Assembly (NCBI RefSeq): GCF_002443295.1
Contig: NZ_BAOS01000004.1
Span: 248,001-312,000, forward strand
Direction: 5' to 3'
DNA length: 64,000 nt
Source of the DNA: Candidatus Scalindua japonica
GTDB taxonomy: Bacteria > Planctomycetota > Brocadiia > Brocadiales > Scalinduaceae
A program made the translations under genes and the position numbers. Numbering within the stretch: the first letter of the stretch is position 1; each line of letters begins with the position of its first letter. Of this stretch, positions 1 through 64,000 are shown piece by piece. The notes beneath the pieces were generated by a model. It was not told the origin of the DNA, did not search any database, and worked only from the letters and a program-made list of their open reading frames with translations.

Positions 1-508
1 TTTTTATTCAACGAATTGTCTGAAAATAGGGAAAATATCTTTTCTTGCCATTTTTCCCGCCAGTCTTTTGGCTGGCTGGATAGATCCTGATTTAAATTCA
101 GGACCTCTGGGTGCGCAAAGTCCCCCCGACTGTGCCCCGTGCCGGTTTCGCGCGGGACAGTTGATTACTCTTGAGTACATATTTGTTAATATAAACAGAA
201 CGGATAAAAAATCAATACCACAATACTGTGTATGGCAAATACAGATTTTTTCCATAGAGGGGCAGGTAGAATCATCATAAGATGCATGTAAAGTTGAGGT
301 TACTACGGATTGATTATCGTAAAAGGACTCTGTATACTGCAAAAAGTATTTCACGGAAATACCGGCGAGCTCACCGAGGAGTGAAGGAATAATTCCCGGA
401 AAAGGAGACCTGTACACTCTTTTCTTCCTTTCCCGCGCATATCCCATTCGTAATTCCCGCAATCATCAAGCGGGAACCCAGCCATGTCTTAAAAAAATAG
501 TCCTCATT
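1..508. other. Non-coding or degenerate left edge
   Basis: No gene is convincingly supported here. A 152-residue open frame on the minus strand (4-462) ends in a basic segment but has no recognisable domain and a composition rich in Arg, Ser and Cys, so it is probably not a gene. The stretch at 85-105 is nearly palindromic (a TCCTGA arm and a TCAGGA arm around TTTAAA). It adjoins an IS1380-type relic, so this is probably decayed mobile-element or intergenic DNA. Confidence 0.3.
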
Positions 509-817
509 TCACTGAACTCCCTGAGAAAGCCCGGGGCTTACTCTATGACACTGTACGGTTATGTTCAAACGAATATTACCCAGTTTCAGGTTCCACGCTA
601 ATGCGGCAATAACCATATATGCCCAATTACTTTTCAAATCTCTCACTGGCAACCTCATCGCGTTGATCTCTTTCACTAACCTACACCATAGTACCATCTT
701 GTGAATCGGTCCAATACCTCCACAACTGATCGCTTTGACTTTTTCACCCATCTCATAATGTATATTGCTACCATTTAACATCGGTTGTTTTTGATCTTCC
801 CATTGTATTCTCATCAA
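509..817 (-). pseudogene. Internally deleted IS1380-family transposase relic
   Basis: The 102-residue frame joins two distant parts of an IS1380-type DDE transposase. Residues about 19-50 (NIHYEMGEKVKAISCGGIG, then the HKMV region) resemble the N-terminal block of the family. Residues about 55-80 (RLPVRDLKSNWAYMVIAALA) resemble the C-terminal block just before the end of the enzyme. The roughly 300 residues between them, which should hold the catalytic DDE residues, are gone, and the join keeps the reading frame. It cannot be an active transposase. Family placement is from remembered motifs, so the exact IS name is unknown. It lies next to other decayed genes. Confidence 0.6.
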
Positions 818-1017
818 GCGACGTTCAAGTTTCTTTCTACGTTTTTCTGTATTACATTTGGGGGGGGGGCATCATTTTCGCGAATAAACTTGCGTAGTCC
901 GCGACTCAGGCTCTTATTAGTACGGAATGATATTATCAGAGATTGGTCAGTTTTTTTTCGATTTTGCTCTACGTTTTTTGGTAGAAGGGGAATTAAACAT
1001 CTTAAAGCCTTATTCAC
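814..1017 (-). pseudogene. Decayed partial copy of a DUF4178 gene
   Basis: The 67-residue frame contains SLSRGLRKFIRENDAPPPNV, which matches SLGQGVRKFIRENDDPPNMI of the intact DUF4178 protein encoded at 1342-1878 on the same strand. The DNA over 865-915 and 1570-1620 is clearly homologous. Outside this block similarity is lost, so this is a fragment of a former tandem duplicate. A run of ten G (860-869) sits where the Pro-Pro codons were, consistent with decay. It abuts the transposase relic, which may have caused the break. Confidence 0.6.
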
Positions 1018-1029
1018 AGATTCCGAATT

Positions 1030-1200
1030 CTAAAAATATGGACGCATATCAGAGTAAAGAACCACTACGCCCTCTTTCGGTAATACCTCCTTAATAACAC
1101 TTTTACCATTCTCCTTATGAATAGTAATTGTGCATCCATTTTGCATTAACCTATAATGCTTTCCACGCACTCCACTTTTAAAATCATATTCGGCACGCAT
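1030..1200 (-). CDS. Small antitoxin-like protein (56 aa), function unknown
   Basis: I chose the start at 1200 (MRAEYDFKSGVRGKHY...) because an AGGAGG-type ribosome site lies about 7 bases upstream; a longer frame to 1296 has no such site. The protein has the pattern of a widespread family of about 55-65 residues in cyanobacteria and planctomycetes: an N-terminal RAEYDF-x-x-x-VRGKHY, a TITIHKENG core and a D-x-R-PYF end. These often occur in genomes rich in toxin-antitoxin loci and are usually annotated as hypothetical or antitoxin-like. No partner toxin is visible next to it. Function not assigned. Confidence 0.6.
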   Translation of the reverse strand: MRAEYDFKSGVRGKHYRLMQNGCTITIHKENGKSVIKEVLPKEGVVVLYSDMRPYF

Positions 1201-1341
1201 ATTGTTGTCCTCCTTCTTTACCATTTTAGGTTCAGCTTTCCTTATTATTGCATTGATTAAAAAGAACGGCTTTAAATATATAGCAGTCTCACACAAGAGA
1301 ACGTATGATGATGCCCTCCATATAATTTGGAACTACATTTA

Positions 1342-1878
1342 TCACAAACCCGGCAGAATATTTGTAAACTGATACTCCTCTACGTAGATACCCACAGCAG
1401 CTTCAAACTTATCTTCGCCCCACTGCTCTATGGTAAGTGTCTTCTCTTCTGATAGATCGTAGTAGTCCCAGTACAGGAACTCAATTCTCTCTTTTCCTCC
1501 CCCTTTACAGAAATAGCCACCACTGCCCTCATCTATGGTATACTCTACTCCCTCGTATTGGATCATATTCGGAGGATCATCATTTTCACGAATAAACTTA
1601 CGTACCCCCTGGCCGAGGCTCTTGAATGATATCTTTTTTGCCAGAATCCACTCAGGCTCGTCATCATCCTCAAGCTCAAGATATGCAACGTCATTTCCGG
1701 ATTTGAGTTCCCACTCATAGCTGATATCTCCATCGTCCCAGTCGTATGTATTGTATTCCGTAACTTCCCATGTCTTCATATCGTAATCGACAAGATATCC
1801 AACCTTGAGTTTAGACAAAACAAGATCCTTCAACGGATCTAACTCTTCCTTCTTATTTTTCTTACCAAACCAGCCCAT
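1342..1878 (-). CDS. DUF4178 domain-containing protein
   Basis: 178 residues. A short basic N-terminus (MGWFGKKNKKEELDPL) leads into a DUF4178-type beta-rich domain: KVGYLVDYDMKTWEVTEYNT opens with the typical 'G..vdyd...w.V..y..Y.W.dG' pattern, and the remainder has alternating Trp/Tyr and acidic patches (LELEDDDEPEW). No signal peptide or membrane span is seen. DUF4178 proteins are often encoded near pspA-like membrane-stress genes, and pspA lies about 650 bp downstream on the same strand. The biochemical role is unknown. A decayed partial copy lies at 814-1017. Confidence 0.75.
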   Translation of the reverse strand: MGWFGKKNKKEELDPLKDLVLSKLKVGYLVDYDMKTWEVTEYNTYDWDDGDISYEWELKSGNDVAYLELEDDDEPEWILAKKISFKSLGQGVRKFIRENDDPPNMIQYEGVEYTIDEGSGGYFCKGGGKERIEFLYWDYYDLSEEKTLTIEQWGEDKFEAAVGIYVEEYQFTNILPGL

Positions 1879-1964
1879 ATTAAATCCTTAAAAAAATACA
1901 AAAACATTTAACGCAGAGACGCAGATAAAACACTTGAAAATAATAAAAAATTTCACTTTTCACA

Positions 1965-2123
1965 CTAAGACATGTATGGCAAAAAAAATAGAAATATTGA
2001 ATCATTTGCTCCGACAAGATTTTGATCCAAAACTGATATAGCATCATACTTAGCAGAAATGAGGCAATCAACAATTTCAGTCGGTATATTCTCAACAATT
2101 TTGAATTTCAATGAATCACTCAT
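1965..2123 (-). pseudogene. Truncated DUF5615 PIN-like toxin relic
   Basis: A 52-codon frame (ATG at 2123, TAG at 1965) encodes MSDSLKFKIVENIPTEIVDC, then LISAKYDAISVLDQNLVGAN and DSI. This matches the N-terminal third of DUF5615/Mut7-C-like PIN-fold toxins ('kf.vDEnlP..iv..L...GyDa..v.dq.l.Ga.D..i'). After DSI the similarity stops and a stop follows, so the rest of the roughly 110-residue domain with the later acidic active-site residues is missing. The usual first Asp (DEN) is Val here. It follows the DUF433 gene (2153-2365) in the normal antitoxin-toxin order. Confidence 0.65.
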
Positions 2124-2152
2124 ACAGGTAATGATACAAATCGTTCTCCGGC

Positions 2153-2365
<213 letters not shown>

Positions 2366-2524
2366 TTACTGTTCGTTATCACGCGGAGAGTGTAAACGAA
2401 TTTAATAAAGGTGGATCCACGTAGCACAATCCACCCTGCCGCTAGGTTGTTTTTTCTTTATGACTTCGATACTTCGTGTGAGATATTTTTTCTCCGCGCT
2501 CTCTGCGGCCCTGCATGAGACTGT

Positions 2525-3241
2525 TTATTTCTGTTCCAACAAACCCATCTTCGCCTTCAGTGCCAGGAGCTGGTCACTTGGAGCGCTTAATTGATTTCCG
2601 CCCAACGCGGCATTGATTTCGTCATCAACACTCGTCTCTGCGGATGCAATTTCACCATAGGATTGTGCAAGGGATTCATCCTCTTCTACCTTTGCCTTCA
2701 TTTTCTCCAGCATTGAAATAGTACCTGAAGAGTCAACCCTCGCAACCTGTTCATTAATTTTTCTAGTTGCCGCAGCGGTCTTGGCCCGTGCCCTGAGTGT
2801 AACAAGTTCATTTTCATAAGAAGATACAGTTGATCTCAATTTAGACACATTTGCCTGTAGCTGTGAGGCCATTCTATCCTGCTGTTCCCAGTTTTGCATC
2901 AGGCTGACTGCCTTTTGACTGCAATCCTCTTTCCTGCTCAAGGCTTCTGTTGCCAGTCGTTCTGCCTGTGCCGCATCTATCCCGCCACTCTGCATCTTCT
3001 GAAGCAGCATCATGGCCTTACGCTCATAATCAGCCGCCAACCTCTTATTGTCCTCAGCTTCCTTCTTTAAGCGAATGGCAACGCCTTTAACCTCTGCGAG
3101 ACTTTTCATGGTCCCCTGGAGGTCTTTCTTCAAGTCTCTTATTCCCTGTTCAGTCATTTTGATAGGATCTTCAAATTTATCCATCGCGCTATGCGCATGG
3201 GACTGTCCCACCTTAAACATACGCTGAAAAATACTTGCCAT
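2525..3241 (-). CDS. pspA: PspA/IM30 family membrane-stress protein
   Basis: 238 residues, the usual PspA/IM30 length, predicted almost entirely as long coiled-coil helices. The N-terminus (MASIFQRMFKVGQSHAHSAM) followed by DKFEDPIKMTEQGIRDL is the classic amphipathic anchor plus 'leDP.km..q.i.dm' motif. The middle is rich in Lys/Glu/Gln/Ala heptads and the C-terminus ends with the LLALKAKMG helix. PspA-type proteins polymerise on the inner membrane face and stabilise damaged membranes. A GGAG ribosome site precedes the ATG. The upstream neighbour on the same strand is a YbjN-like gene 55 bp away, and a K+ channel gene lies beyond it, suggesting a membrane-integrity cluster. Confidence 0.9.
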   Translation of the reverse strand: MASIFQRMFKVGQSHAHSAMDKFEDPIKMTEQGIRDLKKDLQGTMKSLAEVKGVAIRLKKEAEDNKRLAADYERKAMMLLQKMQSGGIDAAQAERLATEALSRKEDCSQKAVSLMQNWEQQDRMASQLQANVSKLRSTVSSYENELVTLRARAKTAAATRKINEQVARVDSSGTISMLEKMKAKVEEDESLAQSYGEIASAETSVDDEINAALGGNQLSAPSDQLLALKAKMGLLEQK

Positions 3242-3296
3242 GATATCACTCCTTCATAATTATAAATTATCTTAAATTAATAATATTATGCTTTAT

Positions 3297-3698
3297 CTAT
3301 TCCTGGCTTTTACTAAACTCAATAAGCTCACCTGCATACTCCGCCAGTGCAATACTCAATGCGTTAATAGAACCTTCAAGTTCATTCTTGTCCAGATTTT
3401 CCAGCTGTAAGGTATCCCTGAAAATGACCTTTGCCCCTTCTTCATCGAGTACAAACGCACCATGTACCAATGTCCTATTCATCTGGAGAAGTCGTTTGAA
3501 AAAACCCTCTGTATTTTTCGGAACATCCATAATCACCTGTTCCAGAACTAAAACAGGGTCCTCGCAATCAATGATGAGGTTCTTGAGACCTTTCTCCTCA
3601 TCATCTATAATAACCATCTCCTCTCCGGCATCCTCACTTGAGATTGCAAACTCTAACTCATCTAAATAAGCTTTCACCTTTTGCAGATTTTCAGACAT
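3297..3698 (-). CDS. YbjN/CesT-like small protein next to pspA
   Basis: 133 acidic residues with alternating helix and strand: SENLQKVKAYLDELEF, VIIDDEEKGLKNLIIDCEDP, VLEQVIMDVP, FFKRLLQMNRTLVHGAFVLD, FRDTLQLENLDKNELEGSIN. The pattern 'fyk.LL..N..l..gaf.ld...' is typical of the YbjN / type III chaperone-like fold. No signal peptide. An AGGAGA ribosome site supports the start. It lies just upstream of pspA on the same strand and is likely co-transcribed. I infer a chaperone or adaptor role for PspA; no enzymatic motif is present. Confidence 0.65.
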   Translation of the reverse strand: MSENLQKVKAYLDELEFAISSEDAGEEMVIIDDEEKGLKNLIIDCEDPVLVLEQVIMDVPKNTEGFFKRLLQMNRTLVHGAFVLDEEGAKVIFRDTLQLENLDKNELEGSINALSIALAEYAGELIEFSKSQE

Positions 3699-3883
3699 CT
3701 CATTTCTCCTATTTCAAATTTATATAATTTATTATTAATTCCATACACCGTATAGACGTAAAGCCCCGCTAACTGTGGTAAAGAAAACTTTTTTCTGTTC
3801 TAATGCTGTCGGTTGCATGCAGAGCATAGATACAGGTTGTCTAAATTGTTATTCTTTGCGCTCTTTGCGATGAACTCTTGTTT

Positions 3884-4894
3884 TTACTTACCAAGTTGCG
3901 GACGTTCCTGTGCTATTAATACCAATTCATCCCCGGTTTTAATAGTATAATCCATGGGAGGATTAGCCACCAATTTATTATTTTTTCCAGAATCTATTGC
4001 GAGTATAATAGCGTTATAATCTTCTTTTAAAATTTTCAGTATATCAATAAACTTCATATCCATAAAACTTTCCGGAGGTTTTACTTTATATAATTCGTTG
4101 CCATAACGATTACTGACAAGTTCGGTAATTATCTTGGTTATACCATGGTCCAGGGCAGCCTGAGCCAGCAGATTACCACTCAACTCACCTATAACAATTA
4201 TCTCATCTGCACCTGCCAGTTTTCCATGCTGCATATTCCTTGCGTCAGAGATCTCCACACATATATAAACATCTTGATTTAACTTCCGTATGGTAAGAGT
4301 GTTTAGAACGACTTTTGCGTCTCTCGAATACGAATCAAGACTTTCATCTGTGAGGATCATTACAACTGATGCACCCCGAAGATTGGCCTTCGTCATAATA
4401 TCAGCATCAACTTCACCATTGATAAAAAAAGTATTCTCATCATCAAGTGGTTTCTCTGGAATATCCGCAACTATAACTATTGGTTTGTTTTTAATCTTCT
4501 TGTCTGCACGTAATTCGGCAATAATCTCTTTTGCCTTATAACTCCACCCACAAATAATGAAATGGTCATTGACCTTTACATCCATAACACCCTTACCTTC
4601 CTTAAGTCTTGTTTCAACAAAGGCACTGGCAATCGTTGCCGTAAACATGCCCAGCAATCCTATGCCAAATACCATAACAATAACTCCAACTATCCTTCCT
4701 CCTACTGTTGATGGGGCTATGTCACCGTAGCCAACCGTCGTAATCGTCACAAAACTCCACCAGAATGCATCTACAATATGAGGAGTCTTTTCAAAATAAT
4801 GGAGGCCAACTGCACCAAGAAACAAAATTGCAATTGTTAAGAGGAACAGTCTGGTGATCTTGTTTCGGATTAATTGAGTTAATATATTTATCAT
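3884..4894 (-). CDS. Two-TM potassium channel with RCK (TrkA-N/TrkA-C) domains
   Basis: 336 residues. Residues about 13-35 form TM1, a pore helix follows, and the K+ selectivity filter TVGYGD is at 53-58. TM2 (about 65-90) is rich in Gly. Residues about 108-230 form an RCK/TrkA-N domain (FIICGWSYKAKEIIAELRAD; later VVMILTDESLDSYSRDAKVV), and about 255-330 a TrkA-C domain (DIL, LKEDYNAIILAIDSG, GDELVLIAQ). This layout is that of MthK-type ligand-gated channels, probably gated by ions or nucleotides. The first TrkA-N motif is CGWSYKA rather than GxGxxG, as in several channel-type RCKs. It sits in the same orientation as pspA and ybjN-like. Confidence 0.85.
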   Translation of the reverse strand: MINILTQLIRNKITRLFLLTIAILFLGAVGLHYFEKTPHIVDAFWWSFVTITTVGYGDIAPSTVGGRIVGVIVMVFGIGLLGMFTATIASAFVETRLKEGKGVMDVKVNDHFIICGWSYKAKEIIAELRADKKIKNKPIVIVADIPEKPLDDENTFFINGEVDADIMTKANLRGASVVMILTDESLDSYSRDAKVVLNTLTIRKLNQDVYICVEISDARNMQHGKLAGADEIIVIGELSGNLLAQAALDHGITKIITELVSNRYGNELYKVKPPESFMDMKFIDILKILKEDYNAIILAIDSGKNNKLVANPPMDYTIKTGDELVLIAQERPQLGK

Positions 4895-5182
4895 GGTATC
4901 TACTATTTAGCAATTGTAATTAAATATATTACTTATGGTATGGGTTTTTCGAATGCAAACTTCTCTTAGTGCTATGTGTCAGACACAACCCTTATAGCGG
5001 CATAGAATTATGTAATTCAGCGAATAATGTGACATTTATCACTTACCTTCTAACATCACATAAAATGATTGCCAAGTTCTACATTGGTGAGATCATGTTT
5101 GTATCAGTCTTGAAGGAGTGAGACATACAATAGAATTCTATTTATCTATTAATAGAATGACCTGTTAATCAGGACTCTAACC

Positions 5183-5992
5183 TTACCAGTCAAGAGGCTG
5201 TAGTGATTTATCAGTAACAAATTTTGTAACGAGGCTAAGCAGCCATGTATGCTTGTTTATTTCAAACTCTTTCCTGGACACCTTTGCTTTAACAAGAGCC
5301 ATTTCTGACGCTTTATGGAATTCTACAGACTTGACAGCAACATAATTTATATCAACATTAACAATTCCTCGTGCACCAAAATTACCAAAAAGATCGACAC
5401 CGTCAAAATCATATGCTTCCACATTTTCCCCCTTTTTCCTCAGTTTAAAAGAGAATGCTCCGTAAAAAACCAGCGCCTGTGCCTCCTGTTCCATTCCAAC
5501 TTTTGATATTCCATAGCCATCACCAAAATTCAAACCAAGCTCAACCCTATCGCTGCTGAATGAAACTTTGTAGAACGGTTTTTTTCTATTTTTTCTGGAC
5601 AGGTAAACATTAGAAATATTTTGTGGGAATTCTTTATCTGTGAAAACTCTACTTGAAATCAGAAGTTTGATAGTCAAATCTCGATCAATGGTGAACTCAT
5701 CTTTTTCAATTGTCGCATAACTGGAAATATAATAAAGCATGGTATAAAACTGTTCAAGCTTGGACCGGAGAATAGACATATCAAAAAGTGCCATAAGCGC
5801 GCTGTCCATCTCTTCATTCCTCTGATCAAACAAATTTACATGTTCAGAATCAACAAGTGCATACACATCATTAAGTACCGTCTCAACACTAAAGTCTGTT
5901 GTTTCTAAAACCTGTTTAGTCCTATTTTCAAGGGCAAAAGCAGGACTTGTAAACAGGAGAATCATAGCTGCTAATAGTGAATTTTTGAACAT
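5183..5992 (-). CDS. Secreted protein of unknown function
   Basis: I place the start at 5992 (MFKNSLLAAMILLFTSPAFA, a typical signal peptide with cleavage after AFA). A longer frame to 6115 only adds a non-signal extension. An AAGGTAGGT-like ribosome site precedes the chosen ATG. The mature part of about 250 residues begins with helices (VLETTDFSVETVLNDVYALV; ALMALFDMSILRSKLEQFYT) and continues as beta-rich sequence (YKVSFSSDRVELGLNFGDGY, SFKLRKKGENVEAYDFDGVD, ARGIVNVDINYVAVKSVEFH). I recognise no family. It is probably a periplasmic or extracellular protein. Neighbours give no clear clue. Confidence 0.7.
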   Translation of the reverse strand: MFKNSLLAAMILLFTSPAFALENRTKQVLETTDFSVETVLNDVYALVDSEHVNLFDQRNEEMDSALMALFDMSILRSKLEQFYTMLYYISSYATIEKDEFTIDRDLTIKLLISSRVFTDKEFPQNISNVYLSRKNRKKPFYKVSFSSDRVELGLNFGDGYGISKVGMEQEAQALVFYGAFSFKLRKKGENVEAYDFDGVDLFGNFGARGIVNVDINYVAVKSVEFHKASEMALVKAKVSRKEFEINKHTWLLSLVTKFVTDKSLQPLDW

Positions 5993-6148
5993 TATTAACC
6001 TACCTTTATATATAACAAAAGCCGCCTGCGGTACAGACGTCTTAACTATAAAATTATCTTTCTTTAAATTTCGTACCTTTAACAATGAATTATATATATG
6101 AATTTTGAAAAACACAATAATATATTATCGGAAACATCTTATGAAATT

Positions 6149-6772
6149 TCAGTATTTATAATTAGAAAGGTTTTTGTCAACATACTCAATCCATGATTGT
6201 GCAATTAACGCGTGTCCTGCCGGTGTAGGATGTACGCCATCAGGCGCCCAATATTTCAGTGGGTGCAGTGAGCAGGACTCACGAAAGATTTTATCCAGTG
6301 GTAATAAGAGAGTACTGAATTCTTCTGAAAGTTTTTGTACTATTTCAATCTTAGGATTTAAATCATTTCTGTAAATATTATTATCTTCCAGCAGGAGAAA
6401 TGGTTCACATAATATTATCCTGGAATCCATTGCTTTTGTTGTCCGGTTCAAGAGCGTTCGGTACTCTTTTTCAAACTGTACAGCCGGTGTGATCAGTGTA
6501 TCATTTACGCCTATCAGAATAGATAATAGGTCAGGCTTAATGTCAATACAATCCCTTTCCCAACGGATATTAAGATCCCTTATTTTGTCACCACTGATCC
6601 CTTGATTTATGAACCTTATACTACATTGTGAATACCGGTCTGAAAGCGTTCGCGCTATCTGATTGGTGTATCCATCTCCAAGATCATCCGGATCATCTCT
6701 GTTTCTACCACAATCTGTAATACTGTCACCTTGAAAAAGTATTATGGCGTTCTTTTTAAATAAATTATCCAT
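6149..6772 (-). CDS. SGNH/GDSL-family hydrolase
   Basis: 207 residues with all four SGNH blocks: nucleophile Ser in FQGDSITDCGRN, oxyanion Gly in NQGISGDKI, Asn in LIGVNDTL, and the Asp/His pair in WAPDGVHPTPAGH. No signal peptide, so probably cytoplasmic. Members hydrolyse ester bonds of lipids, acetylated sugars or similar; the substrate cannot be read from the sequence. The order and spacing resemble 'SGNH/GDSL hydrolase family' proteins related to rhamnogalacturonan acetylesterase-like lipases. It reads toward the secreted unknown protein, 156 bp away, on the same strand. Confidence 0.85.
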   Translation of the reverse strand: MDNLFKKNAIILFQGDSITDCGRNRDDPDDLGDGYTNQIARTLSDRYSQCSIRFINQGISGDKIRDLNIRWERDCIDIKPDLLSILIGVNDTLITPAVQFEKEYRTLLNRTTKAMDSRIILCEPFLLLEDNNIYRNDLNPKIEIVQKLSEEFSTLLLPLDKIFRESCSLHPLKYWAPDGVHPTPAGHALIAQSWIEYVDKNLSNYKY

Positions 6773-6957
6773 AGAATGTGAATTTTTCTTTATAAATCAT
6801 GAGAGCTGTAAAGTAATGGTTTAAGTCTTGCAACCAGATTCTCAACAATATAATTTATCAGTTGAGAATTATCAATTTCAATTTTCATACAGAATTTTCT
6901 AAAGAATATGGTCAAAATACCGATAATACAGGATAGAAAAATATACTAAAGCTATGC

Positions 6958-7149
6958 TTGAAATTCGTGGCTTATTTAAAAAAATATCATCTAAAAAATA
7001 TACAAATGATTGAAGAAAAACCAAAAACTCTTATTGAAGCTATTAAACAACGCATTAAATACTTGGAAGCTAACGATCCGGATAATGAAAACATTAAAGT
7101 ACTTAAACGTCATATTTCAGATCTCGATTGGAAAATTTTACCTGGTTAG
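6958..7149 (+). CDS. Possible small hypothetical protein
   Basis: A 63-codon frame starting with TTG; the first in-frame ATG gives MIEEKPKTLIEAIKQRIKYL and the rest is charged and helical (LKRHISDLDWKILPG). The composition is protein-like, but there is no clear ribosome site and no family I recognise. It could be a real small gene or chance. Confidence 0.3.
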   Translation: MKFVAYLKKYHLKNIQMIEEKPKTLIEAIKQRIKYLEANDPDNENIKVLKRHISDLDWKILPG

Positions 7150-7178
7150 TATCTTCTTGAGAAATTCTTTTTAGTATC

Positions 7179-7544
7179 TCACTGGTTGCAGAATCTAATA
7201 TAAGTGCCAGGAACAAGCATAATCGTGTCTCCATCACCGCCTGTGATACTATCAATATACGCTTTTAGCGTTTGGACACTTCCCGTAACACCTTGATCAC
7301 CGTCCGATGATTCCACAAAGAACCGCATCAAACGATAAGAATCTCTCAGGACATGGTCTGTTATTTTCACACGAGAAACACTGCAAATCAACAAAGATAA
7401 ATACAATAGATTAATTTCTTTCAGGTTTTTTTGTGATTTTTTTAACATTTTAACCTGGATTGTTGTTAAACAGGTAGTCTTGTTCAATAAACATATATAG
7501 CGAGTCAGAATATGAATTGGAGATCTGGCTTTGGGTTTGACCAT
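7179..7544 (-). pseudogene. Fragment of a pectate-lyase-fold (parallel beta-helix) protein
   Basis: The last 60 residues contain VQTLKAYIDSITGGDGDTIM followed by LVPGTYI, which matches the opening motif of right-handed parallel beta-helix proteins ('tiqaaId.a..gDti.v.pGtY'). Such proteins continue for hundreds of residues, but this frame stops six residues later. The first 55 residues look unlike a signal peptide plus domain and are probably not native. I read it as a remnant; the alternative is a chance frame. Confidence 0.4.
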
Positions 7545-7600
7545 TACTAATTACCATGATATATTGGCAAAATCATGATTTATAATCTTAAGGAGATTTT

Positions 7601-9130
7601 ATGACAGGTGGAAAATTTGGGAAAATATTACTATATCTGATGATTGCAGGAATAGTTTTCGGTATAGCTATTGGTGGATTTTTTCCTGAAACTGGGGGGG
7701 CAATAGCATTTATAGGCGACTTCTTTATTGGATACCTGAAAATGCTTGTCGTTCCTTTAGTCATCACATCTATGATTGCAGGGGTTACCGGCCTGGGAGA
7801 TATCAGGAAACTGGGAGGATTGGGAAGAAAGACTATACTTTATTATATGGTAACAACCAGCATCTCTGTCCTGATAGGGATTATTCTAGTAGTTATTATT
7901 GGCCCCGGAAAAGCTGATACGAAAGAAGAGCAACTCAGACTTCGTGGAGGTTTCAATTTTTCAGAGTTATTTTACACCATAGAGGGAAATGAGATTACAT
8001 TCAAAAAAGGTCAGCTAACAAAAAAGTTTGATGAAAGGTATATGATCATCCTTAAAGACCAGAATGATATAAGAGGAAACATCAGAAGTAATAGTAATGA
8101 GAAAACAATTATTGTAAGCAATTGGGTTAAAGAGGACGAATCAAACCATAAACCCGTAAATGCAACCCCGTCGGCAAAAGGCAAGGGAGTTATCTTTGAT
8201 TTATCACTGTCGAATAAAGTTATTGATAAACAGGGACAAACAATTGGTGAAACTTTGAAGGACGTGTTACTAGGTCTGGCCCCGAATAATATTGTCAGAG
8301 CTATGGCAGAGACTAAAATTCTTCCAATAATTGTTTTTTCTATGATATTTGGCGCTATCCTGACAACACTTGGCAAACAGGGAAAGCCTGTCATTGATTT
8401 TTTTATTGGTGCTAATGAAACAATTCTTAAATTTGTACAATTATTAATGCTTATAGCGCCTTTGGGGATTGCATGCTTAATAGCTGGAAAACTAGGCGCT
8501 GCGGGTGGAATAGAAAAGTTTGGGCTCGAATTCAAGAAAATTGCATATTATGCTGTTACTGTTATGGCCGGACTATTAATTCATGCAACTATTGTTCTTC
8601 CCCTGATCTTAAAATTCTTAGCAAAAAGAAATATTATAAATTATGCGAGAGGAATGAGTACCGCTCTTTTAACCGCATTAAGCACAGCATCAAGCTCTGC
8701 AACTCTCCCTGTCACAATAAAATGCACTGAAGACAATAACAAAATTTCTCCTAAAGCAGCTGGTTTTGTTTTACCTCTGGGAGCTACTATCAACATGGAT
8801 GGAACTGCTTTATATGAAGCGGTTGCCGCGATCTTTATCGCACAATTATACGGTATTGATTTAGGCACGGGACATCTGTTTATAATATTCTTAACAGCTA
8901 CCCTGGCCGCTATTGGCGCTGCCGGCATACCGGAAGCCGGACTGGTAACAATGGTAATAGTATTAGAAGCGGTAGGTTTGCCGATCGAAGGTATTTCCAT
9001 GATACTCATGATTGACTGGTTTCTGGACAGATGCCGGACGACTATAAACGTTTGGGGAGATTCCATAGGAGCAGCATTTATTGACGCCGGTTTAGAATCT
9101 GAACATAAACTGAAAATGAGTACTACATAA
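7601..9130 (+). CDS. Dicarboxylate/amino acid:cation symporter (DAACS family)
   Basis: 509 residues, longer than the usual 420-440. The C-terminal half has the family hallmarks: the serine-rich re-entrant loop STASSSATLPVTIKC, the LPLGATINMDGTALYEAVAA segment with the NMDGT cation/substrate motif, and AAIGAAGIPEAGLVTMVIVL (HP2). The N-terminal half has the usual helices (LLYLMIAGIVFGIAIGGFFP; KMLVVPLVITSMIAGVTGL). The family imports glutamate, aspartate or C4-dicarboxylates with Na+ or H+. Residues about 105-205 are an extra hydrophilic insertion between TM3 and TM4, starting at GPGKADTKEE. A TAAGGAG ribosome site precedes the ATG. Confidence 0.9.
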   Translation: MTGGKFGKILLYLMIAGIVFGIAIGGFFPETGGAIAFIGDFFIGYLKMLVVPLVITSMIAGVTGLGDIRKLGGLGRKTILYYMVTTSISVLIGIILVVIIGPGKADTKEEQLRLRGGFNFSELFYTIEGNEITFKKGQLTKKFDERYMIILKDQNDIRGNIRSNSNEKTIIVSNWVKEDESNHKPVNATPSAKGKGVIFDLSLSNKVIDKQGQTIGETLKDVLLGLAPNNIVRAMAETKILPIIVFSMIFGAILTTLGKQGKPVIDFFIGANETILKFVQLLMLIAPLGIACLIAGKLGAAGGIEKFGLEFKKIAYYAVTVMAGLLIHATIVLPLILKFLAKRNIINYARGMSTALLTALSTASSSATLPVTIKCTEDNNKISPKAAGFVLPLGATINMDGTALYEAVAAIFIAQLYGIDLGTGHLFIIFLTATLAAIGAAGIPEAGLVTMVIVLEAVGLPIEGISMILMIDWFLDRCRTTINVWGDSIGAAFIDAGLESEHKLKMSTT

Positions 9131-9201
9131 ATAAAGTTGTCAATGATAGGAATCAGGTCTTTACCCTTGACCTGACCCTGTTCTTATACTCTGTAATTCG
9201 T

Positions 9202-9228
9202 GCTAGCCCGGGCCTCTCCCGGGCTAGC
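9202..9228. terminator. Bidirectional hairpin terminator candidate
   Basis: A perfect 11-bp GC-rich stem (GCTAGCCCGGG / CCCGGGCTAGC) with a 5-base loop lies between the convergent symporter and metalloprotease genes. There is no strong T-run on either side, so termination strength is uncertain. Confidence 0.55.
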
Positions 9229-9243
9229 GTACCGACCAATCAA

Positions 9244-12123
9244 TCACTTATATGTAATTATCAACTGTGGATGGTTGGTAGAATTGCGATTTTCACCTGA
9301 GTAGTAACCGATGTTGTCATTAACACGATCGTCATTGTCATCCTGTTGGAAATAAACACGAAATTGGGTTTTGCCTGTCATGTTGATTGCTCCCTGACCT
9401 GCTAACCCCAATTCCGCAATCGACCAGCTGTCATTGCTTGCTGCATTGCTCAATGTCGCAGCACGTGACACTGAAGCCGCTGCTTCGAAATCACCATTCT
9501 GCAGTGACGTATTTCCGCTAAATCCACCAGTTGCTACATCCACTAGACATACACCATGAGTTCCAAATGGATTGGTACCAGATACCTTTCCCCTCCTTAA
9601 GCGCAAGGTGGCGGAAAGGACTTTTGCGCCATTCGGGATCACAGAAGTGTCGAAGGAGAGGATAGATTTATACTGGCGATCTTTCCTGTCATCTCCAGAT
9701 CGTATAGAACGGCTTCCAGCGCCTGTACTGGATCTCTTGCCGCCCACATTACTATTTTCCGAGGATTCCAGTACCCAGCCATCCTCAGCACCGATAGAAG
9801 TAAGCGTGATTGTCGTTTCCCCTACCGGATTGACCGTAATCGTCACTGTACTCCTGGTACTAAGCTGACCATCGTAGCCCTTCAGTTGCAGCACATAAGT
9901 ACCCTCTTCGCTGAAATCTGCAGTTGTGTCAACGGTACTTGTATCTGAAAATATTACTGTCCCGGGACCGCTCACTTTACTCCATGTAGTTGTCACTAAT
10001 CCCGGTGGATTTGGCAATCCATCGTCCGTTACAGTACCATCAAGGACAGCACTGACGTGTAAGTCAATGACCTGATTAGATCCAGCATCCACATTTGGCG
10101 CCTGATTTACTCCCCCGATTACAGTAATATTTGTTGTTTCTGATCCTGAGTCACCACGATCATCTGTTACAGTAAGTGTTGATGCATAACTTCCGGCTAT
10201 AGTGTATGTGTGTGTCGGTTGTAATGCAGTTGAGCTGCCACCGTCACCAAAATCCCAGGAATAAGCCACAACCATTCCATTTGGATTATCAGGATCATAG
10301 GACCCGGAACCGTCAAAGTTAACTACTAATGGTACAGAACCAGTGACAGGACCAGCCACTATCATTGCAACAGGAGCCTTGTTATCAACCGTAACGGTTA
10401 CATTTGCACTGTCTGTCAGGCCGTCATTATCAGCTACAGTCAGAGTTGCCATGTAATTGCCAGGGGCATAGTATGTGTGCGTGGGGGTTATATCCAGGGA
10501 AGGACTACTACCGTCATCAAAATTCCATACGTAGCTTACAATGTTTCCGTCGGCGTCAAATGACTCATTGCCGTAAAAGTTTACAGTAAGCGGTGCAAAA
10601 CCACTTACTGTGGGACCAGCGGTTGCCATGGCTACAGGAGGTTCCATACCACCTGGATCGGGAACATTTCCGCTTATCGTGTACTTACCCAAACTTGCGT
10701 AATCTGTATAACCTGTTACCAATGGGTCGCCTTTCCCGACACCCTTGAGCATGACAAAATATTCTCCCGCAGGCAAATCCAGTACATTAAATGACGCATT
10801 CAGGCTATTTGCCGGGTTAGAACTCCTGATCAAGTTTCCACTTCCATCATAGAGGCCCGCCTCAATATCCAGATTGGGACTTAGTGATGAAGGATCGATA
10901 GTAATCAATACATCTCCATTGCCACTCACAAAGCTGAATACGTCCACATCAGTTCTTTGTTCAATGAGACCTTTGCCACTTAGAGTAACCGTGGTACCGT
11001 CTGTTGTGCTATCAAGCGAAGTGGCGGTTATTACGCTATTTCCGTGATCGTCAACCATAAGTTGAAGACCATTGTTCTTGATGACCTGAATGTCGTCTTG
11101 TGTATTATTGGCATTTGCATATTCACCCTGGCTCCATTGCACTAATTCTCGATAGTATCCAACACCCATGATCGGGGCCCATCCTGTGACTCCACTTCCA
11201 TGACCGCTGTAGTATGAAGAGCCATTAATTGTACCATCATGGCCTAAACCAAGATTGTGACCAGCTTCATGGGAAACAGCTTCTGCTAAATATTTTAGGC
11301 CCGTGTTGAAAACAAACGCCGTCTTAAAGTAATCTCCCACATAATCAAAGACACCCACATACGCAAATCCACCACAACCACAACCTGCAAAATCATCAAC
11401 CGTCATCACAACTCGCGTTCCGTATCTTTCATCACCGTTATCACTTCGTGTAATTGCATCTTGACCAGGGTCCTCTGTCGTAACATCCACATCAAATGGT
11501 GCATAATCTTCAGCAACCAGCAGCCACGCACTCTGGATGAGATCCATCTCAGCGTTGCTAAACGTTGACGTATCACCATTTATATCATATGGTTTAGCAA
11601 CAATAGTATCTCCATAACTGAGATTCCAGGCAGTGCCCGAAAGTGTGTGTCCATTAAAGTCCAGATAAATGACGCGTTTAGAGCCAGGCTTACTGTGAAG
11701 TTTAAAGGTTTTATCATAAGAAAAAGACTGTTCGGCAAGTGGAGCAGAATATTCCTCAACTGTAAGTTCTGGTTTTTCTTCAATGAATAATAATCTACCA
11801 TTTTTATCTATCCTTGCAGTATGATCTTGACGCATCATGGTAGAAAATTGCTCAGGTGTCATTCCATACCAGGCAGCCACTTCCGGCAGTTTATGTGCCA
11901 GTACTTCAATGGCACGTTCGCCTTTGGTATTTTCCGGTATAGAAATAATCGGAAACGTCGATTTGCCTTGAGGTGCTGAAAATACTGAAGTGCTCCCCAA
12001 CCCAGTCATTATAACCAGGGCAATCACAAAAAGAGAGCCAGACAACACCGCTTTCAATTCAATGTACCTTTCATGTGCTTGAGATCTTTGCTGCAATTCT
12101 TGTTGGGATACGTCCATATACAT
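9244..12123 (-). CDS. Large secreted zinc metalloprotease with PPC, PKD and DNRLRE-type domains
   Basis: 959 residues. An N-terminal hydrophobic segment (AVLSGSLFVIALVIMTGL) acts as signal or anchor. A propeptide-like region is followed by a metalloprotease domain with SHEAGHNLGLGHDG near residue 285 (HExxHxxGxxH zinc ligands plus Asp). Next come a PPC-like beta domain (DVDVFSFVSGNGDVLITIDP, AGEYFVMLKGVG), two PKD domains (YVWNFDDGSSPSLDITPTHT; YSWDFGDGGSSTALQPTHTY), a related REJ/K319-like domain (NQAPNVDAGSNQVIDL) and a C-terminal DNRLRE-like domain (ILSFDTSVIPNGAKVLSATL) that may bind surfaces or polymers. The ACAGGAG site 8 bases upstream supports the start. Probably an exported protease for extracellular proteins or matrix. 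Confidence 0.85.
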   Translation of the reverse strand: MYMDVSQQELQQRSQAHERYIELKAVLSGSLFVIALVIMTGLGSTSVFSAPQGKSTFPIISIPENTKGERAIEVLAHKLPEVAAWYGMTPEQFSTMMRQDHTARIDKNGRLLFIEEKPELTVEEYSAPLAEQSFSYDKTFKLHSKPGSKRVIYLDFNGHTLSGTAWNLSYGDTIVAKPYDINGDTSTFSNAEMDLIQSAWLLVAEDYAPFDVDVTTEDPGQDAITRSDNGDERYGTRVVMTVDDFAGCGCGGFAYVGVFDYVGDYFKTAFVFNTGLKYLAEAVSHEAGHNLGLGHDGTINGSSYYSGHGSGVTGWAPIMGVGYYRELVQWSQGEYANANNTQDDIQVIKNNGLQLMVDDHGNSVITATSLDSTTDGTTVTLSGKGLIEQRTDVDVFSFVSGNGDVLITIDPSSLSPNLDIEAGLYDGSGNLIRSSNPANSLNASFNVLDLPAGEYFVMLKGVGKGDPLVTGYTDYASLGKYTISGNVPDPGGMEPPVAMATAGPTVSGFAPLTVNFYGNESFDADGNIVSYVWNFDDGSSPSLDITPTHTYYAPGNYMATLTVADNDGLTDSANVTVTVDNKAPVAMIVAGPVTGSVPLVVNFDGSGSYDPDNPNGMVVAYSWDFGDGGSSTALQPTHTYTIAGSYASTLTVTDDRGDSGSETTNITVIGGVNQAPNVDAGSNQVIDLHVSAVLDGTVTDDGLPNPPGLVTTTWSKVSGPGTVIFSDTSTVDTTADFSEEGTYVLQLKGYDGQLSTRSTVTITVNPVGETTITLTSIGAEDGWVLESSENSNVGGKRSSTGAGSRSIRSGDDRKDRQYKSILSFDTSVIPNGAKVLSATLRLRRGKVSGTNPFGTHGVCLVDVATGGFSGNTSLQNGDFEAAASVSRAATLSNAASNDSWSIAELGLAGQGAINMTGKTQFRVYFQQDDNDDRVNDNIGYYSGENRNSTNHPQLIITYK

Positions 12124-12541
12124 GAAAACTCCTGTAATAATTTGAAATAAATAAAGATAAAATTAAACCCCTGGACCGCTCCTGATAAATACATATTTGT
12201 GTCCTCTAAATCATGTAATAATTTTGAAAATTTTGCATTGATAATTGCATAAATTTGTAGAAAATCAGAACACCAAACCGTATCAAATTGGAACATCAGT
12301 ACTTACTCTTAAGAGTAAAATACTTATAACAACAGTTTTAGATTACGTTCTTAAACTACGAGCAATGTGTGTGCCAAAGCTTAAGAGGTCGATGGTCTAA
12401 ATTCCGTACTGAAATTCCTAGGGCAACAATTATAGCAGCTTCAGAAAACCTGATCTCATGTTAAATGAAAAACTGTCCTGTCGCTATTTACCAAGGGAAC
12501 GGTTATGTTTGCGTGGAATCTAAGATTATTGAATAGACGAT
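12124..12541. other. Intergenic region between the metalloprotease and uvrC, upstream part
   Basis: AT-rich sequence that must hold the promoter of the leftward metalloprotease gene. No gene, RNA or repeat recognised; short open frames lack coding character. Confidence 0.3.
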
Positions 12542-12736
12542 CAACAGGGGCAGTCATTTTTTGTTATCAGTACTCCATTCACTACAAGGTTGGTTGATAT
12601 TTTAAGGAGCGAAATTGTGCCTCGCTTGTTGAAGGATGTTCGACAACAACACACAGAGGAAGAGATGGTGTCAGGAAAACCTGGCAGAAAACTTAGACAA
12701 TGTTTTATCCTGGGTATACGCTTTACCTCTTTCTGA
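12542..12736 (+). pseudogene. Possible transposase-like protein remnant
   Basis: A 64-codon open stretch without a proper start reads QQGQSFFVISTPFTTRLVDI then LRSEIVPRLLKDVRQQHTEE. It resembles the middle of putative transposases common in planctomycetes, where a segment like 'iVPRL..dVp.QPteeEl' precedes a DREGYSP motif. Here the motif is absent and a stop follows. No ends or inverted repeats are visible. The family match is from memory and weak. Confidence 0.35.
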
Positions 12737-12792
12737 AGAACAATGAAATACTAACGAACGATATAAAAATAGCAAGATCCACAGGTGTACAG

Positions 12793-14205
12793 CTAATTTT
12801 TCAGACTACTTTGTATATTCTTTGCGTCTTTAGCTGTGATACTCTTAACCTTCGCCAGGTCATCTAATGAAGCTTCTCGAATGTTCCGTAAATCGCCAAA
12901 ATATTTAAACAGGTTTTTCTTCTTAACCTGTCCGATACCGACAATTTTATCAAGTGGTGATTTGTAGTACTGCTCTTTCCTCAGCTTCTTATGATAAGCA
13001 ATTGCAAAACGGTGAGCCTCATCACGAATGTTTACCAGAAGTTTTAACTCGCAAGAGTCCTGATCCAGCACAATCGAACCCTCATTATCGCATACAAAAA
13101 TGCGCTCATCCAGCTTCTGATCTGGCCCGTCTCGTTCTGCCGCTTTCTTCCTTCCCTTTGCAAGCGCTATTACATCTACCCTGTCAACACCAAGCTCGTC
13201 AAATACCCTTCTGGCTATTCCCAGTTGACCCTTCCCACCATCAATAACCGTAAGGTCCGGAAAATCATCCTCTTTGAATGCCCTTGTATACCTTCTCGTC
13301 AACACTTCATACATCATTGCGTAATCATCAGATTGTGATACAGATCTAATCTTGTATCTCTTGTATTTACTCTTTACAGGAACACCATTTTCAAAAGCAG
13401 TCATTGATCCGACTGCCTGTTTTCCACCGATATTTGATATATCAAAGCATTCCATCCTTTTCGGTATGTTTGCCAGGCCAAGTTTTTTCTTTAATGAAGC
13501 CAGTGCCGATTCGATACCATCACTTGAATCTTCACGAATTTTAAACGCATTTTCAGCATTCTTTGTTGCCATTTCAAGTAATTTATGCTTCTCTCCCCTT
13601 TTCGGGCATATTACCCTTATCTTGTGTCCCTTTTTCTCACTTAACAGTTCTTCCAGAACTTCTTTATCTTCACTCTCGACCGGCATCAAAATTTCGTCAG
13701 GAATGAATCTTGTTCTGATATAAAATTGTTTAAGAAACGAACAGAAAACGTTACTTAATGTATCGTTAATAGTTGAAAACCTGTATGACGCAACATCCTC
13801 CAAATTACCGTTTCGTATAAACATTGCCTGTATCTGTATGCTGTTCCCCTTACCAAAGTATCCAAATACATCTCTATCTACAAACTTAAGTGTGCTGATC
13901 TTCTGGCTCTCAACTGTCTTTTCTATGGCATAAATACGGTCCCTGAATTTTGCAGCTTTTTCGTACTTCAATGCGGCAGATGCATCAGTCATTTTCTTTT
14001 TTAATACTTTTGACAACTCAGCATTTTTACCTTTCAGTACCAGAATAATCTCATTTATCAACTCTTTGTACGCTGCTTCGTCCACCATGTCACAACACGG
14101 CGCCAAACATTTTCCTATCTGATGATAGAGACATGGTCTTACTCTGCTTTTAAAGACATTATGTGAACATTTTCTGATTGGAAATAAACTATTAACATAC
14201 CTCAA
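12793..14205 (-). CDS. uvrC: UvrC C-terminal part: UVR, nuclease and HhH domains (frame-shifted)
   Basis: 470 residues covering UvrC from just after the GIY-YIG domain. Cys-rich segment VRPCLYHQIGKCLAPCC; UVR motif (KYEKAAKFRDRIYAIEKTVE) that binds UvrB; RNase H-like 5' incision nuclease (MECFDISNIGGKQAVGSMTA, LTVIDGGKGQLGIAR, RDEAHRFAIAYHKKLR); and C-terminal helix-hairpin-helices (PLDKIVGIGQVKKKNLFKYF). The apparent TTG start is only the first start-like codon after the frameshift. The true frame extends upstream through YFGPYSSSRAVRETLRYV to the A8 tract at 14258-14265, where it meets the GIY-YIG frame. Together both parts make about 610 residues, the normal UvrC length. Confidence 0.85.
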   Translation of the reverse strand: MRYVNSLFPIRKCSHNVFKSRVRPCLYHQIGKCLAPCCDMVDEAAYKELINEIILVLKGKNAELSKVLKKKMTDASAALKYEKAAKFRDRIYAIEKTVESQKISTLKFVDRDVFGYFGKGNSIQIQAMFIRNGNLEDVASYRFSTINDTLSNVFCSFLKQFYIRTRFIPDEILMPVESEDKEVLEELLSEKKGHKIRVICPKRGEKHKLLEMATKNAENAFKIREDSSDGIESALASLKKKLGLANIPKRMECFDISNIGGKQAVGSMTAFENGVPVKSKYKRYKIRSVSQSDDYAMMYEVLTRRYTRAFKEDDFPDLTVIDGGKGQLGIARRVFDELGVDRVDVIALAKGRKKAAERDGPDQKLDERIFVCDNEGSIVLDQDSCELKLLVNIRDEAHRFAIAYHKKLRKEQYYKSPLDKIVGIGQVKKKNLFKYFGDLRNIREASLDDLAKVKSITAKDAKNIQSSLKN

Positions 14206-14669
14206 TGTTTCTCGAACTGCTCTTGAGGAAGAGTATGGTCCAAAATAGAGAATATTATTTTTTTTAACCCCTTTCCTTTATCTGCTGGAGAGTCTATCTG
14301 TCTTACAATAACCGGATAGGGAAACTTCTGGTCCATATCAAGTTTTATGGACACAAACGTCTTGTCATCTCTGAGATTTACGTTAAACCTTGGTTTAAAT
14401 TGCTTGATCAGGTTGTTTTCAAGTATGAGGGCCTCTTTCTCAGTGTCAGTTAAAACAAAGTCAATATCAGCAATTCTATTTACAAGAAACTTTATAAACA
14501 ACCGTTCATCACCTGAACTCTGAAAATAGCTCCTTACACGGTTTCTAAGAACCTTTGCCTTGCCAACATAAATGACTTCTCCTCTAACATCCTTCATCAT
14601 GTATACCCCGGTTCCGGTAGGAATCGTCTTCAGTTTTGTTAATAGTTTACTGTTTTCAATCTTAATCAT
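14202..14669 (-). CDS. uvrC: UvrC N-terminal part: GIY-YIG 3' incision domain (frame-shifted)
   Basis: 155 residues. The GIY-YIG nuclease domain is complete: GTGVYMMKD and VIYVGKAKVLRNRVRSYFQS (GVY...YVG, Arg), with the catalytic Glu in TEKEALILENNLIKQFKPRF. After residue about 133 (ADKGKGLKK) the sequence becomes non-UvrC (IIFSILDHTLPQEQFEKH, stop) because of a one-base shift in an A8 run. Reading one base back restores NNILYFGPYSSSRAVRE, the expected sequence. If the shift is real and unsuppressed, nucleotide excision repair would lack a full UvrC. See the separate site entry. Confidence 0.85.
   Translation of the reverse strand: MIKIENSKLLTKLKTIPTGTGVYMMKDVRGEVIYVGKAKVLRNRVRSYFQSSGDERLFIKFLVNRIADIDFVLTDTEKEALILENNLIKQFKPRFNVNLRDDKTFVSIKLDMDQKFPYPVIVRQIDSPADKGKGLKKIIFSILDHTLPQEQFEKH
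14258..14265 (-). other. uvrC: A8 tract joining the two uvrC frames (possible slippage site)
   Basis: On the coding strand the codons are TTA AAA AAA ATA. The heptamer A_AAA_AAA is in the zero frame, the canonical form for -1 ribosomal slippage. Slipping by -1 gives AAT AAT ATT CTC TAT TTT GGA, i.e. NNILYFG, the correct UvrC frame. One extra A from polymerase slippage would have the same effect. A sequencing error in the homopolymer is the main alternative. Confidence 0.6.
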
Positions 14670-15023
14670 TTTAAAAAATAGTTAAATATTAAATAATCTG
14701 GCATCTGTATATAACAAATTATCGAGGTACATCCCGGGAAGAACTAATGTATAAAAACTATACAATGTGATGCTTGCGCTCAGAAATTGTATTTGATAAA
14801 ATGTTTTTTGAAGCACATGTTTTAGTGATTACAGTTTTTTATTGTTTCATAACACTTTATAATATAGAAGGTTATTATAATAACATAGTAGTAATCTCAG
14901 CATCAAACATGCTATTATATCAGCGTTATATATAGCTACTATAAATTATGTATACCTTATAACAGATGCTCTGGCAAATAATAATAAATAGTGTCTTATT
15001 GACACATTATTTCAAGCTATAAT
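14670..15023. other. Divergent intergenic region between uvrC and the PEGA giant gene
   Basis: 354 very AT-rich bases between divergent genes. A perfect TATAAT at 14858-14863 (+ strand) has only a poor -35 upstream. It is followed 7 bases later by a perfect 14-bp palindrome, GTTATTATAATAAC (14871-14884), where transcription would start. These may be the promoter and an operator of the giant gene. No gene or RNA seen. Confidence 0.3.
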
Positions 15024-18000
15024 ATGGAAAGCAAGACCAAAAAACCATACCGTCATTGTCCCGGAGAAAGGTATGAAATAAATATATTCATATGTCGAGG
15101 AAGACAAAAGTCTCATTATCCAAAATGCTCTAAATGTGAGTTTAAAGATAAAACCGATGAGATCTCACAAATGCCTTCAGTAATTGAACCAGAAGAAACC
15201 TTACCTCCATCTTCACCTCCACCAAAACAGGTAAATACAGGATCAATTGTTGTTAAGAGCGAGCCACCTTCAGCAGAGATTTACCTGGATGGTGATAATA
15301 TAGGTGTCACTCCGGCTATCATAACTCAGATTCTTCCAGGCAAGTATAAATTAAAAATCAAAACAGATGGATATTATACCTGGAATCAAAGTGTGGAGGT
15401 TATGGCTAATAGAGAATCATCCTTAACTGCAATGCTACAAGGGAGAGATGGATCTCTAATGATAACCAGTGAACCGACAAATGCAGAGATTTTCATTAAT
15501 GGCAAAATTGTAGGCAGAACTCCGGAAACTATACAAAATGTAAAACCGGAGAAATATAAAATTAAACTCAAGCTTGACAAGTATGAAATATGGAATAAAG
15601 AGGTAAAAATAGAAGCGGAAAAGAAGTTATCTTTAACCGCTAAACTTATATCAAAATATGGATCTATCTCGTTAGGCAGTGAGCCAACGAAGGCAAGAAT
15701 ATTTCTGGATGGTATACAAATTGGCACAACTCCTGCACGTTTACAGTCTATTCCACACGGTACACATCTTGTAGAAGTTAAGATGGAAGGGTTTAACATC
15801 TGGAAAAAAAGTGTGAATGTTGAATCTGGCAAGGAAAGGTTATTAACAGCAATACTAAAGAGAAAGACCGGATCTATCAGTATTAATAGTAAGCCTGAAA
15901 ATGCCGGGATCTATTTAAACGGTAAATATATAGGTGAAACTCCCCACAGGATACAATCTATAATTCCCGGTACTCACGAAATACAACTCAAAATGGAAGA
16001 TTATGACGTATGGAGTGAGACGGTAAACATTGAAGCGGGAAATGAGAACACCATATCAGCAATGCTTCAAAGAAGTACCGGAACTTTAATGATAGAAAGT
16101 GATCCGGAAAACGCAATTATCTTCGTTGATGGTAAGGAAATTGGCACCACTCCTGAAATTATAATATCCAGTGCAAAAGGTAAACATATTATAGAAGTAA
16201 GGATGGACGGATATGATATCTGGAAAGAAAATGTACATATCGAGCCTGGTACAGAAAAATCCTTAACTGTAACCCTACAGCCAAAAACAGGGTCTCTCAA
16301 TATTAATAGTAAACCATCAAGTGCATCAATTTTATTAGACGGAAAAGAGACAGGGACAACTCCTGAGAAGATAAACGGTTTAAAACCCGGCACTTACCAG
16401 GTAGAAGCCAAGATTAATGGGTACGAAGACTGGTGTGAGAGTGTAAAAGTTATCGCAGACAAAGAGAACCACATAACTGCTGTACTCCGAAAATTAGTCA
16501 GCACTTTTAATGTAAAGAGTGAACCCTCTAATGCAATGGTTATTATCGACGGCACAGAGTCCGGAAATACACCTGCTAAGATAACCGATCTGGAGCCCGG
16601 CAAGCACATTGTAGAAATCAGGATGAAAGGGTATGAAACATGGACTGAAAGTGTAGAGGCAAACGTCGACAAGGAAAGTAGCATAACTGCCGTTCTTCGA
16701 AAACTAACTGGCTCAATCAATATAAAAAGTGAACCGTCAAACTCAATAATACTTTTTGATGGGGTTGAATCAGGGAATACTCCGGCAACCATTACTGACT
16801 TGAATCCAGGTACTTACAATGTTGAATTAAAGAAGGATGGGTATGAAGGCTGGAAAGAAAAAGTATATATTGTTCAAGGTAAAGAAACTTCATTAACTGC
16901 CGCACTTCAATCAATTCCAGGCTCTCTCAGTATTTACAGCGAACCATCAGACGCGACAATCTTGATAGACGGAAGAAAAACAGGCACAACGCCACTAATC
17001 ATTACTGGCCCTGACCCTGGAAACCACCTTGTAGAGATTAGAAAAGAAGGGTTTGAAAATTGGAGTGAAAGCATAAAGATTGTAAAAACTAACCAATCCT
17101 CCTTGAAGGCAGTACTTCAATTAAAAGCCGGGCCTGTTTGTATCAAAAGCCAACCGTCAATTGCAGAGGTGTTAATAGATGGTAAAGAAGTTGGAACAAC
17201 TCCTCTTATCATTACTGACCCAAGCCCGGGAACATATAATGTAGAAATAAAGAAAGACGGGTATGAAAACTGGAATGAGGATGTAATGATAGAACCGGGC
17301 AAGGAAACGGCCTTAACAGCTGTCCTGCAAGTGCAGGACGGCTCAATCATCATCAACAGTTCACCTACAGGTGCAATGATTTACATTAATGGGGAAAAAA
17401 CCGGAAAAGCACCTGAAACCATACATAATATGAGCCCAGGTAGACACCTTGTGGAAGCGAGATTAGCAGGACATGAAAACTGGAATGAAAGTGTAGAGGT
17501 GACAGGAGGCAGGGAAAGCAGATTAACAGCAACACTCAAGGAACTAACAGGTACTATAAATATTATGAGTAGTCCCCCTGATGCAATAATCATTTTGGAT
17601 GGCAAAGAAATTGGTCACACTCCCATGAGTTTGCCAGGAGTTAACATTGGTATACATGAAGTAGAAATACAAAAGGACGGCTATCTATCATGGAATAAGA
17701 CGATAAAAATAAAGGCAGGTGAAGAAAACACCTTTAATCCAAAGCTTATTGAAATAGCGGCTACTGCCAATATAAACAGCAAACCTTCAAATGCAGTTAT
17801 TTACATAGACGGCAAAGAAGCTGGCAAAACGCCTGCAATTATTACTGGAATGACTACTGGCGATCATTTAATAGAAGTCAAAATAGACAGGTATGAAGTA
17901 TGGAGTGAGAGAGTTAATATTAATCCTGGAAAGGAAATTGATGTAACTGTAGAACTCCAAATAAAACCGGGAAAAGTATCTATCGATAGTACTCCTTCAA

Positions 18001-21000
18001 AAGCATTAATATTTATAGACGGTAAAGAAATCGGTACTGCTCCAAAAACAGTTGAAGGTCGTGGCGTTGAACAGCATCAGGTGGAACTCAGAATTAAAGG
18101 ATACAAAGTCTGGAACCAGAGTATTAACATCGAACCTGGTATTGAAACCAGTGTAATGGCAGATCTGGAAATAAAATCCGGTTCTGTCAGTATCACCAGC
18201 GAACCGACAAATGCGATGATTCTCCTGGATGCCAAAAAAGCCGGATACACACCTCAAACATTAACTGATATTGTGCCAGGAAAACATATTATAGAAGTAA
18301 GGAGGGAAGGATATGATATATGGAGTAAGGGTGTAGAGGTAAATAGTGACAAGGAAATTGCATTATCTGCATCGCTCTCAAAAATTACCGGTTCTATCAG
18401 TATCAATAGTAATCAATCGGAAGCAGTAGCATATTTAGATGGTGAAAACATTGGCACAACACCATGCACTATGGAATCAGTTGTTATCGGCACACATCAG
18501 GTTGAAGTCAGGAAGGAAGGATATGCGGAATGGAGAAAAGTAGTTTATATCAAAAAGGGAAAAGAGATTTCATTAAAAGCTATGCTTCGCTCTATAACCG
18601 CCTCAATAGATCTTGAAAGTGAACCGAAAGGAGCAATGATTTTATTAGATGGAAAAGAGGTTGGTAAAACTCCTGAAATCTTAACCGGCATTAAAACAGG
18701 AATGCATAATGTAGAGATCCGGATGGACGGTTATGTTTCATGGATGAAAATGATAAAAGTTAAAGCAGGAAGAGAATACATTTTTACCAAAACACTTCAA
18801 GTGCAAAATGGTTCCTTAAACGTAACTAGCAGACCATCAAATGCAAGAATCTTTATATTTGATAAAAAAGCTGGAAAGACTCCCAAGACATTCAATGATT
18901 TAAAACCAGGAAATTATGCAATAGAAGTGAAACTTGATCAGTATCAAACATGGAGTAAAAATATTGAGATTGAACCAGGTAAAGAAACTAACCTGAAGGC
19001 GTTGCTTCAATTAAAACCTGGATCAATTGTTATTATAAGTGAACCATCAAATGCAAAAATACTTATAGACGGTGATGATTCCGGCACTACTCCTGCAACT
19101 ATTGATGACATAGAAGATGGCGCTCATATAGTAGAACTAAAAATGGAAGGGTATAAGATTTGGAGTGAAAATGTAGTTATAACAGCAGGTATACAGTCTA
19201 ACTTAACAGCCGTACTCCAGGAAATGAAGGGGTCCATAAACATCAATAGCGAGCCAACAAACGCTACAATAAGTGTAAACGGCAACATAAGCGGATCCAC
19301 ACCCGAACACATAAGGAACATAAAGCCTGGTACACACCATGTTGAAGTTATTAAGGAGGGTTTGGAGGTATGGAGTGACTATGTAGAAGTTAAGGCGGGA
19401 AGGAAAATTGAGCTATCAATCACACTTCAGCAAACGTCCTGTATAGTAAATATAGAAAGTACACCATCAAATGCAACTATTTTCATTAATAATAAAGAAT
19501 TTGGAGCAACGCCTCAAACTATAAAAACATTAAACCCCGGTCAACACAAAATTGAAATCCAAAAAGCCGGATTTGAAAACTGGAGTGAAGTCGTAATAGT
19601 TGGATCAGATAAAGAGAATACGGTAACCGCCCTGCTCCGACAAGTCACAGGATCTATTAACATTAAGAGTGATCCACCACAAGCAGAAATACTTATAGAT
19701 GATATAGAATCCGGAACCACTCCCGCAATAATAAATGATTTAAGCCCGGAAACGCATAAGATAGATATTAAAATGGACGGGTATAGTGTCTGGAGTGAAA
19801 ATCTGGAAGTCGAGGCAAATAAAGTTAAACAGGTTGATGCAACACTCCAACAAATGACAGGTTCCGTCAATATTAACAGCGAACCATCTGGTGCATTAAT
19901 GCTTATAGACGGTAAGAAACGTGGCACTACTCCTGAAATTATTACTGACATAAAACCTGGAAAATATCTGCTTGAAGCCAGTTTGAAAGGATATGAAAAA
20001 TGGAGCGAAAAAATAGAAGTTGCAGCAGATAAAGAGAATACGGTAACCGCCCTGCTCCGGCAAATCACTGGATCCATTAACATTAAGAGTGATCCGCCAC
20101 AGTCCGAAATCTTCATTGATGGTATTGAATCCGGAACCACTCCCGCAATAATAAATGATTTAAGCCCGGAAACGCATAAGATAGATATTAAAATGGACGG
20201 GTATAGTATCTGGAGGGAAAATGTGGAAGTCGTGGCAAACGAAGTTAAACAGGTTGATGCTGCACTCCAACAAATAACAGGCTCTGTCAGTGTAAACAGC
20301 GAACCATCTGGTGCATCAATAATTATAGACGGTAAAATATCAGGCATAACTCCTGAAATTATTACTGACATAAAACCTGGAAAATATCTACTTGAAGCCA
20401 GTTTGAAAGGATATGAAAAATGGAGCGAAAAAATAGAAGTTGCAGCAGATAAAGAGAATACGGTAACCGCCCTGCTCCGGCAAATCACTGGATCCATCAA
20501 CATTAAGAGTGATCCGCCACAGTCCGAAATCTTCATTGATGGTATTGAATCCGGAACCACTCCCGCAGTGATAAATGATTTAAGCCCGGAAACCCACAAG
20601 ATAGATATTAAAATGGACGGGTATAGTGTCTGGAGTGAAAATGTGGAAGTCGTGGCAAACGAAGTTAAACAGGTTGATGCTGCACTCCAACAAATAACAG
20701 GCTCTGTCAGTGTAAACAGCGAACCATCTGGTGCATCAATAATTATAGACGGTAAAATATCAGGCACTACTCCTGAAATTATTACTGACATAAAACCTGG
20801 AAAATATCTGCTTGAAGTCAGCTTGAAAGGATATGAAAAATGGAGCGAAAAAATAGAAGTTGCAGCAGATAAAGAGAATACGGTAACCGCCCTGCTCCGG
20901 CAAATCACTGGATCCATCAACATTAAGAGTGATCCACCACAAGCAGAAATACTTATAGATGATATAGAATCCGGAACCACTCCCGCAGTGATAAATGATT

Positions 21001-23264
21001 TAAGCCCGGAAACTCACAAGATAGATATTAAAATGGACGGGTATAGTGTCTGGAGTGAAAATGTGGAAGTCGTGGCAAACAAAGTTAAACAGGTTGATGC
21101 AACACTCCAACAAATGACAGGTTCCGTCAATATTAACAGCGAACCATCTGGTGCATCAATAATTATAGACGGTAAAATATCAGGCATAACTCCTGAAATT
21201 ATTACTGACATAAAACCTGGAAAATATCTACTTGAAGCCAGTTTGAAAGGATATGAAAAATGGAGCGAAAAAATAGAAGTTGCAGCAGATAAAGAGAATA
21301 CGGTAACCGCCCTGCTCCGACAAGTCACAGGATCTATTAACATTAAGAGTGATCCACCACAAGCAGAAATACTTATAGATGATATAGAATCCGGAACCAC
21401 TCCCGCAGTGATAAATGATTTAAGCCCGGAAACTCACAAGATAGATATTAAAATGGACGGGTATAGTGTCTGGAGTGAAAATGTGGAAGTCGTGGCAAAC
21501 AAAGTTAAACAGGTTGATGCAACACTCCAACAAATGACAGGTTCCGTCAATATTAACAGCGTACCATCTGGTGCATCAATACTTATAGACGGTAAGAAAC
21601 GCGGCACTACTCCTGAAATTATTACTGACATAAAACCTGGAAAATATCTGCTTGAAACCAGTTTGAAAGGATATGAAAAATGGAGCGAAAAAATAGAAGT
21701 TGCAGCAGATAAAGAGAATACGGTAACCGCCCTGCTCCGACAAGTCACAGGATCTATTAACATTAAGAGTGATCCACCACAAGCAGAAATCTTTATAGAT
21801 GGTATTGAATCCGGAACCACTCCTGCAGTGATAAATGATTTAAGTCCGGAAACTCACAAGATAGATATCAAAATGGACAGGTATAATGCCTGGAGTAAGA
21901 ATATTGTAGTCGTGGCAAATAAAGTTAAACAGATTAATGCAGTACTCCGCCAAATGTCAGGCTCCGTCAACATAAATAGCGAACCATCTGGTGCATTGAT
22001 ACTTATTAACGGCAAAAAGTACGGCACTACTCCTGAAATCATTACTGATATAAAACCTGGCAAGTATCTGATTGAAGTTAGTATGGAAGGACATGAAAAA
22101 TGGAGTGATAGTGTCGAGGTTGGAGCAGCAGAGGAAATTCCACTACGTGCTTTGCTGCAGAAATCCACCGGCTCTATTAGCATAAAAAGCACACCTGCTA
22201 AATCTATAATATATATAGATGGTGAAGAAGTTGGAGCTACTCCGGTAACTTTAAGTTCTATTTCAGTTGGTGCACATGATATACTGATTAAGGCCGATGG
22301 ACACGAGGAGTGGAAGAAATCTGTAATAATAAAAAAAGGCAAAGAATTAAGCGTAAATGCAATACTTCAACTAAATGTTGGCTCTATCAGCATTGAGAGC
22401 TATCCTGAAAATGCAATAATAAATTTAGATGGTAAAGAAGTCGGAAAAGCACCTAAACGATTAACAGATGTTATAGTAGGCACACATAGTGTTGAAGTTT
22501 TGTTGGACGGACATATCTCTTGGAAAAAAACTATTAAACTAAAAGCTGGCAAAGAAATTTCGTTATCTGCAGATCTGAAGATAGTGAACAAAACTGAGAA
22601 GCCGGAAGAAGCCCTTGCTGGTATCGCTACCGAGGCTACCTTACCAGCAAACATTATTACAGACATTAAAGAACCGGAAATCAGTACAGAAAAAAAGAAG
22701 GCAACAGTTCCAGAAGTTAAAACCGAACCAAAAAGTAACAAGAAAAGTCCTCCACCTGAAAAACAGATTAAGCTACGCTCTACTTATGGCAAAATAGATG
22801 ATTCTCTAATAGAGTCACTACCATTTCTAAAGATTCGAGAAAAGAACAGTAATATTTTTCTCTGCCATAGCGAGCTCAAACATTGTTATGAGGAAAAACC
22901 AATTGGTGATGGCGATGTCGTCATTGATCATACTACCTCTTTAATGTGGTGCCAGTCCGGGTCGTCAGAATATTTTAATCTTAAAAAAGCGAATAAATGG
23001 TTGAAAAAAATGAACAAAAATGGTTATGCGGGCTTTAAAGACTGGAGATTACCCACAATTGAGGAGGCATCATCATTATTGGAATTTGAAACAAAGAACG
23101 ATAGTTTTATAGCCCCTGTCTTTGACAACAAACAATGGGGCACCTGGACCGGTGATAAATCTGATAGAGGCCATGCATGGATTGTAACATTTGTAAATGG
23201 CACTATAACCCCGGGTCCGGTTGGATCACCCGCTACTTTTGTCAAGCCTGTCAGGTCATTATAA
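15024..23264 (+). CDS. Giant PEGA-repeat protein (2746 aa) with Cys4 N-terminus and DUF1566 C-terminus
   Basis: N-terminus residues 1-40 hold four cysteines (HCPGERYEINIFICRGRQ, then YPKCSKCEF), a likely small metal-binding module. After a Pro-rich linker (about 53-72), about 35 PEGA domains follow, each about 70 residues with the pattern 'GsI.I.SePsnA.I.iDGke.GtTP..i.dl.PG.h.vEi...GYe.W.e.v.v..gke..l.a.L'. The C-terminus (about 2620-2746) is a DUF1566/Lcl-type domain (LMWCQSGSSEYFNLKKANKW; GFKDWRLPTIEEASSLL). No signal peptide or membrane span is visible, so localisation is unclear; PEGA domains are usually extracytoplasmic. Repeats 22-33 are nearly identical AB pairs. No ribosome site is obvious upstream. 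murQ follows after 41 bp. Possible roles are structural, S-layer-like or adhesive; this is inference. Confidence 0.9.
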   Translation: MESKTKKPYRHCPGERYEINIFICRGRQKSHYPKCSKCEFKDKTDEISQMPSVIEPEETLPPSSPPPKQVNTGSIVVKSEPPSAEIYLDGDNIGVTPAIITQILPGKYKLKIKTDGYYTWNQSVEVMANRESSLTAMLQGRDGSLMITSEPTNAEIFINGKIVGRTPETIQNVKPEKYKIKLKLDKYEIWNKEVKIEAEKKLSLTAKLISKYGSISLGSEPTKARIFLDGIQIGTTPARLQSIPHGTHLVEVKMEGFNIWKKSVNVESGKERLLTAILKRKTGSISINSKPENAGIYLNGKYIGETPHRIQSIIPGTHEIQLKMEDYDVWSETVNIEAGNENTISAMLQRSTGTLMIESDPENAIIFVDGKEIGTTPEIIISSAKGKHIIEVRMDGYDIWKENVHIEPGTEKSLTVTLQPKTGSLNINSKPSSASILLDGKETGTTPEKINGLKPGTYQVEAKINGYEDWCESVKVIADKENHITAVLRKLVSTFNVKSEPSNAMVIIDGTESGNTPAKITDLEPGKHIVEIRMKGYETWTESVEANVDKESSITAVLRKLTGSINIKSEPSNSIILFDGVESGNTPATITDLNPGTYNVELKKDGYEGWKEKVYIVQGKETSLTAALQSIPGSLSIYSEPSDATILIDGRKTGTTPLIITGPDPGNHLVEIRKEGFENWSESIKIVKTNQSSLKAVLQLKAGPVCIKSQPSIAEVLIDGKEVGTTPLIITDPSPGTYNVEIKKDGYENWNEDVMIEPGKETALTAVLQVQDGSIIINSSPTGAMIYINGEKTGKAPETIHNMSPGRHLVEARLAGHENWNESVEVTGGRESRLTATLKELTGTINIMSSPPDAIIILDGKEIGHTPMSLPGVNIGIHEVEIQKDGYLSWNKTIKIKAGEENTFNPKLIEIAATANINSKPSNAVIYIDGKEAGKTPAIITGMTTGDHLIEVKIDRYEVWSERVNINPGKEIDVTVELQIKPGKVSIDSTPSKALIFIDGKEIGTAPKTVEGRGVEQHQVELRIKGYKVWNQSINIEPGIETSVMADLEIKSGSVSITSEPTNAMILLDAKKAGYTPQTLTDIVPGKHIIEVRREGYDIWSKGVEVNSDKEIALSASLSKITGSISINSNQSEAVAYLDGENIGTTPCTMESVVIGTHQVEVRKEGYAEWRKVVYIKKGKEISLKAMLRSITASIDLESEPKGAMILLDGKEVGKTPEILTGIKTGMHNVEIRMDGYVSWMKMIKVKAGREYIFTKTLQVQNGSLNVTSRPSNARIFIFDKKAGKTPKTFNDLKPGNYAIEVKLDQYQTWSKNIEIEPGKETNLKALLQLKPGSIVIISEPSNAKILIDGDDSGTTPATIDDIEDGAHIVELKMEGYKIWSENVVITAGIQSNLTAVLQEMKGSININSEPTNATISVNGNISGSTPEHIRNIKPGTHHVEVIKEGLEVWSDYVEVKAGRKIELSITLQQTSCIVNIESTPSNATIFINNKEFGATPQTIKTLNPGQHKIEIQKAGFENWSEVVIVGSDKENTVTALLRQVTGSINIKSDPPQAEILIDDIESGTTPAIINDLSPETHKIDIKMDGYSVWSENLEVEANKVKQVDATLQQMTGSVNINSEPSGALMLIDGKKRGTTPEIITDIKPGKYLLEASLKGYEKWSEKIEVAADKENTVTALLRQITGSINIKSDPPQSEIFIDGIESGTTPAIINDLSPETHKIDIKMDGYSIWRENVEVVANEVKQVDAALQQITGSVSVNSEPSGASIIIDGKISGITPEIITDIKPGKYLLEASLKGYEKWSEKIEVAADKENTVTALLRQITGSINIKSDPPQSEIFIDGIESGTTPAVINDLSPETHKIDIKMDGYSVWSENVEVVANEVKQVDAALQQITGSVSVNSEPSGASIIIDGKISGTTPEIITDIKPGKYLLEVSLKGYEKWSEKIEVAADKENTVTALLRQITGSINIKSDPPQAEILIDDIESGTTPAVINDLSPETHKIDIKMDGYSVWSENVEVVANKVKQVDATLQQMTGSVNINSEPSGASIIIDGKISGITPEIITDIKPGKYLLEASLKGYEKWSEKIEVAADKENTVTALLRQVTGSINIKSDPPQAEILIDDIESGTTPAVINDLSPETHKIDIKMDGYSVWSENVEVVANKVKQVDATLQQMTGSVNINSVPSGASILIDGKKRGTTPEIITDIKPGKYLLETSLKGYEKWSEKIEVAADKENTVTALLRQVTGSINIKSDPPQAEIFIDGIESGTTPAVINDLSPETHKIDIKMDRYNAWSKNIVVVANKVKQINAVLRQMSGSVNINSEPSGALILINGKKYGTTPEIITDIKPGKYLIEVSMEGHEKWSDSVEVGAAEEIPLRALLQKSTGSISIKSTPAKSIIYIDGEEVGATPVTLSSISVGAHDILIKADGHEEWKKSVIIKKGKELSVNAILQLNVGSISIESYPENAIINLDGKEVGKAPKRLTDVIVGTHSVEVLLDGHISWKKTIKLKAGKEISLSADLKIVNKTEKPEEALAGIATEATLPANIITDIKEPEISTEKKKATVPEVKTEPKSNKKSPPPEKQIKLRSTYGKIDDSLIESLPFLKIREKNSNIFLCHSELKHCYEEKPIGDGDVVIDHTTSLMWCQSGSSEYFNLKKANKWLKKMNKNGYAGFKDWRLPTIEEASSLLEFETKNDSFIAPVFDNKQWGTWTGDKSDRGHAWIVTFVNGTITPGPVGSPATFVKPVRSL
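15238..22585 (+). repeat. Array of about 35 PEGA-coding repeats (about 210 bp each)
   Basis: I counted 35 successive openings of the type GSIxIxSxPxxAxIxxDG, spaced 70 residues apart with almost no length variation. Repeats 1-21 and 34-35 are divergent in DNA and protein; repeats 22-33 are highly similar. Variants include repeat 15 (LLDA for the DG), repeat 18 (IFIFD) and repeat 21 (FINN), which lost the usual DG turn. Confidence 0.85.
19621..22140 (+). repeat. Six tandem 420-bp units inside the PEGA array
   Basis: The string CGGTAACCGCCCTGCTCC recurs at 19621, 20041, 20461, 20881, 21301 and 21721, exactly 420 bp apart. Each unit encodes one A-type (GSINIKSDPPQ) and one B-type (GSVNINSEPSG) PEGA domain. 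By eye, units 20041-20460 and 20461-20880 differ at only about a dozen positions. The sixth unit diverges in its second half. The pattern indicates recent unequal crossing-over or gene conversion in 420-bp steps. Confidence 0.9.
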
Positions 23265-23305
23265 ATGTCGTATAACGACTATATATCTTAATTATCTTAT
23301 CAAAA

Positions 23306-24217
23306 ATGAAAGATCGCTCAAAGCTCATCACTGAACAACGCAACCCTGATACTCTCAATATCGACTGCAAATCAACTTTAGAAATCGTAGACATTATTAA
23401 TGCCGAGGATTCGAACGTAATCAATGCCGTTCATAATGAACGCCAGAATATATCAAAGGCAATTGAACTGATTGTTGATTCGTTAAAGAATAATGGACGA
23501 CTGTATTATATTGGAGCGGGAACAAGTGGAAGACTTGGAGTTCTCGATGCCTCTGAGTGCCCCCCTACCTTTGGAACAAACCCTGAGCAGGTAAAAGGCG
23601 TCATTGCCGGTGGATTTGACGCACTTACAAGATCAATAGAAGGTGCTGAGGATAGTCATGAGGATGGTGAACAGGCAATAATAGAAAATGGTATTACGGC
23701 CAAAGATACTGTCGTCGGCATAGCTACCGGCGGTACTACGCCATTCGTACACGGCGCCCTGGCACAGGCAAACAGATCAGGCGCTAACACCATCTTTCTC
23801 TGTTGTAATCCGAATTTAGAACCAAATGAATACGTTAACGTCACCATAATACCATTAACCGGTCCTGAAGTAATTACCGGATCTACTCGAATGAAGGCAG
23901 GCACAGCAACAAAGCTTATACTTAATACCCTTACTACCACATCAATGATAAAAATGGGAAAGGTTTATGAAAACTTCATGGTTGACCTTCAGGTGAAGAA
24001 CGCAAAGCTTAGGGACCGTGCTGAACGTATTATAATGTCGGTTACAAATGTTGACAGAGACTCTGCAGACAATCTGTTAACAAAGGCGAAGGGCAACGTA
24101 AAGACTGCCATAGTTATGCATAAGCTACAGACGGACTATGGTGAAGCCAGAAAAAAACTTGATAAATATGATGGTTACGTCAGAGATGTGCTAAACAGTG
24201 CTAATTTAAAAAAATAA
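23306..24217 (+). CDS. murQ: N-acetylmuramic acid 6-phosphate etherase MurQ
   Basis: 303 residues, normal MurQ length. It has the SIS-fold features LYYIGAGTSGRLGVLDASEC, PPTFGTNPEQVKGVIAGG, EGAEDSHEDG and GIATGGTTPFVHGAL, and the family signature EVITGSTRMKAGTATKLILN. MurQ cleaves the D-lactyl ether of MurNAc-6-phosphate to GlcNAc-6-phosphate, in cell-wall recycling. No anhMurNAc kinase (anmK) or PTS is in view, so the source of MurNAc-6-P is unknown. It follows the PEGA giant gene by 41 bp in the same direction and may be co-transcribed. Confidence 0.95.
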   Translation: MKDRSKLITEQRNPDTLNIDCKSTLEIVDIINAEDSNVINAVHNERQNISKAIELIVDSLKNNGRLYYIGAGTSGRLGVLDASECPPTFGTNPEQVKGVIAGGFDALTRSIEGAEDSHEDGEQAIIENGITAKDTVVGIATGGTTPFVHGALAQANRSGANTIFLCCNPNLEPNEYVNVTIIPLTGPEVITGSTRMKAGTATKLILNTLTTTSMIKMGKVYENFMVDLQVKNAKLRDRAERIIMSVTNVDRDSADNLLTKAKGNVKTAIVMHKLQTDYGEARKKLDKYDGYVRDVLNSANLKK

Positions 24218-24265
24218 TACTATTATCACAGAAGTAGTGTTATAGTTTTAAATGGTAACGGAAAC

Positions 24266-25159
24266 TTACCTCACCGTAAATTTCCCTCTTATTTTTTTGA
24301 TAAAACCCTCTTTCACAAGTTGCGCTATAATATACTCTAGTTTATCCTTATGTGTATTGAGTTTTTGTCCAATTTGACGTGCTGAAATATTTGGTTCTTG
24401 GACTAATAGTTTAAGAACCATTCCTCTGATCTGTCTATTAGAACCTTCAAACGGTGATTGTCTTTTGTAGTGAGCACTCTTTCTGTTTGGATTCTCATAA
24501 TTCTGTTTAACCATTACTCCATAGTCCATAAGTGCGTAATACCACTCTCGAGGATTTGAAGTACAAACTGTTTTCTCTACTAAAGGAAGAATATCAGAAT
24601 CCTTGACATTTTCTGTATCAGGGAAAAAATAGTGAATAAAAACTCTACGTATATTAGTTTCAATAAAAACAGTAGTACACTGAAATGCAAACGCTGCAAT
24701 AGCAGATGCAGTTGCCCTGCCTATTCCGGGAAATGTCATTAACGTTTCTACAGAGGTGGGGAGATTTCCATCAAACTCATTAACTATTTTCTGTGCAATC
24801 TTTTTCAATGCTATAGCACGGCGATTATATCCCATACCCTGCCATGTCTTAAGTATTTTTTGTAGTGGTGCATTTGACAGTGAATAAAAGTCCGGGAATA
24901 TTCTGATAAATAGTTCATACTTTTCCATAACCCTCTGAACCTGTGTCTGCTGAAGCATTATCTCTGAAACTAAGATATGATAGGGATCACTTGTCATCCT
25001 CCATGGGAGATCACGACCATTCTTTTTATAGAAAGAGTAAATTTCATCTTGAAATTTTCGAATTACTGCAGCTGTCAACTTAACTTCCGAATTACATCTG
25101 TAAGGACCAAGTGTGCTATTGCTCTTTTCTTTTAAAATATTTGGTTTTACAGTTTTCAT
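24266..25159 (-). CDS. MutY-like HhH-GPD adenine glycosylase lacking the Fe-S cluster
   Basis: 297 residues. The HhH-GPD core is clear: RDLPWRMTSDPYHILVSEIM with LQQTQVQRV (catalytic Glu in VSEIMLQQTQ), the helix-hairpin-helix MTFPGIGRATASAIAAFAF, and IETNIRRVF where E. coli MutY has the LDGNVKRV Asp. Here that Asp appears as Glu. The four-Cys 4Fe-4S loop expected after ALMDYG is absent (VMVKQNYENPNRKSAHYKRQ). In place of the NUDIX-like domain there is a short winged-helix-like tail (ISARQIGQKLNTHKDKLEYI). Probably removes mispaired adenine opposite 8-oxoG or a related lesion. It belongs to a short, cluster-free MutY subgroup as I remember it; substrate not certain. Confidence 0.75.
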   Translation of the reverse strand: MKTVKPNILKEKSNSTLGPYRCNSEVKLTAAVIRKFQDEIYSFYKKNGRDLPWRMTSDPYHILVSEIMLQQTQVQRVMEKYELFIRIFPDFYSLSNAPLQKILKTWQGMGYNRRAIALKKIAQKIVNEFDGNLPTSVETLMTFPGIGRATASAIAAFAFQCTTVFIETNIRRVFIHYFFPDTENVKDSDILPLVEKTVCTSNPREWYYALMDYGVMVKQNYENPNRKSAHYKRQSPFEGSNRQIRGMVLKLLVQEPNISARQIGQKLNTHKDKLEYIIAQLVKEGFIKKIRGKFTVR

Positions 25160-25371
25160 ACCGAATAGAATCTAACTATCTTAATGAACGTGAAATTTCG
25201 ATTCTGAACTAACTACTTGTTTTAGAGCTTCTGGTACTGCATGATAATATACTTTTAATTCTTTATAGGGTAAACGGTGTCATAAATGAATTATGACATA
25301 TTCAGTCTCGTTTGTATCGAGGATTCTCGAATTTTATTTCACGAATAGTATATTCATCTAGCAGAATAAAC

Positions 25372-25399
25372 TTGACAATAGATAGCTTACCGATAGATT
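25372..25399 (+). promoter_or_regulatory. Candidate sigma70-type promoter for the LKR-like gene
   Basis: Perfect -35 TTGACA (25372-25377), a 16-bp spacer, and -10 TAGATT (25394-25399), 58 bp before the start codon. Confidence 0.4.
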
Positions 25400-25457
25400 A
25401 ATATATAACTTTTATTTAAGAATTTAAAAAAGAAATTGGTTATTTCTGTAGATTGTC

Positions 25458-26765
25458 ATGAGAAAGAGTTTAGTTGTAGGTATTTTACCTGAAACAAAAA
25501 ATGAGTTTGAACGAAGGGCTCCGTTAACACCAAAGGATGTCGCGTGGTTGGTTAATAAAAATATTTCCGTAGAGGTAGCATCCAGTCCTCTTCGTATTTA
25601 TAAAAACTCACAATATAAGCGTTCCGGAGCAAAAATTGTTGAAAACTTTAAAAAAGCCAATCTTCTCATCGGTATAAAAGAACCCCCTGTTGATACACTG
25701 ATACCAGACACTGTTTATATGGTCTTCTCTCATACTACAAAGGGGCAGGAATATAACCGGAATCTCCTTAAATCATTTCTTAGAAAGAGAATCACTCTAA
25801 TTGATTATGAACATATTACGGGCTCTCTTGGAGAGAGACTTGCATACTTTGGAAGATATGCGGGTATATGTGGAATGATTGACACATTGCATGTTTATGG
25901 CAGGAAAGAAACACTCCAGAACAATCCAAATCCTTTCTCCGATATTAAGAGTGCTTTTCATTACGGCAATTACAATTCCGCAAAAAGAGTCCTTGAAGAA
26001 ACAGTTACAAATATAAGAAAAAAAGGGTTCAATAAAGCTAAAACTCCCTTTGTAATTGGTATTTTAGGACATGGCAATGTTTCACAAGGTGCTCAGGAAG
26101 TTCTTGATTGCATAGGAGCAGTTGAAATACATCCAAGAGATATTGACATTCTGTCTCGAAGCCATTCATCCCATAAGAATACAATATACAAACTTGTCTT
26201 CCAACGTGAAGAAAAGCTCAGATCAAAAAAAGGGAAAAGCTTTTATTTTGAAGAATACCTGGAGCATCCGGAACGATTTGAATCAAATCTGGACAAATCG
26301 CTGCCATTTCTTAGCGTACTAGTTAATTCCAGCTACTGGGATAAACGGTATCCACGCCTTTTACCTGAAGGAATGCTACGCCGAATGTATGGTTCAAGCA
26401 CCGATTTCCGGTTATCAGTTATAGGTGATCTGTCCTGTGATATAAAAGGCACCATAGAAATTACAACAAAAGTGACGTCATCATCAGATCCGGCGTTTAT
26501 TTATAATCCCATTTCTAAAAAAATCAGTGATGACTTATCACAGAGCGGGATAGCGGTTATGGCAATTGACAATTTACCTTGCGAATTCCCTAAAGAATCA
26601 TCAGCTGAATTTGCGGAACAGATCAGAGAGTATGTTTACCAGGTAGCAGCTCATGGAGTAAGTGATATTACCAACCACCATGCCTTACCCAATGTTATTC
26701 GAAATGCGGTAGTCACTCAAGACGGTAAACTGACGCAACGTTTTAAATACATCAGGAAGAACTGA
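25458..26765 (+). CDS. Saccharopine dehydrogenase / lysine-ketoglutarate reductase-like oxidoreductase
   Basis: 435 residues. The N-terminus (MRKSLVVGILPETKNEFERR, APLTPKDVAWL) is the AlaDH/PNT-type N-domain used by LKR of bifunctional LKR/SDH enzymes. Also typical are IGIKEPPVDTLIPDTVYMVF-SHTTKGQ and LIDYEHITG. A Rossmann segment follows (FVIGILGHGNVSQGAQEVLD, GxGxxxxG-like) and a C-terminal catalytic region (LSVIGDLSCDIKGTIEITTK). Such enzymes condense lysine with 2-oxoglutarate using NADPH, or the reverse. No separate SDH half is present. A physiological role in lysine breakdown is inferred. The start ATG is preceded by a candidate promoter. Confidence 0.75.
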   Translation: MRKSLVVGILPETKNEFERRAPLTPKDVAWLVNKNISVEVASSPLRIYKNSQYKRSGAKIVENFKKANLLIGIKEPPVDTLIPDTVYMVFSHTTKGQEYNRNLLKSFLRKRITLIDYEHITGSLGERLAYFGRYAGICGMIDTLHVYGRKETLQNNPNPFSDIKSAFHYGNYNSAKRVLEETVTNIRKKGFNKAKTPFVIGILGHGNVSQGAQEVLDCIGAVEIHPRDIDILSRSHSSHKNTIYKLVFQREEKLRSKKGKSFYFEEYLEHPERFESNLDKSLPFLSVLVNSSYWDKRYPRLLPEGMLRRMYGSSTDFRLSVIGDLSCDIKGTIEITTKVTSSSDPAFIYNPISKKISDDLSQSGIAVMAIDNLPCEFPKESSAEFAEQIREYVYQVAAHGVSDITNHHALPNVIRNAVVTQDGKLTQRFKYIRKN

Positions 26766-26767
26766 AT

Positions 26768-27411
26768 ATGATGCGAGAATTAGTATCTGATAGATCAAAT
26801 GAAACAATCCAGCCAATTCCAATCATCGTTTACTGTGATAGCGCAAAGGTAGAATTGGGTAAGAAGTTATTTTTTGAACCGAGACTATCACAGTCAGGTT
26901 GGATTACTTGTAATTCCTGCCATAACCTCTCAACAGGTGGTACGGACAATTTACCAACCTCTATCAGACATAAATGGTTTTCTGGTCTTATAAACTTACC
27001 AACGGTTCTGAATTCAAGATTTAATCTTGTTCAGTTCTGGGACGGTCGTACAAAAGATTTGAAAGAACAGGCAGGAAACCCTATCGCTAATCCAATCGAA
27101 ATGGGACTAAACCATGAACTGGCAGTAAATGCGTTAAAATCGATACCTGAGTATTCAAAATGGTTCAGTGAAGTATACGAAACAGAAGAAATATAGAACT
27201 GACTGCCTCATCCTTTCATGATGCAAGCACCTGGAACCTCGATGTAGCTGTGAATATTATGGCTGAATATCGATTAGGGATTACTCTTACTGAAGAAGAA
27301 ACGGGTAAGATCGTTGAATTCCTGAAAACCTTGACAGGAGAACAACCTGAAGTCATTTTTCTCACTCTGCAGCAATCAACTTCAGATACCACACAACCAG
27401 ATCGAGATTAA
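26768..27411 (+). pseudogene. Cytochrome c peroxidase (MauG/CcpA family) with deleted middle
   Basis: A 142-residue frame begins two bases after the LKR-like stop. It has ELGKKLFFEPRLSQSGWITC followed by CNSCH (first haem site) and FWDGRTKDLKEQAGNPIANP, classic for di-haem peroxidases. It stops at 27196. From 27197 a different frame reads ELTASSFHDASTWNLDVAVN, then LTEEETGKIVEFLKTLTGEQ to the stop at 27411, which is the family C-terminus. About 130 residues including the second haem motif are missing and the frames do not join. There is no signal peptide. Non-functional relic. Confidence 0.75.
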
Positions 27412-27619
27412 AATGATACTGTCGGGATATAAATCGGGAGGAGATAACAAGAACTTTTTTAATCAAAAATCTACGGGTTGTCCGAGATTTTGTTTAATAG
27501 AAATAGTAAAAAGTGATATCAGTTATAAGTAATTTTGTAATTGACCGGAAACCGTACCTGGACAACTCCATGCTATTAATGTATTATCCATATTGCTCTA
27601 CACTAAATCGAATAATTAT

Positions 27620-27647
27620 TTGACAAAATTGTTGTATACTATAGACT
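27620..27647 (+). promoter_or_regulatory. Candidate promoter for hemB
   Basis: Perfect -35 TTGACA (27620-27625), 16-bp spacer, -10 TAGACT (27642-27647), 42 bp upstream of the hemB ATG; AAGGA ribosome site follows. Confidence 0.4.
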
Positions 27648-27689
27648 ATGAATTCGTTATGCAGAAATTTTTTATAAAGGAACTTAATA

Positions 27690-28682
27690 ATGCACTTCCC
27701 CAAATACCGCCCTCGCCGGCTAAGAAGTAATAAGCTCATACGTGATCTTGTTCGCGAAAACCACTTAACAGTTAAAGACCTGATCATGCCACTTTTCGTT
27801 CGACCTGGAAGCGGAATCAGGAAAGAAATCTCTACAATGCCCGGAAACTATCAGTTTTCTGTAGATACACTTGTAGAAGAAGTCAAAGAGCTTGCAACTC
27901 TCGGGATCCCGGGTGTAATCCTGTTTGGCATCCCCAGTACGAAAGATGAATTAGGTACTGAAGCGTACGCGGATGACGGTATTATACAAAAAGCCGTAAG
28001 GGCAATTAAGAAAAATGTTTCTGACATTCTGATTATTACGGACGTCTGCATGTGTGAATACACAAATCATGGCCATTGCGGTTACATAAAAAAAGATGAA
28101 AAGAGTGGTGAATATCTAATTGACAATGACGAAACGCTTAAACTCCTTACAAAAGAGGCGCTATCTCACGCAGAGGCCGGAGTTGATATAGTTGCCCCAA
28201 GTGATATGATGGATGGACGAGTAGGCGCAATCAGAGACATTCTGGATGATAATGGTTTTGATAACATTCCTATAATGTCTTATGCTGCCAAATATGCGTC
28301 AGCATATTACGGCCCTTTCAGAGATGCGGCAGAGTCGCCACCATGCTTTGGAGATAGAAGATCGTACCAGATGGATATACCAAACTCTGATGAAGCATTA
28401 CGGGAAGTCTCTCTGGATATAGACGAAGGCGCTGATATTGTAATGGTAAAACCGGCACTTCCGTATCTTGATATTATCAGACTTATAAAAGACAATTTTG
28501 ATCACCCTATAGCAGCCTACAATGTCAGTGGAGAATTTTCTATGGTTAAGGCGGCCCATCAAAAAGGTTGGCTTGATGAGAAGGCAGTTGCTATGGAGAC
28601 ACTGATGGGTATTAAAAGGGCAGGTGCAGATATCATTCTGACTTACTGGGCGAAGGACGCTGCGCGTTGGCTATCGGCATAA
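27690..28682 (+). CDS. hemB: Delta-aminolevulinic acid dehydratase (porphobilinogen synthase)
   Basis: 330 residues, normal HemB length. N-terminus [20 protein letters not shown], the metal-site region [20 protein letters not shown] (Cys-containing, zinc-type), the first Schiff-base Lys region [20 protein letters not shown], and the second active-site Lys in [14 protein letters not shown]. It condenses two ALA molecules to porphobilinogen, feeding haem and corrinoid synthesis. Both are in heavy demand if the cell is an anammox bacterium with the corrinoid acs operon found nearby. Confidence 0.97.
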
Positions 28683-28713
28683 TACGTTGAAACTATTATA
28701 TAGCAGGAGTACT

Positions 28714-29355
28714 TTAGCCTTTTCCTTCGTTTTGAAAAACCTTCTTTTCCGTACCAGAAACAATCCTCTTAATATTTGATGTGTGCTTCGCTACTATAAG
28801 AATGGCAACAGCCACAGAAAGATATATAATATTACTGTTATCCCCTGAAGGAGAATCCACAACCCAGACGGTAACTCCTACCAGTGCAAGAGCACCTACC
28901 ATTGACCCCAGAGATACATAACGTGAGACCAATACGGTTATAATCCATGCACCAAATGATATAGCTATAGCGATTGGTGCTAACCAGACAAATATTCCAA
29001 AACTTGTAGCAACAGCCTTCCCACCCCTGAATTTCAGATAAACGGGAAATGCATGGCCAAGTACCGCACTGAACCCGCAGAGAATTAGCAACAGGTTGTC
29101 AGCGGTCGTCGGTGATTTCATCCCACTGACAAGTAAAGGCACAAAAAAGACAGCCACAAACCCCTTAAACATATCCAGAAAAAAAATCACTAAGCCGTAC
29201 TTTCTCCCAAGCACTCTGCTCACATTTGTAGCGCCGATATTGCCACTACCCTTTGTTCTGATATCAATTCCCTTGGTAACTGCAATTAAATAACCAAAAG
29301 GGATGCCCCCAAGCAAATACGATAAGACAATTCCAACAATGTATGATATTACCAT
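28714..29355 (-). CDS. plsY: Acyl-phosphate:glycerol-3-phosphate acyltransferase PlsY
   Basis: I start at the ATG at 29355 (MVISYIVGIVLSYLLGGIPF), which avoids overlapping the upstream gene. A longer frame to 29388 overlaps it by 25 bp. About 213 residues with five to six membrane spans and the PlsY motifs GGIPFGYLIA, DIRTKGSGNIGATNVSRVLG (glycerol-3-phosphate site), FGFSAVLGHAFPVYLKFRGG with KAVATSFG (acyl-phosphate/Gly-rich site). It makes lysophosphatidic acid in the inner membrane. It is probably co-transcribed with the upstream LPS kinase gene. Confidence 0.95.
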   Translation of the reverse strand: MVISYIVGIVLSYLLGGIPFGYLIAVTKGIDIRTKGSGNIGATNVSRVLGRKYGLVIFFLDMFKGFVAVFFVPLLVSGMKSPTTADNLLLILCGFSAVLGHAFPVYLKFRGGKAVATSFGIFVWLAPIAIAISFGAWIITVLVSRYVSLGSMVGALALVGVTVWVVDSPSGDNSNIIYLSVAVAILIVAKHTSNIKRIVSGTEKKVFQNEGKG

Positions 29356-29363
29356 AATTAAAA

Positions 29364-30281
29364 CTACCCCCCACCCAGGCTCCACCACAATCTATGAAGT
29401 CCATGGGCTTTACTATATGATTGTATGTAATATTTAATCGGTTTTACTGATTCACTACCTGTTTCAATATATCTTTTTAGAAACCTGATTCTGTCAGTTT
29501 TAGAAACGGGAAACGGAAATGTCTTACCAAACAGATTACTTTTTTTTCTTCTCATTTTTACCACTGATCTGTCCAGACGCATTATATTCTTCATCCTTCT
29601 ATGAAAACTTAATTTTTCATACTGATGAGATTTATCTAAGTCTATTATGTATACATTAATACATATACCCGAATTTGATTGAACAAGTATATTTTTAAGA
29701 TGCAAGTCAGCATGGTAGATACCCACATTGTGCATATCGTTCACGGCCTTTGCCAACTTATTGATGATTTGTTTTTTTTGTTTCAATAACTGGTTTTCTC
29801 TGGAATGTAAAAGTAATTCAATCAAGTCGATAGACTCTGTTATCTCCCTGGTAACCATCCGGAACTTGTACAAACGCCCCATTACTCTTTTTTTAACAAT
29901 CGCAATTATTTCAGCAGTTTTAACACCTCCATTGCTCACAGCCTCACTTACCAGTAACTCATTCACCGGGCGCATACCCTCCCAGAAACAGTCTCTGAAT
30001 ATCCTGCCAATCATCCCGCCATGCCAATACTCCCTCACAACAAATCTGTCGTCAGCAAGACCGTCCATTGAAAGAGTTTTACAAGATGCTCTACCAATAT
30101 ATGAATTACTTAATTCATTTCTGTCTACAACATTTGGCGCTGAAAGAGGCTTTTTACAAAGATCAAATAATTTCTTTATGTCATCATCTGACATCCTGTT
30201 CTCATACTCTTTTTTTATATACAAGGTCATGTTCCCTTTGCACAAGGTCGAAAAACAGGCAGGTATTTCAACTTTCTTCAT
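29364..30281 (-). CDS. WaaP/KdkA-type lipopolysaccharide kinase
   Basis: 305 residues with a small protein-kinase-like fold: FVVREYWHGGMIGRIFRDCF (substrate/phosphate loop), MVTREITESIDLIELL, catalytic loop VGIYHADLHLKNILVQ (HxDxxxxN), and metal-binding VYIIDLDKSHQYEKL. These motifs fit Kdo kinase KdkA or heptose kinase WaaP/RfaP, which phosphorylate the LPS inner core in the cytoplasm. A GT9 heptosyltransferase-like gene lies divergently 186 bp away and kdsA is elsewhere in the window, consistent with an LPS-bearing outer membrane. Which sugar is phosphorylated is not decided by the sequence. Confidence 0.8.
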   Translation of the reverse strand: MKKVEIPACFSTLCKGNMTLYIKKEYENRMSDDDIKKLFDLCKKPLSAPNVVDRNELSNSYIGRASCKTLSMDGLADDRFVVREYWHGGMIGRIFRDCFWEGMRPVNELLVSEAVSNGGVKTAEIIAIVKKRVMGRLYKFRMVTREITESIDLIELLLHSRENQLLKQKKQIINKLAKAVNDMHNVGIYHADLHLKNILVQSNSGICINVYIIDLDKSHQYEKLSFHRRMKNIMRLDRSVVKMRRKKSNLFGKTFPFPVSKTDRIRFLKRYIETGSESVKPIKYYIQSYSKAHGLHRLWWSLGGG

Positions 30282-30467
30282 CGTTGCATGATTATACTAA
30301 AGTGTGACTGGCATGTCAAAAGAGTCTTAAATGTGATACCACCATCAATCTATTACTAAAGCAACAAACAAAGACTTTTGCTGAATTTATTTCAGTAATC
30401 GTTTCCATTCACAACTTAAAATTTGTAGAATGAACATGATAATAAATACGAAATAAAAACCATAAAC

Positions 30468-31568
30468 ATGATAATAGATTCGCCTGCAAACATTTTAATT
30501 ATTCGTCTCAGCGCAATTGGAGACGTAATCAATGTCCTCCCCTCACTCAGGCTATTACGCACTCATTTCCCGAAATCGAGAATTACCTGGTTGGTAGAAG
30601 ACAGAGCAAAAGAAATCCTGACAGACCACCCTGACATTGATGAAGTTATTATTTATCCACGTAAAAAATGGCAGAGTAATATACTGAAAATACATACATC
30701 ACTTAAAGTAATCTCTGAAGCCCTTTCATTTTACAAAAAACTTCGTAGAAACCATTATGACCTGGTTATTGATTTTCAGGGCAACCTGAAGAGTGCAGTG
30801 ATGAACCTGATAACAGGATCAGACAACAGGTTTGGGTTTGGAAAAGGACATTGCAAAGAATTCAACTATTTATCCACACAATGTCATGCATATCCCGTGG
30901 GAAGAAAGATCCACAGAATAGAAAAAAATCTTTCATTGATTGGGGAGCTGGGCATAGAACCTCTATTCATGAGGCCTGAACTTCCCGTGACTAAAGAGAA
31001 CAAAGAGTACATTTCCATGTTTATCAACAATAATACAACTAACCCCTCCCTCCCTATTATATTAATCCATCCGGGCACAAGCAAATTCGGATCTTTTAAA
31101 CAATGGTCTCCGAAAAATTACTCATTACTGGCCAATATGATTCTGGAAAAATATGAGGTAAATATTATTTTCACCTGGGGACCGGGCGAATTAAATACTG
31201 TTAAAGAAATAATTAAGAGCATGAAATACAAGGCACTTCCTGCATGCAAAACAGACTCTATTAAACAGCTTATAGAACTTATCAGACTCTCTAGCCTCTT
31301 TATTGGAGGAGATACCGGTCCACTGCATATTGCATCTATCATGAACATTCCTGTTGTTGGAATCTATGGGCCAAAAGATCCTATAACCTATGGACCATAT
31401 AACGGTAAGGCAATAGTTATTAAAAAGGATATACCATGCAGCCCATGCAGAAAAAGGACTTGTGGTGACCCAAAATGCATGACTACAATCATTCCGGATG
31501 ATGTTTTTTGTGGAGTGGAGAGGCTTTTACTACACCAGAACACAATGACACTGAATACACAGAGTTAA
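30468..31568 (+). CDS. Glycosyltransferase family 9 (ADP-heptose:LPS heptosyltransferase-like)
   Basis: 366 residues, GT-B fold. N-terminal IRLSAIGDVINVLPSLRLLR and YDLVIDFQGNLKSAVMNLIT; C-terminal LIHPGTSKFGSFKQWSPKNY and the nucleotide-sugar site FIGGDTGPLHIASIMNIPVV with IYGPKDP. It ends with a Cys-rich stretch (IPCSPCRKRTCGDPKC) typical of the WaaC/WaaF group. It transfers heptose, or a related sugar, from ADP-heptose to lipid A-Kdo at the inner membrane. WaaC versus WaaF cannot be settled by eye. Confidence 0.9.
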   Translation: MIIDSPANILIIRLSAIGDVINVLPSLRLLRTHFPKSRITWLVEDRAKEILTDHPDIDEVIIYPRKKWQSNILKIHTSLKVISEALSFYKKLRRNHYDLVIDFQGNLKSAVMNLITGSDNRFGFGKGHCKEFNYLSTQCHAYPVGRKIHRIEKNLSLIGELGIEPLFMRPELPVTKENKEYISMFINNNTTNPSLPIILIHPGTSKFGSFKQWSPKNYSLLANMILEKYEVNIIFTWGPGELNTVKEIIKSMKYKALPACKTDSIKQLIELIRLSSLFIGGDTGPLHIASIMNIPVVGIYGPKDPITYGPYNGKAIVIKKDIPCSPCRKRTCGDPKCMTTIIPDDVFCGVERLLLHQNTMTLNTQS

Positions 31569-31585
31569 TAAGTGCTGACCAATGA

Positions 31586-32842
31586 TTAGTGTCTTACTTT
31601 TCTTCTCAATATAAAATACTCTTCTACTGGTCTTTCCGGAATAATGAATGCACGTTGTCCTGGATTTGCCTTTTCTACCGGCTCAAGGTCCTTATTATAT
31701 ATACCCTTAATAGTCTGCACGAAGTCCATGCCAGGTCTCTTTCCCATCACTTCAAGATCCTCGCCTACTTGAAATGAGTTTTTCACAATAACTTCAAAAA
31801 GATTATCATCTTTTGGCCTGCCAAACAGACCAACAAACTTATAGTCCTGCGTATACCCCTTCTCTTCTCCCACCCTCTGACCATCCAGACCGGGACTGCC
31901 GAGGAAAAAGCCTGTATTATACCCCCTGTTACTGATCTTACCCAACTCCTCCAACCATCTCTCCTGATATTCATACGCTTCATTTCCAAAAAACATATCT
32001 ATCGCCTCACGATATATCCTTGTTACTGTAGCAACGTAATACTGGCTTTTCATTCTACCTTCAATTTTCCAGGCGTCAGCGCCCGCGGCTATTAATTCAG
32101 GAATGTGCTGTATCATGCAGAGATCACGCGAGCTCATAACCGACGCAAATTCTCCGTCTTCAATAATCGGGTAGTATTCATTCGGGCGTTCCTCTTCCAC
32201 AAGAGAATATTTCCAACGGCATGACTGTGCACAATCACCAAGGTTTGCGCCACGATTTGCCATATATGAACTCAGGTAACATCTTCCTGAATAAGAAAGG
32301 CACATGGCGCCTTGAACGAATACTTCAGTCCTGCAATTACTGTTTGCACTTATTTCAGAAATTTCATTGAGTGATAATTCTCTTGCCAACACCACCCTAT
32401 TAACGCCCTGTTTATACCAGAAGTCTGCAGCTTTTGTATTTGTACAGTTTGCCTGGGTGCTGATATGAGCTGGAGTATCAGGCATAATATCTCTGACTAG
32501 GGACAATACGCCAGGATCAGCGACGATGACGGCATTAACGGAATGTTTTGATAATTCTTTCAGGTATTGCTCCATTCGAGTAATGTGGCAGTTATGAGCA
32601 AAAATATTAAGAGTAATATATAATTTCTTACCTCTTTCATGTACAAATTCAACTGCAGACCCAATTTCATCCAGAGTAAAGTTCGCAGCCGAATTTCTCA
32701 GGCTAAAGTCCTTACCTCCCGCATACACTGCATCAGCGCCGTATTCTATGGCAGTCTTTAACTTGTCCAGACTCCCGGCCGGTGATACCAGCTCAGGCTT
32801 TTTATATATTTTTTGAGATTTTTCTATCATTTTTTCTATCAT
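31586..32842 (-). CDS. Peptidase U32 family protein (TrhP/YegQ-like)
   Basis: 418 residues. N-terminal KPELVSPAGSLDKLKTAIEY with GADAVYAGGKDFSLR, then ITLNIFAHN and the U32 signature EVFVQGAMCLSYSGRCYLSS plus NLGDCAQSCRW, with conserved Cys residues that in related proteins take part in Fe-S or catalytic function. The C-terminal beta-barrel-like part ends in FILRRK. Family members TrhP/RlhA hydroxylate tRNA or rRNA using prephenate-derived chemistry; others were called collagenases. I favour tRNA U34 hydroxylation by length and domain order. Two in-frame ATGs lie at the start. Confidence 0.85.
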   Translation of the reverse strand: MIEKMIEKSQKIYKKPELVSPAGSLDKLKTAIEYGADAVYAGGKDFSLRNSAANFTLDEIGSAVEFVHERGKKLYITLNIFAHNCHITRMEQYLKELSKHSVNAVIVADPGVLSLVRDIMPDTPAHISTQANCTNTKAADFWYKQGVNRVVLARELSLNEISEISANSNCRTEVFVQGAMCLSYSGRCYLSSYMANRGANLGDCAQSCRWKYSLVEEERPNEYYPIIEDGEFASVMSSRDLCMIQHIPELIAAGADAWKIEGRMKSQYYVATVTRIYREAIDMFFGNEAYEYQERWLEELGKISNRGYNTGFFLGSPGLDGQRVGEEKGYTQDYKFVGLFGRPKDDNLFEVIVKNSFQVGEDLEVMGKRPGMDFVQTIKGIYNKDLEPVEKANPGQRAFIIPERPVEEYFILRRKVRH

Positions 32843-32910
32843 TTTATTAAACAGGTACGGTTTGGACGGTTTAAGTCCATTAAACAGTTTAAACCATTTT
32901 TACCATAATT

Positions 32911-33351
32911 TCAGTCAACCTCCCAATCCTCTTCCGCATTTCGTCGGTTCTGGTCAAGGTAAGACTGTAGTATAAACTGCGCGGCAATCATATCTACCCT
33001 CTTTTTCTTCCCTTTCTTAGTCATTTTGGCCCCAGCCATAGCCCTGTTGGCTCTCACTGTCGTAAGTCTTTCATCAATGGTATGCACAGGGATATTGAAT
33101 TTAGATTTAAGGGTTTCTACCAATACAAGAACCTCTTCAGCTTTTTCTCCAATAGTATCATTCATGTTCTTTGGAAGCCCAACGACAATCTCTCCCACCT
33201 CCTTTTCCTTTATTACTTCTGCCAATTCTTCCAAATAGTCATGACCATCTATACGCTCTATTGTTTGAAGCCCTTGCGCAATACCTCCCACTGGTGTACT
33301 GATCGCCAGACCAACCCGCTTATTACCATAATCAATACCCAGTGTTCTCAT
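32911..33351 (-). CDS. ruvX: Holliday junction resolvase-like RuvX (YqgF)
   Basis: 146 residues with the RNase H-fold motifs TLGIDYGNKRVGLAIS (first Asp), EIVVGLPKNMNDTIGEKAEE and HTIDERLTTVRANRAM (Asp-Glu), and KKKRVDMIAAQFILQSYLD (last Asp). YqgF proteins process 16S rRNA 5' ends and are also called putative Holliday resolvases. The ATG overlaps the stop of the upstream HAD/kinase gene by 4 bases (ATGA), so the two are translationally coupled. Confidence 0.92.
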   Translation of the reverse strand: MRTLGIDYGNKRVGLAISTPVGGIAQGLQTIERIDGHDYLEELAEVIKEKEVGEIVVGLPKNMNDTIGEKAEEVLVLVETLKSKFNIPVHTIDERLTTVRANRAMAGAKMTKKGKKKRVDMIAAQFILQSYLDQNRRNAEEDWEVD

Positions 33352-34634
33352 ATTAACAGCCCTAAAACCATTCCTGCACCCAAAGGAACAGTGATATTAT
33401 CAAATTCTACAGGTAAACTCTCAATTATACATGATACCAGAGATACTATCAATGCAGTCTTTAATGGAAGATAAATAAAGGCACATATGAACGCAGTAAT
33501 AAAGAAAGCCACAGTCCCTTCAATGCTTTTTTTAGGGTTGTATGGGATCCGGACTGTACCATAAAACTTTCCAACGATCGTAGCCATGCTATCAGCACAG
33601 GCGAGAATGGCTATCGTAACACTCGCTACTATTGGCGAAAAAAACAACAGTGACAACACAACACCTGAGGCCAGTGTAATAGGCGCAAAGGCGAATCTCC
33701 TTCTTTCGCTGGAGCGAACACATTGCTTTGTAATGAAACTCAAAACTGGAAATCTGAAACCATTAAGCCTTGCCCATTCAGATGCCGAATATAACACAGT
33801 CATCGCTATTAACATTATTAATGTAAGCACATAGTTAACACCTGAAAAGATAGGGACAAGCAGCGAACAGGCATGTATACCTTTACGCCTGAATTCCTGG
33901 CTCCATGATAAAGCAATTTCATGTTTGAAACCTAAACTAAGTTTATCAAATGTTATTTCATCTTCATTAAACACATACTCTAATACATCCCTCAGATCAT
34001 TGCTGTCTATCAGATATTTTACTTTTTTGCGTACAGGGTAATATGAGTTAAACCCGATACTGACCTTTGCAAGTTCCATAATATCAAGATTATTTCTATC
34101 GTCTCCCACAACAACTACATCATCCCACGTAGTATTGTGAACTTCTAGAAGTTTTTCTACAACCCGTACCTTCCCTTCATGAAAAGAAAGCTGTCCTCCA
34201 ATCTCACCGGTATAAATACCATTATTTATTGTCACATCTATGCCATGCCCACAACCTGCATCCAGTCTTGACGCCAGATCTTTCACTAGAATGTCTGGCA
34301 CTCCACTGCTGATCAAAGAAACATAATGCCCTTTTTGCGTTATTTTACTAATTGTTTCATTTGCATACTTTACCATCTTCATATTATTATAAACCTGCCA
34401 AATGTCATCTTCTTTTAAACCCTTGATATCAATATAAACCCTTTCAAGTAAATCTCGCATATTTAAGCAATTTATACTGAACAAAAAACACAAATACAAT
34501 GCTTTCAAGTAATTAAAAATACTGGATTTCAAAGATAAGTGCAGTAAAAACTGGCTATTGAAAATTACTCCATCAACATCAAATATTATTAGTTTCTTGT
34601 TATTGGCATTCATAAGCATTTTTTCAAATTCCAT
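33348..34634 (-). CDS. HAD phosphatase fused to a membrane polyprenol/phytol kinase-like domain
   Basis: 428 residues. Residues about 12-205 are a HAD (SerB-like) phosphatase: IIFDVDGVIFNSQF (motif I), VSLISSGVPDILV (motif II), GKVRVVEKLLEV (Lys) and VVVVGDDRNNLDIMELA (motif III). Residues about 225-428 are a multi-span dolichol/phytol kinase-like domain: QEFRRKGIHACSLLVPIF, SASEWARLNGFRFPVLSFIT, ACADSMATIVGKFYGTVRIP, and the C-terminal PVEFDNITVPLGAGM motif used for CTP in this family. A phosphatase joined to a CTP-dependent lipid kinase is unusual to me. It may balance isoprenoid-phosphate or lipid phosphate pools. Coupled to ruvX. Confidence 0.75.
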   Translation of the reverse strand: MEFEKMLMNANNKKLIIFDVDGVIFNSQFLLHLSLKSSIFNYLKALYLCFLFSINCLNMRDLLERVYIDIKGLKEDDIWQVYNNMKMVKYANETISKITQKGHYVSLISSGVPDILVKDLASRLDAGCGHGIDVTINNGIYTGEIGGQLSFHEGKVRVVEKLLEVHNTTWDDVVVVGDDRNNLDIMELAKVSIGFNSYYPVRKKVKYLIDSNDLRDVLEYVFNEDEITFDKLSLGFKHEIALSWSQEFRRKGIHACSLLVPIFSGVNYVLTLIMLIAMTVLYSASEWARLNGFRFPVLSFITKQCVRSSERRRFAFAPITLASGVVLSLLFFSPIVASVTIAILACADSMATIVGKFYGTVRIPYNPKKSIEGTVAFFITAFICAFIYLPLKTALIVSLVSCIIESLPVEFDNITVPLGAGMVLGLLI

Positions 34635-34782
34635 AAGTTAAAATATTTATATCACATAAATTAAGAGTTTAGCAAGACTTTAAACCTCATAGTGTTGAAA
34701 AATACTTACTTATTATAAGGTTGAAATATCACACAGATTAAATCAAGTCGAAAAACCGGTTTCAGAAATACCAGTTTTATAA

Positions 34783-34811
34783 TTGACAACGATTTTACAC
34801 TATTGTAAAAT
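34783..34811 (+). promoter_or_regulatory. Promoter of the acs/CODH operon
   Basis: Perfect -35 TTGACA (34783-34788), exactly 17 bp spacing, -10 TAAAAT (34806-34811; one mismatch from TATAAT). The GTG start of cooC1 is 56 bp downstream. It is the strongest promoter-like match I saw in the window. Confidence 0.65.
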
Positions 34812-34812
34812 C
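34791..34812. promoter_or_regulatory. Inverted repeat (operator candidate) over the acs promoter
   Basis: GATTTTACA-ctat-TGTAAAATC is a perfect 9-bp inverted repeat with a 4-base centre. It lies between the -35 and -10 boxes and covers the whole -10. A dimeric regulator bound here would block RNA polymerase. It does not match the FNR, CRP, CooA or Rex consensus as I know them. Confidence 0.5.
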
Positions 34813-34867
34813 ATGCGTTTTAGATATATATACAAAAATTAACATTTCTAGTGGAAAGCGAAATAGA

Positions 34868-35638
34868 GTGAAAATTGCAATTTCAGGTAAAGGTGGTGTT
34901 GGAAAAACAACGTTATCTGCCAGTCTGTCAAAACTTTTTGCCAACGAGGGTAGTAAAGTGATAGCCATAGATGCTGACCCAGATGCAAATCTGGCCGCAG
35001 CTCTGGGAGTTAAAGATGCGGATAAAATAGTACCTCTAGTTGATTTAAAAGAACTAATAAAAGAGCGTACAGGTTCTACATCAGATGAATTCGGCAAATT
35101 CTTCAAATTAAACCCGACGGTTAACGATCTACCAGAAAAATGTTCCATTTCACATGATGGCATGCGATTGATGACGCTTGGTACAATTAAAAGGGGTGGA
35201 AGCGGATGCGCATGTCCTGAAGGTGTGATGTTGAAGGCTTTGTTAAACCATCTCATACTGCAAAGAGATGAAGTTGTTATCGTAGATATGGAAGCCGGAA
35301 TAGAGCATCTGGGACGTGCGTCGATAAGGGCTGTCACCGCTTTGATAGTAGTTGTAGAACCCGGTAAAAGGAGTATACAGACGGCTTTTCAGGTTAAAAA
35401 ACTTGCTGCGGATCTTGGAATAAAAACGATATTTGCAGTTGGGAATAAAGTAATGAATGACGTGCATAGAGAATTCTTGAAAAAAGAGCTTAAAGATATT
35501 CCATTATTAGGAACAATTTCGTATAATGAGAAGCTGATTGACTCAGACTTACAAGGAAAAGCTGCATATAGCGATAATGAACAGTTATTATCAGAAGTTA
35601 GTGTGATAATTACTAAATTAAAGGAGTTAATAAAATGA
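34868..35638 (+). CDS. cooC: CODH nickel-insertion ATPase CooC (copy 1)
   Basis: 256 residues, GTG start. MinD/ArsA-type P-loop MKIAISGKGGVGKTTLSASL with a deviant Walker A, switch IAIDADPDANLAAALG, and Walker B VVIVDMEAGIEHLGR. The CxC motif in GGSGCACPEGVMLKALL binds nickel between the two subunits of CooC dimers. It acts in ATP-dependent Ni insertion into the C-cluster of CO dehydrogenase. First gene of the operon. Its stop overlaps the acsA ATG by 4 bases, implying coupled translation with its client. Confidence 0.92.
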   Translation: MKIAISGKGGVGKTTLSASLSKLFANEGSKVIAIDADPDANLAAALGVKDADKIVPLVDLKELIKERTGSTSDEFGKFFKLNPTVNDLPEKCSISHDGMRLMTLGTIKRGGSGCACPEGVMLKALLNHLILQRDEVVIVDMEAGIEHLGRASIRAVTALIVVVEPGKRSIQTAFQVKKLAADLGIKTIFAVGNKVMNDVHREFLKKELKDIPLLGTISYNEKLIDSDLQGKAAYSDNEQLLSEVSVIITKLKELIK

Positions 35639-37587
35639 CAAAGAAGAATTTTGAAGGAGCTGATCAGGAGTCTCTGGATTTACTTAAGAAAATGGAAGAG
35701 CGTGGTATAGAAAGCTCTTATGACAGATACGACGCACAGCAGCCACAGTGTGGATATGGTAAGATTGGTCTCTGCTGCAGACACTGCCAGATGGGACCGT
35801 GCAATGTTGATCCGTTTGGCAGAGGACCGAAGCGAGGAGTTTGTGGAGCCGACGCTAACACAATAGCTGCGAGGCATTTTGTGCGTTATGTTGCCGCTGG
35901 TACTGCCGCTCATTCTGACCATGGCAGATCAGTTGCCGAACTTCTGATAGCGACTGCAAGAGGAGAAGCAAAAGGCTATCGCATAACAGACGTAAACAAG
36001 CTACATGAGGTTGCTAAGGTATTTGATGTATCTACAGAAGGCCGTAAGACAAATGAGATTGCCGAGGAGGTTGGCGAAATGGCGCTTGCAGAGTTTGGCA
36101 AGGCCTATGGCACTCAAAAGTTTGCGAATAAGGCCCCGGAAGCCAGGATAAAGTTGTGGGAAAAGCTGAACATTACACCCCGTGCGATAGACAGAGAGGT
36201 TACGGAATCGATGCATCGCACCGGCATGGGTACTGACCAGGACTATAAAAACCTTATAATGCAGGCCTGTCGTACGTCAATGGCCGATGGCTGGGGTGGC
36301 GCAATGATAGCAACAGAGCTTCAGGATATACTCTTCGGCACACCGAAACCAACACGCGGGACCGCAAATCTTAATGTGATCAAGGAAGACGAGGTAAATA
36401 TCCTTGTGCACGGGCATGAACCGCAGATGTCTGAGATGGTTGCCGTAGCAGCCAGCGATCCTGAGTTGATAAAAGAAGCAGAGGCGGTGGGAGCTAAAGG
36501 TATCAGTATTGCCGGTATATGTTGCACGGCGAATGAGATGTTGCTGAGGCATGGGATACCACTCGCGGGACATATGAAAATGCAGGAGATGGCTATTGCT
36601 ACCGGCGCTGTAGAGGTAATTGCTGTGGATATACAGTGTGTGATGCAGGGTGACGAAGAGGTAGCCAGGGCTTTTCATACGAAACTGATAACGACTTCAC
36701 CTAAGGCGAAGATAGATGGAACAGAGCATATAGAGATCAACGATGAAAATGCCTATGAAAAGGGAAAAGAAGTAGTAAGGATAGCAATTCAGAACTTCCC
36801 TAAACGAGACAAGACAAAGGTGTTTATTCCAAAGGGAAAGAAGTCTGATGTTGTAGTTGGCTTTACACATGAAACGATAAAGTATATGCTTGGAGGCAAG
36901 TTCAGAGCATCTTACAGACCACTTAATGACAACATCATGAACGGTAGGATACGTGGAGTAGTTGGTGTTGTGGGCTGTACGAGTTCGATATTGTGGCCAG
37001 ACCAACTACCATATATGGAGTTGGTAAATGATTTGATAGCGAATGACATACTTGTGGTACAGACGGGATGTGCCGCGGCGGAGTGTGCGAGGGAAGGAAT
37101 GATGGTCCCTGAGCATATGGAAGTTGCGGGTCCAGGTCTCAGAGAGGTTTGTGAGGCAGTTGGAATGCCGCCGGTATTACATGCGGGTTCTTGTGTGGAT
37201 AACAGCAGGATACTGATAGCGTGTTCTGAGATGGTAAAGGAAGGTGGCCTTGGTAATGATATAAGTGAGTTGCCGGTTGCGGGGGTATGCCTGGACTGGA
37301 TGCATGAGAAGGCATTGGCGATAGGACAATATTTTGTCACGAGCGGAGTGTATACGTTATTTGGAACCAAGTCTATGGTTGCTGGGGCTCCGGATGTTGA
37401 CAAATTTTTAAGTGAGGGACTGGAAGAGCTAGTAGGAGGTAAGTGGTCATTTACCCCTGATCTCAAGGAGATGGGGACTCTCATAAAAGATCATATAGAG
37501 AAGAAGCGTGATGCGTTGGGGATTAATGAGAAAAAGGAAAGAAAACTTTACGATATGGAAGACAGAAGAGCACTTGCGGTTGACTGA
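35635..37587 (+). CDS. acsA: Anaerobic CO dehydrogenase catalytic subunit (CooS/AcsA)
   Basis: 650 residues, the normal Ni-CODH length. N-terminal Cys cluster region for the D and B clusters: CGYGKIGLCCRHCQMGPCNV and KRGVCGADANTIAARHF. C-cluster ligand regions: HEPQMSEM (His), ICCTANEML, VGVVGCTSSI, VQTGCAAAECAREG and HAGSCVDNSRI. It interconverts CO2 and CO at a Ni-4Fe-5S centre and forms the ACS/CODH complex with AcsB. In an autotroph it supplies the carbonyl group of acetyl-CoA from CO2. Third-position G/C and codon use look slightly richer than flanking genes. Confidence 0.97.
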   Translation: MTKKNFEGADQESLDLLKKMEERGIESSYDRYDAQQPQCGYGKIGLCCRHCQMGPCNVDPFGRGPKRGVCGADANTIAARHFVRYVAAGTAAHSDHGRSVAELLIATARGEAKGYRITDVNKLHEVAKVFDVSTEGRKTNEIAEEVGEMALAEFGKAYGTQKFANKAPEARIKLWEKLNITPRAIDREVTESMHRTGMGTDQDYKNLIMQACRTSMADGWGGAMIATELQDILFGTPKPTRGTANLNVIKEDEVNILVHGHEPQMSEMVAVAASDPELIKEAEAVGAKGISIAGICCTANEMLLRHGIPLAGHMKMQEMAIATGAVEVIAVDIQCVMQGDEEVARAFHTKLITTSPKAKIDGTEHIEINDENAYEKGKEVVRIAIQNFPKRDKTKVFIPKGKKSDVVVGFTHETIKYMLGGKFRASYRPLNDNIMNGRIRGVVGVVGCTSSILWPDQLPYMELVNDLIANDILVVQTGCAAAECAREGMMVPEHMEVAGPGLREVCEAVGMPPVLHAGSCVDNSRILIACSEMVKEGGLGNDISELPVAGVCLDWMHEKALAIGQYFVTSGVYTLFGTKSMVAGAPDVDKFLSEGLEELVGGKWSFTPDLKEMGTLIKDHIEKKRDALGINEKKERKLYDMEDRRALAVD

Positions 37588-37669
37588 TATCACAAGCCGG
37601 TCGAATGCAAACCTGGCTTTGCCAATGCTCATTGTAATAAAGATTAACATTCAATAGGAGTATTTACAT

Positions 37670-39850
37670 ATGTCTAGAATAATAGCTACCGCTGCGATAA
37701 GGGGTGCTCACAGTATAGTAAAACAGGCAGAAGAAAAATTAAGAGAAGCGATAGAATCAAAGGGTAAAGACGCCAAGGTAGATTTTCCTGATACAGGTTA
37801 TTATCTGCCTATAATCTACTCTGCTACAGCCTTTGAAGTGAAAACACTCGGAGATTGTGAAGAGGCGCTTGGACACGCAAGGGCTTTACTTCCTCCAATA
37901 CCGGAGGAAAAAATATACCTTCCCTATCTTGGTTGGGCTCTTGATGCAGGCATTGCTACCCTTTTTGCAGAAGAGGTAATAGAGGCATGTAAATACCTTA
38001 TCGGCCCAAACCCTGTTGACGGCATATGGTTGGGAGCCGCTGCGGATGTTATTTTGCGTGAGAGAGGTATAGAGTTTGTTGACGGGACTGCACCGGGGTT
38101 TGCGGCTGTTGTCGGCGCAGCACCAACAAACAAAATTGCTGTTCAGATTGCAACCGAACTGCAGGAAAAGAACTTGTATGTTTTTATCTCAGGCAACACT
38201 GATGGAAAATCATTTGCTGAGCAGCTTGATGAAGAGGGAGTACAACTCGGATGGGAAACGAGGCTGGTACCTTTCGGAAAAAACATTACATCAACTATCT
38301 ATTCACTCGGGTTTGCCAACAAAGCAGCTCTATCCTTTGGAGGAATTAAACCTGCAGATTTCACAAGGAATCTGATATACAACAAAAACAGGATATTTGC
38401 TTTTGTGATGGCATTGGGAGAAGTCGATGATGAAAAGTATGCCAATGCTGCCGGTGCTATTAACTACGGCTTCCCTACGATCGCTGACACTGACATTCCT
38501 GAAATATTACCCACAGGTGTATGTACATACGAGCATGTTGTGCCACTTATAACTCATGACAAAATTGTGGAAAAATGTATTGAAGTAAGAGGCTTGAAAG
38601 TTGCTGCCGCAAAGGTTGATATTCCTGTATCATATGGCCCCGCTTTTGAGGGTGAGAGAATTAGAAAAGACGACATGCAGATTGAGGTGGGCGGACCCGG
38701 TACACCAGCATTTGAGTATGTCGTAATGAGGGATAACAATGAAATTGAAGATGGCAAGATAGAGGTAGTTGGTCCTGAAATGGACGAAATGGAAATAGGA
38801 CCAGGCAAACCGTTAGGCGTATATGTAGAAGTATCTGGCCGTAAAATGCAACCTGACTTTGAACCAATTTTTGAACGAAGAACACATCACTTTCTTGGTG
38901 AAGCACAGGGATTCTTCCATATGGGGCAGAGAGATATAATCAGACACAGGATAAGCAAGGATGCATTCAATAAAGGGTTTAGAATAAAGCACTTAGGCAA
39001 TATAATACATTCGAAATATCATGAGGAATATGGTGCCCTCTTAGACAAAGTACAAGTTACTTTGTATACAAGTAAAGAAGAAGTCGAGAAGAAATTAGAC
39101 GAAGTAAAGAGTGCGTTTACCGAGCGCGATGAAAGAGCTCTGGGGATGACAGACGCGTCGGTAAATCAATTTTACAGCTGTACTCTTTGCCAGAGTTTTG
39201 CACCAAGCCACGTTTGCATAATATCACCTGAACGTTCAGGTTTGTGCGGAGCTGTCAGCTGGCTTGATGGCAAGGCCGGGTATGAGATAACTCCTACAGG
39301 CCCGAACCAGCCCATTGAAAAAGGCAAAACTATTGATGAAAAGCTTGGACTGTGGGAAGGAACAAATGAATTCTTATTTAACGCTTCCAACAAAGAGTTT
39401 GAACAGGTAAGTATGTACAGTATGGTCACTAATCCAATGACAAGCTGCGGTTGTTTTGAATGCATCTCCGCAATGCTGCCGATGACGAATGGAATTATGA
39501 CTGTCGACAGAGACTATACAGGCATGACACCATGTGGTATGAAATTTTCTACCCTTGCGGGAACAGTAGGCGGTGGAATACAAACTCCAGGCTTTGTGGG
39601 CCATAGCAAGTTCTACATGGGTAGCAGCAAATTTATATCCGGAGATGGTGGTCTTGCCAGGCTTGTCTGGATGCCAAAACACCTTAAAGATGAACTGACT
39701 GATGCACTCACAGAAGCAGCAAATGAGGCAGGTTTGGAAGATTTCATTAATAAAATTGCAGATGAAACAATAGCCCAGACAGAGGAGGAAGTTCTAGAAC
39801 ACCTGCAAAAGGTCAAACATCCTGTTCTTGGGTTGGATCCAATGTTTTAA
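37670..39850 (+). CDS. acsB: CO-methylating acetyl-CoA synthase (ACS alpha subunit)
   Basis: 726 residues, full-length bacterial AcsB. The N-terminal domain contacts CODH (SATAFEVKTLGDCEEALGHA; IWLGAAADVILRERGIEF). The middle domain binds CoA. The C-terminal domain carries the A-cluster: CTLCQSFAPSHVC and SGLCGAVSW for the 4Fe-4S cubane and CGCFECI, whose Cys-Gly-Cys binds the distal Ni. It joins CO, a methyl group from the corrinoid protein and CoA into acetyl-CoA. An 82-bp gap separates it from acsA; AGGAG precedes the ATG. It overlaps no real gene at its end; clpP starts 23 bp later. Confidence 0.97.
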   Translation: MSRIIATAAIRGAHSIVKQAEEKLREAIESKGKDAKVDFPDTGYYLPIIYSATAFEVKTLGDCEEALGHARALLPPIPEEKIYLPYLGWALDAGIATLFAEEVIEACKYLIGPNPVDGIWLGAAADVILRERGIEFVDGTAPGFAAVVGAAPTNKIAVQIATELQEKNLYVFISGNTDGKSFAEQLDEEGVQLGWETRLVPFGKNITSTIYSLGFANKAALSFGGIKPADFTRNLIYNKNRIFAFVMALGEVDDEKYANAAGAINYGFPTIADTDIPEILPTGVCTYEHVVPLITHDKIVEKCIEVRGLKVAAAKVDIPVSYGPAFEGERIRKDDMQIEVGGPGTPAFEYVVMRDNNEIEDGKIEVVGPEMDEMEIGPGKPLGVYVEVSGRKMQPDFEPIFERRTHHFLGEAQGFFHMGQRDIIRHRISKDAFNKGFRIKHLGNIIHSKYHEEYGALLDKVQVTLYTSKEEVEKKLDEVKSAFTERDERALGMTDASVNQFYSCTLCQSFAPSHVCIISPERSGLCGAVSWLDGKAGYEITPTGPNQPIEKGKTIDEKLGLWEGTNEFLFNASNKEFEQVSMYSMVTNPMTSCGCFECISAMLPMTNGIMTVDRDYTGMTPCGMKFSTLAGTVGGGIQTPGFVGHSKFYMGSSKFISGDGGLARLVWMPKHLKDELTDALTEAANEAGLEDFINKIADETIAQTEEEVLEHLQKVKHPVLGLDPMF

Positions 39851-39872
39851 TAAAAAAAATTTAGAGAAATTT

Positions 39873-40463
39873 ATGAATAATATAAACTTACGAGAGAAAG
39901 ACGATAAAGACGATAAGAAGTCTGATCCATTTGGTGAAAAGCTTTTAAAGAGCCGGATTGTTATGATTACGGACGAAGTTAATAAGAAAATGGCTCAGAG
40001 TGTAATAGCGCAACTTCTTCTGTTGGAACAAGATGATCCGGAGAAAGAAATTAAAGTGTTCATTAATTCACCAGGTGGTGATGCGGATGCCGGATTTGCG
40101 ATATACGACATGATGAAATTTGTTAAACCTAAGATCATTAATATCTGCGCTGGCGTTGTTGCAAGTGCTGCCGCATTAATACTTCTTGGTACGGAAAAGG
40201 AAAACAGAGTCAGCCTTCCAAACTCCAGGATACTTATCCACCAACCATCTACCGGAGTACATGGCACGGCTTCAGACATCCAGATTGAAGCAAGCGAAAT
40301 TTTAAAATGCCGTGAAAAAATCAACAGAATGATAGCTGATGAAACAAGCCAGGATTTTGAAAAGGTAGAAAACGACACAAAAAGAAACTACTGGATGTCT
40401 GCTGATGAAGCGGTAAGTTATGGTTTGATCAGCAAGATAATCAAAAATAACGGCGATTTATAA
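39873..40463 (+). CDS. clpP: ClpP-family serine protease embedded in the acs operon
   Basis: I start at 39873 (MNNINLREKDDKDDKKSDPF), which removes overlap with acsB. 196 residues with ClpP motifs: LKSRIVMITDEVNKKMAQSV, IKVFINSPGGDADAGFAIYD, nucleophile Ser in NICAGVVASAAALILLG, His in SRILIHQPSTGVHGTASDIQ and Asp in KVENDTKRNYWMSADEA. The catalytic triad is therefore intact. No clpX is adjacent, so this is a paralogue placed between acsB and acsC. Its job in the operon is unknown: turnover of oxygen-damaged metalloenzymes or processing are possibilities, not shown. Confidence 0.92.
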   Translation: MNNINLREKDDKDDKKSDPFGEKLLKSRIVMITDEVNKKMAQSVIAQLLLLEQDDPEKEIKVFINSPGGDADAGFAIYDMMKFVKPKIINICAGVVASAAALILLGTEKENRVSLPNSRILIHQPSTGVHGTASDIQIEASEILKCREKINRMIADETSQDFEKVENDTKRNYWMSADEAVSYGLISKIIKNNGDL

Positions 40464-40500
40464 TATAATTTTATTAAATAACATTTAAAGGATAGGACAT

Positions 40501-41838
40501 ATGGCACTGACAGGTCTTGAGATATTTAAACTTCTCCCAAAAACAAATTGTAAAAAATGTGGAAGAGCAACATGCTTGGCGTTTGCAATGCAACTTGCGC
40601 AAAAGAAGGCCGAATTGAAAGATTGCCCTGACGTAAGCGAGGAGGCGAAAGGTATTCTTGGAGCTGCATCGGCCCCACCAATAAAACTGGTATCTATTGG
40701 AGCGGGTGATAAACAGATTAGCGTTGGCGAAGAAAACGTTCTCTTCAGACATGACGAGAAATTCTATAATCCGACCGGAGTTGCCGTAACATTAAGTGAC
40801 GATCTTGATGATGACGCATTTAGTGAAAAATTAAATAAAATTAATAATCTTAAATTTACGCGCGTTGGAACTGAGATAGAAATTGATCTTGTTGCCCTAC
40901 TTAATAATAGCGGCGATGGAACCAGGTTTGCGGAGAGAGCTAAACAAGTCAGCGAAAATACTCACTTATCCATTATCCTGGAGAGTAAGTCACCAGAAAA
41001 TATGAAATCTGCTGTAGAAACCTGTTCAGACAAGAAACCTTTAATATGTGGTGCCAATGCTGACAACTGGGAAGCCATGGCAAATATTGCTAAAGACAAA
41101 GGCTGCCCAATGACTGTGAGCGCTTCAACTTTGGAAGAATTGGCAGATCTGGCAGAAAAAATAAAAGGTATAGGAGTTACAGACATAGTTTTAAATCAGG
41201 TTTCTGAAAGTACAAAAGATATCTTACAGGGGCTCACCATAATCAGAAGAGCCGCTTTAAAGAAGGCATTTCGCCAATTGGGTTATCCGGCATTAACATA
41301 TATGCCAAGCTACGAACCGGCCCAGGAAATTGCCAGTGCTAGTGTTTTCATAGCAAAGTATGCCGGAATAGTAGTTGTTAATGCATTTGAGCCATGGCAG
41401 ATCATGCCATTATTGACAGTACGCCAGAACATTTATACCGATCCTCAAAAACCTGTACAGGTAGAGCCTAAACTTTACGAAGTTGGCCAGGTTAATGAAA
41501 ATTCACCTGTTCTCTTTACTACTAACTTCTCACTGACTTACTACACAGTTGAAGGAGAAGTTGAGGCAAGCCGTATACCGGCATATATTCTTGCTGTCGG
41601 AACTGAAGGTACATCTGTTCTCACTGCATATTCAGGTGACAAACTTAATGAAGATGTTATAGCAAAGGCTATGTCAGACGCAAACATAGAGGAGAAAGTA
41701 AAACATAAAAAACTCATAGTTCCAGGCCTTGTTGCAATATTATCGGCAAAAATCCAGGAGAAAACAAAATGGGAAGCTCTTGTTGGCCCTAAGGAAGCTT
41801 CAGGATTACCAACTTACCTTAAGAGTACCTGGAACTAG
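40501..41838 (+). CDS. acsC: Corrinoid iron-sulfur protein large subunit (CFeSP gamma)
   Basis: 445 residues. The N-terminal 4Fe-4S domain has LLPKTNCKKCGRATCLAFAM and the later ELKDCP Cys (Cx2Cx4CxnC). A TIM-barrel domain follows (LICGANADNWEAMANIAKDK), and the C-terminal B12-binding domain (PVLFTTNFSLTYYTVEGEVE; KLIVPGLVAILSAKIQEKTK). Together with AcsD it carries the methyl group on cobalt from AcsE to AcsB. AAAGGATAGG lies before the ATG. Confidence 0.97.
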   Translation: MALTGLEIFKLLPKTNCKKCGRATCLAFAMQLAQKKAELKDCPDVSEEAKGILGAASAPPIKLVSIGAGDKQISVGEENVLFRHDEKFYNPTGVAVTLSDDLDDDAFSEKLNKINNLKFTRVGTEIEIDLVALLNNSGDGTRFAERAKQVSENTHLSIILESKSPENMKSAVETCSDKKPLICGANADNWEAMANIAKDKGCPMTVSASTLEELADLAEKIKGIGVTDIVLNQVSESTKDILQGLTIIRRAALKKAFRQLGYPALTYMPSYEPAQEIASASVFIAKYAGIVVVNAFEPWQIMPLLTVRQNIYTDPQKPVQVEPKLYEVGQVNENSPVLFTTNFSLTYYTVEGEVEASRIPAYILAVGTEGTSVLTAYSGDKLNEDVIAKAMSDANIEEKVKHKKLIVPGLVAILSAKIQEKTKWEALVGPKEASGLPTYLKSTWN

Positions 41839-41857
41839 AGATATTAATTTAAGAGGC

Positions 41858-41945
41858 CTGTCCTTCGATTCCACCCAGAATGACATCTTACCAAATGTGC
41901 TGGGCACGACACACTGAACGGAGCCGAAGTGTTATCTTATCGAGA
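41858..41945. repeat. Palindromic dispersed-repeat-like element between acsC and acsV
   Basis: The 171-bp gap holds CCTTCGATTCCACCCAGAATG and, about 45 bp on, ACTGAACGGAGCCGAAGTG; the two are imperfect reverse complements. Similar 'cttcgactccactcagaatg... gaacggagtgaag' palindromes are dispersed in many bacterial genomes. It has no coding potential and interrupts an otherwise tight operon. Confidence 0.45.
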
Positions 41946-42009
41946 TATACAGATATATCCGTGATAAAACTTTTTATTATCATGCCTTGATTTCCACTTT
42001 ATAAGAGCC

Positions 42010-43947
42010 ATGTCAGAAAACAGTAATATATTTAAAGTACATTTCCTGCCTAACGATACGCATGTAGAGGTCAATGATAACTGCACTGTTCTTGACGCTG
42101 CCCATAAGGCTAATATTTACATTAACAGCATATGCGGAGGTGACGGCATATGCGGTAAGTGTAAGGTTATCCTTTCCACCGGTACCATAGACGCACCGCC
42201 TACAAAGCTTCTCAGTGGTGAAGAAACGGAAAAGAATTATATTCTTGCCTGTGAAGCAAGCGTAACAAGCGATCTACAAATCCTCGTCCCTAAAGAAACA
42301 AGACTTGAGGGGAAAAAGATCCTTTTAGACCAGAATGAACAGCATTATATGACATGGAAGGCAATACTTGAACAGGCAAGGTTCAAACATGATGCCCTGG
42401 TAAAAAAAATATGTCTAAAACTACAACCCCCAACAATGGATGACAGTGTTGCTGACCATGAACGGCTTTACCAGGCAATCATGATGGACCAGAACGTTGA
42501 ACTGAATGTTATGCAAACCGGTTATCGTATCCTGAAAAAGCTACCGGAAGTTCTCAGAGAAAATGATTGGACGGTCACTGTTACACTGGGACATCGAGGT
42601 AAAGTTTTGGAAATTATAGACGTTCAACCTGGAGACACCAGTAAAATTAACTTTGGTGTCGCAATTGATGTAGGAACAACTACGGTAGTTGCATGTCTGC
42701 TTGACCTGCAAACTTCTAAGGTTGTTGACTCAGAAGCCGTATATAATACACAGATGAAGTATGGAGAGGACTATATTCAGCGAATAATTTATGCAATACA
42801 AAATGACGCGCTTGAAGAGATGCAAAGATCTATTGTAACAGACATTAATAAACTTATTTCAACATTAGTAAAGCGAAATGATATTGAACTGGAATATATA
42901 ACATCAGTTGTATGTGCCGGAAATACAGCAATGCACCACTTCCTGTTAGGTCTTGACCCTGAACGTATCAGGAAGGAGCCTTATATACCTTCTGCCAACT
43001 TTATACCGCCTATACGGGCCATTCAGCTGGGAATTGACATCAATAGCCGTGGACTCCTCTATACCCTTCCAAGTGTCGCAGCCTACGTAGGTGCGGATAT
43101 AACTTCAGGAGCTGCCGCTATCAGGCTGGACAGAGAGGAATTGCCTACTCTCTTAATTGACATTGGGACTAATGGTGAAGTAGTACTTGGAAATAAAGAG
43201 TGGATGGTATGTTGTTCTGCTTCTGCGGGACCTGCTTTTGAAGGAAGTGGCATAAAACATGGTATGAGGGCCGCAAAAGGAGCCATAGAGATAATGCATA
43301 TCACAAAAGAGTTTGAAGTAAGCTACTCAACTATTGGAAATGTTCCTCCAAGAGGAATATGTGGATCTGGCCTGCTGGACTGTATTGCAGAAATGTTAAG
43401 AAGCGGAATTATTGACAGGTCCGGTAAGTTTCAAAAAGGGATAAAAACAGATAAGTTAAGAGAGAAAGATGATGAATACGAATTTGTATTAGTCAACAGG
43501 GATGAAACAGCCATTGATAATGATATAGTGATATCACAGGCTGATATTGCAAACCTGATTCGTTCAAAGGGTGCTATCTATGCCGCAGTATCACTATTGA
43601 TTGAGTCTATGGGTTTAACTATAGGTGATGTGCATTGTGTTTATATGGCTGGTGGGTTTGGAAATTATCTTAATGTGAGAAATGCCATAACAATTGGTAT
43701 GCTGCCGGATATGCCGGCATCACGTATAAAATTTGTCGGCAATACATCTTTAACAGGCGCGAAGATGGCACTATTGTCAGAAGACGCATTTGAAACTGTA
43801 CAGAATATTGCTTCACAGATGACATATTTCGATCTTATGGGAAATCAAAAGTATATGGAAGAATTTATGTCTGCAAATTTTCTTCCACATACCAACCTTG
43901 ACGAATTTCCTTCTGTACAGGAAGAATTAGCAGGAAATAATACATAA
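42010..43947 (+). CDS. acsV: CFeSP reductive activator (RACo / AcsV)
   Basis: 645 residues. Residues about 1-95 are a plant-type 2Fe-2S ferredoxin domain (SICGGDGICGKCKVILSTG, then ILACEA). Residues about 110-200 form a linker/middle domain. The rest is an ASKHA ATPase (VAIDVGTTTVVACLLDL, LIDIGTNGEVVLGNKEWMVC, RGICGSGLLDCIAEML, VYMAGGFGNYLNVRNAIT). This is the layout of RACo, which uses ATP to drive an electron onto inactive Co(II) of the corrinoid protein AcsCD. It also fits its place between acsC and acsD. Confidence 0.95.
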   Translation: MSENSNIFKVHFLPNDTHVEVNDNCTVLDAAHKANIYINSICGGDGICGKCKVILSTGTIDAPPTKLLSGEETEKNYILACEASVTSDLQILVPKETRLEGKKILLDQNEQHYMTWKAILEQARFKHDALVKKICLKLQPPTMDDSVADHERLYQAIMMDQNVELNVMQTGYRILKKLPEVLRENDWTVTVTLGHRGKVLEIIDVQPGDTSKINFGVAIDVGTTTVVACLLDLQTSKVVDSEAVYNTQMKYGEDYIQRIIYAIQNDALEEMQRSIVTDINKLISTLVKRNDIELEYITSVVCAGNTAMHHFLLGLDPERIRKEPYIPSANFIPPIRAIQLGIDINSRGLLYTLPSVAAYVGADITSGAAAIRLDREELPTLLIDIGTNGEVVLGNKEWMVCCSASAGPAFEGSGIKHGMRAAKGAIEIMHITKEFEVSYSTIGNVPPRGICGSGLLDCIAEMLRSGIIDRSGKFQKGIKTDKLREKDDEYEFVLVNRDETAIDNDIVISQADIANLIRSKGAIYAAVSLLIESMGLTIGDVHCVYMAGGFGNYLNVRNAITIGMLPDMPASRIKFVGNTSLTGAKMALLSEDAFETVQNIASQMTYFDLMGNQKYMEEFMSANFLPHTNLDEFPSVQEELAGNNT

Positions 43948-43971
43948 TAATATATACAAGGAATTAATAAA

Positions 43972-44745
43972 ATGTCATATACAATTGCAATGGCAGGTAA
44001 AGGCGGTACCGGAAAATCAACCACAGCAACTTTGATAATACGTTATATTACTGAGGAGCTTGGAAAAACCGTATTAGCAGTTGATGCCGATCCTAACTCA
44101 ACTTTGGGAATATCACTAGGTGTAGAAGTAAATGGTACAATTGCGGATATCCGTGATGATGTAGTTGAAAAAAGGGCTGACATACCTGCGACTATGTCAA
44201 AGGACAGATACATTGAATACAGAATAGAAGAGTGTATTATTGAAGAGAACAAATTTGATCTACTGACAATGGGAAGACCGGAAGGACCAAAATGTTACTG
44301 TTATGCCAACAATCTGCTTCGAAAATATCTTGATAAAGCCGAACAAAGTTACCCTTATATTATTATTGATACAGAGGCAGGAATGGAACATTTGTCCCGA
44401 AGGACCACGAATGATGTAGACCTGCTCATAATTGCATTTGAATCTACAATTATCGGAGTGCATACCGCTAACAGAATAACCGAATTAATTGAGAGCCTTC
44501 CAATCAAAATTAAAAAGACGGTATACGTTATGTGCAAAGTACCCGCAAAGGGAGTAAGCGAAAAAGTTGATGCTGAAGTTTCCAAATTCGGAATTGAAGT
44601 ATCGACGAAGTTACCATTTGACGAAGAAATATATGATCACATCACCTCCGGTGACTCTTTGTTGGATATAAGCCCAGAAAATGCTGTTTACAGCGAAATC
44701 AAGAATTTAATGGATAAATTCGTAACAATTACATCAGATAAATGA
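43972..44745 (+). CDS. CooC/AcsF-type nickel-insertion ATPase (copy 2)
   Basis: 257 residues. Deviant Walker A AMAGKGGTGKSTTATLIIRY, switch I VLAVDADPNSTLGISLG, Walker B YIIIDTEAGMEHLSRRTT, and a CxC pair in RPEGPKCYCYANNLLRKYL. Its sequence differs clearly from copy 1 at the operon start, so the two are old paralogues rather than recent duplicates. By analogy with Moorella AcsF versus CooC, one may serve AcsB (A-cluster) and the other AcsA (C-cluster). Which does which is not visible here. Confidence 0.88.
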   Translation: MSYTIAMAGKGGTGKSTTATLIIRYITEELGKTVLAVDADPNSTLGISLGVEVNGTIADIRDDVVEKRADIPATMSKDRYIEYRIEECIIEENKFDLLTMGRPEGPKCYCYANNLLRKYLDKAEQSYPYIIIDTEAGMEHLSRRTTNDVDLLIIAFESTIIGVHTANRITELIESLPIKIKKTVYVMCKVPAKGVSEKVDAEVSKFGIEVSTKLPFDEEIYDHITSGDSLLDISPENAVYSEIKNLMDKFVTITSDK

Positions 44746-44771
44746 TTATATTTTAGTTTGGAGATAAAATA

Positions 44772-45728
44772 ATGGAAATTGTCAATGTAGCAGATAAGTG
44801 TTCAGGAAACGTACAAGAAGTTACAATCGGAGCAACCAGCGACGAAGGTGGTACCAGGGGTAAGACGGTAACCGTTGGTGGCGCAAACAGTATTCCGTTT
44901 ATGGACATTGATGGAAGCATCGGCCACAAACCGGCGATCGCAATGGATGTATATGATGCCCCACCGGATGAGTGGCCTGAGCCTCTTTTAAAACATTATG
45001 CGGATGTTGTTGACAATCCGGCAAACTGGGCTAAAAAATGTGCTGAATTTGGTGCAGACTTAATCTGTTTGAAACTTGACGCAATCCACCCTGATAAAGG
45101 GAATAAAAGCGCAGAAGAGACGGTAAGTACCGTTAAATCTATTCTTGAGGCTGTTGATATACCCCTTATCATATGGGGATGTGAAAATGATGAGAGGGAT
45201 AATGAAATAATGCCAAAGGTCAGTGAGGCAGCTAAAGGAGAGAGATGCCTTCTGGGAGGAGCGACTCAGGAGAATTACAAAACCATTACTGCTGTTTGCC
45301 TTGCAGACGGGCACAACCTGATAACCCAGGCCCCGGTTGACATTAACATTGGAAAACAGATAAACATCCTGGTAACTGATTTAGGATTTCCTACCGACAG
45401 GATCGTAATGTTTCAGACTACCGGCGCACTTGGATACGGTATTGAATACTGCTACTCAATCCATGAACGAGGAAGAATTGCGGCGCTTTCAGGAGACCAC
45501 CAGATGGCGACTCCGGTTATTTGTGATGTTGGCCACGAAGCGTGGCGTGCAAAGGAAGCAAAAGCCACTGACAGTGAAGCTCCTCAATGGGGGGCCTTTG
45601 CGGAAAGAGGAATAATGTGGGAAGCAATTACCGCCACTACATTGATACAATCCGGTGTTGACATAATCAGGATGAACCATCCTGAAGCAGTTACAATTGT
45701 AAAAAAACATATAGAAAATCTTACATAG
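44772..45728 (+). CDS. acsD: Corrinoid iron-sulfur protein small subunit (CFeSP delta)
   Basis: 318 residues, usual AcsD length. TIM-barrel features include TVGGANSIPFMDIDGSIGHK, KPAIAMDVYDAPPDEWPEPL, DLICLKLDAIHPD, PLIIWGCENDERDNEIMPKV and LGYGIEYCYSIHERGRIAAL. It pairs with AcsC to position the corrinoid between the methyltransferase AcsE and acetyl-CoA synthase. AGGAG-like GGAGAT site before the ATG; 26 bp after cooC copy 2. Confidence 0.97.
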   Translation: MEIVNVADKCSGNVQEVTIGATSDEGGTRGKTVTVGGANSIPFMDIDGSIGHKPAIAMDVYDAPPDEWPEPLLKHYADVVDNPANWAKKCAEFGADLICLKLDAIHPDKGNKSAEETVSTVKSILEAVDIPLIIWGCENDERDNEIMPKVSEAAKGERCLLGGATQENYKTITAVCLADGHNLITQAPVDINIGKQINILVTDLGFPTDRIVMFQTTGALGYGIEYCYSIHERGRIAALSGDHQMATPVICDVGHEAWRAKEAKATDSEAPQWGAFAERGIMWEAITATTLIQSGVDIIRMNHPEAVTIVKKHIENLT

Positions 45729-45740
45729 AAGGAGAAGAAC

Positions 45741-46526
45741 ATGATAACCCTGGCGGAAAGAATTAATGGGCAGTTTCTGGATGTAAAGAAGGCGATTAAA
45801 GAGAGAGACCCCTCTGTAATCCATGAATTAGCAAAAAAACAGACTGAAGCGGGAGCTACATATCTGGATATAAACGTTGGAACTGCTGCTGCAGATCAGG
45901 AGGACGCCATGAAATGGTTGGTGGAGTCAACACAGGAGGCAGTAAATACACCTATTGCAATAGACAGCCAGAAATTGAGTGTTATTAAAGCAGGCCTTGA
46001 GGTAATAAAAAACGATGTTATGATTAATTCTGCTCAAGGTGACCCTGAAGTTCTTGACACTTATATGCAACTTGCAAAGGAGCATAATGCTGCTTTGATT
46101 TGTCTCACTATGAATAAGGAAGGTATTCCTCAAAATGTAGATACTCGCATTGAGATAGCAGCTGAAATTGCCGGAAAAGCTTTGGAACACGATGTGGATA
46201 TGGACAAAATTTTTATTGATCCTATTTTATTCTCAATACCAGTTGACCAGAAACAACCCGCTTATATGCTGGAGGTTTTTAGTCAGATAAAACTTATCTC
46301 TGATCCATCTCCACACATAACTGTCGGTTTAAGTAATTTGGCTCAGGGTACACAGGAAAAGTCTTTAATATGCAGAACGTTCTTGACTATGGCAATTGCC
46401 GCGGGTATGGACACTGCCCTCATGGATGTGCTTGATACGGAGCTCATGGATGCTGCGATCTGCTCTGAAATGCTTCTGAATAAGCAGATTTACAGCGATT
46501 CATTTCTCAAAGCTGCAAGAGTATAA
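45741..46526 (+). CDS. acsE: Methyltetrahydrofolate:CFeSP methyltransferase
   Basis: 261 residues, usual AcsE length. Pterin-binding TIM barrel with GATYLDINVGTAAADQEDAM, PIAIDSQKLSVIKAGLEV, MINSAQGDPEVLD and ITVGLSNLAQGTQEKSLICR (pterin-contacting Asp and Asn residues). It moves the methyl group of CH3-H4folate onto Co(I) of AcsCD. Last gene of the operon, 12 bp after acsD with an AGAAGGAGAAG ribosome site; a strong hairpin follows. Confidence 0.97.
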   Translation: MITLAERINGQFLDVKKAIKERDPSVIHELAKKQTEAGATYLDINVGTAAADQEDAMKWLVESTQEAVNTPIAIDSQKLSVIKAGLEVIKNDVMINSAQGDPEVLDTYMQLAKEHNAALICLTMNKEGIPQNVDTRIEIAAEIAGKALEHDVDMDKIFIDPILFSIPVDQKQPAYMLEVFSQIKLISDPSPHITVGLSNLAQGTQEKSLICRTFLTMAIAAGMDTALMDVLDTELMDAAICSEMLLNKQIYSDSFLKAARV

Positions 46527-46555
46527 TCTACCCATATCATGGGAAATAAATAGTA

Positions 46556-46623
46556 GACCGGCCTCTCTTTCGAGAGGACTCCAGAATTGGAATCCTCTCG
46601 AAAGAGAGGCCGGTCACTTTTAT
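46556..46623 (+). terminator. Terminator-like perfect hairpin after the acs operon
   Basis: A perfect 23-bp inverted repeat (arms 46556-46578 and 46593-46615, first bases GACCGGCCTCTC) with a 14-base loop, followed by ACTTTTATA. The stem is far longer than most intrinsic terminators and could also be a mobile REP-like palindrome or an mRNA 3' stabiliser. Confidence 0.65.
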
Positions 46624-46738
46624 ACATACAAAAAATTATTATGTAAGATCCGTTCCACACCTGAATGATAAATCAGGCAGGCTTATCGGATATTTTTTAG
46701 TTCTATTCGGGGAACACCCCCCCCCATATCACCATTCT

Positions 46739-47134
46739 ATGAAGTGCAGTGAAATTAATGTCAGAGTGAGATACCAGGAAACCGACCAGATGGGAATAGT
46801 ATATTACTCAAACTACTTTGTCTATTTTGAAATGGGCAGAATAGAGTTTCTGCGTGATCTCGGTATATCGTATGCGGAACTTGAAAAAGAAGATGTATTT
46901 CTTGCGGTAGCGGATGCTCATTGTAAATACAAGGCCCCTGCCCTGTTTGACGATCTCCTGGTTATCAAAACATGTTTAACTAAGATGAAATTAGCAAGAA
47001 TCGAATTCTGTTATGAGATCAGGCGTGTTAATGAAGAAAATCTGATTGCGGAAGGCTCTACCCTCCTTGCATGTCTGGGGAAAAATAAGAAGCCAATGGC
47101 AATTCCCGAAAAGATCAGAGAAGTCCTTACTTAG
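46739..47134 (+). CDS. Acyl-CoA thioesterase, YbgC/4-hydroxybenzoyl-CoA thioesterase family
   Basis: 131 residues with a single hot-dog fold: VRVRYQETDQMGIVYYSNYF (the catalytic Asp-containing 'D..G..y...Y' motif), FVYFEMGRIEFLRDLGISYA, DAHCKYKAPALFDDLLVIKT and a C-terminal EGSTLLACLGKNKKPMAIPE. Such enzymes hydrolyse acyl-CoA or aryl-CoA thioesters; in Gram-negatives the YbgC form is linked to Tol-Pal. No tol genes are in view. A run of nine C lies just upstream (46717-46725) and no ribosome site is clear. Confidence 0.9.
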   Translation: MKCSEINVRVRYQETDQMGIVYYSNYFVYFEMGRIEFLRDLGISYAELEKEDVFLAVADAHCKYKAPALFDDLLVIKTCLTKMKLARIEFCYEIRRVNEENLIAEGSTLLACLGKNKKPMAIPEKIREVLT

Positions 47135-47223
47135 AGCAATATTAAGCATCTCATATCAGATTTGCCAACCATCCCCATCCCCCCCTAATACAAAGGGGGA
47201 ATACATCCTACATTATCAACGCT

Positions 47224-47541
47224 TCACTTCTTTGTTTTATACGTCAAGTTTGAGACAATGTAACCCATCCCCTCTAATAAACGAACAACCTTCTTATTTG
47301 CCTTTTGTATATTTGAATAATCAGGTAGCCAGAACTTTTTTGTATCAATACCGCTTATTGTTTTGTTATTTGAATTTATATAAATAGTTCTTTTTACGGA
47401 ATTTGTATCATCATACTTAACCATAGTCATACCGTCATTCGGATCGAAATCAATATCAACCCTTAAATTCTCCTCGCGGTATATTTCACCTAATCTCTTT
47501 ACTATCTCAATTAAATCATTTAATGAATTGTTATTCTGCAT
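47224..47541 (-). CDS. Hypothetical protein (105 aa)
   Basis: Soluble, charged protein: helix LNDLIEIVKRLGEIYREENL, then strand-rich VDIDFDPNDGMTMVKYDD and RTIYINSNNKTISG, then QKANKKVVRLLEGMGYI. No known motif. No obvious ribosome site. Composition is gene-like and the frame is undisturbed. Confidence 0.45.
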   Translation of the reverse strand: MQNNNSLNDLIEIVKRLGEIYREENLRVDIDFDPNDGMTMVKYDDTNSVKRTIYINSNNKTISGIDTKKFWLPDYSNIQKANKKVVRLLEGMGYIVSNLTYKTKK

Positions 47542-47582
47542 AATATTTAGTCAGTAGTAGAACAGTACAAATATAATCTAAA

Positions 47583-48122
47583 TCAGAAAGAGTCATTAAC
47601 TTCTGTCCAAGTTGATCCAATTAGCTCTTGCGTAGGTTTTCTCCGCGTTTGTAATGCGACATTACGGATATCTTCGGGTTTGACATTGGGTGAATTTTCC
47701 ATTACTGACCACTCAAAAAGTAATCGTGCACATTCCTTTTTGATCAGAACAAATATCTTGTGCATATTTTCATAAAAAACATAAATTGACGGATCTACAG
47801 AAAACATGTCGCCCAACAGGTTAATACTCTTGTATTTATCTTGGCGGATTTTGCCTTTTGAGTGGAGTATTACGTTCCGGATTGTTCGCACATAGCTCAT
47901 TATATCAGATTTAATCTCATTTTCAGCAATATTCGTAGACTTTGCAAGGCGAGGTCTAATTTCATCCTCACAGTATGCGAACAGGAATACCAGTATTGCC
48001 TGAGAATGCTGTTGTGTATTAGAGCCGTCAACAGAGTTTGAAGACAAATAATCATTTGAACGAATGATACGGTTATGGATTATATCAGGCGTGGATGGAT
48101 CTTCGTAGCTGGCCCATACTAC
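47583..48122 (-). pseudogene. N-terminally truncated HEPN-like hypothetical protein
   Basis: The frame stays open from 48122 to 47583 (about 179 codons) but no ATG opens it; the first start-like codon is TTG at 48047. The upstream part (VWASYEDPSTPDIIHNRIIR) reads like a continuing protein, cut by a TAG at 48123-48125. The helical core DIMSYVRTIRNVILHSKGKI resembles the 'R.xxxH' type motif of HEPN-domain proteins (Rx4-6H). I read it as the C-terminal part of a longer helical protein that lost its start. Function unknown. Confidence 0.4.
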
Positions 48123-48252
48123 CTAAATTGGCGGTGTCACAATTATTTTTTGGCTATGTAGCTATTTTGCGGATTGATAAATTGTAATAAAGCAGGAAAC
48201 TCTCAATATGATCCTACATCTATACTGAAACTATTCGTTAGAGCTTTCACAT

Positions 48253-48277
48253 AAAAAAAGCCAACCCAAAGGTTGAC
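48253..48277 (-). terminator. Intrinsic terminator for the dockerin-like gene
   Basis: On the minus strand a 7-bp stem (GTCAACC / GGTTGGC with one G-U pair and a 4-base loop) is followed directly by seven T. It lies 26 bp after the stop of the leftward gene at 48303. Confidence 0.7.
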
Positions 48278-48302
48278 TTTTATATCTGAAATAATAAGAT
48301 TA

Positions 48303-48857
48303 TCAATTAGCAGTTTTTCCATAATTAACTATCAAAATAAAGTAATCAAACCCATCAACACGACCATCTTTGTTTAAATCAGCAGATTGTAATTGGGTAG
48401 GTATTTCTGGACCTATATGAAAGTAACTGCATTCATATGTGAGATGGCTTGCGCTCTGTCCCCAATGAGCTCCTAACACCGTTAGATCATTCTCATCAAC
48501 ACGAGCATCAGTATAAGGAACTCCTTCTTCGTACGTACCTGCTATATTTCCTTTTAGAATGTAAGGTATATTCGACACCTCAGTCTCGTAACCTCTAGAA
48601 TCAACAGCGGTTACTCCAACAAATATTACACTATAGTACGGTATATCGTGACAAATAAAAGTGCTAAATGTTGTTAGAGTTGCGATATCCCCTACCTTAT
48701 TAAATGCTTTATCATGTGTTGTACTTATGTATACGTTATACCAACTTGCTCCAGTCACCTCATCCCAACTGCACTTTACTGCATATGTACTCGATGTAAT
48801 TGATAATAAAAAAATAATGACAAACAACAAAGAAAACCCTACTTTCTTTATATTCAA
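48303..48857 (-). CDS. Secreted FnIII-like protein with a C-terminal dockerin-like calcium loop
   Basis: 184 residues. Signal peptide MNIKKVGFSLLFVIIFLLSI through STYA. Residues about 28-100 resemble a fibronectin type III strand set (CSWDEVTGASWYNVYISTTH; FVGVTAVDSRGYETEVSNIP). The end has DLNKDGRVDGFDYFILIVNY, a dockerin/EF-hand type calcium-binding segment, paired with an earlier DARVDENDLTVLGAHWGQS, so two half-sites are present. Probably an exported, calcium-stabilised surface or extracellular protein. A terminator follows. Confidence 0.7.
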   Translation of the reverse strand: MNIKKVGFSLLFVIIFLLSITSSTYAVKCSWDEVTGASWYNVYISTTHDKAFNKVGDIATLTTFSTFICHDIPYYSVIFVGVTAVDSRGYETEVSNIPYILKGNIAGTYEEGVPYTDARVDENDLTVLGAHWGQSASHLTYECSYFHIGPEIPTQLQSADLNKDGRVDGFDYFILIVNYGKTAN

Positions 48858-48901
48858 CCAGTCTCCTCTCCAAATATTAGTGTAAATTCGTGAAATCGTG
48901 T

Positions 48902-49732
48902 CTACTCAGATCTTACCGCTTCCCGTATTCTTATTGCCTTCTTAAGGAGAGGAAGCAGTTGGTTTAATGGCAACATTGAAGCGGAGTCAGACAAAGCTTC
49001 CTCAGGTTTTTCATGTGTCTCTATAAAAAGGCCGTCACAACCCACTGAAACGGCAGCATTTGTTAACGGTACAATCATTTCTCTCTGCCCACCGGAAGTA
49101 GAGCCCATTCCACCGGGCAGTTGCACGCTATGTGTTGCATCAAAAACTACCGGATATCCCATCTCTCTCATAATAACAATAGAGCGCATATCAGCTACTA
49201 GATTATTGTATCCAAATGATGTTCCTCTTTCGGTAAATATTATGTTCTTATTGCCTGTGGAAAGTACTTTTTCTGCAACATGTTTAACATCCCATGGCGC
49301 TAAGAATTGTCCCTTTTTTATATTTATTGGCTTTCCTGTATTAGCCGCGTCAAGAAGTAAGTCCGTTTGCCTGCAGAGAAACGCCGGTATTTGAATTAAA
49401 TCCAATACATCCTTCACAATATCAACCTCGTAACAACAATGAACATCTGAAACTACCGGCACTTCAATCTCTTTTTTGATCTTTGATAAAATCTCTATAC
49501 CCTTTCTGACTCCAGGGCCTCTGTAAGAGTTTATAGAAGAACGATTTGCTTTGTCATATGACGCTTTGAAAATAAACGGAACGTTTGCCTTAACTGCAAT
49601 ATCTTTAATCTTCTCAGCAATCCTACAACATTCATTTTCATTCTCAATGACGCAGGGTCCGGCAATTAAAATTAATGGGTGGTTCTCCCCGAAAACGATA
49701 TTTCCAACTCCAATGTTATGTATATTTTTCAT
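48902..49732 (-). CDS. kdsA: 3-deoxy-8-phosphooctulonate synthase (KDO-8-P synthase)
   Basis: 276 residues, normal length. ILIAGPCVIENENECCRIAE, PFIFKASYDKANRSSINSYR with GPGVRKGIEIL, VPVVSDVHCCYEVDIVKDVL, IPAFLCRQTDLLLDAANTGK, KKGQFLAPWDVKHVAEK, PVVFDATHSVQLPGGMGSTS and DGLFIETHEKPEEALSDSAS are all KdsA blocks. It condenses PEP and arabinose-5-P to Kdo-8-P for the LPS inner core. With the LPS kinase and heptosyltransferase at 29.4-31.6 kb it shows an LPS-type outer membrane. Confidence 0.97.
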   Translation of the reverse strand: MKNIHNIGVGNIVFGENHPLILIAGPCVIENENECCRIAEKIKDIAVKANVPFIFKASYDKANRSSINSYRGPGVRKGIEILSKIKKEIEVPVVSDVHCCYEVDIVKDVLDLIQIPAFLCRQTDLLLDAANTGKPINIKKGQFLAPWDVKHVAEKVLSTGNKNIIFTERGTSFGYNNLVADMRSIVIMREMGYPVVFDATHSVQLPGGMGSTSGGQREMIVPLTNAAVSVGCDGLFIETHEKPEEALSDSASMLPLNQLLPLLKKAIRIREAVRSE

Positions 49733-50063
49733 TTCAAAATATTGTTCTTGAAAAAAAATTCCGATAAATTTATTACTACTCTAAAACAAGGTATGAGTGA
49801 GAATAACATTGACCAGTTTTTTGACGTAAATTTATCTATATCATAGTCATAAGCATTAGTCAAACGTTTAATTTCCGACAAATTTTATTTGCAATTTTAT
49901 AATTTTTTGATATATATATAAACTACATATTTTTATTTTCTATTTAGCAATTATATTTATTATACGCCTTCCTGTTGCAACTTACTGATATTGGTAATTA
50001 CGCAACACAATATATTTTATAATATTTTTACTTTTCTTTGTTTATTATTTTGGAGCTAAGTAT
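49733..50063. other. AT-rich divergent intergenic region
   Basis: 331 bases between divergent kdsA and the TPR/alpha-CTD gene, with long A/T runs including an ATATATATATA stretch near 49910. It should hold both promoters. A GGAGCTAAG ribosome site precedes the right gene. No RNA gene or repeat recognised. Confidence 0.3.
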
Positions 50064-51383
50064 ATGGTAAGTAATACGTTAGACTTTGATGTCGCCTTCA
50101 CAACAGAACCACTCACAAGAGAAAATATATTCACACTAAAAGAGCAAATTTATACATCAAAAGCCAATTATGAGGAACTGGAAAAGAAAATCAAGGCGCT
50201 AAGGTCATCCATAAGCTCAGAAAATCTCACTCCTGAAACAAAAAAAAATAATTTAATCTTAGGTATATGTTTATGGATATCCGGAAAGCAAGATGAGGCC
50301 TTTGAAGTTCTTAATACATTACAGTCTAATAAGGTTGCATGTTATTTTCTTGGAAAATGTTATCAGGAGCTTGAAGAGTACGAAAAAGCGTTGGATTTCT
50401 TCGGACGTTCAAAGCAGGCAAACGAAGATGAGTTTGAAATACAAGTAGATATAGCGGAAACACAAAGACTTTCAGGTGACAATCAAGGTGCAATAAAATT
50501 AATACAGAAATTATCTAAGGGGCATGATGATGAAGCGGGTCTTCACTACCAGTGGGCACACTGTCTTGATAACCTTGGAGAGTATGAGGAAGCATTAACA
50601 CACTACAATCGAGCGCTCGAAATTAATCCGGAACACCCTAACTCGTTGTTTCGGCTTGCATATTATTATGACCTGAACGGAGATGATGAAAAGGCGCTTG
50701 AGTACTACAAAAAGTGTGTTGAGAATGCCCCATTATACACCAATGCCATGATTAACCTTGGCCTGATGTATGAAGACAATGACGATTATGAAAAAGCTGT
50801 TTCCTGCTATTACGCAGTTTTGCAATCATATCCAAACCATCAGACTGCAAGACTTTTTCTCAAGGACGCGGAAGCCGGTTTAAACATGCGTTATGACGAT
50901 GATAAGGTCAAGAAACAAGACCAGGAAACCGAAGTATTAAATATTCCAATTTCTGATTTTGAACTCTCTGTCAGAAGCAAAAACTGCCTGGAACGCATGA
51001 ATATAATAACACTTGCAGATTTAACAAAAGTTACTGAGTACGAGCTCTTATCGTATAAAAATTTTGGAGAAACTTCCTTAACGGAAATTAAAAATATACT
51101 TAACCAGAAAGGTTTACGTCTTGGGCAAGCTGTTGAATCTGAAATATTTATTGATACCGATGTAGAAACAGGTATACATGATAACAATTTACTAAAATCA
51201 ATAGCGGAAATAGAACTTTCCGATGATTGCAGGAAAACCATTGAAGAAATGGGTATCGAGACAATAAGCGATTTGGTAGCAAAAACAGAAACAGAACTTT
51301 TAGAACAAGATAGTTTTACGCAAGCATATGTTGATGAAATAAATAACCAACTTGATAAGCTTGGATTACAACTTCATAACTGA
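50064..51383 (+). CDS. TPR protein fused to two RNA polymerase alpha-CTD-like domains
   Basis: 439 residues. Residues about 65-280 are TPR helices (CYFLGKCYQELEEYEKALDF; HYQWAHCLDNLGEYEEALTH; AMINLGLMYEDNDDYEKAVS). Residues about 295-355 match the RpoA C-terminal domain: ISDFELSVRSKNCLERMNII, TLADLTKVTEYELLSYKNFG, ETSLTEIKNILNQKGL. A second, weaker copy covers about 375-439 (IAEIELSDDCRKTIEEMGIE). The real RpoA N-terminal domain is absent. An alpha-CTD-like helix-hairpin-helix can bind DNA or sigma/activators, so this may be a transcription factor or polymerase-associated scaffold. It stands just upstream of ruvAB. Confidence 0.8.
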   Translation: MVSNTLDFDVAFTTEPLTRENIFTLKEQIYTSKANYEELEKKIKALRSSISSENLTPETKKNNLILGICLWISGKQDEAFEVLNTLQSNKVACYFLGKCYQELEEYEKALDFFGRSKQANEDEFEIQVDIAETQRLSGDNQGAIKLIQKLSKGHDDEAGLHYQWAHCLDNLGEYEEALTHYNRALEINPEHPNSLFRLAYYYDLNGDDEKALEYYKKCVENAPLYTNAMINLGLMYEDNDDYEKAVSCYYAVLQSYPNHQTARLFLKDAEAGLNMRYDDDKVKKQDQETEVLNIPISDFELSVRSKNCLERMNIITLADLTKVTEYELLSYKNFGETSLTEIKNILNQKGLRLGQAVESEIFIDTDVETGIHDNNLLKSIAEIELSDDCRKTIEEMGIETISDLVAKTETELLEQDSFTQAYVDEINNQLDKLGLQLHN

Positions 51384-51567
51384 CAAAACATTAGCTAATT
51401 TATTGATGTTATTTAAAACTATATTACCTGTTTGACAAATCTCATAAACATGTAATAAACATCGTCAGTTATCTCACCCACTATTTTGATTAAATTCATA
51501 AATTTTCCACTTTTTCCAGTAAGTATAAAACAGCAGGTAAAATGTTCTCAGTTTAGGTATTAAATAA

Positions 51568-52155
51568 ATGTTTGACTTTATTAAAGGTAATTTAGTACAC
51601 AAGGCGCCTACAACTGCGATAATCGAAACTAATGGTATTGGATACAAAATACACATACCGTTATCGACCTTTGAGAAAATATCTAATAGTGAGAGTGCGA
51701 AATTATACACAAAACTCTCTATCAGAGATGACGAATTAAAAATATATGGTTTTGTTTCATTAGAGGAGAGAGACTTGTTTAATTTACTTCTTTCAGTGAA
51801 TGGAGTAGGCCCAAACATGGCACTTACAATACTGTCGAGTAGCTCGATTACTCAATTTGAGAAGTATGTTGTAAGTAATGATCCAAAGTCATTACAACGT
51901 ATTAAGGGGATAGGCAAAAAAACCGCTGAGAGAATAATATTAGAATTGAAGGAAACGATAAAATGTGTTTCTCCTGATATAAAATCTTCTAAAGATACAG
52001 AGAAAATGGCAATTATTTCAGATGCTGTCATGGCTATGGTTTCACTTGGTTACGCAAAATCTGAAGCAGAAAAGGCAGTGAACAAGGCCTCAGACAACCT
52101 GGACGTTACCGTTGGGGTTGAAGCGCTTATAAAAGAAGCTCTAAGTCGTGTGTGA
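51568..52155 (+). CDS. ruvA: Holliday junction DNA helicase subunit RuvA
   Basis: 195 residues. OB-fold N-terminus (MFDFIKGNLVHKAPTTAIIE, NGIGYKIHIPLSTFE), two HhH motifs (LLLSVNGVGPNMALTILSS; LQRIKGIGKKTAERIILELK) and a C-terminal UBA-like domain III (DAVMAMVSLGYAKSEAEKAV). RuvA tetramers hold the four-way junction and load RuvB. ruvB starts 50 bp downstream. Confidence 0.96.
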   Translation: MFDFIKGNLVHKAPTTAIIETNGIGYKIHIPLSTFEKISNSESAKLYTKLSIRDDELKIYGFVSLEERDLFNLLLSVNGVGPNMALTILSSSSITQFEKYVVSNDPKSLQRIKGIGKKTAERIILELKETIKCVSPDIKSSKDTEKMAIISDAVMAMVSLGYAKSEAEKAVNKASDNLDVTVGVEALIKEALSRV

Positions 52156-52205
52156 TTTATAACTGGTTATAGTCCTAACTAACAAGATATCATGGTGTAT
52201 TAAAT

Positions 52206-53225
52206 ATGTCTGACAATAATGTCCTTTCCGGCGAAAATGTTGCTGATGACGAAAACCTTGATATTGAGCTACGACCAAAAAAGTTCAGTGATTTCATTGG
52301 TCAGGAATCAATTAAGAAAAGCCTGCACGTTTATATTCAGGCATCTAAAAAAAGGGGAGATGTTCTCGACCATATTCTATTTTCAGGATCACAAGGTTTG
52401 GGAAAGACAACTCTTTCACAAATTATTGCTAGTGAAATAGACGTTGATCTCAAATCGACATCAGGGCCGGTCCTTGATAAACCAGGTGATTTAGCCGGTA
52501 TTTTAACTAACTTACAACTGGGAGATATCTTATTTATTGATGAAATCCACAGGTTAAACAAAACTACAGAAGAGTATCTTTATTCGGCGATGGAGGATTA
52601 TTCCATAGATATTTTAATAGATCAGGGCCCGAGCGCGAGATCAGTAAAGATCACCCTTCCGCGTTTTACACTTGTTGGGGCAACTACACGTGAAGGGCTT
52701 TTAACACCATCTTTTCGTGCCAGGTTCGGTGTACTGGAAAGACTTGATTTCTATCCATGGGAAGAGCTGAAAGAGATTGCCTTTAAATCAGCGAAAAAGC
52801 TGAAAATAGAAATTAATGATAAAGGCGCAGAAATGATTGCAAAAAGCTCCAGAGGAACTCCAAGAATTGTAAACAGGTTTATAAGACGAATCAGAGATGT
52901 CGCGCAGGTGGAAGGCAGCAATGTAATTACTGAAAGTATTACAAAACTGGGCTTTGACATGTTGGGTGTAGATAAAGATGGCTTTGGTGACTTAGACAGG
53001 AAAATACTGAGCGCTATTATACAGCACGGTGGAGGACCGGTTGGATTAAAAACAATAGCAGTTTCCGTAAATGAACAGGAAGATACAATAGAAGAAGTTT
53101 ATGAACCTTTTTTAATCCAGAAAGGCTATTTAAGCAAAACACCACGAGGTAGAATAGTAACACAGCGAGCTTATGAGTATATGGGACATAAAACCATAGC
53201 CGGAGAACAAAGGACCCTTTTTTAA
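52206..53225 (+). CDS. ruvB: Holliday junction branch-migration ATPase RuvB
   Basis: 339 residues. LRPKKFSDFIGQESIKKSLH, Walker A FSGSQGLGKTTLSQIIASEI, Walker B ILFIDEIHRLNKTTEEYLYS, sensor region FTLVGATTREGLLTPSFRAR and C-terminal winged helix (GGGPVGLKTIAVSVNEQEDT; TPRGRIVTQRAYEYMG). Walker A has Ser at FSGSQGLGKT where many RuvBs have Pro. RuvB motors drive branch migration with RuvA. queH begins 3 bp after its stop. Confidence 0.97.
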   Translation: MSDNNVLSGENVADDENLDIELRPKKFSDFIGQESIKKSLHVYIQASKKRGDVLDHILFSGSQGLGKTTLSQIIASEIDVDLKSTSGPVLDKPGDLAGILTNLQLGDILFIDEIHRLNKTTEEYLYSAMEDYSIDILIDQGPSARSVKITLPRFTLVGATTREGLLTPSFRARFGVLERLDFYPWEELKEIAFKSAKKLKIEINDKGAEMIAKSSRGTPRIVNRFIRRIRDVAQVEGSNVITESITKLGFDMLGVDKDGFGDLDRKILSAIIQHGGGPVGLKTIAVSVNEQEDTIEEVYEPFLIQKGYLSKTPRGRIVTQRAYEYMGHKTIAGEQRTLF

Positions 53226-53228
53226 CTA

Positions 53229-53822
53229 ATGACCAATCTTTTGCTACATATTTGCTGTGCAGGTTGTCTCTGCGCGCCTCTCGATGAATTAAGGAGCGAG
53301 GGAATCAATGTTCACGGTTATTTTTATAATCCCAATATTCATCCATTATTGGAATTCAGGAAGAGGCTCAAAGCGGTGCACATTTTTCAGGAAAGTGACC
53401 CTATAGAGATAGACTATTGTGAAGAGTATGGGCTGAGGGAATATCTTAGTAATGTTGATTATGAAGGTGACAATAGATGTGAAGATTGCTATAGCCTGAG
53501 GCTCAGCACAACTGCGCGCCATGCTAAAGAGAAAGGATTTGATGCTTTCTGCTCAACGTTGCTTTTCAGTAAACAGCAGGATCACGAGAAAATACGAGAG
53601 ATGGGAAAGCAGATAGGAGAGCAAACAGGAATACCTTTTGAATATAGAGATTATCGACATTTATGTGAATGCAGCAAGGATATAGCTAAAAAGAAAATGT
53701 TATACAGACAATCATATTGTGGTTGTATTTTCAGTGAATTTGAAAGGTTTAAAGATACAACGCGAAATTTATATGAAGGCTGGAAGCTAAAAGAGAATTT
53801 GACAAACAATAGTGCTCCATAA
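53229..53822 (+). CDS. queH: Epoxyqueuosine reductase QueH
   Basis: 197 residues of the QueH/DUF208 family: LLLHICCAGCLCAPLDEL (paired Cys), GYFYNPNIHPLLEFRKRLKA, GDNRCEDCYSLRLSTTA, FCSTLLFSKQQDHEKI and SYCGCIFSEFER. The Cys pairs bind a 4Fe-4S cluster and a second iron. It reduces epoxyqueuosine in tRNA to queuosine, the last step of the pathway. tgt, which inserts the base, lies two genes on, so queuosine genes are clustered here. Confidence 0.95.
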   Translation: MTNLLLHICCAGCLCAPLDELRSEGINVHGYFYNPNIHPLLEFRKRLKAVHIFQESDPIEIDYCEEYGLREYLSNVDYEGDNRCEDCYSLRLSTTARHAKEKGFDAFCSTLLFSKQQDHEKIREMGKQIGEQTGIPFEYRDYRHLCECSKDIAKKKMLYRQSYCGCIFSEFERFKDTTRNLYEGWKLKENLTNNSAP

Positions 53823-53837
53823 AAAGGAACCATTAAA

Positions 53838-56182
<2,345 letters not shown>

Positions 56183-56205
56183 AACCTTTTTAGGAGACTT
56201 TTATA

Positions 56206-56523
56206 ATGATTTTTTTCATGGCAAATCAAGGTAATCCAATGATGCAATTTCTGCCGCTTATGGTTATAATGTTCGCAGTTATGTATTTTCTGATTATCAG
56301 GCCACAGAAGCAAAAAGAGAAAAAAAGGCAGGAAATGATATCAAATGTTAGAAAACAGGATAAAATTGTTACCGTTGGAGGTGTGCATGGAGTTATCGTT
56401 TCAGTAAAAGAAAATGAAGTTGTAGTACGGGTTGATGATGCAAAAGACGTGAAATTGAAAATTGATAAAAGCGCTATTACTTCCGTGAGTGTACCTAAAA
56501 GTGAGCAACGGGAAGACGAATAA
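56206..56523 (+). CDS. yajC: Preprotein translocase accessory subunit YajC
   Basis: 105 residues. One membrane span (MMQFLPLMVIMFAVMYFLII) then RPQKQKEKKRQEMISNVRKQ, KIVTVGGVHGVIVSVKENEV and VKLKIDKSAITSV, matching the YajC domain. It binds SecDF at the inner membrane. The first ATG (56206) lies just before an in-frame second ATG at 56218. Sits directly upstream of the secDF fusion. Confidence 0.93.
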   Translation: MIFFMANQGNPMMQFLPLMVIMFAVMYFLIIRPQKQKEKKRQEMISNVRKQDKIVTVGGVHGVIVSVKENEVVVRVDDAKDVKLKIDKSAITSVSVPKSEQREDE

Positions 56524-56552
56524 ATATAATAAGATTATAGGAGATAATTTAG

Positions 56553-59500
56553 ATGCCAACGAATTTGAGATGGAAGATACCACTGATCGTAGTACTTATT
56601 GCTATTGCTATAATGGCATTATATCCGGTTGCGGATAAGCCGATAAAGTCAGAAAATATTACAGAAATTAACGGCAAAATAGTTGACCGTACTATAATAG
56701 ATGACTCATTCTTTGGCTTCTTATTTAAAAGTCCCATACAGAAAGAAACAATAGTAAAGAAAGAAACAAACGAAAAAGGCGAAACCGTAGTCCACAAGAA
56801 AGTAGATTACATAGCTAAAGGACAAATAAAACTTGGCCTTGATTTACGTGGAGGATCTGAACTCCTGTATAAGATCAAAGTTGATGAATCTGAAAAACGT
56901 TCCGGTTTGACAGATGAAATAATAGCATTATTAGAAAAAAGAATTGATCCACAGGGAGTATTGGAATACAGGCTGCAACAACAGGGTATGAGAAGAATCC
57001 TCATACAAGTTCCTGGCGCTACACAAAGTGATATTGAGAGCCTTAAGAAAAGGATAACTCGACTGGGGAAGCTTGAATTCAGACTGGCAGCTCCACCAAA
57101 TAGCAGTGAGGTCAGCGATGCTAAAGCAGGAAAGGCAGTCCCCGGTTATTATAAACATTGGATTAGAAAGAAAAAAGGAGAAGAGTCAGATACGGAGGAC
57201 TGGTTTCTGGTACGGAACAAAATTGAAATCACCGGTGAGCACCTTACCAGGGTTTTTCCCGATCGCAAGGACATCAGCCCAGTCATAGGATTTGAATTTG
57301 ACCAGGCAGGTAGATCTAAATTTGGACGATTAACGGAACGTAATATAGGAAAACCATTAGCAATTATACTTGACGGAACGCTTTATTCCGCACCTATAAT
57401 TCGAGACAGAATTCCTGGTAAAGGGATTATAGAGGGCAATTTTACTCAAGAAGAAGTTAATGATATGATTGCTGTCATGCGTGCGGGAAGTCTCCCCGCC
57501 GACCTTGAACTGGAAATGGAAACCACTGTTGGTCCAAGTCTTGGAAAAGATTCTATCAGAAGCGGGCTTCTAGCAGGAATAATCGGTGGTATATTTATTA
57601 TAATTTTCATGTGTGCCTATTACTACGGTGCAGGTGGTGTAGCAAACGCAACCTTCATTCTCAACATATTCTTTGTTGTAGGAACTCTGGCAGTATTGAA
57701 CGCAACCCTCACGCTCCCGGGTATCGCGGGACTGGTTTTGATGATAGGTATGGCGGTTGACGCAAATGTGTTGATCTTTGAGCGAATCAGAGAAGAAAAG
57801 ACAAAAGGCAAGACAATAAGGCTTGCTGTGAAAAATGGATATGAAAGAGCGTTTACAACAATCGTTGATTCAAATTTAACGACGTTAATTACTGCTCTTA
57901 TTCTGTATGCGGTAGGGACAGGACCGGTAAAGGGTTTTGCGATAGTTTTGATTGCAGGTCTTTTGATAAACATGTTTACGGCCGTATTTGTTACCCGAGT
58001 GATTTTTGAAATATTTCTGGGTGCCGGCATCATGAACAATTTTTCAATGATGCAGTTTTTCAAAAACCCGAAAACATCTTTTGTATGTTTTCGACGTATT
58101 GCCATGATCGCCTCACTTGTTTTAATTGTAATAGGCCTTTCGGTCTTTGTAATAAGAGGTAAAGACAACTATGATATCGATTTTACCGGTGGAACACTTA
58201 TTCAATTAAAGCTGAATAAACCTACTCCTGTCAGTGATATTCGTAATAAATTAGAAGTTGCGGGATATCCTAATGCTGAAGTACAGAACATATGGGCAAG
58301 CAAGGATGCTACTACTGCATCAAACGATTCAACTGAATTTGGAATTAGAATCAAGAGTTTAAACAAAAACAAATCCGTACAAAAGATTAGTGATGACATA
58401 CAAAACGTTGTTGATAAAAAGATATTTAAAAATATCAATTATATCGAACCATCAAGTTATCATTTAACATTGAGCAACCCGGTTGATGAATTTGTAATCC
58501 AGGATTACATTACAAAAGCCGGATACGGAAGCGATGATGTCCTTTCAATATATCCAGTAGAAAAGAGTGGCAAAAAATATTCAATCAGGATTAGTGGATT
58601 AACACAAGAAAACACAAGGACTGACATAATAAATAATGTAACAGACACGTTCACAGATCTCGTTGATATGCTCTCAATAAAGCCACTCTATGGTGATATA
58701 GAGGATGAACTTCCAAATATTGCTAACGATGTTAGAAGCACGCAGTTCAGGGCCATATCTACCATGGGTCTCGACTTGAAAAAAGCGGTAGATCCAAATG
58801 TTCTGCAAATAGCTCTTAAACGTGCAGGACATAAAGATATAGTCGTATCTGCGAGGGAGAGCTCAAGAAGAAGAGATACTTTCAGAAAATTACAAATTGC
58901 AGGGCCAAGGGATGTATTGGAGGCAATTAAGCTTACCGCCAGTTCATTAAACGTTCCGCCAATAATGATAGTCGACAATTCATCAATTCAGATTGAATTG
59001 AAAGATAGTATAGATGAAGAAACTTTGAGAAAAAGGCTTCAAGGTTCAAGTCAATTAAAAAACAATTTTGGCGAAATAACCGGAATGGATATAACTGCCA
59101 ATGAATTTATGATCGACGTGAAAGAATTAAATGCAGCTAAAATTCAGGAAAAAATTAGAGAAGACTTATTTGTCACTTTTGAAGACAGGATTTATTCACA
59201 AGCCAATGAGTCTGAAGTATCTAAACCTGATCCGTTTAAAAGAGTTGTAAGTATTGGCTCAACAGTTGCCGGAGAAATGAAGAGCAGAGCGGCGCTTGCT
59301 CTATTCTTTGCGTGCATTGCAATTATCATTTACATATGGTTCCGATTCGGTGAACTTAAATTTGGGGTATCAGCTGTTATTACTCTTGTACATGATGTTG
59401 TAATTACCGTTGGGGCCGTTGCAGTGGCTGATCATTTTGGTAATGTATTTGGTGATGTAAAAATTAATCTACCAATGATAGCTGCATTTCTGACATTAAT

Positions 59501-59996
59501 AGGGTATTCTTTGAATGATACGATTGTGTTGTTTGATCGTATAAGAGAAAACCTGTCTGGTAAGAACAAGACAATTACATCAGATTTAGTCAACAGTAGT
59601 ATTAACCAGAACCTTAACAGGACGATTCTAACATCGCTTACAACGTTTGGTGTTGTATCCGCTCTGTTCTTTGTAGGAGGCGCTGCAATACACGGATTTG
59701 CATTTGTTATGATGGTTGGAGTTGTAGTTGGTACTTACTCTTCCATCTTTATTGCCAGCCCTATCCTGCTTGACTGGAATATTGTTAAAAAGGTCTTCAG
59801 AATTATTGCAATCATTATCTTTTTCCCATTTTGGATTGGATACAAACTCTTACATAAGACACCGGAGGCGTCGGTCGCGGTAACTGCACATTCTACACAA
59901 AGAGGTCAAGCTACACCTAAGGTGCCAGCACCAAAAGGGCCAAAAAAGGCAAAAGGACCAAAAGGCAAAAGAAATAAGCCTTCAAAAGCACAATAA
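56553..59996 (+). CDS. secDF: SecD-SecF fusion protein with greatly enlarged SecF periplasmic domain
   Basis: 1147 residues. SecD part (about 1-490): GQIKLGLDLRGGSELLYKI near residue 90, the P1 base, and TM motif MAVDANVLIFERIREE near 400. SecF part: TM1 near 510-530, YDIDFTGGTLIQLKLN near 538, and TM motif GYSLNDTIVLFDRIREN near 985, ending about 1070. The segment between SecF TM1 and TM2 is about 370 residues (roughly 538-905), versus about 100 in ordinary SecF. It seems to hold repeated alpha/beta modules (VSDIRNKLEVAGYPNAEVQN; VLQIALKRAGHKDIVVSARE; TLRKRLQGSSQLKNNFGEIT). A Pro/Lys tail ends the protein. It uses the proton-motive force to pull secreted proteins out of SecYEG. Confidence 0.93.
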   Translation: MPTNLRWKIPLIVVLIAIAIMALYPVADKPIKSENITEINGKIVDRTIIDDSFFGFLFKSPIQKETIVKKETNEKGETVVHKKVDYIAKGQIKLGLDLRGGSELLYKIKVDESEKRSGLTDEIIALLEKRIDPQGVLEYRLQQQGMRRILIQVPGATQSDIESLKKRITRLGKLEFRLAAPPNSSEVSDAKAGKAVPGYYKHWIRKKKGEESDTEDWFLVRNKIEITGEHLTRVFPDRKDISPVIGFEFDQAGRSKFGRLTERNIGKPLAIILDGTLYSAPIIRDRIPGKGIIEGNFTQEEVNDMIAVMRAGSLPADLELEMETTVGPSLGKDSIRSGLLAGIIGGIFIIIFMCAYYYGAGGVANATFILNIFFVVGTLAVLNATLTLPGIAGLVLMIGMAVDANVLIFERIREEKTKGKTIRLAVKNGYERAFTTIVDSNLTTLITALILYAVGTGPVKGFAIVLIAGLLINMFTAVFVTRVIFEIFLGAGIMNNFSMMQFFKNPKTSFVCFRRIAMIASLVLIVIGLSVFVIRGKDNYDIDFTGGTLIQLKLNKPTPVSDIRNKLEVAGYPNAEVQNIWASKDATTASNDSTEFGIRIKSLNKNKSVQKISDDIQNVVDKKIFKNINYIEPSSYHLTLSNPVDEFVIQDYITKAGYGSDDVLSIYPVEKSGKKYSIRISGLTQENTRTDIINNVTDTFTDLVDMLSIKPLYGDIEDELPNIANDVRSTQFRAISTMGLDLKKAVDPNVLQIALKRAGHKDIVVSARESSRRRDTFRKLQIAGPRDVLEAIKLTASSLNVPPIMIVDNSSIQIELKDSIDEETLRKRLQGSSQLKNNFGEITGMDITANEFMIDVKELNAAKIQEKIREDLFVTFEDRIYSQANESEVSKPDPFKRVVSIGSTVAGEMKSRAALALFFACIAIIIYIWFRFGELKFGVSAVITLVHDVVITVGAVAVADHFGNVFGDVKINLPMIAAFLTLIGYSLNDTIVLFDRIRENLSGKNKTITSDLVNSSINQNLNRTILTSLTTFGVVSALFFVGGAAIHGFAFVMMVGVVVGTYSSIFIASPILLDWNIVKKVFRIIAIIIFFPFWIGYKLLHKTPEASVAVTAHSTQRGQATPKVPAPKGPKKAKGPKGKRNKPSKAQ

Positions 59997-60020
59997 CCTT
60001 TTTTAGACGATAGGAGATCT

Positions 60021-60926
60021 ATGAGAAGAGATACGCAAATCGGAATCTTACTCGGTATTGTAATACTCGTAATTATAGGTGTTTTTCTAAGTACCAGAAC
60101 TACTGACAAAGAGTCTATATTGCCGGATTTAGCTATGTCTGAAAAAGGAAGACAGAAAGATTCAGTTGATGAAATCAATATAAACGAATTTATCATAGAA
60201 TCAGACAAAACCGAACCGGTGAAAACTCTGTCCGCAGAAAACACAGTGGAAAAATTCCAAACAAATGAAGAACCATTAAAGGTGGTACAAACAGAGAATA
60301 CTCTTATTGAAACACCTGAAGAGAATTCTTCGATCGAAGGCAAATGGGAAGGAACAGTAGGAGAGGTTGCAGAAGAGATAGTTGAAGAACCTGAATTATC
60401 ACAGGAGCCAACAGGAGCAGAAGATGAAGAAATAGCAGAAACAATTCCGACTACAGAAAAAGTCGTAATTGTACCTGATAACAAGCCTCAAACTCCAACT
60501 TATTCTGTACCTGAAAAAAAGATTTACAAAGTAATGCCAAATGACAATCTCTTCAAAATTGCAAAAAAACAGTACGGAGATGGGAAAAAATGGGCTATAA
60601 TATTTGATGCAAACAAAGACAGCATGCCAAATTCTGATGCTATTTATGTTGGCCAGAAATTAATTATACCGGATATTTCCTTAAAAAATGAGACAGGCAA
60701 CAATGTAAAAGCATCTGTTAAGGCAAAGGTAAAAAAAGAGAAATATGTGAGCCAAAAGACTCATACGGTACAATCAGGAGATACCCTTTATCGGATTGCA
60801 GAAAAGTACTATGATAATCCGTCCGCATGGCATAAGATATATGAGGCAAATGAAGACACAATTGAAGATAAAGGATTGCTGATAAAAGGACAGGTTCTTA
60901 TCATTCCAAAGCTATACAGTAATTAA
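60021..60926 (+). CDS. Membrane-anchored LysM protein with two LysM domains
   Basis: 301 residues. N-terminal span IGILLGIVILVIIGVFLSTR, then about 120 acidic, low-complexity residues (EEIVEEPELSQEPTGAEDEE), then two LysM domains: about 167-218 (KIYKVMPNDNLFKIAKKQYG, YVGQKLIIP) and about 248-300 (THTVQSGDTLYRIAEKYYDN, GQVLIIPK). LysM binds GlcNAc-containing glycans such as peptidoglycan. A single anchor plus acidic linker suggests a periplasmic cell-wall-binding role. It follows the secDF fusion by 24 bp with AGGAG before its ATG. Confidence 0.88.
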   Translation: MRRDTQIGILLGIVILVIIGVFLSTRTTDKESILPDLAMSEKGRQKDSVDEININEFIIESDKTEPVKTLSAENTVEKFQTNEEPLKVVQTENTLIETPEENSSIEGKWEGTVGEVAEEIVEEPELSQEPTGAEDEEIAETIPTTEKVVIVPDNKPQTPTYSVPEKKIYKVMPNDNLFKIAKKQYGDGKKWAIIFDANKDSMPNSDAIYVGQKLIIPDISLKNETGNNVKASVKAKVKKEKYVSQKTHTVQSGDTLYRIAEKYYDNPSAWHKIYEANEDTIEDKGLLIKGQVLIIPKLYSN

Positions 60927-60988
60927 ACAAACTGTTGTATTAATTCGACAATAAATACAACATATATATAAACATGAAAGGGAACAGT

Positions 60989-62146
60989 ATGAATTCTATA
61001 TTTACGGGAACAGGGTTCTTCAAAACGGTTAAGACAGCTGTAATAGCGACCTTATTCATATCGCTTTTTGCTGGAGTAAACACAATCACAGCACAGGTAA
61101 ATACGAAAGAGCACCCTATGTTTATGCATGACCTCAGACACTCTGGCCGTAGCGAATACCATGATGCACATATAATTAAACTAAAATGGAAAACAATAAC
61201 TGGTAGTGAAATCTGGTCTTCACCAGCAATCGGACCTGATAACACTGTATACGTCTCAAGTACAGACGGCAATGTTTTCGCATACAATCCGGATGGAACG
61301 GAAAAGTGGCATTATAGAACTGGAGATGAACTATACAGCTCTCCTGCAGTCGGTGCTGATGGAACTATATATGTTGGTGGTAAAAACAAGAAACTTTTTG
61401 CTCTAACTCCGGATGGCAAAATTAAATGGATGTATTTTATCGGTTCTGACGTATATTCTTCCCCTGCTATCAGCAATGATGGTACTATTTATGTTGGAGC
61501 GTGGGATGGTAAACTGTATGCAATTCAATCTAATGGCACATTAAAATGGTCATACAGCACTGCTGCCAATATTCTTTCTTCATCGCCGGCTATCGGTGAT
61601 AATGGCATAATTTACATTGGTTCACAGGACGGACGAATTTATGCGATAAGTGAAGAAGGAAGGATTAAATGGAGTTTCATGACAAAGGCAAAGATTGATT
61701 CTTCTCCTTCAATCAGCAAAGAAGGGGTTCTATATATTGGAGCACACAACGGTATACTTTACGCGTTAGACTCAAACAACAAAGGAAAAATGATCTGGAC
61801 ATACAACATTGGTTCCAGAATAGACGCAACTCCTGCTCTCAGCTCTGACGGTACAATCTATGTAGGAGCAAAAGATGGAAATCTATACGCAATTAACCCT
61901 GACGGTACATTGAAGTGGAGTTACAATACAGGTGATACTATAACTTCATCTGCGGCGATAAGCGCTGACGGGATTATCTTCGTGGGATCCTGGAATGGCG
62001 TACTACATGCTATCTCTCCTGATGGCAAATTAAAAGAGAAACAGAATGTCTCACGTTTTCCACTACTTTCATCACCTTCTATAGATTCACACGGAACGGT
62101 ATATATAGGCAGCACGGACTGGAAGGTATACGCATTCGGGAAATGA
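60989..62146 (+). CDS. Secreted PQQ-like (YVTN/BamB-type) beta-propeller protein
   Basis: I prefer the ATG at 60989 (MNSIFTGTGFFKTVKTAVIA) because AAAGGGA lies 6 bases before it; an ATG at 60974 is in frame. A signal peptide (TLFISLFAGVNTITAQ) is followed by eight repeats of about 40 residues: 'SSPAIG.DGTIYVG..dG.lyAi.pdGt.kWsy', e.g. VYSSPAISNDGTIYVGAWDG. These make an eight-bladed propeller. No PQQ-dehydrogenase catalytic motif is present, so a binding or scaffold role, as in BamB, is likelier than an enzyme. It is the last gene of the rightward run. Confidence 0.85.
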   Translation: MNSIFTGTGFFKTVKTAVIATLFISLFAGVNTITAQVNTKEHPMFMHDLRHSGRSEYHDAHIIKLKWKTITGSEIWSSPAIGPDNTVYVSSTDGNVFAYNPDGTEKWHYRTGDELYSSPAVGADGTIYVGGKNKKLFALTPDGKIKWMYFIGSDVYSSPAISNDGTIYVGAWDGKLYAIQSNGTLKWSYSTAANILSSSPAIGDNGIIYIGSQDGRIYAISEEGRIKWSFMTKAKIDSSPSISKEGVLYIGAHNGILYALDSNNKGKMIWTYNIGSRIDATPALSSDGTIYVGAKDGNLYAINPDGTLKWSYNTGDTITSSAAISADGIIFVGSWNGVLHAISPDGKLKEKQNVSRFPLLSSPSIDSHGTVYIGSTDWKVYAFGK

Positions 62147-62478
62147 TTGAATAATAGAGTCCGCTTGTTACGGTTCAGGCGGGCTTAACGAATAAGGTTA
62201 GATTGTGTGAGGGACGAACCACAATCTGAACCGTTTGTTGGACAAGCCCGTTGTTTGGGTGCTAAACATTGTATAAGAAAATATCTTATGAAGATTGCTT
62301 CTCTTTTTTACCGCAGAAGCTATGAAGCCAAAGAAGTGGATTTTTCAATTGCTGTCGTCATGCTTTAGGAGCTACAGAACATGGTTTTTCGGCCATTTTA
62401 CCTCAAATTTGGGCAAACGGGGGCCATCTCGACCCGATAATGCCGTTTTTGCAAATCTTAGATGCATAGCGGATTCGA
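62147..62478. other. Intergenic region with nested inverted repeats, probable IS91-type element end
   Basis: After the propeller stop there are nested inverted repeats: ACGGTTCAG (62170-62178) with CTGAACCGT (62226-62234), and AGATTGTG (62200-62207) with CACAATCT (62220-62227). Further right the sequence leads to the transposase stop at 62479. These may be a terminator for the propeller gene or a terminal ori/ter feature of the IS91-like element. The element boundary is not visible by eye. Confidence 0.35.
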
Positions 62479-63597
62479 TTACATAACCAGAACAGCCTCC
62501 TCTTTTGTTAACTTGTAGGGGAAAGACCTGGATTTGTGTGATGGAGGTATCATCGTTTTTATGATCTTCATTATTCCTCCACAGCATTTGCACGTAAGCT
62601 TTGGACGCTCTCTGAACCAGGCTGACGACTTATTCGGGTTGATACCGGTAAGGTACTGAAGCAATGCAATCAAGCGTTTGCTATTAGGGTGGAGGAAACC
62701 AAAGTTCCGTGTTCGCCTGAAACCTTTGGGTAGAACATGCTGGAGAATCAACCTGAGAAACTGCGGGCCGGGAAGTGTTCTTGTGAGCATTTTTTTGCTC
62801 TTACTATCCTGGTAACGAAAGGTCACCTGACCATCTTTGCACGTAATAATATCTTTCTCTTGAATGACCCCTTTGTAGAGATAACGACCAAGATAGACCA
62901 GTGCCTTTTCACCGTTGCCGACAAATTTGCAATCGACGACCCATGTTTTGGGATAATTAACTGGAAGCGTAAGAGCCGCTTTGTTCACGGCATCGAGCAT
63001 TTTTGCTCGAAACACTTTAGCCAGCGCTTTGTGATTGAAAAGGTACCGCGTCTTTCCTTCGCTTTTTTTGAAGCTCCAAAGCTTTTTCTTCTGATTGATG
63101 GCCCCGGCTGGCATTACCAGATGGATATGCGGGTGGTAATCGAGAGAGCGAGAGTGGGTGTGCAAAACAGTGATGGCTCCAGCGTTTCCTTGTAATACGC
63201 TGTCATTTTGGACAAAGGTTTTTACGGTTTCCCAACAACACTGTATCATTATCGAGTAAAGCAAGCGTTGATGCTGCCATGCTAATGATCGAAGCTCTTT
63301 GGGTATAGTAAAGGTGAGCATAAAATAGTCAGCAGGCACTTCTTTTTTCAGTTGACGCTCCAACCACTGCTGACACTCATGACTCTGACAATGAGGACAA
63401 TTGCGGTTACCGCAGGAGTGCGGTACAAAAACCTGTTTTTCACAGTCATTACATTGGACCAGCATGACGCGGCTTTGCGTAGTGCGACAATCCTTCATGG
63501 CTGCCAGGGCTTTGAATTGACTTGGCAGGATCGAACCATGATAAAGAGTGATAAAGTCAGCAATGAAGGTCTCAATTATAGAGGAGAGAGATATCAT
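62479..63597 (-). mobile_element. IS91-family HUH transposase (IS801-like)
   Basis: I start at 63597 ([20 protein letters not shown]), overlapping the integrase stop by 4 bases; a longer frame starts at 63612. 372 residues. N-terminal zinc finger CNDCEKQVFVPHSCGNRNCP with HCQSHECQQW, HUH motif DYHPHIHLVMPAGA and tyrosine motif VYLGRYLYKGVI, which is Y1/Y2-type single-strand nicking chemistry. C-terminal TCKCCGGIMKII. These rolling-circle transposons lack inverted-repeat ends. The frame is intact. Confidence 0.9.
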
Positions 63598-64000
63598 ATA
63601 ACATTCCCCCATTCTATGGAAAAACCATTCATCAAATCATTAATTAATTGCAAGGCATTACGATTTGTATGAGAGGTCAGGTGGGTATATTTGGCAGTGG
63701 TTAAAATACTGTGGTGGCCGAGGATTTTTTGTACTTCAAGCAGATCAACACCCGCCTCAATCAGATGGGTTGCGTAGCTGTGTCGCAGACTGTGTGGTGT
63801 AATTTTTTTTTAATTCCACACTCCCGGGCTACCTTACGCAGAGTGGCCTGAACGCCATTTCTATTCAGAGGTGTTTTTGCCAGGTGGGCTGATTTCAAGC
63901 CACCATGACGGCCTGGAAATAGAAAGACAGGATTGCGATGAACAAGCCAAAAACGGCGTAAGAGATTCAGGGTTACCTTTGGCAGGGGTACGAAACGGTC
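63594..64000 (-). pseudogene. Tyrosine recombinase of the IS91-like element, partial and frame-shifted
   Basis: Runs off the right edge. The upstream piece reads DRFVPLPKVTLNLLRRFWLV, FLFPGRHGGLKSAHLAKTPL, then [13 protein letters not shown]. After an A9 tract (63803-63811) the frame must shift by -1, or gain one A, to continue as [20 protein letters not shown] and [20 protein letters not shown], which carries the HxxR, H and Tyr of the catalytic set. The stop overlaps the transposase ATG (ATGA). Such integrase genes sit beside IS91-type transposases in related elements. Confidence 0.75.

Follow-up and report, generated by a model that had tools for sequence, protein, structure and literature searches.

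As a rule, PEGA proteins that have been characterised are either exported lipoproteins or located at the cell surface, and the CnaB-type stalks of Gram-positive bacteria are exported and often isopeptide-bonded. The PEGA domain was originally defined in cell-surface proteins (PMC2447325). The C-terminal domain of Legionella Lcl (Lcl-CTD), an extracellular, C-type-lectin-like trimer without the usual calcium and carbohydrate motifs, binds glycosaminoglycans (GAGs) (PMC11162425). PEGA and Lcl_C (DUF1566) domains were found together in a giant protein encoded in the window, i.e., the whole stretch of 64,000 nucleotides analysed here from the 4.8 Mb genome of Candidatus Scalindua japonica (Brocadiales; genome G000 below).

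The giant shared with PEGA proteins (PF08308) the 70-residue beta-sandwich domain, and differed from them by the number of domains (35, and 54 in the relative from genome G010) and by lacking the leader typical of characterised members. The multi-PEGA Leptospira lipoproteins of the LIC10124 type (NCBIfam NF047815) were a partial model match: the giant scored 557.1 bits, below the cut-off of 650, and the G010 relative exceeded this cut-off (763) by repeat number. A lipobox signal peptide was absent in the giant, its first cysteines lying within the N-terminal four-cysteine (Cys4) module with no hydrophobic leader. As in Legionella Lcl, the giant's Lcl_C head sits at the end of a long stalk of repeats, but the stalk of Lcl is collagen-like and the protein is secreted and binds host GAGs, whereas the giant has a PEGA stalk and no leader. 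The likeness to Gram-positive CnaB-type stalks (TIE 6fwv, pilins) was that of a tandem beta-sandwich rod, and with about 10-14% identity and a large rmsd over domain chains it is an analogy only. A Brocadiales phosphomannomutase/phosphoglucomutase-like (PMM/PGM-like) protein carried a Cys4 module with identical C-x11-C-x10-C-x2-C spacing, followed by four PGM_PMM domains where the giant continues with PEGA. No paper on PEGA giants in anammox bacteria was found in the literature searched. PEGA, Lcl_C, PMM and Panacea are of known kinds. New are how large the protein is and how strictly its register is kept, that the clade lacks export signals, that its N-terminal adaptors are exchanged, and that Cys4 is described as a module of planctomycetes.

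Architecture of the giant and of its locus

The open reading frame at 15024-23264 (+) translated into 2,746 residues without internal stop. Features of the locus, in window coordinates, were as follows:

12793..14669, minus strand: uvrC as two ORFs (GIY-YIG part 14202-14669; rest 12793-14205), divergent upstream neighbour (synteny)
15024..23264, plus strand: giant PEGA protein gene (2,746 aa, ~0.3 MDa)
15042..15155, plus strand: Cys4 module, residues 7-44 (homologous to the start of the phosphomannomutase-like protein of Brocadiales)
15156..15233, plus strand: Pro/Glu-rich linker, residues 45-70, probably disordered (AlphaFold pLDDT mostly <50 at residues 39-67)
15234..22583, plus strand: array of 35 PEGA domains of 70 residues each, residues 71-2520 (landmarks, Pfam, model)
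19644..22163, plus strand: youngest block, six 420-bp tandem units of two domains each that make up PEGA 22-33 (TRF, pairwise and dN/dS analysis)
22584..22772, plus strand: low-complexity linker, about residues 2521-2583 (pLDDT <50 at residues 2525-2578)
22773..23261, plus strand: LRSxY and Lcl_C (DUF1566) C-terminal lectin-like module (Pfam match at residues 2632-2744; Foldseek match 8q4e)
23306..24217, plus strand: murQ, N-acetylmuramic acid 6-phosphate etherase, downstream neighbour (NCBIfam TIGR00274, 391 bits against a cut-off of 302; synteny)

The giant displayed 35 G-x-[TA]-P landmarks, all 34 intervals being exactly 70 residues, and belonged to Pfam PEGA (PF08308) with 1671 bits (gathering threshold 20.8) over 35 separate stretches. 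The Lcl_C match (PF07603, DUF1566) reached 71.2 bits (gathering threshold 34.9) at residues 2632-2744. The ORF, landmarks and Pfam matches bore out what had been read from the letters of the DNA, namely about 35 PEGA domains at strict 70-residue spacing in 2746 residues, between a Cys4 N-terminus and a DUF1566 C-terminus.

When five PEGA domains were modelled with AlphaFold, pLDDT was about 90 in most blocks, and the relative arrangement of the domains was uncertain (pTM 0.41). The array had no direct sequence relatives in the PDB, and the best structural neighbours of its model were extracellular beta-sandwich stalks (Bacillus thioester adhesin TIE 6fwv, pilins), as well as S-layer proteins. 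The strict register and the confident PEGA models support the extended rod proposed earlier. That this register is held over up to 54 domains suggests that neighbouring domains pack tightly, as changes in the linkers are usually tolerated when an array is flexible. The Lcl_C model recovered the fold of the Legionella Lcl C-terminal domain (8q4e; Foldseek TM-score 0.67 by target), with the DWRLPT...E core residues retained and a disordered linker joining PEGA 35 to the head. In the model of window 22365-23261, a PEGA domain resembled chain Y of the Kuenenia hydrazine dehydrogenase complex (6hif; TM 0.62 by target, 20% identity), possibly just through a common fold; a literature search on this resemblance found nothing.

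Five other Scalindua genomes carried orthologues of the giant next to uvrC, murQ or both, either complete with both flanks (G012), with the downstream flank only (G007) or as two contigs with one flank each (G004, G006, G008). The adjacency of murQ fits sugar or envelope-precursor metabolism, although gene position carries little weight here, uvrC being unrelated. The two uvrC ORFs overlapped by 4 bases, and their split looks real rather than a sequencing error since both pieces also lie side by side in G004, G006, G008 and G012. Further along the minus strand, window 9244-12123 encoded a probably exported 959-aa protein with PKD domains, a reprolysin-like metallopeptidase match and an N-terminal hydrophobic segment.

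Repeat evolution and the family of giants

TRF detected a tandem array within the giant gene at 19598-22105. The six 420-bp units of PEGA 22-33 were 79-97% identical in nucleotides, other repeats being mostly about 40-60% identical to their nearest array neighbours, and the G012 orthologue had no comparable near-identical block. Judged from these identities, the 420-bp block is a recent lineage-specific expansion. Values of dN/dS ranged from 0.16 to 0.38 over all 15 pairs of young units, which points to purifying selection acting on the youngest repeats and maintaining their protein sequence.

Repeat order was conserved across genomes. The G012 array held 24 repeats, of which repeats 1-7 and the final two corresponded, in the same order, to repeats 1-7 and the final two of the window's giant, and the arrays of G003 and G010 were collinear over 37 of 37 repeats. 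Spacing in every sequenced array was 69-71 residues, nearly always 70. An assembly artefact, which the sequence-only reading had named as what would undo it, was ruled out: the units vary in sequence, the orthologous arrays come from independent assemblies of several genomes, repeat order is conserved, and dN/dS is low among the youngest units. Contigs of G004, G006 and G008 terminated within arrays, as expected because repeats defeat short-read assembly. Since several assemblies end in this way, it is likely that many Scalindua MAGs show the giants cut short or not at all.

Array size varied from 6 to 54 PEGA domains across giants. The largest, in the sister lineage G010, was 3,988 residues long with 54 PEGA; there were at least 37 PEGA and a separate contig end in G003, 12 PEGA in G014, which is of a related genus, and 5-6 PEGA in a paralogue on contig C24 of the window's own genome. 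Elsewhere, none of the 148 other planctomycete genomes sampled exceeded seven strong PEGA matches. In a tree of 40 C-terminal modules, all 11 giants formed one clade (100/100) amid mostly signal-peptide-bearing Lcl_C proteins. Their Lcl_C modules shared a cysteine, F-x-C-H-S (C-Y-S in G007), where exported proteins read FYGHS or similar. The giants are a real, conserved single family of marine anammox bacteria.

Exchangeable N-terminal modules

The first 44 residues of the giant matched one other protein of its own genome, the N-terminus of a 523-residue PMM/PGM-like enzyme with four intact PGM_PMM Pfam domains (47-50% identity; pairwise E 6.5e-10). A Cys4-module match at E <= 1 was obtained in 54 of the 59 genomes searched, nearly all with E < 1e-6; matches typically lay in a frame of about 500-590 aa, those inspected being PMM-like. 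Looking for this N-terminus on further proteins of Brocadiales, as the sequence-only reading had suggested, thus gave a clear positive: as read from these matches, the Cys4 module is found on a PMM/PGM-like protein in nearly all Brocadiales. Distant planctomycetes carried it, intact or degenerate (the second cysteine being sometimes lost), on PMM-like proteins. Small stand-alone planctomycete proteins of about 60-70 aa (L152, L153, L154 and others), outside Pfam, consisted mainly of Cys4 (CPGxxYxIxxxxCxxRQ...C..C).

In the giant, the module reads C12-x11-C24-x10-C35-x2-C38 and, with ten invariant columns in alignment A2, follows the fixed-spacing motif CPG-x(n)-C-[RK]GRQ-x3-YPKC-x2-C, the consensus being CPGxxYxIxxxxCxGRQxxxYPKCxxC. 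It was carried by the giants of G000, G004, G006, G008 and G012, the N-terminus of G007 being unassembled. No credible family was found for Cys4 in Pfam or PDB, and tenascin-R and CapR were rejected as relatives, their matches being weak or due to chance. Four cysteines with fixed spacing suggest a putative zinc knuckle. Structure prediction, also proposed beforehand, yielded a model of the module, at low confidence (AlphaFold pLDDT about 58-61). Cys4 is a planctomycete module without an existing family model, present on a core sugar-phosphate mutase.

Other giants displayed other N-termini. Those of G010, G003 and G001 began with VPIKKLLIDKSINAAYKYLKYLGAEVQIYG or a close variant, and a similar stretch lay ahead of PEGA in L164, which bears a leader and matches CsgG weakly, below threshold. 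The PEGA giant of G014 (L095, C57) opened with a Panacea domain (SocA-like); short, repeated LIAEKMKLWKER helices came next, and then a VPIKKLLIDKSINAAYKYLKYLGAEVQIYG-like stretch. Because the VPIKKLLIDKSINAAYKYLKYLGAEVQIYG-like stretch precedes PEGA in both the exported L164 and the G014 giant, these alignments suggest descent from an exported PEGA protein whose leader was lost and which gained new modules at its front.

Location and possible role of the giants

Signal peptides were judged by hydrophobicity (Kyte-Doolittle) and by eye. The giant had no hydrophobic leader (best 19-residue Kyte-Doolittle mean of -0.66 within residues 1-60) and no transmembrane segment (whole-protein maximum of 1.06), which agrees with the earlier remark that no signal peptide is visible. 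No alternative leader occurred upstream of the start in any of the three frames, ruling out a hidden upstream signal peptide or a frameshifted start. Signal peptides and transmembrane segments were likewise absent in the giants tested (G000, G010, G012, G014 and the C24 paralogue), and no giant whose N-terminus is known showed either. Short Lcl_C paralogues from the same genome bore an N-terminal hydrophobic leader in six of the seven tested. This genome also encoded at least nine further LRSxY-Lcl_C type proteins (L110-L118), most with signal peptides; fusions to a caspase-like region (L112) and to an ankyrin-like region (L117) were seen by eye.

The proposal that such a rod could span a wall or link cells found no support, as giants with a known N-terminus lack an export signal, most short Lcl_C paralogues have one, and the N-terminal modules are of cytosolic-protein kinds. 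The most likely location is the cytoplasm or its membrane face. At the level of sequence, the giants are a single family with a single C-terminal clade, no export signal, a 70-residue PEGA rod, an Lcl_C tip and a Cys4 module shared with a PMM/PGM-like enzyme. Their best explanation, to which we give about even credence, would be a leaderless, probably cytosol-facing giant tether, equipped with exchangeable adaptors at the N-terminus and descended from a surface-type stalk-plus-lectin ancestor whose export signal was lost.

The ancestor would have been an exported protein of PEGA/Lcl_C type, whose signal peptide would have been lost in the Scalindua lineage. Adaptors would then have been placed before the array: Cys4 as on PMM, Panacea, or a helix left over from an exported domain with weak likeness to CsgG. 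Judging from homology, the Cys4 knuckle, probably Zn-binding, may dock the giant to a partner also used by the PMM enzyme. The PEGA array would act as a stiff spacer, of roughly 0.1 micrometre if each domain takes about 3-4 nm, and the Lcl_C head may bind glycan-type ligands or trimerise, by analogy with Legionella Lcl. The outcome would be a multivalent internal scaffold through which a distant site is connected with sugar metabolism or with envelope precursors; a Cys4 adaptor together with a lectin-like head fits sugar or envelope-precursor metabolism.

Counting against a cytosolic tether, PEGA, Lcl_C and their structural neighbours (TIE, pilins, S-layer proteins) are mostly extracellular. 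Leaderless secretion exists and would be compatible with these sequences. The main rival is a leaderless-secreted adhesin-like stalk at the surface or in the periplasm, exported without a classical signal peptide, its Lcl_C tip binding matrix glycans or other cells and Cys4 being an unconventional export or anchoring signal. The definition of PEGA in cell-surface proteins (PMC2447325), the extracellular GAG-binding trimer of Lcl-CTD (PMC11162425), the thioester adhesins and pilins nearest to the array in structure and the export of most Lcl_C paralogues all speak for such a stalk. We nevertheless consider it rather unlikely, with no leader or upstream alternative in any giant of known N-terminus, an extra cysteine in the giants' Lcl_C module, Cys4 also on the PMM/PGM enzyme and Panacea filling its slot in G014, both expected to be cytosolic.

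A cytosolic sensor or regulator, with Lcl_C as ligand-sensing head, Cys4 or Panacea as output adaptor and the array as spacer, like multidomain signalling or conflict proteins, would agree with exchangeable N-termini in front of a constant array and head. Panacea/SocA is generally known from toxin-antitoxin and proteolysis-adaptor contexts. Such a sensor is improbable, since the neighbours are housekeeping genes and PADLOC defence models matched none of the three proteins scanned (Panacea-type giant, C24 paralogue, PMM protein), whereby a defence system was rejected. DUF1566 proteins can be targets of diversity-generating retroelements; the genome has RT genes, yet no near-identical template for Lcl_C diversification (the best DNA match elsewhere in the genome reached 71%), which speaks against the sensor and led to the rejection of a retroelement target. 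An inflated, little-constrained repeat protein, its length being a tandem-duplication by-product without length-dependent function, is in line with the recent 420-bp expansion and the varying array size, but is already disfavoured, and highly improbable, given the low dN/dS among young units, the repeat order conserved between species and the frame and 70-residue register held over up to 54 units.

Beyond the leaderless tether itself, it is a tentative possibility that Scalindua turned an exported stalk-and-lectin protein into a family of giant rods inside the cell, reaching ~0.44 MDa and 54 PEGA, whose cytosolic adaptors can be swapped, one being related to the front of a sugar-phosphate mutase; these rods would form a cytoplasmic titin-like scaffold in the compartmentalised anammox cell. 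PEGA and Lcl_C are regarded as surface domains; if the internal placement is true, the leaderless giants would be an internal structural protein in bacteria with unusually complex cell plans, and their family would offer a test case for the relocation of exported proteins to the cytoplasm.
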